Assembly (NCBI GenBank): GCA_012839295.1
Contig: DUNO01000013.1
Span: 62,001 to 126,000 of the forward strand
From: Clostridiales bacterium
GTDB taxonomy: Bacteria > Bacillota > Clostridia > Lachnospirales > Lachnospiraceae
Reading direction: 5' to 3'
Length of the DNA stretch: 64,000 bases
In this document: one piece after another, positions 1 to 64,000 of the stretch
How positions within the stretch are numbered: the first letter of the stretch is position 1
Layout: every line of letters starts with the position of its first letter
Made by a program: the position numbers and the translations under genes
The notes under the pieces: model-generated
The model's database searches: none
What the model saw: the letters and a program-made list of their open reading frames with translations, nothing else
Told to the model about the DNA's origin: nothing

Positions 1-2
1 TT

Positions 3-626
3 AAACGGTGTTATGATGAATCTGTTTCGTATAATATATATGATAATATAAATGAAGAGCTACCTTACGAACCTATCGGATACAACTGTAAAAGTGGTTA
101 TTGTGCTAATGCCAGTCATTTCATTGCCCTCGGAGTTATGCCAGATGTTGAGGTGCCATCCTACTCTGAGCTACGGGAGAGAAAAGAATTGTCATGGTAT
201 AGTGAAAAGATGATACAATTTTTTAGTCAAAAACTGTTTGATGATAACCCTATAATTCATGAAAAAATAAATAATATTATCGTTATCAAAAGAGAAGAAG
301 ATTATATGGAGATATTAAGGCGAGAAATTATTATTTATGGTGTTGGAAGTTATGGGAAGAAACTATACAAACGTTTAATGGAGAACGGGATAACTCCTGC
401 ACTGGTGTGTGATAACGACCCGAAGAAACAAAGTGATTCAATCCTTTCAGTGAATACTATGATATTAAGGTTAAAGAAATATAATAATCCATTAATAGTA
501 GTCGCTATAAATGATGATAAAATCGTTTATGAGGTGTTTAATTTATTAAAAGACGTGAAAGCGGACTTATGTACATATTATACAATGGAGACAGCAATTA
601 GGCATATGATTAGAAATAGGGAGTAA
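3..626 (+). CDS. C-terminal part of a Cys-containing protein (possibly radical SAM/SPASM-like) fused to a Rossmann-like domain; 5' truncated by the window edge
   Basis: The frame of ORF 138..626 stays open back to position 3 (KRCYDESVSYN...CKSGYCANASHFIALGVMPDVEVPSY), so the ORF-track start is probably internal. The C-terminus has REIIIYGVGSYGKKLYKRL. The radical SAM assignment is a guess. Confidence 0.6.
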   Translation, partial: KRCYDESVSYNIYDNINEELPYEPIGYNCKSGYCANASHFIALGVMPDVEVPSYSELRERKELSWYSEKMIQFFSQKLFDDNPIIHEKINNIIVIKREEDYMEILRREIIIYGVGSYGKKLYKRLMENGITPALVCDNDPKKQSDSILSVNTMILRLKKYNNPLIVVAINDDKIVYEVFNLLKDVKADLCTYYTMETAIRHMIRNRE

Positions 627-635
627 GGTACGGTT

Positions 636-1757
636 ATGGGATTTTGTTGCTATGACGCATATAATGAAAAAAATATAATCTGGTTTTCAGCTATTGATAA
701 TAACGGATTGTATAGAATGGCTATTGATGATAGTGAAGTTGTCAAAGTAACTGATTTTCAACATGAGAGAAATATCGCTGAACTACATCGCAGAGTATTA
801 GCTTATAATAGAGTATTATTTTTTATACCATACAAAGGAAGAGGCATTAGTGCATATCATTTAGATACTGGACAAATGGAGTTCTTTCTTCCTAGCGACA
901 GAAAAGAAATACATGCATCGGATGCATTTATACATAAAGAAACAATATGGATCCTTCCGAGAGTGTTAGATCAACCTTTATATGAATTCAACATTACTCA
1001 TAAAAGGTTTTATAAGTATGAAGAATGGAATAATAGACTACTTAAACTATTAAATATAACTGATAAACATATTTTAAGTCTATCAGCAACATGCTTTCTG
1101 GATAGGATAATGTGGACTGTAATATATAATACGCCATATGTGATAAGAACTGAATTAATGTCTGGGAATGTAGACATTTATTATCTGTCGGATGAACTGC
1201 GCCTGAGAGGAATTGCTTATGATGAAGGGAAACATTGGTTAACAATGGAGAAAGGAGGAGATCTATTATATATAGACTTTTTAGCTGGCAATGCTGAAAT
1301 CTTTCATATAGATACTTCCAATGATGCGAGTTTTATGAATTTGATTATTGATGAAAAATCAGTGCTTGTATTACCCTGTAGGAACTCTAATATTTATAAA
1401 ATAGATAAAAGACAACAAACCGTTTCCGTAATTAAAGATAATTTGAAACAAAATGAAATAAAGAAGAGTTTGCCATTATATATGGGATGGATTAAAGGTG
1501 ATAATGGATTGTTAATCTTGCCAAGTGCGGGCGACAATATATTAAAGTGCACGGCTGAATATGAACCGAAATTAAAAATACTTCCTCAAAAATTGAAATG
1601 TGAAGGTAGTGTTTTTTATGAACGTAATAATGATTTTTTCATGAATTATATTGAAAATATAGATACATTAACGAGTATACTTGAGCCGCATCTAGATAGT
1701 GAGACTTTTGGAGCGGTAATTTGGAGATATATTAAAAATAATTCAGGTAGTATTTAA
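636..1757 (+). CDS. Hypothetical protein of the glycan cluster
   Basis: 373-aa ORF co-oriented with its neighbours; no family recognised. Confidence 0.7.
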   Translation: MGFCCYDAYNEKNIIWFSAIDNNGLYRMAIDDSEVVKVTDFQHERNIAELHRRVLAYNRVLFFIPYKGRGISAYHLDTGQMEFFLPSDRKEIHASDAFIHKETIWILPRVLDQPLYEFNITHKRFYKYEEWNNRLLKLLNITDKHILSLSATCFLDRIMWTVIYNTPYVIRTELMSGNVDIYYLSDELRLRGIAYDEGKHWLTMEKGGDLLYIDFLAGNAEIFHIDTSNDASFMNLIIDEKSVLVLPCRNSNIYKIDKRQQTVSVIKDNLKQNEIKKSLPLYMGWIKGDNGLLILPSAGDNILKCTAEYEPKLKILPQKLKCEGSVFYERNNDFFMNYIENIDTLTSILEPHLDSETFGAVIWRYIKNNSGSI

Positions 1758-1829
1758 CGACGTTTCAAGAGAATGATGTCAGCCAGACGCGGAAGAAGTC
1801 GAGTGGGGATTGATTGAAAGGTAAAGAGA

Positions 1830-3161
1830 ATGCGTAAGTATAAAAAAAAAGAATTGCTTGAAATTATAAAAACACTGCTTCAAGAAAATGATGCCATACG
1901 GACTTACATCCAACGAGAGGAAGAAGGCTCTATAGTTGAAACTCTCATAGAATGTCAGAGGGTTGGCATTCAAATTGGTGAAAAGATTGAGGAGGCAGAG
2001 GGTGAGGGGACGAGAACAGTAACCTTACTTGAGCAATATTGTGAAATGATTTACCAATTAAGTATGTCTTTAGAGAATAAAGAGTTATTTGGAAAACTTT
2101 TTAAAAAGATGAATGACATACTGCAAGAGATTTCATATAGCATAATTTCTGATATTCCGGAAGCCAAGAAAGAAATTATATTTTTACCCTATAAAGCATC
2201 TATGTGGGATAGCTTTGAAAGTATTTGGATAGCAGCAAAGGAGGATGCAGACTGTAATGTCTCTGTTATACCAATACCTTACTTTGATAAGAAGTCAAAT
2301 GGTACTTTAGGACAAATACATTACGAAGGAAATGAGTATCCAGAATATGTATCTATTATTTCATGGGAAGAATATAGCCTTAAAGAAAACCATCCGGATA
2401 TTGCATACATCCATAACCCCTATGATAACTGTAATAATGTGACAAGTATTCATCCTGCCTTTTATGCGAAGGAACTCAAAAAATATGTTGATACGCTTGT
2501 TTACATTCCATACTTTGTTACTTTTGATAATGTACCAGAACATCTTTGTGTACTTCCGGGTGCAATGTATGCAGATAAGGTAATTGTGCATTCAGAGAAA
2601 GTAAAAGATATTTATATAGAAGAGTTTCGTAAGTTTGAGGAAGAAAATAATTGCAAGGGAATATTTGGGGATATCGAGGAAAAGTTTCTTGCTCTTGGAT
2701 CTCCAAAGCTTGATAAAATTGCAAGTACCATAAGAGAAGATGTAGAAATTCCAGAGGTGTGGAAAAGGTTTATTATAAAACCTGATGGAACGAGAAAAAA
2801 GGTGGTATTTTATAACACGACGCTACAATCTTTATTGGATGGAAATGAAGCTTATCTAAAGAAATTGCAGGGGGTTCTGGATAGCTTTTACAATAAACGA
2901 GATGATATTACTCTCCTTTGGAGGCCACATCCGCTAATGGAAACAACGATCTCTTCTATGAGGCCAAAGTTATCAGGAATATATAAGAATATGGTTAATC
3001 AATTTAAGACCAGAGATTATGGAATTTATGATGATACGGCAGATTTATATCGTGCAATTGCTGTTTCAGATGCTTATTACGGTGATTGGAGCAGTATAGT
3101 AGTAATGTACAAGATGACAGGAAAGCCATGTATGATACAAAATATTGGAGTGAGAACATAG
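1830..3161 (+). CDS. CDP-glycerol glycerophosphotransferase-like protein
   Basis: C-terminus LLWRPHPLMETT...YGIYDDTADLYRAIAVSDAYYGDWSSIVVMYKMTGKPCMI resembles the TagB/TagF-type C-terminal region. Confidence 0.6.
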   Translation: MRKYKKKELLEIIKTLLQENDAIRTYIQREEEGSIVETLIECQRVGIQIGEKIEEAEGEGTRTVTLLEQYCEMIYQLSMSLENKELFGKLFKKMNDILQEISYSIISDIPEAKKEIIFLPYKASMWDSFESIWIAAKEDADCNVSVIPIPYFDKKSNGTLGQIHYEGNEYPEYVSIISWEEYSLKENHPDIAYIHNPYDNCNNVTSIHPAFYAKELKKYVDTLVYIPYFVTFDNVPEHLCVLPGAMYADKVIVHSEKVKDIYIEEFRKFEEENNCKGIFGDIEEKFLALGSPKLDKIASTIREDVEIPEVWKRFIIKPDGTRKKVVFYNTTLQSLLDGNEAYLKKLQGVLDSFYNKRDDITLLWRPHPLMETTISSMRPKLSGIYKNMVNQFKTRDYGIYDDTADLYRAIAVSDAYYGDWSSIVVMYKMTGKPCMIQNIGVRT

Positions 3162-3231
3162 TATTGTGTCAAGGAGTTTATATGAACATAACATGGAGGA
3201 AGTGTATAAAGAAGATAAGGAAAGATCAATT

Positions 3232-4302
3232 ATGGTAAAGGTTAGTATAATAGTGCCTGTATATCAAATACAGGCAAAGTTATTATCGGTTTGCATTGAG
3301 AGTCTGTTAAAACAAACGTATAAAGAAATAGAAATTATTCTTATTGACGATGGATCAAAGGATGAATGTTCAGAAATCTGTGATGATTATGCAAAGCAAT
3401 ATAACAGAATAGTTGTTCTGCATCAAGAAAATCAGGGAGTGTCTGTAGCAAGAAATAATGGCATTAGTATAGCTACAGGAGAATGGATTACTTTTGTTGA
3501 TGCAGATGATGTAGCGGAGCCAACAATGTGTGAGAAAGCATTAAGTTATGCTTTGGATTGTAATGCAGATATGGTAATGTTCTCTAATTATATACATCGG
3601 GATAATCACATGTATGAGCATGCTTTTTTTCATGATAATATACGAGTTTTTACAGATGAATTAAGAGAAGAGCTTCAGCTCAGGACAATGGTTCTTTATT
3701 ATCCTGAATGTTCATATAAGTCAGAATATATGCTAACAGGGCATACATTTGGTAAACTTATTAAAAAAGATTATTTACTTAAGAGTAAAGTTTTATTTAA
3801 TCCTGATTTGAGATTACAACAAGATGGAATATTTTATATGAATTTAATAGAATTGGGTGGTAGAATAGCCTATTTTAATGAACCACTTTATCATTATAGA
3901 GTTTATGATACTTCAAACTGTAAAAGAATTCGATCTGATGTTGAAGAAATTTATGATAAAGTTCGACGAGTTTTTCTGGAATTTATTGGGCAAAATGATA
4001 AACCCCAGAAATTTCTGGATGCATTTTATGCTAAATGTATCGCCGATATTTCACAAAGTATTAGGAGTGATTTTTTTAATTATTCGACGAAAGAATCATT
4101 GTTTCATAGATTGAAGAGATTAGACGAGTTTTTAAATAATGAGCCTTTTAAAACAGCAATATGCCGAGTGAATAAAGAATATTTAACAAAGCTAAAAAGA
4201 AGAAATTTGTTTTATTATAGATATGGATTATTATGGTTATTATGGCTTGATTGGGAGATATATGGAATAAAAAGTATTATTGGAAGGAGTAGAAGAAAGT
4301 GA
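3232..4302 (+). CDS. GT2 family glycosyltransferase
   Basis: MVKVSIIVPVYQ...IDDGSKDECSEICDDYAKQ...VSVARNNGISIATGEWITFVDADD. ATG at 3232 follows a purine-rich RBS; the ORF track starts at 3166. Confidence 0.9.
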   Translation: MVKVSIIVPVYQIQAKLLSVCIESLLKQTYKEIEIILIDDGSKDECSEICDDYAKQYNRIVVLHQENQGVSVARNNGISIATGEWITFVDADDVAEPTMCEKALSYALDCNADMVMFSNYIHRDNHMYEHAFFHDNIRVFTDELREELQLRTMVLYYPECSYKSEYMLTGHTFGKLIKKDYLLKSKVLFNPDLRLQQDGIFYMNLIELGGRIAYFNEPLYHYRVYDTSNCKRIRSDVEEIYDKVRRVFLEFIGQNDKPQKFLDAFYAKCIADISQSIRSDFFNYSTKESLFHRLKRLDEFLNNEPFKTAICRVNKEYLTKLKRRNLFYYRYGLLWLLWLDWEIYGIKSIIGRSRRK

Positions 4303-4329
4303 TGTATAAATATACGAAAGGAATTGTAT

Positions 4330-6510
4330 ATGGAAAATAGGCGGCCCAAAGTATCAATAATAATACCTTCTTTAAATGTTATTTCCTATATAGCTGAGTG
4401 TTTAGAAAGTGCAATTAATCAGACGCTGAAGGATATAGAAATCATCTGTGTGGACGCTGGTTCCACAGATGGTACACTGGAAGTGATTAATAGCTATGCA
4501 GCCAATGATAATCGAATTAAATTGATTGTTTCAGAGAAAAAAAGTTATGGTTATCAAATGAATATGGCTATGGATGTAGCTGCAGGTGAATATATCGGTA
4601 TTATTGAGTCTGATGATTATGTAAAATTGGATATGTATGAAGCCTTATATAAAATAGCAAAAGAAAATGGACTGGATTTTATAAAATCAGATTTTTATCG
4701 CTTTACAAGCAAAGAAGATGGCAGTATAAACAGTGCATATCATAATATTGCCTGGCAGAGTAAGTATTATAATAAGGTGATCAAACCACTGGAGGAGAGA
4801 ATAGCCTTTCGATTTATTATGAATACATGGAGCGGCATATATCGAAATGAATTTATAAAAGGAAATTCTATTCGTCATAATGAAACACCAGGTGCATCAT
4901 TTCAGGATAACGGATTTTGGTTTCAGACCTTTACCTTGGCTGAAAGAGCCTATTTTTTAGATAAGGCATATTATATGAATCGGAGGGATAATCCGAATTC
5001 GTCTGTCTTCAGCAAAGAAAAGGTATATTGTATTTGTGAAGAATATGACTACATACGTAGCTTTTTGCAAAAGAATAATTGCCTGGACAAGTTAAAGTTT
5101 TTATTTTCCTACATTTGTTATCAAAATTATAAATTTAATCTTAACAGGATAGCAGAGGAGTATAAACTTGAATTTCTAGAGAAATGCAGTGCTGACTTTA
5201 GAAAGATGCGTGATAATGGAGAACTTGATTATAGCCTGTTTGGTAAAGCAGAGTGGGAAATACTGCTTTCCATTATAGATAATCCAAAGGAATACTATGA
5301 AAAGGCAATTGTACAAAAAAGAGAGTTAATAGAGAAAATCACCGGGTATAAGAATGTAATTATATATGGTGTGGGGATGGTAGGGAAAAGAATCCTTTCA
5401 GAACTTACCTATGTAGCAAAGCCTGTGAATGTTATTTGTTTTGCGGTCAGCGATAAAAAGGGTAATCCAGAGGAGTTCAAGGGGGTACCGATCTATGGCA
5501 TTAATGACCTTACCCATCATGCCGAGGATGCAGCAATAGTAGTGGCTACTACGGAACAATATCATAATGAAATAATTTCGACTTTGGAAAAATTAAATTT
5601 TAAAAATATAATTCTTGTATCGGAATTTGGTCAAAATGAAGAATACCATTATGCAGCTTTAAGTATGGAGGATTATCCAAAAGAGCTCTCACAATGGTAT
5701 TATAAATCAACAGGACTTATACTAAATTTAGAAAATCCAAAGTCGTTTAATGAAAAGATACAATGGCTGAAGCTTAATGATGATAATGCTTTGAAGCGTG
5801 AATTGCTGGACAAATATGAAAGCCGTAAATGGGTAGCAGATAGGATTGGGGACAAGTATCTGGTTCCTCTTTTAGGGGTATGGGATAAATTTAATGATAT
5901 TGATTTTGAAAAACTTCCAGATAGTTTTGTATTAAAAACAACTCATGGAAGGGAATTTAATATATTCGTAGCCGATAAAAATGATATCGAAGAGTTTGAT
6001 AAGTATTCTGTAAAACGAAGAATAGAGGAATGGCTTTCCAAGGATTACGTGTTCTACTTTGGCTTCCAAACAGAATATAGGGGAATTAAGCCAAGAATAA
6101 TTGCGGAACCTATGATAGGGAATAAAGTCAAAGAAGATAATTATAAGTTTTTATGTTTTAATGGGGAACCAAAATATATTATTGTGGATACAAAAAAGGA
6201 TGCTTATGCTGATTGCAGAAGGGATATTTTTGATTTGGATTGGAGGCACCAGCCTTATGAAATCAAGTATCCAAAGGCGGATTCTATTCCTGACCAGCCT
6301 GTTCATTTAGAGGAAATGACTGAAATTGCAAAAAAATTATGCGAGGGTTTCAAATTTATAAGAATAGACTTGTTTGATACAAAAGAAAAGGTATTATTTA
6401 ATGAGGTAAAATTCTCGATAGGATCAGGAGTAGAGTATTTTAAACAGATGAGTTTTGCAAATCAATTAGGAAGTCTTATAAACATTAAGGCAAGTGAAAT
6501 GAAAGGGTAA
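4330..6510 (+). CDS. GT2 glycosyltransferase + Rossmann-like module + TupA-like ATP-grasp fusion
   Basis: N-term VSIIIPSLNVISYIAECLESAINQTLKDIEIICVDAGSTDGT; middle KNVIIYGVGMVGKRI; C-term KTTHGREFN...PRIIAEPMIGN...DNYKFLCFNGEPKYI...FIRIDLFDTKEKVLFNEVKF, typical of TupA-like ATP-grasp. Confidence 0.85.
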   Translation: MENRRPKVSIIIPSLNVISYIAECLESAINQTLKDIEIICVDAGSTDGTLEVINSYAANDNRIKLIVSEKKSYGYQMNMAMDVAAGEYIGIIESDDYVKLDMYEALYKIAKENGLDFIKSDFYRFTSKEDGSINSAYHNIAWQSKYYNKVIKPLEERIAFRFIMNTWSGIYRNEFIKGNSIRHNETPGASFQDNGFWFQTFTLAERAYFLDKAYYMNRRDNPNSSVFSKEKVYCICEEYDYIRSFLQKNNCLDKLKFLFSYICYQNYKFNLNRIAEEYKLEFLEKCSADFRKMRDNGELDYSLFGKAEWEILLSIIDNPKEYYEKAIVQKRELIEKITGYKNVIIYGVGMVGKRILSELTYVAKPVNVICFAVSDKKGNPEEFKGVPIYGINDLTHHAEDAAIVVATTEQYHNEIISTLEKLNFKNIILVSEFGQNEEYHYAALSMEDYPKELSQWYYKSTGLILNLENPKSFNEKIQWLKLNDDNALKRELLDKYESRKWVADRIGDKYLVPLLGVWDKFNDIDFEKLPDSFVLKTTHGREFNIFVADKNDIEEFDKYSVKRRIEEWLSKDYVFYFGFQTEYRGIKPRIIAEPMIGNKVKEDNYKFLCFNGEPKYIIVDTKKDAYADCRRDIFDLDWRHQPYEIKYPKADSIPDQPVHLEEMTEIAKKLCEGFKFIRIDLFDTKEKVLFNEVKFSIGSGVEYFKQMSFANQLGSLINIKASEMKG

Positions 6511-6516
6511 TTTAAA

Positions 6517-8004
6517 ATGGAAAAGATATTGATTGTTATTCCTGAATTATCCTATTCGGGTTCGGTATTTAGTTCAAAAAGAATATGTAGCGTATTAGTG
6601 GAAAACAATTATTGTGTTGATGTATGGAGCTATCAGGATGGAGGTTTTAGGAAAGAATTTGATGACATTGGGATTTATCCTAAAGTAATTGATAAAAATA
6701 ACGTGTATAAGGACAAAGCAATTGTAAAACAATTAAAAGGCTATGATCTTGTAATAGCTAATACTATCATAACCTATGCAATTGCGGATATTGCAAAAAA
6801 TATAGTACCGACAATCTGGTATATAAGAGAAGCTCAAAATTTGCCGTGGCAATTTTTTACTTCGGATATAAAAAGATATTTTGCGTTGTTAAGAGCTGAA
6901 AATATATATACGGTCAGTGAGTATGCAAAGGATTTTATTCAGAAAAATTATAATAAAAATGTTCAGGTAGTTCATAATTGTGTCGATGATGAATATGATT
7001 TGGTTGATGTGGATGAAACACAGGAGAATAACAGGAAAATAAAATTCTTATCACTAGGAACGATAGAGGAAAGAAAAGCATTTGATGTATTTCTTCATGC
7101 TTATATGTCAATGGACAGTGGATACCGGGATAGATGTGAAATGCATTTTGCCGGTCGGTTAATGAACTATGCAAAAAAGTACTATGAAGCATTATTTAAA
7201 GAAATAAAAGACGTGAAGGGTATTATTTATCATGGCGAGATTCAGGTGAGAGAGGAATTATTAAAATTGATTAAAAGCTCAGATGTAATAGTAGTTCCTT
7301 CAAAGGATGAATCCTGTTCTTTAGTGGTTCTTGAGGCCGCCATGCTGGGTAAACCAATTATAATCAGTGAAAATGTCGGAGCAAAATATATTGTCGATAA
7401 AGAGAATGGATGGATTTTTGAAACAAATAATGAAGTTGAACTAAAGAAAATATATCAATACATACTTGATAACCCATCAATTTTAGTGGATATGGGAGAA
7501 AAATCAAGGCAAAAATATATATCCACATCGACATATACGAGTTATAAGAAGCGGATTATAAAAATGGTGGAGGAGAATTTAAGTTCAAACAAAACCATAT
7601 ATGAAATAAGGCATATACATAAGAGAGGCATTGAGAGTATCCAAAGAAAGCTGGAAATGAAAAAAGACAAAGGATTATTATATCAATTTCCGTATTTAGA
7701 CGTTCCTTATGGAAGCAGAATAATTTTATATGCTGCCGGGGCAGTGGGACAATCATTTTATAATCAGAATAAAAAAAGCAGGCAGTATGATGTAGTATTA
7801 TGGGTGGACAAAGATTATGAGATATATAGGAATAATGGGCTGAATGTAAATCGAATTATTGATATTTTTAATACTTCTTATGATTATATTTTAATTTCTG
7901 TATTAAATAAGGAGGTTGCGCTCAATATAAAAACGTCTCTGATTAGCAAAGGAATTAAAGAAGAAAAGATTAAATGGGTTGATCCAATTTGTATTAAAAT
8001 ATAA
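6517..8004 (+). CDS. GT4 family glycosyltransferase with C-terminal Rossmann-like module
   Basis: LGTIEERKAFDVFLHA...VPSKDESCSLVVLEAAMLGKPIIISENVGAKYIV; C-term RIILYAAGAVGQSFYNQNKKSRQYDVVLWVDKDYE. Confidence 0.88.
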   Translation: MEKILIVIPELSYSGSVFSSKRICSVLVENNYCVDVWSYQDGGFRKEFDDIGIYPKVIDKNNVYKDKAIVKQLKGYDLVIANTIITYAIADIAKNIVPTIWYIREAQNLPWQFFTSDIKRYFALLRAENIYTVSEYAKDFIQKNYNKNVQVVHNCVDDEYDLVDVDETQENNRKIKFLSLGTIEERKAFDVFLHAYMSMDSGYRDRCEMHFAGRLMNYAKKYYEALFKEIKDVKGIIYHGEIQVREELLKLIKSSDVIVVPSKDESCSLVVLEAAMLGKPIIISENVGAKYIVDKENGWIFETNNEVELKKIYQYILDNPSILVDMGEKSRQKYISTSTYTSYKKRIIKMVEENLSSNKTIYEIRHIHKRGIESIQRKLEMKKDKGLLYQFPYLDVPYGSRIILYAAGAVGQSFYNQNKKSRQYDVVLWVDKDYEIYRNNGLNVNRIIDIFNTSYDYILISVLNKEVALNIKTSLISKGIKEEKIKWVDPICIKI

Positions 8005-8013
8005 GGAGTTACC

Positions 8014-10281
8014 ATGATATCGTTTGATGTTTTTGATACTTTAATAACGCGCACTACAGCAATACCCAGTGGGGTCTTTGCTTTAATGCAAGATGAATTA
8101 AGAAAGAACAGTATGTACTTTGATGTACCAGAGTACATAAGGGAGAATTTTGTTGATTTAAGATTAAATTCAGAAGTTTTAGCACGTAAATCATATTGCA
8201 ATGGAGCTTTGGAGGATATAACCTTACACCAAATTTATGATGCTTTGGCTATGACGGGAACATTGGAGGAAGACATTAGGATAAAACTATGTGTATTAGA
8301 AAGAGAAATCGAATACAAATGTTCCATAGGTATAGAGCAAAATATTGATAAAATTAAGGGTTATATTAAACAAGGTGAAAAAGTGGTTTTAATATCAGAT
8401 ATGTACCTTGAGGAAGATACGATACGTAAAATGCTTATAAAAGCAGATCCAATCTTTGAGAAAATAAAGATATATGTATCAAGTGGATATGGAAAGACGA
8501 AAGGCAGTACAAATCTTTTTTGGGCTGTGAAAAACATAGAAAAAGCTGAATTTTCTGAATGGACACACTATGGAGATAATCCTAAGACAGATATTCAATC
8601 AGCGGAGCGTCTAGGAATAAAAGCGCAGTATTTAAAGTTTGAGCCACTTTTAAAATGTGAATTAAAAGCATTAAAATATAATGAAAAAAATACGTTTATC
8701 CAACAGACAATTGGAATCGCCAGAAATACGAGATTATTTTATGGGCTAACAGCGGTAAAGGCAATTGGAAGTACAATAGGAGGGGCGGTTTTATTTCCAT
8801 ATGTATGGTGGATTATTCAAGAATCAATAAAGAAAAAGATAAGCCGTTTATATTTTATTGCAAGAGACGGTTTTATATTAAAAAAAATAGCCGATATTAT
8901 TATTAAAGAATTGGGATATCAGATAAATACGTATTATATATATGGCTCAAGACGAGCATGGAGGATGCCGTCCTTCAATAAATCGAATAGTGATGTGGAA
9001 CTATTACTAAATTGGTCACATCCTAATAATATAAAAACCATTATAGATCTGGCAGATGTATTTCAAATTACTGAATCACAATTAATAAGCTTTTTACCCA
9101 ATCATTATAAAAAAATAAAGTGTTTTACAGCGGCTAATTTTAAAATAATAAAAGAAAATCTGGCTGCAAATAACGAATTCAAGGAGTTTTTGTATAAGAT
9201 CCATGAAAATAAGAGAATGGAGGTCATCAAATATCTTCAACAGGAAATTGATTTTTCAGATGACAATATGGCTTTTGTGGAGTTAGCTGGAAGCGGATAT
9301 ACACAACTTTGTCTTGCTAATATCATATCTGAATTCTATCATTATCCAATTAAAACATTTTATTTTAAAATGGATAGAGTTCATAAGAATGTTAATTGTC
9401 GGTTTTTTGATTTTTTACCAAGTAATTTGTACCTACATGTTATTATTGAAATGCTTTGCAGAGCTCCTCAAAGTCAGACTATAGGTTATAAAGAAATTAA
9501 GAATAAGATGGTACCTATTCTTGGAGAAGAAGAAGGGCGTGCAATAATTCAACATGGAATATATGACTATATAGAAGGGATTGAATGGTTTACACAAGAA
9601 TATGTAAAATTAATTCAATCTACAGATATTAAGCCGTATAAATTGGAGTTATTATTAAAATATATGGATTATATAGCAAAAGAGCCCGATAAAGAAGTTA
9701 TGGAGTTTATTGGTGGAATGCCAAATAGTGTAACTGGTCGCGAAAATAAAGTGATCCAATATGCACCAGCATTGCTGAGGAGAGATATAATCAATATTTT
9801 TTTAAAAAGAACTTATGAATCTATTGAAACATATTATACCGGATCAGCTTTAGATTATTCTGTTTTGCGCTCTAATGATAGAAATAAAAAATTAATAGAA
9901 TTTTGTAAAAAGAACCACGACACATTTATAGGGAAATTTAGTCGTATTAAAAAAATATTAGTAGAAGGCAGATATCAACAAGGATTACAATACCAAATTC
10001 CCTTAGATATGATAGGGAAGAGAATTATTTTGTATGCGGCAGGAAATATCGGACAATCTTATTATCAGCAATTAAAAAGATACAATAAGTGTAAAATTGT
10101 ATTATGGGTAGATAAAAAATATGAGCAATTCCGTGAAATGGGGCTACCGGTATCTAATCCAGAGGAAATAGCCAAATATAAATTTGATAATATAATTATT
10201 GCAGTTGCTGATAAAAAGACGGCGGATAGTATTCGGGAAGAATTGATGAGTAAAGGAATAGATGCTGAGAAAATATTTTAG
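8014..10281 (+). CDS. HAD-superfamily hydrolase-like protein with C-terminal Rossmann-like module
   Basis: N-term MISFDVFDTLITR (HAD motif I), VVLISDMYLEEDTI, HYGDNPKTDIQSAERLGI; C-term RIILYAAGNIGQSYYQQLKRYNKCKIVLWVDKKYE. Confidence 0.85.
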   Translation: MISFDVFDTLITRTTAIPSGVFALMQDELRKNSMYFDVPEYIRENFVDLRLNSEVLARKSYCNGALEDITLHQIYDALAMTGTLEEDIRIKLCVLEREIEYKCSIGIEQNIDKIKGYIKQGEKVVLISDMYLEEDTIRKMLIKADPIFEKIKIYVSSGYGKTKGSTNLFWAVKNIEKAEFSEWTHYGDNPKTDIQSAERLGIKAQYLKFEPLLKCELKALKYNEKNTFIQQTIGIARNTRLFYGLTAVKAIGSTIGGAVLFPYVWWIIQESIKKKISRLYFIARDGFILKKIADIIIKELGYQINTYYIYGSRRAWRMPSFNKSNSDVELLLNWSHPNNIKTIIDLADVFQITESQLISFLPNHYKKIKCFTAANFKIIKENLAANNEFKEFLYKIHENKRMEVIKYLQQEIDFSDDNMAFVELAGSGYTQLCLANIISEFYHYPIKTFYFKMDRVHKNVNCRFFDFLPSNLYLHVIIEMLCRAPQSQTIGYKEIKNKMVPILGEEEGRAIIQHGIYDYIEGIEWFTQEYVKLIQSTDIKPYKLELLLKYMDYIAKEPDKEVMEFIGGMPNSVTGRENKVIQYAPALLRRDIINIFLKRTYESIETYYTGSALDYSVLRSNDRNKKLIEFCKKNHDTFIGKFSRIKKILVEGRYQQGLQYQIPLDMIGKRIILYAAGNIGQSYYQQLKRYNKCKIVLWVDKKYEQFREMGLPVSNPEEIAKYKFDNIIIAVADKKTADSIREELMSKGIDAEKIF

Positions 10282-10306
10282 CTCTAAAATACAAGGAGAA
10301 TTTACA

Positions 10307-11371
10307 ATGGTGGATAAACTTGGCAGAATTCAAGAAATAGTAGAAAAACTGGGAGATGAAGAATCGAAGTGTATATTTAATGCGCGAATCCAATATGCTA
10401 TTAAGAGGGATGAAACAGAATTTTTAAATGATATATTTTCATTATATAAAGAATACAGAATTAATGAATTTGAAAGTTTCATTAGTAATTTAAAAAATGG
10501 TGATAAAAAAAATATAGTTATTTTTGGAGCGGGCTATGACGGAAAGAAGACGTGGGAAATATTAAAACGAAGTAAATATAGGGATAGAGTAATTGCATTT
10601 GCAGATAATAATATTGGTTTAATAGGTAAACAAGTTGATAGTTTAAATGTTTTGTCACCGGATGATTTACTTAATAAGGAGTATATTGTTTTAATAGCTA
10701 CTGCTAAATATGTAAATCAAATTTATGAACAGTTATTGAGATATGACATACCGAGAGAAAGTATATTTTATCCTAGAATGAGAAAAATTTATGCAGAAAA
10801 TGGATGGCAGTATTTTGATACAATTAAGCCAAAGGAAAATGAAGTATTTATAGATGCCGGATGCTATAACGGTTCAACTTCGATTCAATTTAGTAAATGG
10901 TGTCACGAAAATTATGAAATGATATATGCATTTGAACCGGATAAACTATGCAAACAAAGGTGCATTGAAAATTTTAAGAAAAATAATTTGAAAAAAGTTC
11001 AATTTATTGAAAAAGGAACTTATAGTGAAGACGGGATTATAAGTTTTTTAGGTGGAGGAATGAGTTATTCTAAATTAATAGCTGATAAACAAATAGGTAA
11101 TTGCGTAGCTGTCACAAGTATTGATAATGTTCTTAAAGGAAAAAAAGCAACATTTATTAAATTAGATGTTGAAGGAAGTGAATTGGAAACATTAAAAGGT
11201 GCCAAAGAGACTATTATTAAATATAAGCCTCGTTTGGCTATATCTGTATATCACAAGCCAGAAGATATTATTGAACTGCCGTTTTATATATTGGGGCTGG
11301 TAAATGATTATAAGCTATATTTAAGACATTATACAGCATCTGTTAATGAAACAATTTTGTATGCGGAATAG
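10307..11371 (+). CDS. FkbM-family methyltransferase with N-terminal Rossmann-like module
   Basis: KNIVIFGAGYDGKKTWEIL then EVFIDAGCYNGSTSIQFSKW...IYAFEPDKLCKQRC...FIKLDVEGSELETLKGAKETI. ATG at 10307 follows AAGGAG; the ORF track starts at 10262. Confidence 0.87.
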   Translation: MVDKLGRIQEIVEKLGDEESKCIFNARIQYAIKRDETEFLNDIFSLYKEYRINEFESFISNLKNGDKKNIVIFGAGYDGKKTWEILKRSKYRDRVIAFADNNIGLIGKQVDSLNVLSPDDLLNKEYIVLIATAKYVNQIYEQLLRYDIPRESIFYPRMRKIYAENGWQYFDTIKPKENEVFIDAGCYNGSTSIQFSKWCHENYEMIYAFEPDKLCKQRCIENFKKNNLKKVQFIEKGTYSEDGIISFLGGGMSYSKLIADKQIGNCVAVTSIDNVLKGKKATFIKLDVEGSELETLKGAKETIIKYKPRLAISVYHKPEDIIELPFYILGLVNDYKLYLRHYTASVNETILYAE

Positions 11372-11428
11372 TTCATTATCAGTAATGACTTTAAAGTTTT
11401 ATTGAAATTTTAAGTGAGGAATTGTAGA

Positions 11429-12613
11429 ATGAAAATCGCTGTTGCAGGTATAGGTTATGTCGGATTGTCAAATGCAGTCCTTTTAGCGCAGAATAATGAG
11501 GTTTATGCTGTTGATATTGATGTCAAAAGAGTTGATATGATAAATAATAAAAAATCTCCGATTGTTGATCCGGATGTTGATGACTTTATAGCCAATAGGG
11601 AATTAAATCTAATCGCAACTACAGATTCAAAAGAAGCATATACCGGGGCTGATTATGTAATCATATCGACGCCTACCAATTACGATCCGGATTTAAACTA
11701 TTTTGATACATCGTCAGTGGAGGCAGTAATTGAATCTGTCATTAAATATGAACCTGAGGCCATAATAGTAATCAAATCGACAGTTCCGGTGGGATATACA
11801 AAAAGCGTGATAGAAAAGTACAATACGAATCATATTATATTCTCACCTGAATTTTTACGGGAAGGACATGCTTTGTATGATAATCTTTATCCATCACGCA
11901 TTGTTGTCGGAGCTCCTGTAGGAGACAAAAAGATGCAGGAAAAAGCGCAGCAGTTTGCGGAACTGTTGAAGCAAGGTGCCTTAATAGAGGATGTTGATAT
12001 TCTATTAACGGATCTAACCGAAGCAGAGGCTATAAAGCTATTTGCGAATACATATCTGGCTTTACGGGTAGCGTTCTTCAATGAATTGGATACATATGCT
12101 GAGATACGAGGATTGAATACAAAACAGATCATTGAAGGGGTGGCTCTTGATCCGCGAATAGGTGCACATTATAATAATCCGTCCTTTGGCTATGGTGGAT
12201 ATTGCCTTCCTAAGGATACAAAGCAGCTGCTGGCAAACTATAAAGATGTTCCCAATAATATAATTGGAGCAATTGTGGAAGCGAATCGAACGCGAAAGGA
12301 TTTCATAGCAGAGAGTATCTTAAAAAAGAATCCTAAAACAGTAGGCATCTATCGCCTAACAATGAAAGTGAATTCCGATAACTTCAGGCAATCCTCTATA
12401 CAAGGGGTTATGAAAAGACTGAAAGCTAAAGGAGTAGAAGTTATCGTGTATGAACCTACTTTGCCTGAGGAGTTTTTTTTAAATTCAAAAGTCATTAAAT
12501 GCCTGAAAGAATTTAAAAAAAAATCTGATTTAATTGTGGCTAACCGTTATGATGAAGAAATAGCTGATGTGATTGATAAGGTATATACAAGGGACTTATA
12601 CTATAGGGATTAG
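11429..12613 (+). CDS. ugd: UDP-glucose 6-dehydrogenase
   Basis: [25 protein letters not shown]...STPTNYD...KSTVPVGYT...[23 protein letters not shown]...[15 protein letters not shown]. Confidence 0.95.
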
Positions 12614-12672
12614 TAGATGCCTTGCCTAGAAAATAAGTGAAAAATTAATTAGATTTGGAGATACAGAGAAAA

Positions 12673-13782
12673 ATGAATGATGTTATTGCGATTTATGGTG
12701 CTCAGCTTTTAGCCGGAAGTATCTACGTTGCATTAAAAAGCCTATACAGAACAAAGGTTGAGTGTTTTATTGTCTCGGAATATTCGAGTAATCCAAGCCA
12801 GATTGATAATATTGAAGTATTGACCTTATCAGAATATCTTTTACGGAAAAAATATAATAAAATTCTGATTGCGGTACCAGAAGAACATCATTCTCAAATT
12901 GTTACCGAGCTAAAAAGGCATGGAATCTCAGACTATAGTGTTCTGACATCCCAGATGAGAAATCAAATAATGGAAGAATTTTATGCTTCCCAAGGGAAGT
13001 TTGTTACATTGAGAAAAGCATATGAATTATTCCATAAAGGTCGAGGTAGAGAAAATCAGGGACATCAATCAATACAAGAAAGAGAAAATAATGGTCAAAG
13101 TAATTTTATAACTTTATATATGGCAAGAAGCTCAAAGGATAAAGAATTAGAGAGGGAATATACTCCAGATAAATGGATTGAGCAAGTCCAGGCAGGAGCT
13201 GCTATTGACGGAGGAACTCTTGGGATATTAAGAGACGATTTCGGAATAAATATTTCGGAAAAAAATCGTGTATATTGTGAACTTACAGTATTATATTGGT
13301 TATGGAAGAATAACAAACGTCAATATATGGGATTATGCCATTATCGAAGAATATTTGATATAAATATGCAGGAATGTTTAATGATTCAGGAGTTGGAGCC
13401 GGATGTTATCTTACCATATCCCACGATTCATTTTCCTAATATTCGTTCACAGCATAAGAGATATATATCAGAATTAGAGTGGAAGATATTGCAGGAGGCT
13501 GTGTTGCATATATCCCCAGAAATGACAGAGGTCTGGGAGGAGATTTTAGATAGTCAATATTTTTATAATTACAATATGGTAATTGCAAGATATGAAGTGA
13601 TGAATAACTATTGTTTATGGCTTTTTAAAATATTGGAATATGTTGAGAAATTATGTAAGAGAAATGGAATACCAACCAGCAATCGTTTTGCTGGATATAT
13701 GGGTGAAATACTAACAACCGTATATTTTTTATATAAGAGAAATTTAAATATCCTGCATATAGGGGTAAATATATTGCTGTAA
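12673..13782 (+). CDS. DUF4422-like polysaccharide biosynthesis protein with N-terminal Rossmann-like module
   Basis: N-term NDVIAIYGAQLLAGSIYVALKSL; C-term ITLYMARSSKDKEL...IQAGAAIDGG...YCELTVLYWLWKNNKRQYMGLCHYRRIFDI typical of DUF4422. Confidence 0.8.
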   Translation: MNDVIAIYGAQLLAGSIYVALKSLYRTKVECFIVSEYSSNPSQIDNIEVLTLSEYLLRKKYNKILIAVPEEHHSQIVTELKRHGISDYSVLTSQMRNQIMEEFYASQGKFVTLRKAYELFHKGRGRENQGHQSIQERENNGQSNFITLYMARSSKDKELEREYTPDKWIEQVQAGAAIDGGTLGILRDDFGINISEKNRVYCELTVLYWLWKNNKRQYMGLCHYRRIFDINMQECLMIQELEPDVILPYPTIHFPNIRSQHKRYISELEWKILQEAVLHISPEMTEVWEEILDSQYFYNYNMVIARYEVMNNYCLWLFKILEYVEKLCKRNGIPTSNRFAGYMGEILTTVYFLYKRNLNILHIGVNILL

Positions 13783-13810
13783 TAGGCTGTTTATATTAAG
13801 GGGAGAATAA

Positions 13811-14938
13811 ATGAATCGAATAACTCTATGCATGATCGTTAAAAATGAAGAAACTACCCTGGAGTCTTGCCTTTCTGGCATAGCTCCTTTTGTCGATGAA
13901 ATTATCATTATCGACACCGGATCTATAGACAGAACAAAAGAAATCGCCCTCAATTTCACCGACAAAGTATATGACTATGCTTGGGCAAATGATTTCGCGG
14001 CGGCTCGCAACTATTCTATTAGCAAAGCAACGAATGAATACATCTTAGTGTTGGACAGTGATGAGGTAGTCGAGCAGATTAACATAGGCAGCATCAAATT
14101 ATCACTCGAACAACATCCGAAAAAAATAGGGCGCCTTTTGCGCATCAATGAATTCACAAGGGAGGGAATTTCCCATAAATATATCGAAAGGGTAAACCGT
14201 CTATTCTCTAAAAAGCATTATCACTACGAAGGGATTATACACGAGCAGCTTGTCCCTGCCATAGCGACAAAACCTAACGCCACAGAGTATAACACTACAG
14301 AACCAAAATCCGCAAATACCCCACAACACAGTGAAACTGTCCTTAACGAAGATAATACCTATCACATCCCCTTAACCGTCCGCCACTCTGGCTACGAAGG
14401 TGACCTTGCCCAAAGAAAGAAAAAAACCGAACGAAACATCAGTTTACTAAAAAACGCCCTGCAACAGCATCCAAACGACCCTTATCTACTTTACCAACTG
14501 GGCAAAAGCTATTATATGGAAGAGGATTATGCCAATGCCCGTGAGTTTTTCGGACAAGCACTCTACGCAGACTTAGATCCAAGGCTGGAATACGTCCAGG
14601 ACATGGTAGAAAGCTATGGATATTCCCTAATCAATACAGAACAGTATGAAACAGCGCTCCAGCTGCTAAACATTTATGATGAATTCTCCCATTCAGCAGA
14701 TTTTATCTTCTTGATAGCCCTAATACTGATGAACAATGGACGCTTTCAGGAAGCTATACAGGAATTCCAAAAAGCAGCCAAGAAACCGGAATGCAAAATG
14801 GAAGGTGTCAACAGCTATCTGGCGTTCTATAATATTGGAGTAATCTATGAATGCCTCGGAGATCTGGAAAATGCAAAGAAAAGTTATAAGAATTGTAAAA
14901 ATTACGAGGCAGCAGCTATGAGGTTAAGTAAGATATAG
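13811..14938 (+). CDS. GT2 glycosyltransferase with C-terminal TPR repeats
   Basis: ITLCMIVKNEETTLESCLSGIAPFVDEIIIIDTGSIDRTKEIA; C-term TPR-like helices (LYQLGKSYYMEEDYANAREFFGQAL). Confidence 0.9.
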   Translation: MNRITLCMIVKNEETTLESCLSGIAPFVDEIIIIDTGSIDRTKEIALNFTDKVYDYAWANDFAAARNYSISKATNEYILVLDSDEVVEQINIGSIKLSLEQHPKKIGRLLRINEFTREGISHKYIERVNRLFSKKHYHYEGIIHEQLVPAIATKPNATEYNTTEPKSANTPQHSETVLNEDNTYHIPLTVRHSGYEGDLAQRKKKTERNISLLKNALQQHPNDPYLLYQLGKSYYMEEDYANAREFFGQALYADLDPRLEYVQDMVESYGYSLINTEQYETALQLLNIYDEFSHSADFIFLIALILMNNGRFQEAIQEFQKAAKKPECKMEGVNSYLAFYNIGVIYECLGDLENAKKSYKNCKNYEAAAMRLSKI

Positions 14939-15185
14939 GTAGATAACATAAGAAATGATACAGAAAAGAAATGGATGAAAGGCACAAAGGGGAAGCTGAT
15001 ATTGAAAATATGATCAAAAACTATTAGGAGATACATAGCAAATATTTACCATAAATCTAAGGTATCTTCAAAATTCTGCCGATAGATAATAAAAGGGCAA
15101 ATTCCGCCCGTAAATAAACCGTACCTAAATAGACCGTACCTAAATAGACAACCGTAACGTACAAGAAGGAGTGGAGGAATTACAG

Positions 15186-17240
15186 ATGAAAAAAACATGG
15201 ATGTGGATCATTAGATTCTTTGCCATAATTGGTATTATAGTTACCGGCAGCATTATCCTGCCCCAGCAGACTGCATATGCAGCCAGTGTCCCAGGGCCTG
15301 TCAGTGTAGTATCTGTCGAGTACTATGAGGAGCAAATTGTTGTCTTGAATAACAACAATAAAAAGATCTGCTTCGCTACGGAGACAGACGCAGCAAGGGA
15401 TAATTGGGAAGTGATTGATGCTGACAGTGGCTTTTTCACTACAATTGACATGTCCTGGCTATCGCCTTCTACTGAAAATGTTATAGTTGTGAAAGGCTAT
15501 GAGGATGCAACTGATGCAAAAGCCAGGGTAACCTTTGATGCAAGACCAACTAAGTTTAGCGTCTCCATCAACTATTCGAATTTGGATACCCTGCTGGCTG
15601 CAGACCCTGAGCAGAACATCGCTCCGCTTGTTAATATCATGACCTCAGCTGGTACGGGTAATAACCCGATTGAATTTTCAGACCTGGAATGGAGAAAGGG
15701 AGCTACCGGTCAATGGAAGAAGGCGGATGACCTCACGGTTAATCTGATTGAGAAATATCAGGTAAAAGGTGCCGATCTATACTTCCGTATCCGTGCGGTG
15801 GATGATGTAGTTGATGTTATATATGGTGGCAATAAGGTTGATTTTGATGACAGAAGAATAGATGGTGAGGGTGGGATTGTGTCTTACTTTAAAGAGAATT
15901 CCATAACAGATCTAATTGGCGTTCTTGGAACAAATTATCCCAATGGCACAAAAGGCAGACGTTTCAGCAATGAAGCCAAAGTAAAGGTAGCAAAGAAACC
16001 TCCGGCAACGGGCTATGGAATTGATGGCAGCAGGTTTACTGCAGATATAAAATACGGAAAAGAATACCGCGTAACTCTTGGAACCGGTGAGTCCTCCAAG
16101 TGGGTTCAGGTGATTGACAGGGCAGTAAAGAACATTTCACTTTCCGATATTGTAAAGAGCACCGGAGTTTCAGCTATACCTGATGGCATGATAAGTAGAT
16201 TTCCAGCAATGAAAATTGAAGTAAGAAATTATGCCACCTCAAAGTCTGCTGCCTCCAAGATAACAGAGACCAGCATAAATTTGCAAAGGACAATCGATGA
16301 TGATGATATAAAGGTGTCCTACCTGGGCACCAAGAACCTGGTGCTTGAGATTCCGACTGCAAGCCCGACACTTCCTTATGAATATACAATAACGAAACAA
16401 AAACTGGCTGTGGGTGAGAAAGTAGACCTGGCTAAGGCCGTCTGGAGTCCGGTTACGAAGGGTACTGCAATTAAAATTCCTTCCACTAAGGCAGTTGATG
16501 GTGGAACCTTAGTTGTCAGACAGAAAGAAATAAAAGCGAAAAAAGCTACAGCCTCATCTGCTGCGGTAAGCTATGAACTGGCCTCTACCTATGTTACGAA
16601 AGACATTAAGTATCCTTCTGTCCCGGAGATTGTGGATGCTACTTATACCTTCATTAAGGGGTATACATCGTCGGATATTTCTTTCACGGTTACGCTAAAT
16701 GCGTTAGACAAGGAGCCTTTCGAGAAGGAAGTGAAGTCAATTAAGCTTGGAAACAGGGAAATCCTTTTTGGACAGGTTTATACGGATGCGGCTATAGATA
16801 CAATTGACGTTACCTTAAAGGCAACGGATCTATCCACCCTGGCAAACTGTGTTGCCAAACCGCTTACGATCACCTATAAGAATGGAACCGTTGATAAGAC
16901 CTCCATTAAGCTGACGATCCAGACCCCGTCTCCAGCGTCCTCCCTGGTAGTAACTCATAAGGTGGGAACGAATAAGGGTACTAAGTTTGAGATCGTTACC
17001 CCGAAGGCTGCCGGAAACGAATGGAAGTATGTGATTACGGACGCCCAGATCACTGGCGTAACGAATCAGGATATGATAGCAGATAAGGCAGTGGGAGCAA
17101 CAGTGGTGCCGGTACCAGATGCTATCGTTGATGATATAGAAATCACCACCGGCAAATACCTGACAGTTTTTGAAGTGACCTCCTTCGGTAATATCATGAA
17201 GTACAAGTCAGTTCAAATCGAGGCTAAATATATTAAATAA
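15186..17240 (+). CDS. Secreted hypothetical protein
   Basis: N-terminal signal peptide MKKTWMWIIRFFAIIGIIVTGSIILPQQTAYAAS; beta-rich body. ATG at 15186 follows GGAGTGGAGG. Confidence 0.8.
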   Translation: MKKTWMWIIRFFAIIGIIVTGSIILPQQTAYAASVPGPVSVVSVEYYEEQIVVLNNNNKKICFATETDAARDNWEVIDADSGFFTTIDMSWLSPSTENVIVVKGYEDATDAKARVTFDARPTKFSVSINYSNLDTLLAADPEQNIAPLVNIMTSAGTGNNPIEFSDLEWRKGATGQWKKADDLTVNLIEKYQVKGADLYFRIRAVDDVVDVIYGGNKVDFDDRRIDGEGGIVSYFKENSITDLIGVLGTNYPNGTKGRRFSNEAKVKVAKKPPATGYGIDGSRFTADIKYGKEYRVTLGTGESSKWVQVIDRAVKNISLSDIVKSTGVSAIPDGMISRFPAMKIEVRNYATSKSAASKITETSINLQRTIDDDDIKVSYLGTKNLVLEIPTASPTLPYEYTITKQKLAVGEKVDLAKAVWSPVTKGTAIKIPSTKAVDGGTLVVRQKEIKAKKATASSAAVSYELASTYVTKDIKYPSVPEIVDATYTFIKGYTSSDISFTVTLNALDKEPFEKEVKSIKLGNREILFGQVYTDAAIDTIDVTLKATDLSTLANCVAKPLTITYKNGTVDKTSIKLTIQTPSPASSLVVTHKVGTNKGTKFEIVTPKAAGNEWKYVITDAQITGVTNQDMIADKAVGATVVPVPDAIVDDIEITTGKYLTVFEVTSFGNIMKYKSVQIEAKYIK

Positions 17241-17363
17241 GTAAATCACAATAGACAGGCTGTTCCTTGCTTTATCCATGTATCAATACCCTTATGGCAG
17301 GTTATATTACAGAGGTAAAGAAAAGGAACAGCCTTAGCATATACCATAAAATGGAGCTTTCCT

Positions 17364-18392
17364 ATGATAACAATCAGTGTTTGCATGATAGTAAAAAATG
17401 AAGAAGCGGTCCTGGCAAGGTGTCTGGATTCCATAAAAGGGATTGCGGATGAAATCATTATTGTGGATACGGGATCTACGGACAATACGAAGAATATTGC
17501 AGCAAAATATACGGATAAAATCCATGATTTTACATGGATCCACGATTTTTCCGCCGCAAGAAATTTTGCCTTTGAAAGGGCAACCATGGATTATATCTAT
17601 TCGGCTGACGCAGATGAGGTACTGGATGAGGAGAACCAGGAGCGCTTCCGGCTTTTGAAGCAAAGCCTGCTTCCTGAGATTGAAATTGTCCAGATGAAAT
17701 ATGCGAACCAGCTGCAGTTTAATACAACCTATAATTTTGATGTGGAATACCGCCCGAAGCTGTATAAAAGGCTCAGAACCTTCCGGTTTGTGGAGCCGAT
17801 ACATGAGAATGTGCTCCTGTCGCCAGTGGTCTATGACAGTGACATCGTAATTCTGCATATGCCCCTTTCAAATCATGCCGGAAGGGACTTTAATGCCTTC
17901 AGGAGGGTGATACAGCAGGAGGGCAAGCTATCCGAAAGGTTGTACGAAATGTATGCCAGGGAATTATATATTTCAGGCGGGAACCAGGATTTTGTCGATG
18001 CCTTTCCCTATTTCCTCAATTGTTCGGAAACAGGGGAGCTTAGTGAAGGGCAGCGTAAGATCAGCGAATGCATCCTGACGAAGTATTATTTGATTAATCG
18101 GGATGTAACCGGACTGATGAAATACAGCCTCAGGAACATAGCGGATGGGAAGGGCTCTGCCGAGGTATGCTACAATCTGGGAGAATATTTCTTTGGGATT
18201 GAGGATTATAAGGAGGCGACGATCTGGTATTATAACGCAGCCTATGAAACCGGCTGTGAGTTGAATATTCATTATGCCGGTGATTATCCGTTAAAAAGGC
18301 TGGCGGAGTGCTACCATCACCTTGGAAATGTGCAGCAGGAGGCAGCTTTTCAGGAATTGGGGGACAATTGGAGCATAGAATATAAGGAGTAA
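17364..18392 (+). CDS. GT2 glycosyltransferase with C-terminal helical repeats
   Basis: ITISVCMIVKNEEAVLARCLDSIKGIADEIIIVDTGSTDNTKNIAAKYTDKIHDFTWIHDFSAARNF. Confidence 0.9.
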   Translation: MITISVCMIVKNEEAVLARCLDSIKGIADEIIIVDTGSTDNTKNIAAKYTDKIHDFTWIHDFSAARNFAFERATMDYIYSADADEVLDEENQERFRLLKQSLLPEIEIVQMKYANQLQFNTTYNFDVEYRPKLYKRLRTFRFVEPIHENVLLSPVVYDSDIVILHMPLSNHAGRDFNAFRRVIQQEGKLSERLYEMYARELYISGGNQDFVDAFPYFLNCSETGELSEGQRKISECILTKYYLINRDVTGLMKYSLRNIADGKGSAEVCYNLGEYFFGIEDYKEATIWYYNAAYETGCELNIHYAGDYPLKRLAECYHHLGNVQQEAAFQELGDNWSIEYKE

Positions 18393-18480
18393 AGGTGCTA
18401 ATCGGGGTACAGGAATTAATCATAGGCAAAAAAGAGATACTATTTAAATTATTTAGGTTATTCCCAGGAGGTAGAAGATT

Positions 18481-18945
18481 ATGGTTTATATTCTAATTGT
18501 GATAGCTTTTGTTTTGGCAGAGCATAAAATGAAGGATTATATTGAAAAGAACAGGAAGCTGGGTGAACGCCAGGAGATCCTAAATGGCAGGATCATTATC
18601 CGCAAGCAGTATAACAAAGGGGCAATGCTTAATTTCATGGATGATAAGAAGGAAATCGTGAAGACGGTGTCCGGTGCCTGCCTTGGCCTCTTAGCCCTTC
18701 TTTTTGCCGTTACCCTCCCGAAGAAAGGAAACCGTGTATATAAATTAGGCTTATCTCTAATGCTTGGCGGAGCCATCAGCAATGTATTTGATCGATATAA
18801 TAGGGGATATGTGATAGATTATTTCACGATTAATTATAAGAAATTAAAAAGTGTTATCTTTAATATGGCGGATATGGCCATCTTCTTTGGTTCTCTGTTT
18901 GTCATGCTATCCGCTGTACTCCACCCGCGGCGGCATGAGGATTGA
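18481..18945 (+). CDS. lspA: Signal peptidase II-like (LspA family) membrane protein
   Basis: GGAISNVFDRYNRGYVIDYF...FNMADMAIFFGSL matches the LspA GN..DR...G.V.DF...FN.AD catalytic-Asp motifs; hydrophobic. Confidence 0.75.
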   Translation: MVYILIVIAFVLAEHKMKDYIEKNRKLGERQEILNGRIIIRKQYNKGAMLNFMDDKKEIVKTVSGACLGLLALLFAVTLPKKGNRVYKLGLSLMLGGAISNVFDRYNRGYVIDYFTINYKKLKSVIFNMADMAIFFGSLFVMLSAVLHPRRHED

Positions 18946-19042
18946 TATGAATAAACCTGTCATGGAAGGCTTGGAAGACTTTTTTTAAAGAAGTTATTAA
19001 ATCAGAAATAAAGCATGGATAAGGTATGAATAAAGCATAAAT

Positions 19043-19080
19043 AAAGCCCGGCATGTTGTTTCTCTTAATACATGCCGGGT
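19043..19080 (-). terminator. Intrinsic terminator, pyrG side
   Basis: AGCCCGGCATG / CATGCCGGG stem followed on the minus strand by TTTATTTAT. Confidence 0.65.
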
Positions 19081-19128
19081 TCTGTGCATAATTAGTCTTT
19101 ATAATCTGTGCATAATTAATCTTTATAA
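19081..19128. repeat. Tandem 24-bp repeat, two copies
   Basis: tctgtgcataattagtctttataa followed by tctgtgcataattaatctttataa (one mismatch). Confidence 0.9.
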
Positions 19129-19265
19129 TTAGAAGGCTTAACGCCTCATAAAAGCTCATAAGATTTCATAACTCTATAAATCCTATAACCCTATGAATCT
19201 ATAACCCTATAACCCCATAAAGATTCATAAACTCTATAGAACCCTATAGAACTTGTCCCTACTTA

Positions 19266-20879
19266 CTACCTCCTGCAATATTCAAGGGAAGCAGCAATAA
19301 AGCCCTTGAACAGCGGATGTGGCTTATTCGGCCTGGACTTGAACTCTGGGTGGGCCTGGGTCGCCAGGAAGAAGGGATGAATATCCTTCTGTAGCTCAAT
19401 CATCTCAACGATTCTGCCATCCGGGGACAGACCGGAGAGCTTCATATTATGCTTTAAGAAATCATTCCGGTAATAATTATTCACCTCATAACGATGGCGG
19501 TGTCTCTCATGGATGATATCCTCCCCGTAAAGCTGGTGGGCAATGCTGTCTTTCTCCAAATGACAAGGGTATGAGCCAAGTCTTAAGGTGCCGCCGATAT
19601 CCTCAACCCCGTCCTGTTCAGGCATAAGGTGGATGATCGGATGGGCTGTGGAAGGATCCAGCTCTATGCTGTGTGCATCCTTGAAGCCAATGACATCACG
19701 TGCAAATTCAACCAAGGCTAGCTGCATGCCAAGACATAATCCGAGGAATGGGAGTTTATTCTCACGGGCGTGGCGGATGGCATGAATCTTACCCTCAATG
19801 CCGCGGTCACCAAAGCCGCCAGGTACAATGATGCCACATACGCCCTCTAAAAGTTCTGCCACATTTTCCTTTGTGACGGTTTCGGAGGGGATCCAGCGGA
19901 TATTAATGGAAGCATGGTTTGCAACGGCGCCGTGCTTTAAGGATTCAACCACGCTGATATAGGCGTCGTGAAGCTGGGTGTATTTACCCACAAGTGCAAC
20001 CTCGACGGTATGGGTGGGATTTTTTAAATCCTGGACCATGCTTTCCCAGTCACTGAGATCCGGCTCAGGACATGGGAGATCCAGACATTTTAAGGTTACA
20101 TCTGCAATATGCTCCTGCTCCAGAGCTAAAGGAGCCTCGTAGAGAGATTCAACGTCCATATTCTGTAATACATTTGAACTGGGAACATTACAGAAGAGGG
20201 CAATTTTTTCCTTAATGCCCTGCTCCAGAGGAAGCTCCGTACGGCATACAATAATGTCAGGACGGATACCCATGCCCTGAAGCTCTTTTACGCTTGCCTG
20301 GGTCGGCTTTGTCTTCATTTCCCCTGAGGCCTTAAGGTAAGGGATCAGGGTTACATGAATTAATGCAACATGGTGGTCGCCGATATCCTGGCGGAATTGG
20401 CGGATCGCCTCCAGGAAGGGCTGGCTTTCGATGTCGCCGACGGTGCCGCCGACCTCAATGATGGCAATATGTGTATCGGTGCTTTGGTCATTTCTATAAA
20501 AACGGCTTTTGATTTCATTGGTGATGTGGGGGATTACTTGTACGGTACCTCCACCGAAATCACCGCGTCTTTCCTTGGAAAGCACGGACCAATAAATTTT
20601 TCCTGTTGTAACATTGGACATTTTGTCAAGACTCTCGTCAATGAATCTCTCATAATGTCCCAGATCAAGATCAGTCTCTGCACCATCATCGGTAACGAAC
20701 ACCTCACCGTGCTGGATTGGGTTCATTGTACCTGGGTCAATATTGATATAGGGATCGAACTTCTGCATTGTTACATGGTATCCACGGGCCTTAAGCAGAC
20801 GCCCAAGGGAAGCTGCTGTGATTCCCTTTCCTAAACCTGATACAACACCGCCGGTTACAAATACATATTTTACGGGCAT
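19266..20879 (-). CDS. pyrG: CTP synthase
   Basis: [33 protein letters not shown]...[19 protein letters not shown]. Confidence 0.98.
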
Positions 20880-21000
20880 TTTGTTTCCTCCTTTTGTTTA
20901 TGACATTTTAATCATGTATAGTCATTTCATTAGATAACAAGATTCCTGTTAGGGCATCTTAGGACATCGCCTCACCACTGCTTTTCCTCATTTTGGCAAC

Positions 21001-21032
21001 AAAAAAAGCCGTCAAACCTTTGTAGAAGGTTT
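21001..21032 (-). terminator. Leader terminator upstream of pyrG (candidate attenuator)
   Basis: Minus strand AAACCTT-ctaca-AAGGTTT-gacggc-TTTTTTT between the predicted promoter and the pyrG start. Confidence 0.65.
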
Positions 21033-21122
21033 AAGGCAAATGGTTAGGTTAGCCGATCGATCCTTATGGGACCTTAAACCGTATCCGACTCCCTTGCTGG
21101 TATACAGCACAATTTTTGCTCT

Positions 21123-21151
21123 AGTATACTACACCTTGGAACGGAAGTCAA
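21123..21151 (-). promoter_or_regulatory. Predicted sigma-A promoter of pyrG
   Basis: Minus strand TTGACT - 17 nt - TATACT. Confidence 0.75.
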
Positions 21152-21240
21152 TTATCATCCAAAATAACTTTACCTTGACTGATGGATAAAATCAAGTGTT
21201 TTATTCTAAAATAATTGAGATTTTATAATTTTCGACATTT

Positions 21241-21450
21241 TCTACATAATATAAGTTATGAGAAGTTGTCTTTTAACTTCTCATAAAAGGCGCTGCCTTT
21301 GCGCCGTGCATCACGATTATGTAGAACATGCGTTTTGTTCTACATAATATAAGTTATGGGAAGTTGCTTTTTAACTTCTCATAAAAGGCGCTGTACTTGC
21401 GCCGTGCATCACGATTATGTAGAACATGCGTTTTGTTCTACATAATATAA
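21241..21450. repeat. Tandem three-hairpin element, locus A (2 units, period 98 bp)
   Basis: Each unit: H1 TTATGAGAAGTT/AACTTCTCATAA (second unit has one substitution), H2 GGCGC/GCGCC, H3 ATTATGTAGAAC/GTTCTACATAAT. Confidence 0.92.
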
Positions 21451-21619
21451 ACACAGAAATTTAAGAACAATTTTATTGATTTATGGAAAGACTATGGCTA
21501 TAATGAGTTATACACTGGAAATGGAAGGGATCGGCTTCCTCCGGTGAAGCTTATCATGTACGATAAATAAAATAAGCGACAATTGTCGTTTTGGATATTT
21601 CTATGAATAGGAGGATTTC

Positions 21620-23509
21620 ATGGACAACAACAATAAGAACAACAAAAACGGCTTACCGAATAAAATTGCCCTTGTTGTAATCTTAGTATCTTCATTATTA
21701 ATATGGTATATGTTTGCGACTCTTCAGGATACCTTGAAGAATGGCAAGCAGGAAGAGATTACCTATAATGAGTTCCTGACGATGCTGGATGAGGGCAAGA
21801 TAGAATCCGTGAAGGTTGTTTCAGAGAAAATTTTTATAACACCGAAGGAACAGACCGACAAGACCATTAAGACAACCTATTATACGGGCTATTTTTATGA
21901 TTTGGATCTTGTAAACCGCTTAGATGAGGCAGATGTAGACTTTGAATACAAGCCGACGGAGACGAATATCTTCTATACGATAGCAGGCAGTATCCTGCCG
22001 ATTATAGCAATCTACGTAGTGATGTGGTTTTTGTTCCGTACCATATCAAAAAACAGTGGCGGTATGATGGGCGTTGGAAAAAGCAATGCCAAAGTATATG
22101 TGGAAAAGCAGACCGGCGTGACCTTTAAGGACGTGGCAGGCCAGGAGGAAGCAAAGGAATCCCTGACGGAAATTGTTGATTTCCTGCATAACCCGGCCAA
22201 ATATACCCGGATCGGTGCGAAGCTGCCGAAGGGCGCGCTGCTTGTAGGGCCTCCCGGAACAGGTAAGACCCTGCTTGCCAAGGCAGTAGCAGGTGAAGCG
22301 AAGGTTCCCTTCTTCTCCCTGTCCGGTTCTGATTTTGTGGAAATGTTCGTGGGTGTCGGTGCATCCAGGGTAAGGGATTTGTTCAAGCAGGCACAGCAGC
22401 AGGCACCCTGTATTATCTTTATCGATGAGATTGATGCCATTGGTAAAAGCCGTGATTCCCATTACGGCGGAGGCAATGACGAGAGGGAACAGACCCTGAA
22501 CCAGCTGCTGGCTAACATGGACGGCTTTGATTCCTCCAAGGGTCTGGTGGTACTGGGTGCTACCAACAGACCGGAGGTACTGGATAAGGCTCTGCTCCGT
22601 CCCGGCCGTTTTGACAGAAGGATTATCGTAGATAAGCCAGACCTCAAGGGTAGGGTGGATATACTTAAGGTTCATGCCAAGAATGTATTGATGCATGATT
22701 CCGTGGATCTGGACGCAATTGCCCGGGCTACCTCGGGAGCGGTTGGTTCCGATCTTGCCAATATGATTAACGAGGCGGCTATCCTTGCGGTTAAGCAGGG
22801 AAGGACCGTTGTTACCCAGGAGGATCTGTTCGAATCCGTTGAGGTTGTTATCGCCGGTAAGGAAAAGAAGGACAGGATCCTTAGTAAGGAAGAGAAGAGG
22901 ATCGTTGCATACCATGAGGTTGGGCATGCTTTGGTAACGGCGTTGGAGAAGAATGCGGAGCCGGTCCAGAAGATTACCATCGTCCCCAGGACCATGGGTT
23001 CCCTCGGTTATGTAATGCAGGTTCCGGAGGAAGAGAAATACTTAATGAGCCAGGAGGAGATCCTTACCCGTATCGTTACCCTGTATGGTGGGCGTGCGGC
23101 TGAAAAGCTGGTATTTAGTTCGATTACCACCGGCGCTTCCAATGATATTGAGAAGGCGACCTCCCTTGCAAGGGCAATGGTTACCCAGTATGGCATGTCC
23201 GAGAAATTCGGTTTGATGGGGCTGGAATCCGTAGAAAACAAATACCTGGACGGCAGGGCAGTGCTTAACTGCGGCGACCAGACAGCGGCAGAGATTGATG
23301 TGGAAGTCATGCAGATCCTGAAGGGCTGCTACGCAAAGGCAGAGGAGCTTCTTGCGGGAAACCGCGAGGTGCTGGATAAAATTGCGGATTACCTGATTTC
23401 AAAGGAGACCATCACAGGTGAAGAGTTTATGAATATTTACCGTGAGATTAAGGGGGACACAGGGGCTGTGGATCAGGATTTGGGTAAAGACAAAGTAAAT
23501 ATAGAATAA
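21620..23509 (+). CDS. ftsH: ATP-dependent zinc metalloprotease FtsH
   Basis: [30 protein letters not shown], zinc motif HEVGHAL. Confidence 0.98.
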
Positions 23510-23518
23510 ATATGAATT

Positions 23519-23570
23519 AAAAAGCTGAAGCTGCAGATGAAAGAGAATGCCGGATTTCAGCTTTTTAATT
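23519..23570 (+). terminator. Intrinsic terminator after ftsH
   Basis: AAAAAGCTGAA ... TTCAGCTTTTT inverted repeat. Confidence 0.6.
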
Positions 23571-23691
23571 ATTAATTTTTGATATAACTGATGTTAGCAA
23601 ATGGGATGTTTATTGTTGTAAGTAAAAACGGTATGGGGTATAATGGGAATATAGTATTATAAAAGGAAAGGGTGCTGTTTATGCTGACTGC

Positions 23692-23838
23692 TTTACAAGA
23701 AGAGAGGCTATTGCTATAATAACAATATATAAGATATACCTTGATAACAGGAAACATGGGGTTAAAACCTATGCTGCCCCGATTAGTTAAGAATGATTAT
23801 CCTAGACTTTAGCAGGGTGCAGGATAATCATTTTTTGT
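23692..23838 (+). ncRNA. Candidate small RNA or leader upstream of uvrC
   Basis: TTTACA-17 nt-TATAAT (23692-23720) followed ~70 nt later by a 12-bp perfect stem AATGATTATCCT/AGGATAATCATT plus TTTTTT (23792-23836). Confidence 0.45.
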
Positions 23839-23904
23839 TGTTCATCCTTATTGGGTGGGCAACAAGAGTGATTAATGTTACTTAAAACGTAAAGAGGAGC
23901 CAAT

Positions 23905-25776
23905 ATGTTTGATATAGAAGAGGAATTAAAAAAACTGCCGGCAAAGCCGGGAGTGTATATCATGCGCGACAGTAAGGATACTATTATATATGTCGGTAAA
24001 GCGGTGGTATTAAAAAACCGCGTAAGGCAATACTTCCAGAACAGCCGTAACCATACGGAAAAGATCCGGCAGATGGTGGAGCATATCGATCATTTTGAGT
24101 ATATTGTCACGGATTCCGAGCTGGAGGCCCTGGTACTGGAATGTAACCTGATCAAAGAGCATATGCCCAAGTACAATACGATGCTCAAGGATGACAAGAC
24201 CTATCCCTATCTTCGGATTACAATGTATGAGGCCTTCCCCAAGGTCTCCATCACCAGGGAGCAGAAGAAGGATAAGGCAAGATATTTCGGCCCCTATACC
24301 AGCGTAAATGCGGTCAGGGATACCTTGGAGCTGCTCCGTAAAATCTATAAAATAAGGACCTGTAACCGGAATCTGCCAAAGGACATCGGGAAGGAAAGGC
24401 CCTGCCTCTACTATCAGATGGGACAATGTGACGCACCCTGCCAGGGATATATCTCAAGTGAGGAGTACCGGGCTAATATCGAGGAAGTGATTGAATTCCT
24501 GAACGGCAACTATACCAGGGTTGCAAAGCTGCTCACGGATAAGATGAGTGAGGCTTCCGAGAGCCTGGAATTTGAACGGGCGGCAGAATACCGGGATTTG
24601 CTGGGCAGCGTTAAGCAGATCGCAAACCGTCAGAAGATCACGAATACGGATCAAATTGACCGGGATATCATTGCCTTTGCGAAGGACAAGGATGAGGCGG
24701 TAGTACAGACCTTCTTTATCCGCAATGGAAAGCTGATCGGGAGGGATCATTTCCATCTGGGCGGTGTCCAGGATGTAGAGGATAGTGAGATTATGGCAAG
24801 CTTCCTAAAACAGTTCTATGCTGGAACACCATATATTCCAAAGGAAATCTTTCTCGGAGCCCAAACCCAGGACGAGGAGCTGATTAGCCAGTGGCTGTCC
24901 ACGAAGCGGGGGCAGAAGGTATACCTGAAGGTTCCCCAGAAGGGGGGCAAGGAAAAGCTGGTTGAAATGGCGAGAAAGAATGCGGAGCTGGTGCTGCATC
25001 AGGATCTGGAAAAGATTAAGCGTGAGGAAGCGAGGACGACGGGCGCCTTACGGGAATTGGCGGAGTATCTTGACCTGCCCTTTATTGAGAGGATTGAATC
25101 CTTCGATATCTCCAATACCTCCGGCTTTGAATCCGTAGGCTCCATGGTAGTCTATGAAAAGGGAAAGCCCAAGAAGGCGGATTACCGCAAATTCAAGATA
25201 AAGACCGTCCAGGGGCCGGATGATTACGCCTCCATGTATGAGGTGTTGACAAGGCGTTTTACCCATGGGCAGAAGGAACTGGAACAGCTGAAGGAAAAGA
25301 ATCTGGATGAGTCCCTTGGAAGCTTTACCAGGTACCCGGACCTGATCCTGATGGACGGAGGGAAAGGACAGGTAGGTATCGCGCTGCAGGTGCTGTCCGG
25401 GCTAAATATGGATATTCCCGTATGTGGCATGGTGAAGGATGACAACCATAGGACACGTGGCTTATATTACAATAACCAGGAGCTTCCCATTGATAAAAGC
25501 AGTGAGCTCTTCCGCCTGATCACCAGGATACAGGATGAGACCCACCGCTTTGCCATCGAATATCACCGCAGCCTGCATAGGAAGCATCAGGTACATTCCA
25601 TCCTGGACGATATCAGCGGTGTCGGGCCAACGCGCAGGCGTGCCCTCATGAAATATTTTATGTCCCTGGAGGCCATTCAGGCTGCGGACGTAGAAGAAAT
25701 TATGAAGGTTCCCTCTATGAACCGCCAGGCTGCAGAGCAGGTCTATGATTTCTTTCATAAACCAATATTAGAATAA
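23905..25776 (+). CDS. uvrC: Excinuclease ABC subunit C
   Basis: [23 protein letters not shown] (GIY-YIG), [30 protein letters not shown]-terminal HhH region. Confidence 0.98.
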
Positions 25777-25898
25777 GCATTTACAGCTTGTTGAAAAATG
25801 TGGTAGAATAAAACGGATTATATGCTGGAGCTGTCCGGCTTTTAATACACCCTAAATTATATTTTATACGTCTGTTGCAGTACGTAGAAGGAGGCTAT

Positions 25899-26828
25899 AT
25901 GTATACAGTAGAATTGGTTCGTCTGATTGAAAAGATGAATTTGGAGAATTGTACTCCGGAGATTGACATTAAGAGCATAAAGATTTCCCAGCCTGACGTG
26001 AACCGGCCTGCCTTACAACTGGCTGGGTTCTTTGACCATTTTGACAGTGAACGGGTACAGGTTATCGGGCATGTGGAAGCGGCTTTCCTGGAAAGGATGA
26101 GCAGCGAGGAGAGAATGCAGATCTTTGCGAAGCTGATGGATTTCCATGTTCCCTGTATTGTATTTTGCAGGAATATGGAGGTAAGTGAGAATTTCATAAA
26201 GAAGGCCACGGAAAAAGGCGTCCCAATTCTTCGTACATCAAAGCCTACCTCCTCCTTTATGGCAGAAGTAATCCGATGGCTGAATGTAGAGCTGGCTCCC
26301 CGGATCACAATCCACGGCGGACTGGTGGATGTATACGGTGAAGGTATCTTGATTATGGGAGAAAGCGGTATCGGTAAAAGCGAGGCTGCCCTTGAGCTGA
26401 TTAAGCGAGGACACCGTCTGGTAGCCGATGATGCGGTAGAGATTAAAAAGGTAAGTGATGAGACCCTGATTGGTTCAGCGCCTGACATCACCAGGCATTT
26501 CATTGAATTAAGGGGAATTGGGATCATAGATGTCAAGACCCTGTTCGGAGTAGAAAGTGTAAAGAATACACAGGCCATCGACCTGGTTATCAAGCTGGAG
26601 GAGTGGAATAAGGACAAGGCTTATGACCGTTTGGGCTTAGAGGACGATTTCATTGAATTTCTGGGTAATAAAGTACCCTGTCATGCAATACCGATCCGGC
26701 CGGGCCGGAACCTTGCAATTATCTGTGAATCTGCAGCAGTTAACTACCGTCAGAAGAAGATGGGGTACAACGCAGCCCAGGAACTTTATAACCGGGTTAC
26801 AAATAGCTTGAAAAAAAATGATAATTAG
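25899..26828 (+). CDS. hprK: HPr kinase/phosphorylase
   Basis: Walker A GESGIGKSEAALELIKRGHRLVADDAV; IELRGIGIIDV. ATG at 25899 after GGAGG. Confidence 0.96.
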   Translation: MYTVELVRLIEKMNLENCTPEIDIKSIKISQPDVNRPALQLAGFFDHFDSERVQVIGHVEAAFLERMSSEERMQIFAKLMDFHVPCIVFCRNMEVSENFIKKATEKGVPILRTSKPTSSFMAEVIRWLNVELAPRITIHGGLVDVYGEGILIMGESGIGKSEAALELIKRGHRLVADDAVEIKKVSDETLIGSAPDITRHFIELRGIGIIDVKTLFGVESVKNTQAIDLVIKLEEWNKDKAYDRLGLEDDFIEFLGNKVPCHAIPIRPGRNLAIICESAAVNYRQKKMGYNAAQELYNRVTNSLKKNDN

Positions 26829-26892
26829 GTTATAACGGTAGGTGGTACTAATTTTTAAATCTACAGATAAACGGGGATAGAAAGGTAACGGT

Positions 26893-27831
26893 ATGGAAAA
26901 AGTATGTTTTGGAATTGATATTGGCGGAACAGCCGTCAAGGTTGGTTTGTTTGACACGGAGGGAACCCTGCTCAGCAAATGGGATTTTGAAACCGTCCGT
27001 ACAGGAGATGGGAGAGACATTTTAAAGGATGCTTCAAATTTCATCCTGGCCAAGATGGATGAAATGGAGCTGACTAAGGATCATGTACTGGGTGTTGGAG
27101 TTGGTATACCAGGACCTGTTAAGGACAACGGGGAAGTGCTTGAGCTTGCTAATCTTGGTTTGGGACATTTTAATATAGAGGAAGAGATGATCAATTTCAC
27201 CGGGCTCAGGGTAAGGGCCGGAAATGATGCAAATGTTGCGGCACTCGGCGAATGCTGGGTCGGCGGTGGAAAGGGCTACCAGAACATGGTGCTTGTAACC
27301 CTTGGAACCGGCGTGGGCGGAGGAATCGTGCTCCACGGTTCCCTGCTGGCAGGCAGCAACGGCGCGGCAGGTGAAATCGGGCATATTTTTGTCAATGATA
27401 AAGAAACTGCAAAATGCGGCTGCGGCAAGCAGGGCTGTCTTGAGCAATATGCCTCCGCAACAGGAATTGTAAGGCTTGCAAAGCAGCTGTTGGCAGAGCG
27501 TACCGACTCCTCCGCCCTGCGTACTTATCCGGAACTCAGCGCGAAAACCGTATTTGACTGCGCGAAGGCAGGGGATAAGCTGGCTCTTGAAACGGTGGAA
27601 AAGGCCTGCTATTATCTTGGCGTTACCCTGTCACATGTCGCACAGATAGTTGATCCTGAGGTATTTGTTATCGGCGGCGGAGTTTCAAAAGCCGGTGAGA
27701 TTATTACAGAGACCATAAAGAAGTATTATAATCAATATGCCATGGATGCTTTGAAGAACAAGGAGTTTAAATTGGCTACCCTTGGGAATGATGCAGGGAT
27801 TTATGGAGCAGCGAAGCTGATCATTGCATAG
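26893..27831 (+). CDS. glcK: ROK-family glucokinase
   Basis: FGIDIGGTAVKVGLFD, VGLGTGVGGG-like region, zinc motif CGCGKQGCLE. Confidence 0.92.
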   Translation: MEKVCFGIDIGGTAVKVGLFDTEGTLLSKWDFETVRTGDGRDILKDASNFILAKMDEMELTKDHVLGVGVGIPGPVKDNGEVLELANLGLGHFNIEEEMINFTGLRVRAGNDANVAALGECWVGGGKGYQNMVLVTLGTGVGGGIVLHGSLLAGSNGAAGEIGHIFVNDKETAKCGCGKQGCLEQYASATGIVRLAKQLLAERTDSSALRTYPELSAKTVFDCAKAGDKLALETVEKACYYLGVTLSHVAQIVDPEVFVIGGGVSKAGEIITETIKKYYNQYAMDALKNKEFKLATLGNDAGIYGAAKLIIA

Positions 27832-27919
27832 AATAAGTTATGAGAAGTATAGGAGACCAAAAGGCTCCATAATGCAAGGAGGCCAAAGCCTCCAAATAAA
27901 GGAGGCCTGGTAAATAGTT

Positions 27920-28834
27920 TTGGAAAATTTATTTTTAAAAAAACTGATTCAAATCTTACCGGAAGAGCGGATTAAATTGAAGGAACCTATGGCAAACCAT
28001 ACATCGCTGCATATTGGGGGGGAGGCGGATTATCTGGCGCTCCCGGTATCGACGGAGGAAGTATGTGCTGTCATAAGCCTGTGCAAACAGGAGAAAATGC
28101 CCTATTACATCATGGGAAACGGAAGTAACCTGCTGGTTTCCGATTTGGGCTACCGGGGACTCATCCTTAAGCTGGGCGAGGATTTTTCGAACATCCAAGT
28201 CAGCGGGGACGGAACAGTCAGGGCACAGGCAGGGGTACTTTTATCAAAGCTGGCAAGTGTGGTTGCTGACCATAGCCTGACAGGCTTTGAATTCGCCTCA
28301 GGAATTCCGGGAACCCTGGGCGGTGCAGTGACAATGAACGCCGGTGCTTACGGCGGTGAGATGAAGCACTGCCTGACGGCTGCGAAGGTTCTTGACGAAG
28401 AAGGGAATATACTTGTACTAAAGGCAGAGGAATTAAAACTTGGTTACCGGCATAGTATTTTACAGGAGAAGGGTTATGTCCTGTTGGAAGCAGACATGCA
28501 ATTCACTTATGGTAACCCGGAAGAGATCCGGCAGAAGATGAGGGAATTAAATGCCCAGAGACGTGAAAAGCAGCCCCTTGATAAATACAGTGCCGGAAGC
28601 ACCTTCAAAAGGCCCCAGGGATATTTTGCCGGTAAGCTCATCAGTGATGCGGGGCTGCGCGGTTACCAGGTCGGAGGGGCGGCAGTATCCGAAAAGCACT
28701 GTGGCTTCATAATTAACAAAGAGAATGCAACGGCGGGGGAGTTTTTGGCTGTCACCCGGGACGTAATTCGCATTGTGGAAGAGAAGTATGGTGTCAGGCT
28801 GGAGCCGGAGGTAAAGTTTTTAGGTGAGTTCTGA
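27920..28834 (+). CDS. murB: UDP-N-acetylenolpyruvoylglucosamine reductase
   Basis: NHTSLHIGGEADYLALP, MGNGSNLLVSD, GIPGTLGGAVTMNAGAYGGEM, YSAGSTFKRP. TTG start. Confidence 0.96.
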   Translation: MENLFLKKLIQILPEERIKLKEPMANHTSLHIGGEADYLALPVSTEEVCAVISLCKQEKMPYYIMGNGSNLLVSDLGYRGLILKLGEDFSNIQVSGDGTVRAQAGVLLSKLASVVADHSLTGFEFASGIPGTLGGAVTMNAGAYGGEMKHCLTAAKVLDEEGNILVLKAEELKLGYRHSILQEKGYVLLEADMQFTYGNPEEIRQKMRELNAQRREKQPLDKYSAGSTFKRPQGYFAGKLISDAGLRGYQVGGAAVSEKHCGFIINKENATAGEFLAVTRDVIRIVEEKYGVRLEPEVKFLGEF

Positions 28835-28860
28835 CAGTAAGTGGTCATGGTTGTTACCTG

Positions 28861-28973
28861 CAGCAGAATGGAGACAAGGTTGGAAGAGGTAAATAAATGA
28901 GTAAAAGGGAGGACCGGGTCCATGCGGCATTTTCATGGCAATTTGTAGAGGGAGGTGCATGGACATAAGTATG
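28861..28973 (+). promoter_or_regulatory. Leader element overlapping the rapZ start (copy 1, shared with clpC)
   Basis: Aligns over ~115 nt with 59278-59394; GTCCATGC (28918-28925) pairs perfectly with GCATGGAC (28957-28964), which contains the rapZ ATG. Confidence 0.75.
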
Positions 28974-29825
28974 CGATTTGTCATAGTTACCGGCATGTCA
29001 GGAGCGGGAAAAAGCTCCGTGCTGAAGATGTTGGAGGATGCAGGATATTTTTGCGTGGATAATCTTCCGATCCAATTATTAAAGAAATTTATAAGGCTTA
29101 CGATCCAAGGCAACCAGGAAAATGTTGCCTTGGGTATTGACATTAGAAGCGGACAAGCCCTGAGGGAAATGGAAGCAGTGCTGCAGGATATTCAGCGTTC
29201 CGGGTTCTCTTATGAGATTTTGTTCCTGGACTGTTCACCGCAGGTTTTGGTGAAGCGTTACAAGGAGACCAGGAGGATCCACCCGCTGTCCGAGGTAGGA
29301 AGGGTGGAAAAAGGAATTGCCCTGGAACGGGAACGGTTGGATTTCCTGCGGAAGAAAGCAGATGTCATTATTGATACAAGCCATCTTTTGATCCGTGAAT
29401 TAAAGTCACAGATTACCAAGATCTATGTTGATAATGAAGAGTTTGATAATTTCTTCATTACGGTTTTATCCTTTGGCTTTAAATACGGGATTCCGGCAGA
29501 TTCGGATTTAGTATTTGACGTCCGTTTCCTGCCAAATCCTTATTATCTTCCGGAACTAAAGCAGCTGACGGGTAATAATGCACCGGTGCAGGAGTATGTC
29601 CTGCAGGGGACTTTGGCGACAGAGTTTTTGGATAAGCTGGAGGATATGCTTTTATTCTTAATCCCGAACTATATTGAGGAAGGGAAGAACCAGCTGGTAA
29701 TCAGCATCGGCTGTACCGGAGGAAAGCACCGCTCCGTAACCCTGGTAAATGAATTGTACAAGCGGCTTGGGAATACGGAATATGGAATAAAGGTTGAGCA
29801 TAGAGATATACTAAAGGATTCCTAG
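28959..29825 (+). CDS. rapZ: RapZ-family nucleotide-binding protein
   Basis: MRFVIVTGMSGAGKSSVLKMLEDAGYFCVDNLP; IGCTGGKHRSVTLVNEL. Start re-assigned to 28959. Confidence 0.95.
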   Translation: MDISMRFVIVTGMSGAGKSSVLKMLEDAGYFCVDNLPIQLLKKFIRLTIQGNQENVALGIDIRSGQALREMEAVLQDIQRSGFSYEILFLDCSPQVLVKRYKETRRIHPLSEVGRVEKGIALERERLDFLRKKADVIIDTSHLLIRELKSQITKIYVDNEEFDNFFITVLSFGFKYGIPADSDLVFDVRFLPNPYYLPELKQLTGNNAPVQEYVLQGTLATEFLDKLEDMLLFLIPNYIEEGKNQLVISIGCTGGKHRSVTLVNELYKRLGNTEYGIKVEHRDILKDS

Positions 29826-29869
29826 ATCATTTCAGCAGGGATGGGTTATGAAGTCCAAAGGAGGCCGAT

Positions 29870-30922
29870 ATGTCATTTTCAAAAGCTGTGAAAGAGGAGC
29901 TTTCCCACCAGCTGAGTAATGCGAGGCATTGCAGGCTTGCGGAAATTACGGCAATTCTTTCCTTTGAAGGACGGATTATTTGTACGGAAGCATCCTATTA
30001 TTTAAAATTGCAGACGGAAAATCTGGATGTCGCAAGAAAGTACTTTACATTAATCCGAAAAACATTTAATATAAATATTGATATTTCTGTCAAAACTAAT
30101 AGTACTGTAAAGGATAACCGTACGTATACACTGTTCCTGCGTGACAGCAAAGCAATAGACCTTATTTTGCAGGCGGCAAAGCTTGCCCAGGAGGCAGAGG
30201 CTGCATTGGGAGCCTTGTTCCAGGATGGACGGCTACGTGCGGAAATGAAACAGGGTGGCCCGGCAAAAGCCGTTTCCCTTGAACTTGGAATTGCAGATCC
30301 TGTTATAACCCAGAACGCATGTTGTAAAAGAGCATTCATCCGGGGGGCATTTTTATCATCGGGCTCAATGAGTGATCCCAAGAAAGCCTATCATTTTGAA
30401 ATTGTGCTTTCCAGCCTCCAAAAGGCAGAGTGGATCCAGGAAATTATTCAGACCTTTTCAGTAGATGCAAAAATAGTAAAGCGCAAGAAAAACTATATTG
30501 TATATGTCAAAGAAGGCTCCCAGATTGTTGACCTTTTAAATGTAATGGAAGCCCATGTTGCATTGATGGACCTGGAGAATGTAAGAATACTAAAGGAAAT
30601 GCGCAATTCAATTAATCGTCAGGTGAATTGTGAAGCGGCAAACATTAATAAAACAGTAACTGCTGCATCGAAACAAATCGATGATATCATATTTATCCGA
30701 GATAACGTAGGGCTGGGCGATTTGGCGGATGGACTGGAAGACATCGCAAGGCTTCGGGTGGAATATCCCGAGGCGTCCTTAAAGGAGCTTGGTGCGATGC
30801 TGTGTCCACCAATTGGAAAGTCAGGCGTTAACCATAGATTACGAAAGTTGAGTATGATAGCAGATCAATTGCGGGAGCATAAGGAGGAAAAGAGTTATGA
30901 TAACGAAGGAAATAGTAATTAA
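29870..30922 (+). CDS. whiA: WhiA-family DNA-binding protein
   Basis: MSFSKAVKEELSHQ; CCKRAFIRGAFLSSGSMSDPKKAYHFEIV; C-term HTH LKELGAMLCPPIGKSGVNHRLRKL. Confidence 0.95.
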   Translation: MSFSKAVKEELSHQLSNARHCRLAEITAILSFEGRIICTEASYYLKLQTENLDVARKYFTLIRKTFNINIDISVKTNSTVKDNRTYTLFLRDSKAIDLILQAAKLAQEAEAALGALFQDGRLRAEMKQGGPAKAVSLELGIADPVITQNACCKRAFIRGAFLSSGSMSDPKKAYHFEIVLSSLQKAEWIQEIIQTFSVDAKIVKRKKNYIVYVKEGSQIVDLLNVMEAHVALMDLENVRILKEMRNSINRQVNCEAANINKTVTAASKQIDDIIFIRDNVGLGDLADGLEDIARLRVEYPEASLKELGAMLCPPIGKSGVNHRLRKLSMIADQLREHKEEKSYDNEGNSN

Positions 30923-31151
30923 TATCCCTAACGGTTTGGAAGCAAGGCCCGTTGCGTTATTGGTCCAGGTGGCAAGCCAATACGAATGCAGTATCCATGT
31001 GGCGACCAGTGACAAACGTGTCAACGCAAAAAGTATTATGGGTATGATGAGTATGGGGATCTCTTCTGGAGAGAAGGTAACTGTAACGGCAGATGGTCCG
31101 GATGAAGAAGCAGCAATTGAGAATATCGAAAAATATTTAAGCAGCAAATAA
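30897..31151 (+). CDS. crh: Crh-like HPr-family protein lacking His15
   Basis: MITKEIVINIPNGLEARPVALLVQ...VNAKSIMGMMSMGI: residue 15 is Glu, Ser46 conserved. Downstream of whiA as in B. subtilis. Confidence 0.8.
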   Translation: MITKEIVINIPNGLEARPVALLVQVASQYECSIHVATSDKRVNAKSIMGMMSMGISSGEKVTVTADGPDEEAAIENIEKYLSSK

Positions 31152-31174
31152 CATTTAAATAAAGCATGGATGGG

Positions 31175-31220
31175 CATGTTGCAGCCTGACAAAAGTCAGG
31201 TTCCAATGTGCCTTTTTTAT
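31175..31220 (+). terminator. Intrinsic terminator after crh-like gene
   Basis: GCCTGAC-aaaa-GTCAGG core with flanking GGCA(T)...TGCC, then TTTTTTAT. Confidence 0.8.
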
Positions 31221-31239
31221 ATATGGACGTGGGGCAATA

Positions 31240-31268
31240 TTGACAAGCCTTTCAGGGTGGCATAAAAT
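31240..31268 (+). promoter_or_regulatory. Predicted sigma-A promoter of dnaE
   Basis: TTGACA - 17 nt - TAAAAT. Confidence 0.75.
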
Positions 31269-31274
31269 ATATTT

Positions 31275-31325
31275 AGGTTGTGGGGTGAATGTGGGTGTAG
31301 ATATATCCACATTCACCGCGCTAGT
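31275..31325. repeat. Palindromic repeat family 2, copy 1
   Basis: AGGTTGTGGGGTGAATGTGGGTGTAGAT...CCACATTCACCGCGCTAGT; perfect 10-bp stem GTGAATGTGG/CCACATTCAC; homologous to 35955-36092. Confidence 0.8.
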
Positions 31326-31429
31326 GTGAAATGAAGATCATTTCACATCCGGCACCCCGTGGTCTGACGACCAAATGTCTGTTAGTATGAAAGAGCCTTT
31401 TTTCGGGAAAGGCATAGAATGGAGCAATT

Positions 31430-34400
31430 ATGAATTTTACGCATTTACACGTCCATACAGAATACAGCCTCCTGGACGGCTCAGGAAAGATTAAGGAAAT
31501 GGTCCATCAGGCAAAAGAGCTTGGGATGGACAGCCTTGCCATCACCGACCATGGAGTAATGTATGGTGTAATCGATTTTTATAAAGCCTGTCTGGCAGAA
31601 GGAATTAAGCCGATTATCGGCTGTGAGGTCTATGTGGCGCCGGGCTCCAGGTTTGACCGGGAGTTGGGGAATTCAGAGGAGCGCTACCACCACCTGGTTT
31701 TGCTGGCTGAGAATAACACCGGTTACCAGAACCTGATGAAGATTGTATCCCGGGGCTTTTTAGAAGGCTTTTATTACCGCCCCCGGGTTGATTATGAGGT
31801 ATTGGAGAAGTATCATGAGGGCATTATTGCCCTTAGTGCCTGCCTGGCAGGTGAGGTATCCAATAATTTATTAAAGGGCTTTTATGCGGAAGCCAAGGAT
31901 TCCGCCCTAAGGCTGCAGAAAATCTTTGGTGAAAATAACTTTTTCCTGGAGCTCCAGGATCATGGCATGCAGGAGCAGAAGACGGTGAACCAGGGACTAA
32001 TCCGGCTTGCCCAGGAGACAGGGATCAAGCTGGTTGCCACGAATGATGTCCATTACACCTATGCCGAGGATGTGGATCCCCATGACATACTGCTCTGTAT
32101 CCAGACCCAGAAGAAGGTTACGGATGAGAACCGCATGCGTTATGAGGGCGGACAGTTTTACCTGAAATCCCCCGAGGAGATGTACACCATCTTCCCCTAT
32201 GCCAGGGAAGCCCTTGAAAATACATATGGGATTGCACAGCGCTGTGAGGTGACCATTACCTTCGGGGAATACAAATTACCGGTCTATCCGGTTCCGGAGG
32301 GCTATACAGCCTATGAATATCTGGAGCAGCTTTGCAGGGAAGGGCTGGAAAAGAGGTACCATCCGGTGCCAAAGGAGCTGTGGGAACGCCTGGATTACGA
32401 GCTTGATATTATACACAGCATGGGTTTTGTTGATTATTTCCTTATTGTCTGGGATTTTATTAAATATGCAAAGGATAACCAGATTATAGTCGGACCCGGC
32501 CGGGGCAGTGCCGCCGGTTCTATCGTAGCCTATTCCCTGGAGATAACCGATATTGACCCGATCAAATATAACCTGCTGTTTGAGCGTTTCCTGAATCCGG
32601 AACGTATCTCCATGCCCGATATTGATATTGATTTCTGCTTTGAACGCAGGCAGGAGGTCATTGATTACGTAACCGAAAAATATGGTAAGGACAAGGTGGT
32701 CCAGATCGTTACCTTTGGAACCATGGCTGCAAGGGCCGTAATCCGTGATGTGGGCAGGGCTCTTGATATGCCCTATGCACAGGTAGATACCGTTGCAAAG
32801 ATGATTCCCACTGAATTAGGCATTACCATAGAAAAAGCATTGAACTTGAACAGGGACTTAAGGCAGCTGTACGAAAGCAACGAGGAAGTGAAGTACCTGA
32901 TCGACATGTCAAAGAGATTGGAAGGCCTTCCAAGACATACCTCCATGCATGCTGCCGGTGTCGTAATCGGCAAGGATAGCATCGACGAATATGTTCCCGT
33001 ATCCAGATCCTCCGATGATTCCATTACCACCCAGTTTACCATGACTACCCTGGAAGAGCTGGGCTTATTAAAGATGGACTTCCTGGGCTTAAGGACTCTG
33101 ACCGTAATCCAGAATGCGGAAAGCCTGATCCGTAAAAATGAAAATGAGGATTTTAACATTGAGCATATAGATTATGCTGATGAAAAGGTATATGACCTGA
33201 TCTCATCAGGGAAAACAGAGGGCATTTTCCAGTTGGAAAGTGCAGGAATGAAAAGCTTCATGAAGGAATTAAAGCCCCATTCCCTGGAGGACGTCATAGC
33301 GGGGATTGCCCTTTACCGCCCGGGGCCAATGGACTTTATCCCCAAGTACGTGAAGGGGAAAAATGAAGCAGGAAAGATTGTCTATGAATGCCCCCAGCTG
33401 GAGCCGATCCTGTCACCGACCTATGGGTGTATCGTATACCAGGAGCAGGTTATGCAGATCGTGCGTGAGCTGGCAGGCTATACCTATGGGCGGAGTGACC
33501 TGGTACGCCGTGCCATGTCCAAGAAAAAGGAATCCGTAATGATCCAGGAGCGGAAGAACTTCGTATACGGTAATGAGGAAGAGGGGGTACCGGGCTGTAT
33601 CAGCAACGGTATTTCCGAGACCGCCGCGAACCATATCTTTGATGAGATGGTGGATTTTGCGAAATATGCCTTCAACAAGTCCCACGCTGCGGCCTATGCG
33701 GTGGTATCCTACCAGACAGCCTTTTTAAAATGCTATTATCCGGTAGAATTCATGGCAGCCCTTATGACCAGCGTCATCGATAATCCTGGTAAGGTATCCG
33801 AATACATCTATACCTGCAGGCAGATGAACATTGAGATACTGCCGCCGGACATCAATGAGGGAGATTCCGTATTCACCGTATCAAAGGGTGCTATCCGGTA
33901 TGCGCTGTCGGCAATTAAGGGTGTCGGCAGGCCTGTGATTAGCGCGGTTGTGGCGGAGCGTGAAGAAAATGGACCCTTCCTGAGCCTGAAGGATTTTGCG
34001 ACAAGGCTCTCCGGCAAGGAAGTAAATAAACGTACTATTGAAAGCTTCATTAAAGCCGGCGTATTTAGCACCGTCCACTCCAACCGGAGGCAGCTGATGA
34101 TGAGTTATGTCCAGATTATCGACAGCATTGCGGCGGAGAAGAAGAAAACGCTGACAGGGCAGATGACCCTTTTTGATTTTGCCGGGGAGGATGAAAAGCA
34201 GGATTACGAGGTTACCATGCCGGAGGTGGAGGAATATAGCAAGGAACAGCTGCTGGCCTTTGAGAAAGAGGTTCTTGGCATTTATGTAAGCGGGCATCCC
34301 CTGGAGGCTTATGAAGCACGGCTCCAGAAAAATATAACCGCGTACTCAAATGATTTTGCAATTGACGAGGAAACAGAAAAGCCAAAGGTAATTGATGGTA

Positions 34401-34912
34401 ATTTTGAAACAATCGGCGGAATGGTAACTGCGAAAACCGTTAAAACAACGAGAAATAACAGCATGATGGCATTTATCACCCTGGAGGATTTATTCGGCGT
34501 AGTTGAGGTTATAATATTCCCAAAGGATTATGAAAAATATAAAACTATGGTTGAACCGGACCAGAAAATTTTTGTACGGGGAAAGGTAACCGTCGAGGAA
34601 GAAAAGGCTGCAAAGCTGATCTGCCAGAGCATCGTCCCCTTTGACAGCATACCCCAGGAGCTGTGGATTAAATATCGGGATTTGGAAGCCTTCCAAAAGG
34701 ATGAAGCAGACCTATACCGGATGCTGGAGGAATATGACGGCAATGATGCGGTGGTAATCTATTGCGAGGCTGAAAAGTGCATGAAAAAGCTTCCAAAAAG
34801 CAGGGGGGTTAAGGCAAATAATGACTTGATTCAACGGTTAAATGCAATTTATTCGGCAGAAAATGTACGAATTACGGAAAAGAGTATTGAAAAAATGGGG
34901 AAAATAGATTAG
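31430..34912 (+). CDS. dnaE: DNA polymerase III subunit alpha (DnaE)
   Basis: PHP motif FTHLHVHTEYSLLDGSGKI; GPGRGSAAGSIVAY; PDIDIDF; C-terminal OB-fold. Confidence 0.98.
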   Translation: MNFTHLHVHTEYSLLDGSGKIKEMVHQAKELGMDSLAITDHGVMYGVIDFYKACLAEGIKPIIGCEVYVAPGSRFDRELGNSEERYHHLVLLAENNTGYQNLMKIVSRGFLEGFYYRPRVDYEVLEKYHEGIIALSACLAGEVSNNLLKGFYAEAKDSALRLQKIFGENNFFLELQDHGMQEQKTVNQGLIRLAQETGIKLVATNDVHYTYAEDVDPHDILLCIQTQKKVTDENRMRYEGGQFYLKSPEEMYTIFPYAREALENTYGIAQRCEVTITFGEYKLPVYPVPEGYTAYEYLEQLCREGLEKRYHPVPKELWERLDYELDIIHSMGFVDYFLIVWDFIKYAKDNQIIVGPGRGSAAGSIVAYSLEITDIDPIKYNLLFERFLNPERISMPDIDIDFCFERRQEVIDYVTEKYGKDKVVQIVTFGTMAARAVIRDVGRALDMPYAQVDTVAKMIPTELGITIEKALNLNRDLRQLYESNEEVKYLIDMSKRLEGLPRHTSMHAAGVVIGKDSIDEYVPVSRSSDDSITTQFTMTTLEELGLLKMDFLGLRTLTVIQNAESLIRKNENEDFNIEHIDYADEKVYDLISSGKTEGIFQLESAGMKSFMKELKPHSLEDVIAGIALYRPGPMDFIPKYVKGKNEAGKIVYECPQLEPILSPTYGCIVYQEQVMQIVRELAGYTYGRSDLVRRAMSKKKESVMIQERKNFVYGNEEEGVPGCISNGISETAANHIFDEMVDFAKYAFNKSHAAAYAVVSYQTAFLKCYYPVEFMAALMTSVIDNPGKVSEYIYTCRQMNIEILPPDINEGDSVFTVSKGAIRYALSAIKGVGRPVISAVVAEREENGPFLSLKDFATRLSGKEVNKRTIESFIKAGVFSTVHSNRRQLMMSYVQIIDSIAAEKKKTLTGQMTLFDFAGEDEKQDYEVTMPEVEEYSKEQLLAFEKEVLGIYVSGHPLEAYEARLQKNITAYSNDFAIDEETEKPKVIDGNFETIGGMVTAKTVKTTRNNSMMAFITLEDLFGVVEVIIFPKDYEKYKTMVEPDQKIFVRGKVTVEEEKAAKLICQSIVPFDSIPQELWIKYRDLEAFQKDEADLYRMLEEYDGNDAVVIYCEAEKCMKKLPKSRGVKANNDLIQRLNAIYSAENVRITEKSIEKMGKID

Positions 34913-34962
34913 AATACTGTAGATATTGAATTGCCCCGCAAAGGCACATGGAGGTAATAAAA

Positions 34963-35937
34963 ATGGGAAGTAAGGTTAAGACGATTGGCGTATTAACTAG
35001 CGGCGGAGATGCGCCGGGAATGAACGCTGCAATCAGGGCGGTTGTAAGAACTGCGCTGGGGGCAGGATGTAAAGTAAAAGGAATCATGAGAGGTTTCCAG
35101 GGTCTGCTGGAAGAAGATATTATTAATATGGAGGCAAAAAGCGTATCCGACATTATCCAGAGAGGCGGCACAATTTTATATACCGCCCGCTGTCTTGACA
35201 TGCTAAAGCCTGAGGTTCAGGACATAGCGGCAGATATCTGCAGGAAGCATGAGATTGACGGTCTGGTAGTAATCGGCGGAGACGGCTCCTTTAAAGGAGC
35301 ACAGGTTTTGGCCAGAAGAGGGATTAATGCAGTTGCTATACCGGGTACCATTGACCTGGATATCGCCTGCACAGATTATACAATAGGCTTTGATACGGCA
35401 ATTAATACGGCGATGGAAACCATTGACAAGGTAAGGGACACCTCTACTTCCCATGAAAGATGCAGCGTTATCGAGGTTATGGGCAGGCATGCCGGCTATA
35501 TCGCGTTATGGTGCGGAATTTCAAACGGAGCTGAGGAAATCCTGATCCCCGAGCGCTTTGACTATGATGAGCAAAGGATTATCAACAATATTATTGAAAA
35601 GCGCAAAAAGGGCAAGAAGCACTACATCATCGTAAATGCAGAGGGTGTGGGTGATTCTAACGGTATGGCAAAGAGAATTGAAGCTGCAACCGGCATGGAG
35701 ACCAGGGCAACCATCATCGGACATGCCCAGAGGGGTGGCAGCCCGACAGCGAGGGATCGTCTGTATGCATCCATGATGGGGGCGAAGGCAGTGGATCTGC
35801 TGGTGTCCGGGGCATCGAAGAGGATTGTCGGTTACAAGAACGGCGAATATGTAGATTATGATATTGAAGAAGGCTTGGCGATGAAGAAGGATATCGACCA
35901 GTATATGTATGACCTGTCGATCAGGCTGTCCAAGTAA
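34963..35937 (+). CDS. pfkA: 6-phosphofructokinase
   Basis: KTIGVLTSGGDAPGMNAAIRAVVR; IGGDGSFKGAQ; PGTIDLDIACTDYTIGFDTA; GHAQRGGSPTARDR. Confidence 0.98.
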   Translation: MGSKVKTIGVLTSGGDAPGMNAAIRAVVRTALGAGCKVKGIMRGFQGLLEEDIINMEAKSVSDIIQRGGTILYTARCLDMLKPEVQDIAADICRKHEIDGLVVIGGDGSFKGAQVLARRGINAVAIPGTIDLDIACTDYTIGFDTAINTAMETIDKVRDTSTSHERCSVIEVMGRHAGYIALWCGISNGAEEILIPERFDYDEQRIINNIIEKRKKGKKHYIIVNAEGVGDSNGMAKRIEAATGMETRATIIGHAQRGGSPTARDRLYASMMGAKAVDLLVSGASKRIVGYKNGEYVDYDIEEGLAMKKDIDQYMYDLSIRLSK

Positions 35938-35954
35938 AGAGTAGGCAAGATTTG

Positions 35955-36092
35955 AGGCTGTGAGGTAAATGCGGGTGCAGATCCATGCATCTGGCTTGCC
36001 TTTAACCTCCCGCGCTTGCCAAATGCGGGCAAACACGGGAGACCCGGTCTGCCCCAGATGCATGGATACGCACCCGTATTCACCGCGTTAGT
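35955..36092. repeat. Palindromic repeat family 2, copy 2 (with extra internal palindromes)
   Basis: AGGCTGTGAGGTAAATGCGGGTGCAGATCCATGCATCTGG ... CCAGATGCATGGATACGCACCCGTATTCACCGCGTTAGT; inner CTCCCG...CGGGAG. Confidence 0.82.
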
Positions 36093-36498
36093 TGTTGAAA
36101 GGCTTTTGTAGGGTAGATCTTTGCTGGGAGATTGTGGGATGTATAGAGGGTATAATAGAGCTGGTGTGCTCCGGTATGGCAAGAACCGACAGGCACCGGC
36201 TTTTTTGTGTAGAAAAGGGACAAAATGTAGCAGGATTTGTTTACAGAATATTCACAATTGATTCAAAGTTTTTATGGAACGGTATTTATCTTTGCCACGT
36301 CTAATTCATGAAAGAAAAAGAAAAAGCACCGCATCCAATTTATCATTTACATCACCTGGGCAGACATGTATACTATATCATGTAATGCCAAATATATTGA
36401 AATGATATTTCCTGGCCGGCACGTCAAAAAAAGAGATTCATACACAAAGGATAAGAGGACCGGCTGACAGGAAAAGATAATTGTAGGGGGATAATAGG

Positions 36499-37044
36499 AT
36501 GCCAAAGGATGTGCCAAAGGACATCCGGGAAAATATGCCTGCTTATGATATTGAGACATTGATTCGGCAGTATGGCAATGACGTATTACGAACAGCATAT
36601 ATGTATGTCAAAGATATTCATTCGGCAGAAGATATTTTTCAGGATGTATTCATAAAAGTAAATCAAAAGCTTTCTACCTTTGAAGGAAACTCCAGCATAA
36701 AGACTTGGATTATCAGGATAACAATTAATACCTGTAAGGATTATTTAAAAAGTGCCTGGAACAGAAGGGTGGTACCGATGATGGATTACCAGGAGGATTC
36801 CATCATTAGCGAGACGGACTATGATGAAGTGGAAAATCAAGATACGAAGGAGCTGGTTAAGCAATCGGTTCTTTCTTTACCGGAGAAATATAAAGATGTA
36901 GTTCTCTGTGTATATTTTCAGGAAATGTCAATAGCAGAGACTGCAAAGGCTTTGCAAATTGCAGAAGGCACCGCCAAGAGCCGGTTGTCCAGAGCAAGGG
37001 AAAAACTAAAAACCATATTAGAAGGGAGGGTTTCAGATGAGTGA
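36499..37044 (+). CDS. ECF-type RNA polymerase sigma factor
   Basis: LIRQYGNDVLRTAYMYVKDIHSAEDIFQDVFIKV; SLPEKYKDVVLCVYFQEMSIAETAKALQIAEGTAKSRLSRAREKL. Confidence 0.93.
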   Translation: MPKDVPKDIRENMPAYDIETLIRQYGNDVLRTAYMYVKDIHSAEDIFQDVFIKVNQKLSTFEGNSSIKTWIIRITINTCKDYLKSAWNRRVVPMMDYQEDSIISETDYDEVENQDTKELVKQSVLSLPEKYKDVVLCVYFQEMSIAETAKALQIAEGTAKSRLSRAREKLKTILEGRVSDE

Positions 37045-38137
37045 GAACAAGAATTATGATGATAATATTGAAATTGATGAAATGAAAATCAGGTTCCATC
37101 TGAACGATTCCCTGGATTTAAGCGGAATTAGCGTGTCAGAGGATTTAATTCATAGAACGCTTTTAGCGATTAAGAACCAGCCGGAAATGCAGGAAGCCCC
37201 AGACAGGAAGGTGATTCCCTGGAACCGGTATTTCCGTGCCTTGGCAGGAGTAGCGGCAGCAGTGGTAGTTGTAGTGGCAGGTTATGGACTTGCCAGCAAT
37301 GGAGTATTTTCAGGGCAAAAGACATTTAGCAGAAATGATCAGGCTTATGATACCTCGGCCCCGGAGGAAGTGACCGGCGAGAGTATGATGGAAGGGGAAT
37401 CGGGTGATATGGCCCTATTCCAGACGGAGCAGGCAGACAGGGAGGAATCGGCCCTGAATAAGAATGATTCAGGAAATGAGTCTTTCACAGATTCAACCTA
37501 TGGGGACACAACAGATAATGCCGGTGGTACGCAGGACGCGGACGGCTCCAGCAATGGGGGCGGTATGGCAGGAACGGAAGGGATGGATAATGCTATAGAA
37601 AGTCCGAAGTATTCCATTGTTGCAGAGGTTCCTACGGCAATAGGAAAGGCCGGTGCAGGAGAAGCAGGCAGCTCCCCGGGCAGCAGCGGAACCTCCGCAG
37701 GAAGCGCAGGAAGTGAGAAGGCAGCCTTATCAGGGCCACAAGTCCAGATGAGTAAAAGCTTTGAAGGCCTGGAGACAGTATTATCCTTCCGGGAGATTTT
37801 CCTGGCAGACCCGGCAAAGGCCAGTTCCTTAACGGTAACGGATGAGATAAACAAGGTCTCGGTAGTTCTGACCAGTAAGGAGGATATCCTGAGCTTCTAC
37901 ACATTAATGGAGCAGCATCAATTTACCTATGGGAACCAGACCGGTGATACCTCTAATTATACGATTGAAATAGTGACACCTTCTCCATCCACGAAAAAAT
38001 ACACAATGTATGTTGGGGATGGTATAACCGTTGACTATACTGATGAGGTGACCACCAGCCACAACGCATATACGGCAGGGGATCCGGTGAAGCTATCCAC
38101 GGACATCCAGGAGTTTTGCCGGATGTATGGCAATTAA
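37037..38137 (+). CDS. Putative membrane anti-sigma factor/regulatory partner
   Basis: Start overlaps the sigma gene stop; single TM segment AGVAAAVVVVVAGYGLA after a short N-terminal region. Confidence 0.6.
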   Translation: MSENKNYDDNIEIDEMKIRFHLNDSLDLSGISVSEDLIHRTLLAIKNQPEMQEAPDRKVIPWNRYFRALAGVAAAVVVVVAGYGLASNGVFSGQKTFSRNDQAYDTSAPEEVTGESMMEGESGDMALFQTEQADREESALNKNDSGNESFTDSTYGDTTDNAGGTQDADGSSNGGGMAGTEGMDNAIESPKYSIVAEVPTAIGKAGAGEAGSSPGSSGTSAGSAGSEKAALSGPQVQMSKSFEGLETVLSFREIFLADPAKASSLTVTDEINKVSVVLTSKEDILSFYTLMEQHQFTYGNQTGDTSNYTIEIVTPSPSTKKYTMYVGDGITVDYTDEVTTSHNAYTAGDPVKLSTDIQEFCRMYGN

Positions 38138-38211
38138 AAAGGCAGAATAATTAGAAAATGTAGTAATTAATAATATAGTAATTAATAAATGAAATAAGTT
38201 TCATAATACAG

Positions 38212-38258
38212 AAAAGGTTCATGTAAGCTCCAGTTAAATGGAGTTACATGAACCTTTT
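38212..38258. terminator. Bidirectional intrinsic terminator
   Basis: AAAAGGTTCATGTAAGCTCCA ... TGGAGTTACATGAACCTTTT between convergent genes. Confidence 0.88.
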
Positions 38259-38279
38259 ATCCATATCCATGGCAATGTT

Positions 38280-38570
38280 TTATTGCTCCTCTTCGGGATC
38301 CTGGTCTTCCTGTACCTCAGAAGTATCCTTTTCCTCCGCTAAGGTATCCTCTTCTTCAGTATCACTGTCAGAGGCTATATTAATCGGTACGTATTCTCTG
38401 ACTTCATTCTCCGTCAGGTCTTCCGTATCAAAGTCTTCGAAGTCATCCTCAAAATCCTCGAAATCATCGGAATCGTCTTTCTTAATATAAGTCTTATAGA
38501 AATAATAGGCACCGGCAGCAACGGAAGCGGCAGCAAGTGTTCCAAATATAAACTTACCAAGTTTTTTCAT
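38280..38570 (-). CDS. Small acidic membrane-anchored hypothetical protein
   Basis: MKKLGKFIFGTLAAASVAAGAYYFYKTY then Asp/Glu-rich tail; RBS AAGGAAGG upstream on the minus strand. Confidence 0.75.
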   Translation of the reverse strand: MKKLGKFIFGTLAAASVAAGAYYFYKTYIKKDDSDDFEDFEDDFEDFDTEDLTENEVREYVPINIASDSDTEEEDTLAEEKDTSEVQEDQDPEEEQ

Positions 38571-38881
38571 GGGCTAGACCTTCCTTTCCTTTTTAATTAT
38601 AATTATATACCATTAATCCATTATAATTCGAAGCTGGGAAAAAATAAAGTAAAAAATAAATAAAGTTGAAATTATTGTTAAAGCGGCAGAGGGTTTTATA
38701 CCGGAAAAGCCCAGGGCATACTTTTCCGCTCTAAATAGTTTATGATGAAAGGTGCAATATGGTTAATCCCCAGGAAAATAACAGCGCCCCGGCCACTGGG
38801 ATAAATGACCTAGGGCTTTAAAAGACTATGGCAGAAGGCCTTAAGATTTTCTTAAGAAACCCCGAAATACAGGACAAGTTT

Positions 38882-38910
38882 TTGACAAAAATTACTGCTT
38901 GTGGTACTAT
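38882..38910 (+). promoter_or_regulatory. Predicted promoter of the secreted Ig-like protein gene
   Basis: TTGACA - 17 nt - TACTAT. Confidence 0.65.
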
Positions 38911-39014
38911 ATATCCTAATAAGATATAATTTAACTATAATGGGAGAAGCTTCAAATGCGACCAAAGGGAGCCATTTATGAAATCCCTTTAGAAAAAGAT
39001 TAGGAGGATGAGAA

Positions 39015-41567
39015 ATGAAGACATTTGTTAAAAAAATGGTTATGTTCTTCTGCTTTGTGTTCCTTGTACCCATTGTCTGGGGCATGAATATAGCAGAAGC
39101 ACAGGCTGCAACAGCAACACCGTCCTTTTCCAAAACCAGTGTTACCCTTGTTGGGAAAGGAAAGACCTATCAATCAGTAATTAAGAATAAGGTAGCAAAA
39201 AGCAAGTACCAGTGGACCACATCCAATAAAGCGGTCGCTACCGTTAACAAAAATGGCGTAATTACCTCTGTGAATAAGGGAACCGCCACAATAAAATGTA
39301 AGATTACATATCCGTCAAAAAAGACAAAAACACTTTCCTGCAAGGTCACAGTCAGAATTCCTGCGACTGATGTGGAGATATCAAATACCAATCTGACCAA
39401 TGGAGCCCACAGGATTACCCTTGGATCCTCCATGGATTTTGATTGTACGCTGGCTCCTGCAGATACATCGGATAAGGTTTACTGGTCAATTGGCAAGGGT
39501 GATAAGGAGTGTATCAGGATTGATGATGCCTTAACCGGAAAGGTTACTGCCATGAAGGCCGGAAAGGTTACCCTCAGGGTAGCTGCAGCATCGGCTGCAA
39601 CCAAGGAAGCGGCAGCTAAAAGCATCGTGGATGATGCGGTAATTATTGAAGTTGTAGGACCTACCGCCACCGTGAAGAGTGTTGATATTACGGATGCCAA
39701 TACCATCGTAGCAGTATTTGACAGTCCGGTCCTGGAAAGCACAGTCCTGGGCACGGGAAATACCTTATCCAGTAATATCGAAATAATACTTAGAAAGGAT
39801 GCCAAGGGCATAACCGGTAATGATCCTGGTACCTTGAAGGCAACCCTGTCCGCAGATAAAAAGACACTTACAATAACAACGGCCAAGGCATTAAACGGTA
39901 ATTATGGAATTAACTTTACCAGCAATATTAAGACCACTGATAATATAGCCGTGGAATCTTACTACAAGGCAATAACCTATTCAGATGGAACCGGCCCGTA
40001 TATTGTCAGGACCACCACGGATGACTCCGGCCTGGTTGCCGTTATTGAATTCAATGAAGCGGTAGACTTTAGTAATATGAAGGTTTCAGGAGCCGCAGTA
40101 GTGAACTCCAGTGTTCCGGCGGATGCGTCCACCCGCAGCCTGCTAAATAATAGATTAAACTATATACCTTCAGAGGATAAGAAGTCCTTATCCATTAATC
40201 TGAATCCTATGGTTGTAACAGACAGGAATAAATTATTCTCAGTTTACATTTCCGGTATCAAGGATATGGCTGGCAATATTCCTGCTACTGTCTATGTAAC
40301 GGCACATATCCAGACGGATACTACACCAAAGCCACAGGCAAGGGTGCTGTCGGTGCTCCGGACCGGATATAATACGATTACAGCTACCTTTGACCGCTCC
40401 ATACAGACCGGCGGCTATATTATCATCAACAATGGGGCATGGATCTCTGGAGTTGTTGACCAGACAGATACGAAGAAGGTAAATTATATAATGACCTCTG
40501 CAGCGGATCTGGCAACTACGGGAGTGCAGCCGGTACAGATTGGGAATTGGAACAGCTATAATGTGAATCCTACTGATACCACCGCAAATACAATGAGAAC
40601 CTTTACGGTTAACTTTACCATGGATACGACACCTCCTAATCTGATACAGTATACCTACGATGCGGATACCAATATCCTGACCTTAACCTATAACAAGGAC
40701 GTAAGCCTGGCTAGCGTATCAGGTGTATTCAATGCAAGATATGCGTCAGCTTCGGATGAAATATCGCCGAATACGAATGTATCTTATGCACAGGTGACCC
40801 ACACCCTGGGTAATAATGTAATCCAATTGAAGTTATCCAATATTAGCCTGCTTGGTATTTATACATTTACCATTAATCCGGGGCTTGTATATGATAACTA
40901 TAAGAACACGAACACGGCAAGGGATATTACGATAAGCAATACGTCAGGTAACTCGACTGAATTACCTGCTCCTTACAGGGTATACCAGTCCACGACAAAC
41001 CCGGACCAGATCATCGTTGAATTTGCAAATAAGCTGGATAAGGCTACGGCAGAAGCGGCTGGCAACTATGTAATTGCCGGTGTGCCGGTGGTCAGGGCAG
41101 AGCTGACAAAGAATACATCAGATACAGGAGCCACAGTGACGCTTACGATAGCGTCGGGCAGTGCAACGGTTACCGTGGAACGGCCGATTACAATCTCCGG
41201 TGTAAGGGGCTATAATAATAGCTATGGTCCGATCAACTCATATACAACCAGCCTGGAAATCAAGGAGAACAAAAAGCCGTCCTTTGCCGGTATCAGCTTT
41301 GATACCGCAACGAGGAATACCATCAAAATAAACTTTGATGAGCAGATTCAGGGAACCATGACGGTTCAGGTTACCCAGACCAGCGGTTCATACCCGGCCG
41401 TGCTTCCGCATACGGTGTCTGTCAGCGGAAATACAGTGAATATCATACTGACATCTCTGCCTGCAGCTGGAAGTTTGAAGGTAGATATATTAACAAATAG
41501 TATTACCGACCTGGCAGGCAATGCAGTAAATCCGATGAATCCCAGCCTCTTTGTAGCAGTATACTAA
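39015..41567 (+). CDS. Secreted Ig-like (Big_2-type) surface protein
   Basis: Signal peptide MKTFVKKMVMFFCFVFLVPIVWGMNIAEAQA; YQWTTSNKAVATVNKNGVITSVNKGTATIKC typical Big_2; several beta-sandwich repeats. Confidence 0.85.
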   Translation: MKTFVKKMVMFFCFVFLVPIVWGMNIAEAQAATATPSFSKTSVTLVGKGKTYQSVIKNKVAKSKYQWTTSNKAVATVNKNGVITSVNKGTATIKCKITYPSKKTKTLSCKVTVRIPATDVEISNTNLTNGAHRITLGSSMDFDCTLAPADTSDKVYWSIGKGDKECIRIDDALTGKVTAMKAGKVTLRVAAASAATKEAAAKSIVDDAVIIEVVGPTATVKSVDITDANTIVAVFDSPVLESTVLGTGNTLSSNIEIILRKDAKGITGNDPGTLKATLSADKKTLTITTAKALNGNYGINFTSNIKTTDNIAVESYYKAITYSDGTGPYIVRTTTDDSGLVAVIEFNEAVDFSNMKVSGAAVVNSSVPADASTRSLLNNRLNYIPSEDKKSLSINLNPMVVTDRNKLFSVYISGIKDMAGNIPATVYVTAHIQTDTTPKPQARVLSVLRTGYNTITATFDRSIQTGGYIIINNGAWISGVVDQTDTKKVNYIMTSAADLATTGVQPVQIGNWNSYNVNPTDTTANTMRTFTVNFTMDTTPPNLIQYTYDADTNILTLTYNKDVSLASVSGVFNARYASASDEISPNTNVSYAQVTHTLGNNVIQLKLSNISLLGIYTFTINPGLVYDNYKNTNTARDITISNTSGNSTELPAPYRVYQSTTNPDQIIVEFANKLDKATAEAAGNYVIAGVPVVRAELTKNTSDTGATVTLTIASGSATVTVERPITISGVRGYNNSYGPINSYTTSLEIKENKKPSFAGISFDTATRNTIKINFDEQIQGTMTVQVTQTSGSYPAVLPHTVSVSGNTVNIILTSLPAAGSLKVDILTNSITDLAGNAVNPMNPSLFVAVY

Positions 41568-41672
41568 GCACCGGGAGAATTCTTTGGGAATGGGACTTGA
41601 GGAACAAGGAAAAGATACTGTTGTAAAAGAAGCTTCAATAATAGCGTATAATAAATAAGTATTTATTACATG

Positions 41673-41720
41673 AAAAAGCGTCTTGAAATGGCCTTTACAG
41701 CCAAATCAAGACGCTTTTTT
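41673..41720 (+). terminator. Intrinsic terminator
   Basis: AAAAAGCGTCTTGA ... TCAAGACGCTTTTTT. Confidence 0.88.
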
Positions 41721-41781
41721 AATACGATTTGAAAACAGGGATGTTCGGTTTCTATTTGGTCTTCCTTGAAAGCCCGTCCTA

Positions 41782-43053
41782 TTACAGGGTTGCCCTGGAA
41801 GGGGATGGATTGCCGAAATCCCTTGTAAAGATATCGCTGTGCTCCAGCAGGCTTTCGATGGTATCCAGGCCTAGCCGGTGGAGCAGCTCGATCACATAGG
41901 GATTATCAATGGGGGTAGGATATGGGGCGGCATTGCCGTATTCTTCAACGTGTACCCGGCCTTCCTCATGTGGGATAAGTACCTTAGGGCCGCCGACGCA
42001 CCCGCCGACACAGCCCATACCTTCGAAGAAGTTTGCATTGGTATTGCCGGAGAGGATATCGTTAATCATGGCCTTGCAGGCGGGGACACCATGAGCCTGC
42101 TGGGTGCGTATGCTGATCTTACGGTTCGGGTTAAGGCGCCTGACGGTCTCACTGACAGCCTCGCTGACACCTCCGGTATGCGCATAGATCCTGCCAGCAC
42201 GGGAGGAATGATCCTTTTCGCTTTCCTCCATATCCCCAGGATTAATCTCCATAACATTAAAGATATCCTGGATTTCCTGGAAGGTTAATACAAAGTCAAC
42301 AGCGCCGGCGACATCTTTTTCTTTAGCCTCCGCCTTCTTTGCCATGCAGGGGCCGATGAATATGGTAAGGGCATCGGGATGGAGTGTCTTGATCGCCCGT
42401 CCGCTGGCGATCATCGGTGATACGGCCGGAGGGACATGGGGGACCAGATCCTTATATACCTTGCGTATCATGGCAATCCACATTGGACAGCAGCAGCTGG
42501 TAAGCTGGTAATCCTGTTCGGTTAAAATGTTTTTATCAAATTCCAGGGCTTCCTTTAAGGTCAGGATATCCGCGAAAAGTGCTACCTCGATCATACCGTC
42601 AAAGCCAACGGCCTTTAGTGCGCTGCGCAGCTTGCCGGGAGTTACCTCACTGCTGAACTGGCCCAGGAACGCCGGGGCGACAAGGGCATATACTAAGCCC
42701 TTGTGGGAACGGATCGCCTGCAGTGCAGGGATTACATCCTTGCTGGTATTCAGGTTCTTAGCCCGGCATTCCTGGACACAGATGGCACAGCCTGTACAGG
42801 CCTCTTCGTCAATGACCATCCCGCCGGATTCACCTGGATGGATTGCATGGAAGGGACAGACCTTCACGCAGTTACGCTCCCCCTCCTCACACTCGCATTC
42901 ACCGGTATGCCATACGAGGGGATGCTTTTCCGGATGGAGCAGGCAGTCAAGCTGATGGGTATCGTAAAGCTCCAGCTTTTCTAAAAAGCTGGCATCCTTT
43001 TCTTTTAAGGTTCTGATTAAAACCTCATAATACAGTTCTTCAAATGTCTTCAT
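41782..43053 (-). CDS. [FeFe]-hydrogenase-like iron-sulfur protein (ferredoxin + H-cluster-like domain)
   Basis: ACTGCAICVQECRAKN; TSCCCPMW; GPCMAKKAEAKE; FFEGMGCVGGCVGG. Confidence 0.85.
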   Translation of the reverse strand: MKTFEELYYEVLIRTLKEKDASFLEKLELYDTHQLDCLLHPEKHPLVWHTGECECEEGERNCVKVCPFHAIHPGESGGMVIDEEACTGCAICVQECRAKNLNTSKDVIPALQAIRSHKGLVYALVAPAFLGQFSSEVTPGKLRSALKAVGFDGMIEVALFADILTLKEALEFDKNILTEQDYQLTSCCCPMWIAMIRKVYKDLVPHVPPAVSPMIASGRAIKTLHPDALTIFIGPCMAKKAEAKEKDVAGAVDFVLTFQEIQDIFNVMEINPGDMEESEKDHSSRAGRIYAHTGGVSEAVSETVRRLNPNRKISIRTQQAHGVPACKAMINDILSGNTNANFFEGMGCVGGCVGGPKVLIPHEEGRVHVEEYGNAAPYPTPIDNPYVIELLHRLGLDTIESLLEHSDIFTRDFGNPSPSRATL

Positions 43054-43180
43054 AGGTTCACTGAATTCCTTTCTGATAATTCGCCCATTAATTTTCTTTA
43101 TTGTAGCTCAATTGAAAATAAAAATCCATCCAATAATAGGAATAATACTGCATAATAGTTATTATTCACATTAATACTGT

Positions 43181-43340
43181 TAATATAAGTTCTCAGAAGT
43201 TGTTTTTTACTTCTGAGAAAAGGCGCTGCTTTTGCGCCGTGCATCGCGATTACAGGAAGATGGTTTTACTTCCTGTAATATAAAGTTCTCAGAAGTTGTT
43301 TTTTACTTCTGAGAAAAGGCGCTGCTTTTTGGCCGTTTTT
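43181..43340. repeat. Tandem three-hairpin element, locus B (1 full + 1 truncated unit, period 96 bp)
   Basis: H1 TTCTCAGAAGT/ACTTCTGAGAA, H2 GGCGC/GCGCC, H3 ATTACAGGAAG/CTTCCTGTAAT. Confidence 0.9.
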
Positions 43341-43450
43341 TACTTTCCTGGAAAAGGCAAATATGCTTTACTAAGATTTGGATTTGATTTATAATAAGAG
43401 GCGTGGTAAACCAACGAAGGACTCAGAAAAGTTAGATATGGAGAATAAAA

Positions 43451-43936
43451 TTGAAGGTGCGTAATCATAGAGGTTGGACGAGAGCGGGTTGGCTTTTGTT
43501 TTATTTGTATATTATTTTGTTGTCTTATTTTTTGTTTTTTAGTGAGCATTACGGAAGGGATTGCATCTCTCCCGGATACCGGTATAATCTGGTTTTATTT
43601 AAAGAGATCAGGCGTTTTATAGAATACCGGCAGCAGTTAGGGCTGGAGAGCTTTGTTGTAAATATTGCAGGAAATATACTGGCCTTTGCACCTTTTGGGT
43701 TTCTGCTTCCCATGCTGAATAAAAGATACCGGGGCTTCTTTACGATAACCTTTTTAAGCCTGCTATTCAGCTTAGCCGTAGAGCTGGTTCAGATGTATTT
43801 TAAGGTCGGGATATTTGATGTGGATGACATATTCTTGAATACGGCTGGCGGGATGCTGGGGTATATTTTCTGCCGCATCTTTGGGGCTCTTGTCCTAAGG
43901 AAATCCTCTTGGAAACAAAAGGGAAAATCCTCTTGA
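43451..43936 (+). CDS. VanZ-like membrane protein
   Basis: YRYNLVLFKEIRRFIEYR...NIAGNILAFAPFGFLLPML...ELVQMYFKVGIFDVDDIFLNTAGGMLGY. Confidence 0.88.
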   Translation: MKVRNHRGWTRAGWLLFYLYIILLSYFLFFSEHYGRDCISPGYRYNLVLFKEIRRFIEYRQQLGLESFVVNIAGNILAFAPFGFLLPMLNKRYRGFFTITFLSLLFSLAVELVQMYFKVGIFDVDDIFLNTAGGMLGYIFCRIFGALVLRKSSWKQKGKSS

Positions 43937-44006
43937 AAACCAAAGGGGAAATTCTCTTAAAAACCAAAGAGGATAGAAAGAATATGAAAAGCGGGAGGAA
44001 ATAGGC

Positions 44007-44336
44007 ATGCTGTTTAAGAAGGATAAGGAAATGATTCATTTTTCCGGCAGGAGGCATACAAAAACAGGGATCGCATCCACTGCAATCGGGGGATTTGTGA
44101 TCCTGGGCTTTTTGGCGCTGAGTATCAGCTCCAGTACTGTACGGGGAAATGGCGGGATGCTGCTTGGTGTCCTTGGGATTTTACTATTTGGACTGTCGGT
44201 TTTTGGGTTTTATCTGTCCTATAAGGCTTTTAAGAAAAAGGATATCTTCTATCGTTATCCGGTCATCGGGGCAAGCCTAAACGGTGTTATGGCAATTTTA
44301 TTTTTAGTATTATATATATTAGGCATCATAGTATAA
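44007..44336 (+). CDS. Small membrane hypothetical protein (DUF6142-like)
   Basis: Three hydrophobic segments; FSGRRHTKTGIASTAIG start. DUF name from memory. Confidence 0.65.
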   Translation: MLFKKDKEMIHFSGRRHTKTGIASTAIGGFVILGFLALSISSSTVRGNGGMLLGVLGILLFGLSVFGFYLSYKAFKKKDIFYRYPVIGASLNGVMAILFLVLYILGIIV

Positions 44337-44374
44337 GGTCTTGGGAGGAGAAATTCTTCCAAAGAACAGGAGGA

Positions 44375-44968
44375 TTGGAAATGACAAGATTAGAACAGCA
44401 GATGAACTTTATCATGGAGGTGGACAAGCTTAAAAATATCGTGAGACAGAATTATTTGGCGGATGGAAGCCGCAGGGAGGATGATGCGGACCATTCCTGG
44501 CATCTTGCATTAATGTGTGCCATTTTAAGTGAGCATTCCAATGAAAAGATTGATATGGTAAAGACCATGGTTATGTTATTGATCCACGATATTGTTGAAA
44601 TCGATGCGGGGGACACCTATGCTTATGATGCGGAATTTAACCTGTCAAAGCAGGAGAGGGAATTAGCCGCAGCGGAGCGTATCTTCCGGCTGCTGCCGGA
44701 GGACCAGGCGAAGGAGCTGCGCAGCCTTTGGGATGAGTTTGAGGCAAATGAGACACCGGAGGCAAAGTTTGCAGCTACCTTAGACCGTGTCCAGCCATTT
44801 TTATTAAACGCAGCAAGTGGCGGGAGGTCCTGGAAGGAGCATGGGGTAACCTTTTCCCAGGTAATGCAGCGTAACGCCGTGACACCTGATGGCTCCGAGG
44901 CGCTATGGAATTATCAGTACGGGTTAATGAAGAAGCAGGTGGAGCTGGGAAATCTAATTAATGAATAA
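44375..44968 (+). CDS. HD-domain hydrolase (YfbR-like)
   Basis: DHSWHLALMCAILSEHS...LLIHDIVEIDAGDTYAYD. Confidence 0.9.
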   Translation: MEMTRLEQQMNFIMEVDKLKNIVRQNYLADGSRREDDADHSWHLALMCAILSEHSNEKIDMVKTMVMLLIHDIVEIDAGDTYAYDAEFNLSKQERELAAAERIFRLLPEDQAKELRSLWDEFEANETPEAKFAATLDRVQPFLLNAASGGRSWKEHGVTFSQVMQRNAVTPDGSEALWNYQYGLMKKQVELGNLINE

Positions 44969-47060
44969 TCGGAGGATGGATATGGGATACAAGGATTTAT
45001 TGAAAGAAGAAAACACTGCTATCAGGGAGAGGTATGAGCTTGCAATGGAGCGCATTGCCCTGATCGAACAGGAAAAAACCGTCAGCGGGCGGATGTTTCC
45101 CTACTTCCAGAGTGTGGCTTCCTTTGTACTAATGGTGAAGAATGTGGTGGCCATGGTGGAGGAAGAGAGGTTAAATACCTTGACGGAGCAGGAGTTAAAG
45201 GCTTTAAACAGTGCCTTGTATAATGATATTGCCGGGGAGAATTATCTGGTCAGCTTCGCAAATCCGGCCTATGCCTGCGGGCAGCTGGGAGACCGTTATG
45301 GTAAGCTTTTAGCTTTTCTGTATACAGAGCTGCGTTCCATCCTGGTATATGCCTTTGAGCAAAGACTGTATGAGCTCACGATCTATCTGGAGCTTTTTAT
45401 TGAGGTCTATAATTACTTTGAAGCAGAAGATGAGTATACCTATAAGGATGTCAAGAGGGCGGTCTATGATTTCATGAGCGATTACTGCGATATCCTGGTG
45501 ACGGCAAGAACCCGGGAGCTGCTTGATACCGGCATGTCCTTTGCCAGGGATATCATTATGGAATCAGACCTGGAGGATATCCGCTACCTCTATTATTTCG
45601 GGGAGCACATTACGGAAAATGAGATAAGGACCGCACGCTTTTTAAATTCCATGCCCGAGGAGCAGGTAAAGGCTATGGCAGACACCTTCACGGAGGGCTA
45701 CCGTATCGGCTTTGAGGCAAACCGGAAGGATTTAAGTAAAAAAAGGATAGTAAATATCCGTTACCAGATTGGCTTTGAGCGCATGGTTTATTACGCGGTT
45801 TTGAATTTTAAGAAGCTGGGTCTTGAGACTACGGTTCAACGCGCTGCCTATAACGCGGTAAATAAACGCCAGCATTTAAAGATCGGCTACCATTCTACCA
45901 GTCCAAATAAGCAATATGATTATGACCACCGGTTCGATACGGGGCTGTTTTTTGACAAGGCCTTCCAGAGAAGAAAAATTGAAAGCGTGAAGCTGGCCTA
46001 TGAGCAATTAAAGGACAAGGCGGCCGTTTATGCGGGACCTGCCGTCATTGAGGTGTTCGGGGAGGAATTATTTGCCCCGGAGGATAAAAAAGAGGCCGTG
46101 AAGCTGAATAAGCGCCAGCAGAAGCTGACAGTGGAATGCACCAATGAAGAGAACATGCTGATGCAGGAATATCTGAGGATGGAGGAGGTTTCCTTTACCA
46201 TTATCTCCTATCCGGTGCCTGAGATCGGCAAGGATTATGAGGAAATCTTCGCTGAGACGGTAAAGGTAAATACGCTGGATAGTAAAGAGTATGGCAGGAT
46301 CCAGCAGTGTATTATTGATGCGCTCGACCAGGGAGACCATGTAAGGATCCTCGGAGCCGGGGACAACCATACGGATCTGAGGGTGAAGCTCTATGACCTG
46401 AAGGAGCCGTCAAAGGAGACCTGCTTTGAAAACTGTGTTGCGGACGTCAATATCCCGGTAGGAGAGGTGTTCACATCACCTGTACTCACCGGAACAAACG
46501 GCAGGCTCCATGTACCTAAGGTATATCTGAACGATTTGGAATATCTCGAGCTTGAGCTGGAATTTAAGGATGGTATTACGGTGGACTACAGCTGTAAGAA
46601 TTATCCGGATGAGATAAAGAATAAAAACTTTGTAAAAGAAAACCTGTTGTATAACCGTGATTTCCTGCCCATGGGTGAATTCGCCATTGGCACCAATACC
46701 ACGGCTTACATGATGGCCAGGAAATTCGATATTGCGTCAAGGCTTCCGATTCTCATTGCAGAGAAGACAGGTCCCCATTTTGCCATTGGTGATACCTGCT
46801 ACAAGATGAGTGAGGACGTTAAGGTCTTCAATCTGGACGGCAAGGAAATTGTGGCCCGTGACAATGAGATATCCCTGCTTCGCAAAACCGATATATCCAA
46901 GGCGTATTTTAATTGCCATACGGATATCACCCTGCCATATAACGAAATCAAGGAAATAACAGTCTACCGGAAGGATGGGTCTGCGATCCCGGTTATCAGG
47001 GATGCGAGATTTGTGTTGCCGGGGACGGAAGCGTTAAATGCACCCTTTGACATGAATTAA
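44961..47060 (+). CDS. M29-like aminopeptidase domain with long N-terminal extension
   Basis: C-terminal half: NCVADVNIPVGEVFTSPVLTGTNGRLH...FLPMGEFAIGTNTTAYMMARKFDI...AEKTGPHFAIGDTCY...NCHTDITLPY. Start may be 44982. Confidence 0.7.
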   Translation: MNNRRMDMGYKDLLKEENTAIRERYELAMERIALIEQEKTVSGRMFPYFQSVASFVLMVKNVVAMVEEERLNTLTEQELKALNSALYNDIAGENYLVSFANPAYACGQLGDRYGKLLAFLYTELRSILVYAFEQRLYELTIYLELFIEVYNYFEAEDEYTYKDVKRAVYDFMSDYCDILVTARTRELLDTGMSFARDIIMESDLEDIRYLYYFGEHITENEIRTARFLNSMPEEQVKAMADTFTEGYRIGFEANRKDLSKKRIVNIRYQIGFERMVYYAVLNFKKLGLETTVQRAAYNAVNKRQHLKIGYHSTSPNKQYDYDHRFDTGLFFDKAFQRRKIESVKLAYEQLKDKAAVYAGPAVIEVFGEELFAPEDKKEAVKLNKRQQKLTVECTNEENMLMQEYLRMEEVSFTIISYPVPEIGKDYEEIFAETVKVNTLDSKEYGRIQQCIIDALDQGDHVRILGAGDNHTDLRVKLYDLKEPSKETCFENCVADVNIPVGEVFTSPVLTGTNGRLHVPKVYLNDLEYLELELEFKDGITVDYSCKNYPDEIKNKNFVKENLLYNRDFLPMGEFAIGTNTTAYMMARKFDIASRLPILIAEKTGPHFAIGDTCYKMSEDVKVFNLDGKEIVARDNEISLLRKTDISKAYFNCHTDITLPYNEIKEITVYRKDGSAIPVIRDARFVLPGTEALNAPFDMN

Positions 47061-47074
47061 GGCGGAGGATTATC

Positions 47075-47788
47075 ATGCTAAAAATAATTAATTTATCAAA
47101 AAGCTATAAAAGTGACAGGAAGGCAGTCGACCGGCTGAACCTGGAGGTGGGCAACGGGGATATCTTCGGCTTTATCGGGCATAACGGAGCCGGTAAAACC
47201 ACCACAATCCGCTCTGTTGTCGGTGTCCTTGATTTTGAGGAAGGCGACGTTATAATTGATGGAATGTCCATCAAGGAGGATCCGGTGGCCTGCAAACAGA
47301 AGCTGGCCTATATTCCCGATAACCCGGATCTGTACGAGCATCTCTCAGGGATAGCATACCTTAATTTTATCGGGGATATTTATCAGGTTGGAAAATCGCA
47401 GCGGAGGGAACTGATCAGTAAGTATGCGGATGCCTTCGAGCTGACGCCAAACCTGGGGGACAGTATTTCCTCCTATTCCCATGGAATGAAGCAAAAGCTT
47501 GCTATTATCTCGGCTTTAATCCATAAGCCCAGGCTTTTAGTACTTGATGAGCCCTTTGTCGGGCTGGATCCGAAAGCGGCTTACACTTTAAAAATGATTA
47601 TGTCAGACCTGTGTAAGGAAGGAAGCGCAATCTTCTTTTCAACCCATGTGCTGGAGGTGGCGGAAAAGCTTTGCAACAAGATTGCCATCATTAAGGGCGG
47701 GAAGCTGGTGGCCTGCGGAACGACGGAGGAGGTAAAGGGGAACAGCAGCCTGGAAGACGTGTTCCTGGAATTGATCGAAACGAAATAA
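47075..47788 (+). CDS. ABC transporter ATP-binding protein
   Basis: GHNGAGKTTTIRSVVGVLDFEEGDV; SYSHGMKQKLAIISALIHKPRLLVLDEPFVGLDP. Confidence 0.96.
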   Translation: MLKIINLSKSYKSDRKAVDRLNLEVGNGDIFGFIGHNGAGKTTTIRSVVGVLDFEEGDVIIDGMSIKEDPVACKQKLAYIPDNPDLYEHLSGIAYLNFIGDIYQVGKSQRRELISKYADAFELTPNLGDSISSYSHGMKQKLAIISALIHKPRLLVLDEPFVGLDPKAAYTLKMIMSDLCKEGSAIFFSTHVLEVAEKLCNKIAIIKGGKLVACGTTEEVKGNSSLEDVFLELIETK

Positions 47789-47855
47789 CAATTCAGGGCG
47801 TGCCTGAAAGCCCGTTGTACTGATTGGACGTCCCTTTGGCAAAATTTGTGGTAGG

Positions 47856-49439
47856 ATGGTGAGTGTGTTGAAAAAGGTAATGCGGCTATTAAGCGTTCAG
47901 TTATTGGCAGTTCTCGGGGATATGCTCATGCTTGGTAAATCAAGGAAAAGGAAGCCGAAGCTGCTGTATGCCGGTCTGCTGTTTTTTATTGTGGTAATGA
48001 GTATTGTATCCTTTACTTATAACCTGATGATCGGGAGTGTGCTGGGGATGTACCATAGCCTTGAAGTGCTTCCGGCGATGATGATGGTAATCTTATGTAT
48101 TACGATTCTCATGACGACAGTGTTTAAGGTGAAGGGAACGGTGTTTGGCTTCCGGGACTATGACCTGGTAATGTCCCTGCCGGTGAGCATGGGTGAAATC
48201 ATTGCCAGCCGTTTAATCATCCTTTATTCCTTTAATTTTATTTTTGTACTTATTGTCATGGTTCCAATGATGATAGCCTATGGGATATTGGCCCATCCGG
48301 GCATACTGTTCTATGTTTTTTGCAGCGTGGGTATGCTCTTTCTTCCCTTGGTTCCTATTGTGGTAGCATCATTAGTGGGAACCCTGATTGCATTTGCTGC
48401 TTCAAAATTCCGGCATCAGAATTTGCTTAACATTATTTTTAGCCTTGGATTATTGGTAATCGTGTTTGGTTTTTCCTTTTTGCTGGATGGAAGGGAAGCG
48501 CAGATTGTGGATGTGGGGAAAGCCATAGTCAGCCAGGTGGACTCCATGTACCCGTTAGCGGGGCTGTTTACCGATGCGGTAATTAGCTATGATGTATTGG
48601 CGCTGGTTATGTTTATTGGAATTTCGGTTTTGGCATTTTTCTTATATACTGCATTGCTGAAGCTTGTATTTAAAAAGATGAATACAGCCATGCTGACAGG
48701 AACGGCCAGGGCTGATTTCAAGATGGGAGAGCTAAAGAGCTCCTCACCTTGGAAAGCGCTGTATAGGAAGGAGCTGAAAAGGTTTTTTGCCTCCTCCCTG
48801 TATGTGTTAAATACAGGAATCGGAATTGTGCTGCTTACGGTGGGGGCAATCGCCATGATTTTTGTGGATCTTGGAACCCTGGCCGGGGATCCCCAGGCGG
48901 CCGCCCAGCTGGTTACCAGCTTACCGGTAGCGGTAAGCTTCTGCGTGGTCCTGACTTGTCCGTCTGCAGCCTCCATTTCCCTGGAGGGGCGCAGCCTATG
49001 GATCGTAAAATCCCTGCCTGTCACTTATAAGCAGGTATATCTGTCAAAGCTGGCGGTTAATTTTACCATAGCGGCACCGGCAATCCTGGATGCAGCCATA
49101 ATCGGCTGGGCTCTGGGGCTGGGAATATACCAGACTGTGCTGCTGGTGTTGGTGACGGCAGCCAGCATCATATTTATTGCCTGTTATGGGCTGCTGATTA
49201 ATTTAGTCTTCCCTAATTTTAACTGGGTTTCCGAGGTTACGGTGGTAAAGCAGAGCGCGGCAGTCATGGTGACAATTTTCACGGCTATGGCTTATGTGGG
49301 AATACAATTTGTATTCTTAGTTTTGCTGGGATCCTTCCTGCCGGCATATCTGGCATTCCTCATCCTGACACTGTTTTTGGATGTGGCTTTATATTTGGCA
49401 TTGGTAACCTATGGGAAGAAACGTTATGCAGAGCTTTGA
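47856..49439 (+). CDS. ABC-2-type transporter permease
   Basis: Many TM segments; directly downstream of the ATPase gene. Confidence 0.85.
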   Translation: MVSVLKKVMRLLSVQLLAVLGDMLMLGKSRKRKPKLLYAGLLFFIVVMSIVSFTYNLMIGSVLGMYHSLEVLPAMMMVILCITILMTTVFKVKGTVFGFRDYDLVMSLPVSMGEIIASRLIILYSFNFIFVLIVMVPMMIAYGILAHPGILFYVFCSVGMLFLPLVPIVVASLVGTLIAFAASKFRHQNLLNIIFSLGLLVIVFGFSFLLDGREAQIVDVGKAIVSQVDSMYPLAGLFTDAVISYDVLALVMFIGISVLAFFLYTALLKLVFKKMNTAMLTGTARADFKMGELKSSSPWKALYRKELKRFFASSLYVLNTGIGIVLLTVGAIAMIFVDLGTLAGDPQAAAQLVTSLPVAVSFCVVLTCPSAASISLEGRSLWIVKSLPVTYKQVYLSKLAVNFTIAAPAILDAAIIGWALGLGIYQTVLLVLVTAASIIFIACYGLLINLVFPNFNWVSEVTVVKQSAAVMVTIFTAMAYVGIQFVFLVLLGSFLPAYLAFLILTLFLDVALYLALVTYGKKRYAEL

Positions 49440-49597
49440 TATTATAGTTTAAAGGCTAGCCATAGCTTATGGATTAACATAGCTTATAGATTAATATAAC
49501 TTATAGATGGCGTTCGGATTATTAGGCTGCCTTATAAAAAGCATAAGAAATTATACGGCGAAAATTAACGACAAAAAGGACATAATATGCTAAAATG

Positions 49598-49671
49598 TGA
49601 ACAAAGCGGAGCGAGAGCGCGAAGTGTATTCATCACAAGGGAACCGGTTTTCCGGTTCAGCTTATGTTCAA
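49598..49671 (+). promoter_or_regulatory. Structured leader candidate upstream of purM
   Basis: GTGAACAAAGC...GCTTATGTTCA outer stem enclosing GAACCGG-tttt-CCGGTTC, immediately before AATGGAGG. Confidence 0.4.
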
Positions 49672-49687
49672 AATGGAGGTATTACGG

Positions 49688-50713
49688 ATGGATTATAAGA
49701 AGGCAGGAGTAGATATCGAAGCCGGCTATAGAGCAGTTGACCTGATGAAGGAGCATATTAAAGGGACCATGCGGAGGGAGGTTTTAACGGATATTGGAGG
49801 CTTCTCCGGTGCGTTTTCCCTGGCAGGCTTTAAGGATATGGAGCAGCCTACCTTGGTTTCCGGGACGGACGGCGTAGGGACAAAGCTTAAGATTGCGTTT
49901 CTTTTAGATAAACATGATACCATTGGCATTGACTGTGTTGCAATGTGTGTAAATGACATCGCCTGTGCAGGCGGCGAGCCTTTATTTTTTCTGGACTATA
50001 TTGCCTGCGGCAAGAATGAGCCGGAAAAGATTGCGGCTATCGTTAAGGGAGTGGCAGAGGGCTGTAAGCAGGCAAATGCAGCTTTAATCGGCGGGGAGAC
50101 GGCAGAAATGCCGGGTTTCTATCCGGTGGACGAATATGACCTGGCCGGCTTTGCTGTTGGAATCGTAGACCAGAAGAAGCTGATTACCGGCGCATCCGTG
50201 AAGGCAGGGGATACTTTGATCGGCATTGCCTCCTCCGGGATCCATAGCAATGGCTATTCCCTGGTGAGGAAGGTTTTCCGCATGCAGCGTGAGACCCTGG
50301 ATACCTATTATGAATCCCTGGGGTCAACCCTGGGAGAGGTCTTATTGACCCCGACCAAGATATATGTTAAGGCTCTGCAGAACTTGAAAAAGGGCGGAGT
50401 TACGGTAAAAGCCTGCAGCCACATTACAGGCGGCGGCTTCTATGAGAATATTCCGAGAATGCTTCCTGAAGGCATTCATGCCATGGTTAAAAAGAATAGC
50501 TATGATATTCCGCCAATCTTCCATATGCTTTCCAGGGACGGGGATATTGAGGAGCAGGTAATGTACAATACCTATAATATGGGCATTGGCATGCTGCTTG
50601 CAGTAGACAGCCAGGAGGCCGAAAGGTCAGTGAAGCTGATTAATGAGACCGGGGAAAGAGCCTTTATCGTAGGAGAAACCGTAAACGGCGCGAAGGGAGT
50701 AAGCTTATGCTAA
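49688..50713 (+). CDS. purM: Phosphoribosylformylglycinamidine cyclo-ligase
   Basis: [63 protein letters not shown]. Confidence 0.97.
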
Positions 50714-51333
50714 AGCTGGCGGTGCTGGTATCAGGAGGAGGGACAAATCTCCAGGCATTGATCGACCAAATAGAACAGAATAAGCTGACCGGTGTTAAGA
50801 TAGAGGTTGTAATCAGCAACAGGGAAGGAGCCTATGCTCTGACGAGGGCGAAGCAGCATGGTATTTCCTCTGAGGTTATTTTGAAAAAGGATTATGCGGA
50901 TAAGGAAGCTTACGCAGAGGCGTTATTAAAGCTGCTGGACAGCTACCGGCCTGATCTGGTGGTACTGGCAGGCTGCCTGCTTATTATTCCGGAGCAGGTA
51001 GTGCGCAGCTACCAAAACCGCATTATTAACATACATCCGGCATTAATTCCGGCTTTCTGCGGCGACGGCTATTATGGGCTGAAGGTGCACGAAGCTGTGC
51101 TGGAAAGAGGAGTAAAGGTAACGGGGGCAACGGTCCATTTTGTGGATGAAGGAACTGATACCGGACCGATTATTTTACAAAAAGCGGTGTATGTACAACC
51201 CGGCGATACGCCGGAGGTGCTTCAGCAAAGGGTGATGGAGGAGGCAGAATGGGAGCTGCTGCCTAAGGCAGTCCAGCTGATTGCCGACCACAAAATCCTT
51301 ATAGAAAATAATATTGTCACAATAAAGGAATAG
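50707..51333 (+). CDS. purN: Phosphoribosylglycinamide formyltransferase
   Basis: [66 protein letters not shown]. Confidence 0.97.
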
Positions 51334-51363
51334 GCTTTTTGTTTTTTTATGGAGGGATGAAGG

Positions 51364-52638
51364 ATGAAGGTTTTAATTATCGGCGGCGGCGGAAGGGAGC
51401 ATGCAATTGCGCGTAAGGCTGCCCAGAGTCCGAGGGTTGACAAGCTATACTGCGCACCGGGGAATGCAGGTATCGCCGGTGTTGCAGAGTGTGTTGATAT
51501 CGCCGTAAGTGAATTTGACAAGCTGGCTGACTTTGCCGTAGAGGAGGGCATTGACCTGACTATTGTAGGACCGGACGATCCTTTGGTTGGCGGTGTGGTA
51601 GATGTCTTTGAAGGCAGGGGGCTTAGGGTATTTGGGCCAAGGAAAAGGGCGGCGGTCATTGAAGGCTCCAAGGCCTTTTCCAAGGATTTGATGAAGAAAT
51701 ACCAGATACCATCGGCAGCCTATGAAACCTTTGACCATCCTTCGCAGGCGGTTGCCTACTTAAGCCGTAACGATAAATACCCCATAGTTTTAAAGGCGGA
51801 CGGGCTTGCCCTGGGGAAGGGTGTACTGATTTGTAATACCCACCAGGAAGCGCTTGACGGCGTGAAGCTGATTATGGAGGATAAACAGTTTGGTGATGCA
51901 GGGGACCGGCTTGTCATTGAGGAGTTTATGACCGGCCGGGAAGTGTCCGTGCTGGCCTTCTGTGACGGAACCAATATCGCCCCCATGACAAGTGCCCAGG
52001 ATCATAAAAGGGCAAAGGATGGCGACCAGGGATTGAATACCGGGGGAATGGGGACCTTTTCACCAAGCCCTTTCTATACCGCGGAGGTGGATGAGTTCTG
52101 CCGAAGGAATATTTATCAGCCCACCATGGATGCAATGAAGGCGGAAGGCAGGGAATTCAAGGGTATCCTCTTCGTAGGGCTTATGCTGACGCAGGACGGT
52201 CCGAAGGTGCTGGAATATAATGCACGCTTTGGTGACCCGGAGGCTCAGGTAGTGCTTCCCCGGATGAAGAACGATATTATTGAAGTGATCGAGGCCTGCA
52301 TTGACGGCAGGCTTGACCAGGTCAGATTGGAATTTGAGGATAATGCTGCCGTATGCGTCATCCTCGCCTCCAAGGGCTATCCGGAAGGCTATGTCAAGGG
52401 ACTTCCCATTGAGGGGCTGGAAGCCTTTCAAGGAAAAGAGGATTATTTTGTATTCCATGCGGGAACGAAAAAATTCGGGGATGAGATCCTGACGAATGGC
52501 GGGCGCGTCCTTGGCGTCACCGCTACCGGAAGGGATCTGAGGGAAGCCAGGCAAAAGGCCTATGAGGCTACTGCCTGGGTTGATTTTGCCAATAAGTATA
52601 TGAGAAATGATATTGGTAAGGCAATTGATGAGGCATAA
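51364..52638 (+). CDS. purD: Phosphoribosylamine--glycine ligase
   Basis: KVLIIGGGGREHAIARKAAQSP; IVGPDDPLVGGVVD; LNTGGMGTFSPSP; YNARFGDPEAQVVLPR. Confidence 0.98.
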   Translation: MKVLIIGGGGREHAIARKAAQSPRVDKLYCAPGNAGIAGVAECVDIAVSEFDKLADFAVEEGIDLTIVGPDDPLVGGVVDVFEGRGLRVFGPRKRAAVIEGSKAFSKDLMKKYQIPSAAYETFDHPSQAVAYLSRNDKYPIVLKADGLALGKGVLICNTHQEALDGVKLIMEDKQFGDAGDRLVIEEFMTGREVSVLAFCDGTNIAPMTSAQDHKRAKDGDQGLNTGGMGTFSPSPFYTAEVDEFCRRNIYQPTMDAMKAEGREFKGILFVGLMLTQDGPKVLEYNARFGDPEAQVVLPRMKNDIIEVIEACIDGRLDQVRLEFEDNAAVCVILASKGYPEGYVKGLPIEGLEAFQGKEDYFVFHAGTKKFGDEILTNGGRVLGVTATGRDLREARQKAYEATAWVDFANKYMRNDIGKAIDEA

Positions 52639-52690
52639 GGGTATACAGGACTGATTTGGTATATACAAGAAATATGAAAGGCTTATGTTA

Positions 52691-52730
52691 TGGCATGGGA
52701 AGCAATTTCCCATGCCTGTTTTTGTTTTTT
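52691..52730 (+). terminator. Intrinsic terminator after purD
   Basis: GGCATGGGAA-gcaa-TTTCCCATGCC followed by TGTTTTTGTTTTTT. Confidence 0.9.
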
Positions 52731-53033
52731 GGCAAGCAAACCAGCAGAAACGAAAAGGTGAAAATATATTACATAAAATGGGGATTATGGATCAAATGTA
52801 TCAAAATTACCAAAGAAGAAATATCAATTAATGGGGGAATATGCCACATAAGTGCCATACTTCCTTTTTAGAATGTCAGTAAATAGAAAAAGATGTTTAT
52901 TGGAAAAGGATTTTGGCAAGGACGCTGACTACTTATAAGCTGGGAAGGGGCAGAGAGCTGCCCTGGTTTTGCTTTATAAAAGCTGATTATCGGCTAAAAG
53001 CTGCTGGTAATTGATTTTAGGAAGGGGTTTGTA

Positions 53034-55757
53034 ATGAAAGGACAGTACTTAAAAAAATGGCTGATTATTGTTTTAATTTTCCTGATGGTTATTCCGCAGC
53101 AATTCATGGGGAATTCACATAATGCTTTAGCAGCACAGACGGGAACCGTAACTGCCACTACATTGAATGTGAGGGCAAAAGCTTCGATTACGGCAGCTAA
53201 GGTACAGTTGAACGGAACGGATGTATACTTAAGCAAGGGAGATACTTTTAATGTACTCAGTAAGGAAGGAGATTTCTATTATGTATCCCTGAAATTTAAC
53301 GGAAAGACAGTAAAGGGCTATGTACATAAGGATTACGTGAAGGTGGCGGCGACACCGAAGCCGACGAAGAAACCGACACCGACACCAAAGCCCACCTCAA
53401 AGCCGGCGGCCACACCTGTACCGACGAAGGCACCTTCCTCTGGTACGGCAATCACAAAAAAGGTCCAGATAAAGGCAACCGTTACGGCATCCACCTTAAA
53501 TGTCAGGAGCGGTCCGGGTACCAGTTATGGGAAGGTGGCCGGCCTGGTGAAGGGCAATGCCGTTACCATTATTAATGAAACAGTGGCTGCCGATAAGAAA
53601 AAGTGGTATGGGATATCCTTTGTGTCAAATAAAAAGACCTTAACGGGCTATGTTGACAGTGCCTATGTGAAGCTGACCTATGGCAGCGGGATTAAGGCCA
53701 AGGTTTCCGCAAGCAGTTTAAATATCAAAGCAACAGCGGGAAGTAAGGCGGCAGACCTTAAGTACAATAATGGGAGTACGGTCAAGCTGGGTAAGAATAA
53801 AGAAGTTAGCATAGTAGGGGAAACAACGGTTTCCGGTGTGAAATGGCTTAAGCTCTCTTTTGTCACCTATAATGTGAAGCGCACAGGCTATGCTGAGGCC
53901 AGCCAGATTGATTTCCAGGCTACTGTAGCAACACCGACACCGACGAAAGCGCCAACGCCGAAGCCTACCGTTACGCCGGTTCCGACGAAAGCACCTGCTG
54001 CAACACCGAAGGTGACGGCTGCACCTACCGGGAAGCCCACGAACCAGCTGCCCATCACTCCGTCCACGAATATAATCAACCAAGGCGGTCTGGAGATGAG
54101 GTCCGTTGTGGTGTACAATAATATTTTAGGGCCGGTACGGGGGCTTGTATGCAATGCTTATTATTTGAATGTATATAAAAACGTGGCAAACAGCATGGAA
54201 TTTCTTCTCGGGAGTAATTCCCAGCCCGTGCAGGTCCAGAGTGGGCAGGAGGTAATTGTAACAGAGGCCTATAATGTGTCAGGCTCCGGTTATTATAAGG
54301 TATATTTTTGGTACGGGGGTGTCATAAATTCAGGATATGTGCAGGCGGATTTCATTTATATCAGCAATATAACACCTGAGGTTAGTGCCAGCCCTACACC
54401 GGCGCCAACAATTACGGGCAAAGTAACGCCCACACCTACCACCTATCCATCAACAGGCATAGGTGACCAGGCCTATGCGGACCAGTTAAGGAGCCAGGGT
54501 TTTCCGGAAAGCTACATTCCGGCGTTGGTACAGCTGCACAGCCAATATCCCCAGTGGGAATTCAGGCCCTATCAGACAGGACTTGACTGGAATGCGGTGA
54601 TCGCTGCCGAGAGTGTGCCGGCGAAGAACCTGATACCGAATTCCAGAAGTGTTGAGTGGAAATCACTGGAGAGCGGAGCCTATGATTGGAAAACGGATAC
54701 CTTTACCGTCTATGACGGGACCACCTGGGTTACTGCATCGAAGGAAGCGATTGCGTACTATATGGATCCCAGGAACTTCCTGACAGCAAACGGCATCTTC
54801 CAATTTGAATTATTGAAATACCAAAGCGGATACCAGAATGCTTACGGCGTTGAGAACATATTAAAGGGCACGGCTCTTGGAGATACCTACTATACCTTTA
54901 TTGACGAAGCAGGGGTGACACAGACTTATTCCTATGGTGAAACCTTCATAAAGGCAGCGGAATACTCCGGGGTCAGCCCCTACCATCTGGCTTCCCGCGT
55001 GAAGCAGGAGGTAGTAACCGGTTCAACCACCTTAAGCGGCAGCGTAACAGGAAAATATGCTGGCTATGAGGGCTACTACAATTTCTATAACATTGGAGCC
55101 TCTGACAGCGCCGGCGGCGGAGCAATTGCAAAGGGCTTAAATTATGCAAAGAATGGCAGCAAGGACGCCACAACCAATGCATTGTATATGATTCCCTGGT
55201 CGAATCCTTATAAATCCATCGTGGGTGGCTCCTATTTTATCGGAAGCGGCTACATTAACCGTGGACAGGACACCATTTATCTTCAGAAATTTAACGTAAC
55301 ACCAATTTCAACCTTCTACCATCAGTACATGACAAACGTTGAGGCACCTTATGCGGAGGCAAAGAAGGTATTGACCGCATATAATGGAATGGCGGATTCT
55401 CCGATCATATTCTCCATTCCCGTATATTACAATATGCCGGAGACTGCTTCACCTCTTCCGATAACGATGTTCAATCCGAATAACCGTTTGAAGAGCCTGC
55501 AGGTTCTTGATTCATCAGGCAATGTGCTTGCACTGTCACCGACCTTCAGCCAGACAGAGCTGAATTACTATATCATGGTAGACAGCAGCGTCAGCAGTGT
55601 CCAGATCAAAGCTACGACAGTTAGCAAGAAGGCTTCCATCCTTGGAGGAAACGGAAGCGTTGCCTTGGGCACAGGAACGAATACAATAACAATTCCGGTA
55701 ATAGCGGAAAATGGAGAAATCGCTAACTATAATGTGACGATAGTCAGAGCACAATAA
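53034..55757 (+). CDS. Secreted multi-SH3 cell-wall protein with glucosaminidase-like domain and C-terminal cadherin-like beta-sandwich
   Basis: Signal peptide; SH3b repeats (TLNVRSGPGTSYGKVAGLVKGNAVTI); Pro/Thr linkers; YYMDPRNFLTANGIFQFELL...SPYHLASRVKQEVV...GYYNFYNIGASDSAGGGA; C-term LKSLQVLDSSG...NYNVTIVRAQ. Confidence 0.88.
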   Translation: MKGQYLKKWLIIVLIFLMVIPQQFMGNSHNALAAQTGTVTATTLNVRAKASITAAKVQLNGTDVYLSKGDTFNVLSKEGDFYYVSLKFNGKTVKGYVHKDYVKVAATPKPTKKPTPTPKPTSKPAATPVPTKAPSSGTAITKKVQIKATVTASTLNVRSGPGTSYGKVAGLVKGNAVTIINETVAADKKKWYGISFVSNKKTLTGYVDSAYVKLTYGSGIKAKVSASSLNIKATAGSKAADLKYNNGSTVKLGKNKEVSIVGETTVSGVKWLKLSFVTYNVKRTGYAEASQIDFQATVATPTPTKAPTPKPTVTPVPTKAPAATPKVTAAPTGKPTNQLPITPSTNIINQGGLEMRSVVVYNNILGPVRGLVCNAYYLNVYKNVANSMEFLLGSNSQPVQVQSGQEVIVTEAYNVSGSGYYKVYFWYGGVINSGYVQADFIYISNITPEVSASPTPAPTITGKVTPTPTTYPSTGIGDQAYADQLRSQGFPESYIPALVQLHSQYPQWEFRPYQTGLDWNAVIAAESVPAKNLIPNSRSVEWKSLESGAYDWKTDTFTVYDGTTWVTASKEAIAYYMDPRNFLTANGIFQFELLKYQSGYQNAYGVENILKGTALGDTYYTFIDEAGVTQTYSYGETFIKAAEYSGVSPYHLASRVKQEVVTGSTTLSGSVTGKYAGYEGYYNFYNIGASDSAGGGAIAKGLNYAKNGSKDATTNALYMIPWSNPYKSIVGGSYFIGSGYINRGQDTIYLQKFNVTPISTFYHQYMTNVEAPYAEAKKVLTAYNGMADSPIIFSIPVYYNMPETASPLPITMFNPNNRLKSLQVLDSSGNVLALSPTFSQTELNYYIMVDSSVSSVQIKATTVSKKASILGGNGSVALGTGTNTITIPVIAENGEIANYNVTIVRAQ

Positions 55758-55939
55758 AACTTAACCATCGAATGATGATGGGATAAGAACATCCGGCCGC
55801 AGGCACATTACCTGACGGCCGGATGCTGCTTATTGGCAATTGGACCAGCCCCTTGATCCAAATGGATAAAATAAGAATTTTAATGTAATAAAAATTTATA
55901 CGATATAAAAACCGCAACTACCTTATAACTGATTAAGAA

Positions 55940-57202
55940 ATGGAGAAAATACTCATGAAGAGAAGAGTGAAGGAACTGGGACTATTATTGATTTTCATCT
56001 TTGCAGGAAGCTTTCTTTTTTCAAAAGCCTGCCAGGCCGCCAGTGCGGATGTGGAATTAAGTGCGGACAAAGCCGACATCACGGTAGGAGATAGGATATC
56101 GGTAGTTATAAAGGTGGGTTCTGCCAGCTATTTTGGTGATTTTGAGGCAAATCTGACCTATGATGACAGCATTCTGGAGTATGCAGGCGGTTCTGCTGCC
56201 GTAAAGGGGAGCAGCGGGTTTTTAAGAATATCCGATATGGATGTATTAGATGGGGATAAGTCCAGAAAATATACATTGAAGTTTGAAGCCTTAAAGGTAG
56301 GTATCTGTAATATAGAATTCAGCGGCCCGGTAATGGTATATGACCTTAATACAGGCTATGAGATGTCGGTGTCAAGCAATAAGCTGACCTTAAATGTAAA
56401 AGCACCTGAAACGGCATCAAAAAATGCTAAGCTAAAGAGCTTGAAGACAAGTCCCACGGATATATCCCCGGCCTTTAGCCCTGACGTATATGAATATGCC
56501 GCCAGTGTTGGCTATGATACAAAGCGTCTGGTCATTACGGCTCTTGCAGAGGATCCCAAAGCAACGGTATCGATTGATGGGAATGATTCCCTGTCAGAAG
56601 GAGAAAATAAAGTTGTAATATCTGTGTTAGCAGAATCAGGAGATGTCATAGAATATACTATCAATGTATTCCGGGATTCAATGGTGGGTGGTACACCAAG
56701 CGATACGCCGGATGGCTCGGAAGTTTCACCGGAACCCTCCCAGGGCACCTTTGAAGTAGTTACGGTTGGTGGAGAAAAATATGCTATATACAGCGGACGG
56801 TACCAGCTTCTGGAGCCGGACAGCTCTGTTGCAATACCGGAGGGTTATAAGGAGGCAACCCTGATACTGTCAGGCGCACGGGTCAATGCATTTGTACCGG
56901 AAAATAACGAGGCAAGCGACTTCCTTCTTATTTATGCAAAGAACGAGCTTGGGGAAATAGGATTTTATCAGTACGACAGAATTGAAAAAACGTTGCAGAG
57001 ATATAATCAGGAGGGAGCAGCAATTGGGACTCCAGAGGATCAGGATCCTTCCCGGGAAACGGATGCCCTAAGGGAGTACAGCGGGAAGCTGCAAAAAGCA
57101 ATTATCGTAATAATCATCCTGGGCTCCGCCTGCGGCCTGCTTCTCTTTGCAACGATTAAATTACTTCTCAAATTACGGAGTACGAAGGAAGAGGGCAAGT
57201 AA
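55940..57202 (+). CDS. Secreted cohesin-like + cadherin-like beta-sandwich protein with C-terminal TM anchor
   Basis: Signal peptide; VELSADKADITVGDRISVVIKVGSASYFGDFEANLTYDDSILEY; LKSLKTSPTDISPAFSPDVYEYAASVGYDT; C-terminal TM IIVIIILGSACGLLLFATI. Confidence 0.8.
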   Translation: MEKILMKRRVKELGLLLIFIFAGSFLFSKACQAASADVELSADKADITVGDRISVVIKVGSASYFGDFEANLTYDDSILEYAGGSAAVKGSSGFLRISDMDVLDGDKSRKYTLKFEALKVGICNIEFSGPVMVYDLNTGYEMSVSSNKLTLNVKAPETASKNAKLKSLKTSPTDISPAFSPDVYEYAASVGYDTKRLVITALAEDPKATVSIDGNDSLSEGENKVVISVLAESGDVIEYTINVFRDSMVGGTPSDTPDGSEVSPEPSQGTFEVVTVGGEKYAIYSGRYQLLEPDSSVAIPEGYKEATLILSGARVNAFVPENNEASDFLLIYAKNELGEIGFYQYDRIEKTLQRYNQEGAAIGTPEDQDPSRETDALREYSGKLQKAIIVIIILGSACGLLLFATIKLLLKLRSTKEEGK

Positions 57203-57208
57203 TGCCAC

Positions 57209-57253
57209 TTGACTTTTTAAACATATCTGTTATACTAAATGTATAACAGATAT
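57209..57253 (+). promoter_or_regulatory. Promoter with overlapping 13-bp perfect inverted repeat (putative operator)
   Basis: TTGACT-16 nt-TATACT; ATATCTGTTATAC-taaat-GTATAACAGATAT (57223-57253). Confidence 0.8.
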
Positions 57254-57305
57254 AACGTTATAGTTACCGATCACAGATTTATGTAATAGAATGAGGTGTG
57301 TCCTT

Positions 57306-57680
57306 ATGTTTGTTCAAATTGATTTTAATAGTGATGAAGCAATTTATATCCAGCTTAGGAATCAAATTATATACGGCATCGCCACATCACAGCTTCAGGA
57401 GGGTGAGAACCTGCCTTCTGTCCGTGACCTGGCGGAGCATATTGGAATCAATATGCATACTGTAAATAAGGCATACGCAATGCTGAAGCAGGAGGGATAC
57501 CTTAAGCTTGACCGCAGAAAGGGCGCGGTAATCGCAGTAGACATCGACAAATTGCAGGCAATCAGGGAAATGCGTGAAGAGCTTCGGGTAGTTCTGGCAA
57601 GAGCCTTTTGTAAAAATATCAGCTGCGAGGAGGCACACGAGATCGTTAACGATATTTTTAGTGAATTTGAAAGGGGGTAA
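57306..57680 (+). CDS. GntR-family (YtrA-type) transcriptional regulator
   Basis: AIYIQLRNQIIYGIATSQLQEGENLPSVRDLAEHIGINMHTVNKAYAMLKQEGYLKLDRRKGAVI; short C-terminus. Confidence 0.93.
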   Translation: MFVQIDFNSDEAIYIQLRNQIIYGIATSQLQEGENLPSVRDLAEHIGINMHTVNKAYAMLKQEGYLKLDRRKGAVIAVDIDKLQAIREMREELRVVLARAFCKNISCEEAHEIVNDIFSEFERG

Positions 57681-57684
57681 TACC

Positions 57685-58239
57685 ATGTTATGTGATAGAT
57701 GCCAGAAAAGAGATGCAAAAATACTGTACACGGAGATTATAAACGGAGTTAAAAAGGAACAGCATCTTTGTGAGGAATGTGCGACAGACTATACATCCTT
57801 TCAAATGGAGAAGCCGTTAATGAACAGTGATCTGACTCTGGGCGATTTACTTTCAACATTACTGGAGACCTACACCGGTGCGGGACAGAAAAAAGCTGGT
57901 ACGGATACACCGGCTTTAACCTGCGAAAATTGCGGAATGACCTATGATGAATTCATCGGAAAGGGACGTTTCGGATGCGCCAGATGTTACCAAAGCTTTC
58001 ATAATCAACTAAGTAAAACCTTTAAAGGAATCCAAGGCTCGGATATCCACACAGGAAAGCGGCCAAAGGGCTTGACAGCTACAGCCCAGCCCGGACAGGT
58101 AAAAAGGGACATCTCAGAAATCGAAATGCTGTCTATAAGGTTACAGGAGGCTATTGAAAAGGAAGAATTTGAGGAGGCAGCAAGGCTCCGCGATCTTATT
58201 AAGCAGATGCGGAAAGAGGAGGAGTTAAACAATGCTTAA
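57685..58239 (+). CDS. mcsA: McsA-like protein (zinc-finger, UVR motif)
   Basis: MLCDRCQKRDAKILYTEI...HLCEECA; CENCGMTYDEFIGKGRFGCARCYQSF; C-term UVR LQEAIEKEEFEEAARLRDLIKQM. Confidence 0.93.
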   Translation: MLCDRCQKRDAKILYTEIINGVKKEQHLCEECATDYTSFQMEKPLMNSDLTLGDLLSTLLETYTGAGQKKAGTDTPALTCENCGMTYDEFIGKGRFGCARCYQSFHNQLSKTFKGIQGSDIHTGKRPKGLTATAQPGQVKRDISEIEMLSIRLQEAIEKEEFEEAARLRDLIKQMRKEEELNNA

Positions 58240-59269
58240 ATGGTATGAGCAAATTGTTCCTGACAGCGACGTAGTAATCTCCAGCCGTGTCAGGCTCGCA
58301 CGTAACCTTGAAACCTATCCCTTTTCTTCGAAGATAGCAGATGAGCAGGCTCTCGCCCTGGTTGAAGAGGTTAAAGGAATTCATGCCTCCCTTTCAGAAA
58401 AAGAGAATAAAAGATTTTACGCCTGCAATATAAGTACCTTAAGTGATATCGATAAGATTGCCATGGTAGAACGCCATATCGTCAGCCCCCTTCTGGCAGA
58501 GAAGGAGCAGGCTACCGGGCTCATACTATCGGAAGATGAGACCATCAGTATCATGATCAATGAAGAAGACCATGTCAGGATCCAGGCGATTGTCGGAGGA
58601 ATGAATTTGGAACGGGCATACCTGGAAGCAGACCGGATTGACGATATTGCCTATGAAAAGTTACATTTTGCCTATGATGAAAAATACGGCTACCTGACCT
58701 CCTGCCCTACGAATGCAGGCACGGGCCTAAGGGCATCCTGTATGGTGTTTTTACCGGCACTCAGCTCCGCCAGGATGATACAGAAATTAATTGAGGAAGT
58801 CGGTAAATACGGTGTGACCATCCGGGGTATTTATGGAGAGGGAACAAAGAGCCTGGGAAGCATTTACCAGATCTCGAACCAGAAAACCATGGGTAACTCG
58901 GAAAGTGAAATAATAGAAAACTTAAAGCGGATTGTATTCCAGGTAGTCAAGCAGGAGCGTAAGCGCCGGGAATATATGCTGTCCGTCAATACGGACGAAA
59001 TCGAGGATCAGGTGTACCGCTCCTACGGAGTATTAAAATACGCCAGACAGATTTCCTCGGATGATGCAATGACCCTGTTATCCCAGCTGAAGTTTGGAAA
59101 GGACTGCGGCCTGATTAAATTTGACCGCGAGTTCAATGTCCACAAGCTGATGATGGGAGTCCAGCCGGGCAGCCTGCAATGGACCCTGGGTAAAAATGTC
59201 GGAAGCCTGACAAGGGATCAGTCAAGGGCGGAATATATTCGCAAGGAGCTGCCAACAATTATTAATTAA
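58232..59269 (+). CDS. mcsB: Protein arginine kinase
   Basis: DVVISSRVRLARNLETYPF; SCPTNAGTGLRASCMVFLPAL; GEGTKSLGSIYQISNQ. Confidence 0.96.
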   Translation: MLKWYEQIVPDSDVVISSRVRLARNLETYPFSSKIADEQALALVEEVKGIHASLSEKENKRFYACNISTLSDIDKIAMVERHIVSPLLAEKEQATGLILSEDETISIMINEEDHVRIQAIVGGMNLERAYLEADRIDDIAYEKLHFAYDEKYGYLTSCPTNAGTGLRASCMVFLPALSSARMIQKLIEEVGKYGVTIRGIYGEGTKSLGSIYQISNQKTMGNSESEIIENLKRIVFQVVKQERKRREYMLSVNTDEIEDQVYRSYGVLKYARQISSDDAMTLLSQLKFGKDCGLIKFDREFNVHKLMMGVQPGSLQWTLGKNVGSLTRDQSRAEYIRKELPTIIN

Positions 59270-59277
59270 AGTACTCT

Positions 59278-59394
59278 CAGCAAGAATGGAGGACACAAGG
59301 TTGATAGAAATAAAATTAGTGAACGAAGGGAGGCCGGGTCCATGCTGGCACTTGAATAGCGATTTGTGCAGTAAAGGGCATGGACATGAATATG
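59278..59394 (+). promoter_or_regulatory. Leader element overlapping the clpC start (copy 2, shared with rapZ)
   Basis: GTCCATGC (59338-59345) / GCATGGAC (59378-59385) with the clpC ATG inside the 3' arm; aligns with 28861-28973. Confidence 0.75.
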
Positions 59395-61863
59395 ATGTAT
59401 GATAAATTTACGGAAAACGCAAAAAGCGCCATAAACCTGGCGAGGGAAGTAGCTTACCGCTTATCCCATAATTATATCGGAACGGAGCACCTGTTAATCG
59501 GATTGATGGAAGTGGATGGTGTGGCTTCTAAGATCCTGGAGGAAAACGGTGTCACCGTAGAGAAAGTATTGGAACTGGTAAACCAGCTGATCGCTCCCAA
59601 CAGCGGAGTGGAGATGATGGATGCCGGCAGCTTTACCCCCAGGTCTAAGAGGATCCTGGACCAGAGCTATAAGGAAGCAGCAAAGCTAAAAGCCCAGCTA
59701 GTGGGGACGGAGCACATTTTGATTGCGCTCATTAAAGAGTCTGACTGCATTGCTGTCCGGCTGTTGAATACCCTGGGCGTCAATATCCAGAAGGTCTATA
59801 TTGATATTCTTACAGCCTCCGGTGTGGATGTGAGCGCCGCTAAGAATGATTATGCTCCTCCTGCCAAAGGCAAGCAGAAGGGGAAGGCTACAGCGACCCC
59901 TACCCTTGACCAGTACAGCCGTGACCTGACGGAATATGCAAGGGAAGGAAAGCTGGATCCTGTCATTGGAAGAGAGCAGGAGATCCAGAGGGTGGTCCAG
60001 ATCTTAAGCAGGCGGACCAAGAACAATCCCTGCCTTGTGGGTGAGCCGGGTGTCGGTAAGACCGCGATTGCAGAAGGCTTGGCCCTAAAGATCGTAGAAG
60101 GCAATATACCTGATACCATTAAGGAAAAGCGTGTGGTTACCCTGGATTTGTCCGGTATGGTCGCAGGCAGTAAATACCGTGGTGAATTCGAGGAAAGAAT
60201 TAAGAAGGTAATCAGTGAGGTGATTTCCGATGGCAATGTCCTGTTATTTATCGACGAGATCCATACGATTATCGGTGCCGGCGGTGCGGAGGGTGCAATT
60301 GATGCCTCCAATATCTTAAAGCCTTCCCTGGCACGTGGAGAATTGCAGATTATCGGTGCAACGACACGGGAGGAATACCGTAAATATATTGAAAAGGATG
60401 CCGCATTGGAGAGAAGGTTCCAGCCGGTAGTGGTTGATGAGCCCTCCGAGGAGGAGGCAATCCAGATATTATTTGGACTGCGTGACAAATATGAAGCACA
60501 TCACCAGGTGCGTATCACTGATTCTGCCCTGGAAGCGGCAGTAAAATTATCCAGCCGTTATATTAACGACCGGTATTTGCCGGATAAGGCCATCGACCTG
60601 ATGGATGAAGCAGCCTCCAAGGTACGCTTAAGCACCTATACCTCCTCTCCGAGGATTAAGGAATTGGAGCAGGAGATTAAGCGTCTGGAGGAGGACAAAG
60701 AAAAGGCGATTAAGACCGAAGCCTATGAAAAGGCCGGAGAGATCAAGAAGCAGCAGGAAGCAGTACAGGAGCAGCTTGAGAAAGAAAGGCTCATAGATGA
60801 AAAGGAACGGTCAGAGAAGCAATTAGTCGTCAGTGACAATGAAATAGCAGAAATTGTGGCCACCTGGACAAAGATTCCGGTGAAAAAGCTGGCAGAGGAA
60901 GAGACGGAACGCCTTAAGAATTTAGAAAGCATCCTCCATCAAAGGGTAATCGGCCAGGAGGAAGCAGTTGCAGCGGTTGCAAAAGCAATCCGCCGCGGCC
61001 GTGTCGGACTGAAGGACCCGAACAGACCCATTGGCTCCTTCCTGTTCCTGGGGCCGACAGGTGTCGGTAAGACGGAGCTTTCCAAGGCCTTGGCAGAAGC
61101 CATGTTTGGCAGCGAGAATTCCATTATACGTGTAGACATGTCCGAATATATGGAGAAGCACAGTGTCAGCAAGCTGATCGGCTCACCGCCGGGATATGTA
61201 GGCTATGATGAGGGCGGCCAGCTCAGTGAAAAGGTCCGCCAGAATCCTTATTCCGTTATCCTGTTTGATGAGGTTGAAAAGGCACATCCGGATGTATTCA
61301 ATATCCTGCTCCAGGTATTGGATGACGGACATATTACGGATTCCCAGGGCAGAAGGGTCAGCTTTAAAAATACCATCATCATCATGACCTCCAATGCAGG
61401 GGCACAAAATATCGTGGCACCGAAACGCCTGGGCTTTGCTTCGGTGGTCGATGAGACCGAGGACTATAAGAAGATGAAGGAAGCGGTCATGGATGAGGTA
61501 AAGAAGATCTTTAAGCCTGAGTTCATTAACCGTATTGACGAGATCATAGTGTTCCATTCCTTGACAAAGGATAACATAAAGAGCATTGTATCCATTATGA
61601 TTTCTACAATTAATAAGAGGAGCAAGGCACAGATGAACATTACGATTGAGACGAACCAGGAGGTGGTGGATCATTTGGCGGAGACCGGCTTCGACCAGAA
61701 ATATGGCGCAAGACCTTTGCGCAGGGCCATCCAGTCAAATATTGAGGATAAGCTGGCAGAAGAGATATTGGCAGGCACTATAAAAGAGGGCGACAATGTG
61801 CTGGTAGAATACCTTGATAATGAAATCGTATTACGCCCTGTTAGTCCCGTAAGAGCTTCATAA
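59380..61863 (+). CDS. clpC: ClpC-type AAA+ ATPase
   Basis: N-term FTENAKSAINLAREVAYRLSHNYIGTEHLL; GEPGVGKTAIAEGLA; GPTGVGKTELSKALAEAMFG. Confidence 0.97.
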   Translation: MDMNMMYDKFTENAKSAINLAREVAYRLSHNYIGTEHLLIGLMEVDGVASKILEENGVTVEKVLELVNQLIAPNSGVEMMDAGSFTPRSKRILDQSYKEAAKLKAQLVGTEHILIALIKESDCIAVRLLNTLGVNIQKVYIDILTASGVDVSAAKNDYAPPAKGKQKGKATATPTLDQYSRDLTEYAREGKLDPVIGREQEIQRVVQILSRRTKNNPCLVGEPGVGKTAIAEGLALKIVEGNIPDTIKEKRVVTLDLSGMVAGSKYRGEFEERIKKVISEVISDGNVLLFIDEIHTIIGAGGAEGAIDASNILKPSLARGELQIIGATTREEYRKYIEKDAALERRFQPVVVDEPSEEEAIQILFGLRDKYEAHHQVRITDSALEAAVKLSSRYINDRYLPDKAIDLMDEAASKVRLSTYTSSPRIKELEQEIKRLEEDKEKAIKTEAYEKAGEIKKQQEAVQEQLEKERLIDEKERSEKQLVVSDNEIAEIVATWTKIPVKKLAEEETERLKNLESILHQRVIGQEEAVAAVAKAIRRGRVGLKDPNRPIGSFLFLGPTGVGKTELSKALAEAMFGSENSIIRVDMSEYMEKHSVSKLIGSPPGYVGYDEGGQLSEKVRQNPYSVILFDEVEKAHPDVFNILLQVLDDGHITDSQGRRVSFKNTIIIMTSNAGAQNIVAPKRLGFASVVDETEDYKKMKEAVMDEVKKIFKPEFINRIDEIIVFHSLTKDNIKSIVSIMISTINKRSKAQMNITIETNQEVVDHLAETGFDQKYGARPLRRAIQSNIEDKLAEEILAGTIKEGDNVLVEYLDNEIVLRPVSPVRAS

Positions 61864-61930
61864 TGGAAAATCCTGATTTTTCATACTAAATTCAAAAATG
61901 AACAGTAGATATTTGTCTGTATTTCGTTTA

Positions 61931-62145
61931 TAATGTAAATTATGAGAAGTTGTTATTTAACTTCTCATAAAAGGCGCTGTACTTGCGCCGTGCATCTTGA
62001 TTATAGGAACATCTTTTTGTTCCTATAATATAAATTATGAGAAGTTGTTATTTAACTTCCCATAAAAGGCGCTGTACTTGCGCCGCGTACAGTGTGCCCT
62101 AAGGGGGCGCACCGGTTACAGGAAGATGACTTTGCTTCTTGTAAA
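61931..62145. repeat. Tandem three-hairpin element, locus C (2 units, period 95 bp; second unit carries an extra hairpin)
   Basis: H1 TTATGAGAAGTT/AACTTCTCATAA; H2 GGCGC/GCGCC; H3 ATTATAGGAAC/GTTCCTATAAT; unit 2 adds GTGTGCCC/GGGCGCAC. Confidence 0.9.
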
Positions 62146-62246
62146 TATAGGAGTAAATTATTATAGTTAGAATTAAAAAAATATTTAATCTACCAGGGCG
62201 TGTCTAGCTGGACACGGCTCATAGCCTAATTTAGGAGGGTCATGTA

Positions 62247-62660
62247 ATGGCAGTTGTTGAAGAGTTAATACGCAAAGAGAATGATGGGACAATTAGCTTC
62301 GGTAACTATTTACTGAATGTTAAATCTAAGGTATCTGATTTTGAGCATCAGGGAGACTTATATAAGGTAAAAACCTTTTATGAGATTACAAAGCTTGAGA
62401 AGAACGGGATGTTCGTATACGAATCAGTACCGGGTACAGCTGTTTTTCATTTAGACTCCAAGGGCAACGATTTAAGCTTTGAAGTAAGCGGGAATGACAA
62501 TGCACAGATAACATTGGAATTAGAAGCAGAGAAAGAATATGAAATCTATAAAAATGACACCTGTCTTGGAAAGATGAAGACGAATTTGGGTGGAAAGCTC
62601 ATACTGAGCTTGGAATTGGAAGATTCAAAGAAGGATTTTATAAAGGTGGTTAAACTGTAA
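62247..62660 (+). CDS. Conserved hypothetical protein
   Basis: 137-aa ORF with RBS AGGAGGG; beta-rich; no family named with confidence. Confidence 0.7.
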   Translation: MAVVEELIRKENDGTISFGNYLLNVKSKVSDFEHQGDLYKVKTFYEITKLEKNGMFVYESVPGTAVFHLDSKGNDLSFEVSGNDNAQITLELEAEKEYEIYKNDTCLGKMKTNLGGKLILSLELEDSKKDFIKVVKL

Positions 62661-62661
62661 G

Positions 62662-64000
62662 ATGGCTAAAAGCAAGACAGTGTTTTTCTGTAAAGAATGT
62701 GGCTTTGAATCTACAAAATGGTTAGGCCAGTGTCCGGGCTGTAAAGAGTGGGATACCTTTTCAGAGGAGCCGGTCTTGAAAAAGAGCAATAAACAGACGG
62801 GTATCAAGATAACAAGAGAACCTGAACTATTGTCTAACATTAAAGCGGAATCGGAATTAAGGCTATGTTCAGGAATAGAGGAATTTGACCGTGTACTGGG
62901 AGGCGGGATTGTAAAAGGAAGCCTCGTCCTGGTAGGCGGCGACCCTGGAATCGGTAAATCCACGCTGCTGCTGCAGATGTGCAGGGAAATCGTTAATAAA
63001 TCCAGGAAAGTCCTGTATATATCGGGAGAAGAATCCTTAAGCCAGATTAAAATGAGGGCTGAGAGGCTCGGCGTATTCCACGGCGAGCTTCTCCTCCTAT
63101 GTGAAACAGATCTTGAATTAATTGAAAATGCAATAGAAAAGCATAGCCCGGAGATTGTGGTCATCGACTCGATCCAGACTATGTTCAAGGAAGAGGTGTC
63201 CTCAGCTCCCGGCAGTGTGAGCCAGGTCAGGGAAGCCACCAGCACCTTGATGAAGATCGCAAAGGGAAAGGGAATCACCGTATTTATCATTGGACATGTG
63301 ACAAAAGAGGGCGTAGTTGCCGGGCCTAGGGTGCTAGAACATATGGTAGACACGGTGCTTTATTTTGAAGGTGACAATTATGCAGCCTACCGTGTCCTCA
63401 GGGCGGTGAAGAACCGTTTCGGTTCCACGAATGAAATCGGTGTCTTTGAAATGCAGGGAACAGGACTGGTAGAGGTAAAGAATCCCTCCGAATTTATGCT
63501 GAAAGGGAGGCCGGAAGGTGAGCCGGGCTCTGTTGTTGCCGCATCGATTGAAGGGACAAGGCCGATCCTGGTGGAGGTTCAGGCCTTAATCTGCAGAACC
63601 AATTTTAATATGCCAAGGAGGACAGCGGCCGGTACTGACTATAATAGGGTCAACCTGTTAATGGCTGTCCTGGAAAAAAGGGCGGGAGTCCAGCTGTCCG
63701 ACTGCGACGCCTATGTAAATGTGGCCGGCGGCATGAGAATTACAGAGCCGGCGCTGGATCTGGCTGTAACGACTGCCATCCTCTCCAGCTATAAAAACAC
63801 CCCGATGGACAACAAAACAGTTATATTCGGCGAGGTTGGACTTACGGGTGAGATCAGGGCGGTCAATCTGGCGGAGCATAGAGTTGCAGAAGCAGCAAAG
63901 ATGGGCTTCGAGGTATGCATTTTACCCCAAGCAAACAAGGAGCATATCAAAGCACCGGGAATCAAGCTAATCGGTGTAAGGAGTATTCAGGAAGTTATGT
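62662..64000 (+). CDS. radA: DNA repair protein RadA (3' truncated by window end)
   Basis: Translated from ATG at 62662: MAKSKTVFFCKECGFESTKWLGQCPGCKEWDTF; GGDPGIGKSTLLLQM; KNRFGSTNEIGVFEM. Absent from the ORF track because it is open at the window end. Confidence 0.96.
   Translation, partial: MAKSKTVFFCKECGFESTKWLGQCPGCKEWDTFSEEPVLKKSNKQTGIKITREPELLSNIKAESELRLCSGIEEFDRVLGGGIVKGSLVLVGGDPGIGKSTLLLQMCREIVNKSRKVLYISGEESLSQIKMRAERLGVFHGELLLLCETDLELIENAIEKHSPEIVVIDSIQTMFKEEVSSAPGSVSQVREATSTLMKIAKGKGITVFIIGHVTKEGVVAGPRVLEHMVDTVLYFEGDNYAAYRVLRAVKNRFGSTNEIGVFEMQGTGLVEVKNPSEFMLKGRPEGEPGSVVAASIEGTRPILVEVQALICRTNFNMPRRTAAGTDYNRVNLLMAVLEKRAGVQLSDCDAYVNVAGGMRITEPALDLAVTTAILSSYKNTPMDNKTVIFGEVGLTGEIRAVNLAEHRVAEAAKMGFEVCILPQANKEHIKAPGIKLIGVRSIQEVM

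Follow-up and report, generated by a model that had tools for sequence, protein, structure and literature searches.

A three-hairpin intergenic repeat with covarying stems in Lachnospiraceae, a candidate non-autonomous mobile element

Here we describe a repeat unit of approximately 96 bp, composed of three hairpins (H1, H2 and H3) between terminal AATAT motifs, which recurs between genes across genera of the Lachnospiraceae and whose stem arms change in concert. We favour, with moderate confidence, the view that it is a non-autonomous mobile DNA element moved in trans by a putative enzyme that would recognize the fold, so that pairing would be kept through spread. Six copies lie within the 64-kb window (the whole stretch of DNA that was analysed), two at each of three loci (21248-21448, 43182-43336 and 61932-62146). 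The unit reads AATATAAG, H1, AA, H2 (GGCGC/GCGCC), a linker GTGCATCnCG, H3 and AT, and the repeat period is 95-98 because AATAT is common to adjoining tandem copies. The coordinates are collected in Table 1.

Table 1. Repeat copies and their parts in the 64-kb window
Feature	Position	Strand	Details
Locus A	21248..21448	+	Two complete copies in tandem, H3 ATTATGTAGAAC
Locus B copy 1, complete unit (AATATAAG-H1-H2-linker-H3-AT)	43182..43281	+	Covariance model 115 bits, E 5e-19
H1 of locus B copy 1	43190..43219	+	TTCTCAGAAGT (43190-43200) / ACTTCTGAGAA (43209-43219)
H2 of locus B copy 1	43222..43238	+	GGCGC (43222-43226) / GCGCC (43234-43238)
Linker of locus B copy 1			TGCATCGCG
H3 of locus B copy 1	43249..43279	+	ATTACAGGAAG (43249-43259) / CTTCCTGTAAT (43269-43279)
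AATAT	43277..43281	+	Common to locus B tandem copies 1 and 2; equals insertion core
Locus B copy 2, truncated	43277..43336	+	H1 intact (43286-43315), H3 absent
Locus C copy 1 (C1)	61932..62031	+	H3 ATTATAGGAAC/GTTCCTATAAT
Locus C copy 2	62027..62146	+	Extra linker hairpin (GTGTGCCCTAAGGGGGCGCAC), then decayed H3

At locus A the stems are TTATGAGAAGTT/AACTTCTCATAA (H1) and ATTATGTAGAAC/GTTCTACATAAT (H3), and an orphan H3 right arm, TTCTACATAAT (21240-21250), stands upstream of the tandem copies. The truncated copy at locus B has a broken H2 (GGCGC/TGGCC, the 3′ arm being TGGCC). Folding of the 171-nt locus B region as RNA gave z = -6.8, and a single unit folded as DNA gave z of about -7.3 to -7.8, both strands alike. 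Elsewhere in the genome from which the window derives (the source genome), some copies carry the extra linker hairpin and others are without H1 or H3, and the unit is therefore modular. One copy (L047, G000:C55:250125-250212) has an unrelated hairpin, ATGGCGACTT/AGGTCGCCAT, in place of H3; another (L040) has two H3-like hairpins in series; and a third (L063, G000:C76:327-401) is truncated after H2 directly before a putative tRNA gene, as judged by eye. Between loci B and C, at 57291-61863, the window encodes a GntR/YtrA-like regulator followed by genes that resemble mcsA, mcsB and clpC by sequence only; the usual gene before mcsA/mcsB/clpC in Firmicutes is ctsR.

The H1 and H3 variants that the sequence-only reading had described at loci A, B and C1 are all correct, each being matched on the opposite arm. 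Its interpretation would have failed had genomic copies shown no excess of compensatory changes, but across the copies an excess is indeed present. In 33 copies from the source genome, 97.0% of stem cells were paired, compared with at most 52% in slid structures, and 13 of the 28 stem pairs had changed on both sides. Cells with both-side changes numbered 55, against 14.0 ± 2.7 after shuffling (none of 500 shuffles reached the observed count, and the shuffle controls ignore relatedness of the copies) and 0-5 in slid structures. The excess recurred in three further alignments, which were fitted to the covariance model and consequently lean toward structure: 104 both-side changes versus 29 shuffled in the two complete Anaerocolumna genomes (alignment A2), 195 versus 57.5 in 96 source-genome copies (A3) and 68 versus 18 in 20 copies from six other genera (A4). 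Across genera the change in H2 is visible by eye, the arms reading GGTGC/GCACC, GGGGC/GCCCC or GGCGC/GCGCC. Because the covariation is found genome-wide and in other genera, structure either matters or is mechanically maintained. The earlier proposal, that selection or a copying mechanism keeps the stems paired, thus holds as far as covariation goes; covariation by itself is no proof of a functional RNA.

The repeat is abundant in the genomes that carry it. A pattern search allowing up to 3 mismatches returned 86 matches, compared with 2 for the reversed control. With a covariance model built from the 33 source-genome copies and a cut-off of E ≤ 0.01, we counted 104 copies in the source genome (6.36 Mb), 57 in the complete genome of Anaerocolumna sedimenticola CBA3638, 25 in that of Anaerocolumna sp. 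MB42-C2, 81 in the metagenome-assembled genome (MAG) bin_249, 35 in a MAG of Herbinix, the window's own genus (identical places and scores in G012 and G064), and 18 in a further genome of this genus. A survey of the family revealed the repeat in 7 of 200 sampled genomes, belonging to seven different genera, and related copies occur in Anaerocolumna and Herbinix as well as in six or more other genera; the distribution is patchy yet wide. Several draft contigs begin or end in or at the repeat (G000:C34:1, C52:1, C80:1 and the ends of C58 and C36); the arrays thus probably interrupt the assembly, and the copy number may be underestimated. A second dispersed repeat of ~75-120 nt, seemingly unrelated, was seen in Anaerocolumna flanks (L164, L165, L157 and L204 in G061).

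Placement is predominantly intergenic: 128 of 134 clusters lie between genes and 6 overlap an open reading frame (ORF) of >400 nt, with ORFs found by length only and a few clusters counted on both strands. Flanking genes occur in both orientations relative to the repeat, without orientation bias. Neither of the closed Anaerocolumna genomes begins at dnaA and orientation was judged by GC skew, whose sign relative to the element showed no bias (45/45 and 22/22).

Such indifference to the orientation of neighbouring genes speaks against the idea that transcript-level selection preserves pairing because the repeat works as a structured RNA (a small RNA, terminator, attenuator or processing site), an explanation that the strong predicted fold would suit. 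Were copies kept as RNA, most one-sided changes should be G-U. We binned copies by age, taken as divergence outside the stems. The youngest copies have few one-sided changes, with double changes above the expectation under independence; one-sided changes then pile up with age, and the oldest bin holds 89 single versus 35 double changes. In the last source-genome age bin, one-sided changes comprised 38 G-T and 33 A-C. Taking all copies together, G-T and A-C mismatches on the plus strand were near equal, at 41/39 in Anaerocolumna and 101/88 in the source genome, or 28/28 and 32/28 with each combination of genome, pair and type counted a single time. Among the strongest-scoring copies G-T is the commoner (8:4 and 6:2, with 15:3 distinct events for the other genera), as would be expected if the plus strand folds; this is a hint only, as the covariance model favours G-U and thereby biases top-scoring sets, and many wobbles in the other-genera set were inherited within one genome. 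Since older copies decay with G-T and A-C in equal measure, selection on each resident copy as RNA is unlikely. A known RNA family was rejected, as nothing in Rfam reached the gathering score (the best match, SraG, scored 17 bits where 50 were required, E 0.99). Taken as a whole, we regard the structured-RNA explanation as improbable.

A stronger competitor is template switching within the hairpin, in which one arm is copied onto the other (quasipalindrome correction), so that covariation would be mainly mutational and the repeat no more than a sequence passively moved or duplicated. A published proposal credits template switching with creating and preserving perfect stems (PMC8794818). Several of the covarying pairs are flips, from G-C to C-G in H1 and from C-G to G-C in H3, for which there is no wobble intermediate. 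Further evidence comes from five copies common to two Anaerocolumna species, a small sample, in which 4 of 127 pairs had changed on both sides, all from one Watson-Crick pair to another, compared with ~1.2 double changes of any kind expected at 9.7% per-site divergence; 16 of the 127 pairs had changed on one side. The L207/L196 pair was left out of this count, the aligned copies not being matching ones. The four compensated changes at shared sites indicate that some compensation arises in place, and this part of the covariation is not needed by the mobile-element model. However, the oldest bin retains many uncorrected one-sided mismatches, H3 bears no loop-inversion footprint and only 1 of 33 H1 loops is nearer the inverted form; nor would passive repair alone predict that three hairpins with conserved feet recur across genera. 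We regard template switching as a possible but doubtful main cause of the covariation. Pairing could be kept by spread of foldable copies only, by template switching from arm to arm, or by both.

Mobility is indicated by occupied and empty sites. The flanks of several loci are approximately 85-95% identical between the two complete Anaerocolumna genomes (G061 and G062), which allowed the two states to be compared. At one site G061 is uninterrupted, TTAATATA-CATTATATATT (reading TTAATATACATTATATATT), and G062 carries a copy there, arranged as TTAATATA-element-TAATATA-AATTATATATT, with TAATATA flanking the element on both sides. G062 lacks two of the G061 arrays, the overlap being either one ATATTATA-like sequence or a short T/A-rich stretch; of the empty sites, one is crisp and the remainder are aged. 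In a further comparison, the L152 array was absent from G062 but divergence was too great for an exact junction, no orthologous flank was found for comparing the L156 array with G062, and at L165 both species carry the element, the G062 copy having decayed. When examined for target duplication, an ATAATAT-like core flanks the insert on both sides and occurs once in the empty site; the right-hand core copy overlaps H3 and may hence belong to the element rather than reflect a target duplication. The consensus of solo copies reads ATAATATAAG on the left and ATAATATRA on the right, and conservation ends outside. The AATAT pentamer at both element ends and at tandem junctions thus marks a fixed T/A-rich insertion motif. 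In the Anaerocolumna arrays L156, L158, L151 and L194, H3 reads ACTAT...ATAGT and the junction core AGTAT, so the insertion core and the H3 foot change together.

A linked RAYT-like transposase, as proposed by the sequence-only reading, was not borne out: PF01797 (Y1 transposase) had no match in the source genome, in G061 or G062, or in G063 (a MAG with 81 copies), G207 and G257, whereas the same search matched 5 of 14 control genomes. Y1 genes sampled from other carriers had no repeat copy within the fetched flanks. REP/REPIN sequences are high-copy intergenic palindromes thought to spread via hairpin recognition, and the present repeat is likewise intergenic, palindromic, high-copy and hairpin-based, but it has three hairpins and its complete carrier genomes are without Y1 transposase; spread by a RAYT is accordingly very improbable. 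A search of G061 and G062 away from known copies for an autonomous insertion sequence with an H1 end recovered only decayed fragments, and viral contigs contained no exact core match and thus gave no sign of carriage by viruses. The gene following a copy made of H1 and H2 only (L038) was considered as a transposase and rejected, since by sequence it resembles a pyruvate formate-lyase activating enzyme.

Under the mobile-element model, the repeat would insert between genes at an ATAATAT-like core and leave the core on either side, so that later copies could be added head to tail with AATAT in common. The putative mover would most likely read the folded strand together with the conserved hairpin feet and the core, not the mid-stem; well-paired copies would therefore spread, and stems could drift provided that a change in one arm is matched in the other. 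After insertion, copies decay. We infer from these patterns both that the fold is recognized at mobilization and that a recombinase acts in trans. A more specific version, which we consider rather unlikely, is that a recombinase of a type new to hairpin repeats acts on the single strand folded into three hairpins and inserts it at the ATAATAT core, in which case the H3 5′ foot ATTAT, complementary to the core, might act as a guide.

The repeat is best described as a small non-autonomous intergenic hairpin repeat in the broad sense, not a REPIN, and we set it against bcr and BOX repeats by their descriptions. The bcr1/bcr repeats of the Bacillus cereus group have a TTTAT insertion motif, for which a mechanism like site-specific recombination has been proposed (PMC6542083), and a predicted common stem-loop structure (PMC2267715). 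By description only, our repeat resembles them in its ~100-400 bp class, intergenic position, tens to about 130 copies and T/A-rich pentamer at insertion, but differs in its core (AATAT/ATAATAT rather than TTTAT), its three separate hairpins and its occurrence in another bacterial family. BOX elements of Streptococcus pneumoniae and S. suis are modular and intergenic, with predicted stem-loops and variable inner modules (PMC3049150); architecture alone was compared, and it is similar in being a modular intergenic repeat with predicted stem-loops, whereas in our repeat entire units follow one another in tandem, adjoining units share five bases at the junction, and a single additional linker hairpin forms the optional module. 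Miniature inverted-repeat transposable elements (MITEs) such as RUP, Correia and ERIC are small, non-coding and A+T-rich and duplicate their target on insertion (PMC2229807). Our repeat shares the first three traits and, like them, is short, dispersed and present in many copies, but no clear terminal inverted repeats are apparent: the end hairpins H1 and H3 are loosely alike (TTATnnGAA), and the similarity between the left end, AATATAAG-TTAT..., and the reverse complement of the right, ATATTATnGGAA..., is weak as judged by inspection. Clop-1, Clot-1 and similar families are 74-93-nt intergenic stem-loop repeats in clostridia (PMC2267715), to which ours is alike by description as a clostridial intergenic stem-loop repeat, and identity in sequence may exist.

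We found no literature describing this repeat, nor any on Anaerocolumna or Herbinix repeats, within a coverage that mostly excludes subscription journals. The repeat thus constitutes a large and apparently undescribed intergenic family in the Lachnospiraceae, and its covariation is very clean. As closed genomes provide orthologous copies and copies of differing age, it offers a good natural test of how stems are kept up, by selection at mobilization or by template switching. The mover, if found, could show how bcr- and BOX-type repeats, which have no transposase of their own, spread.
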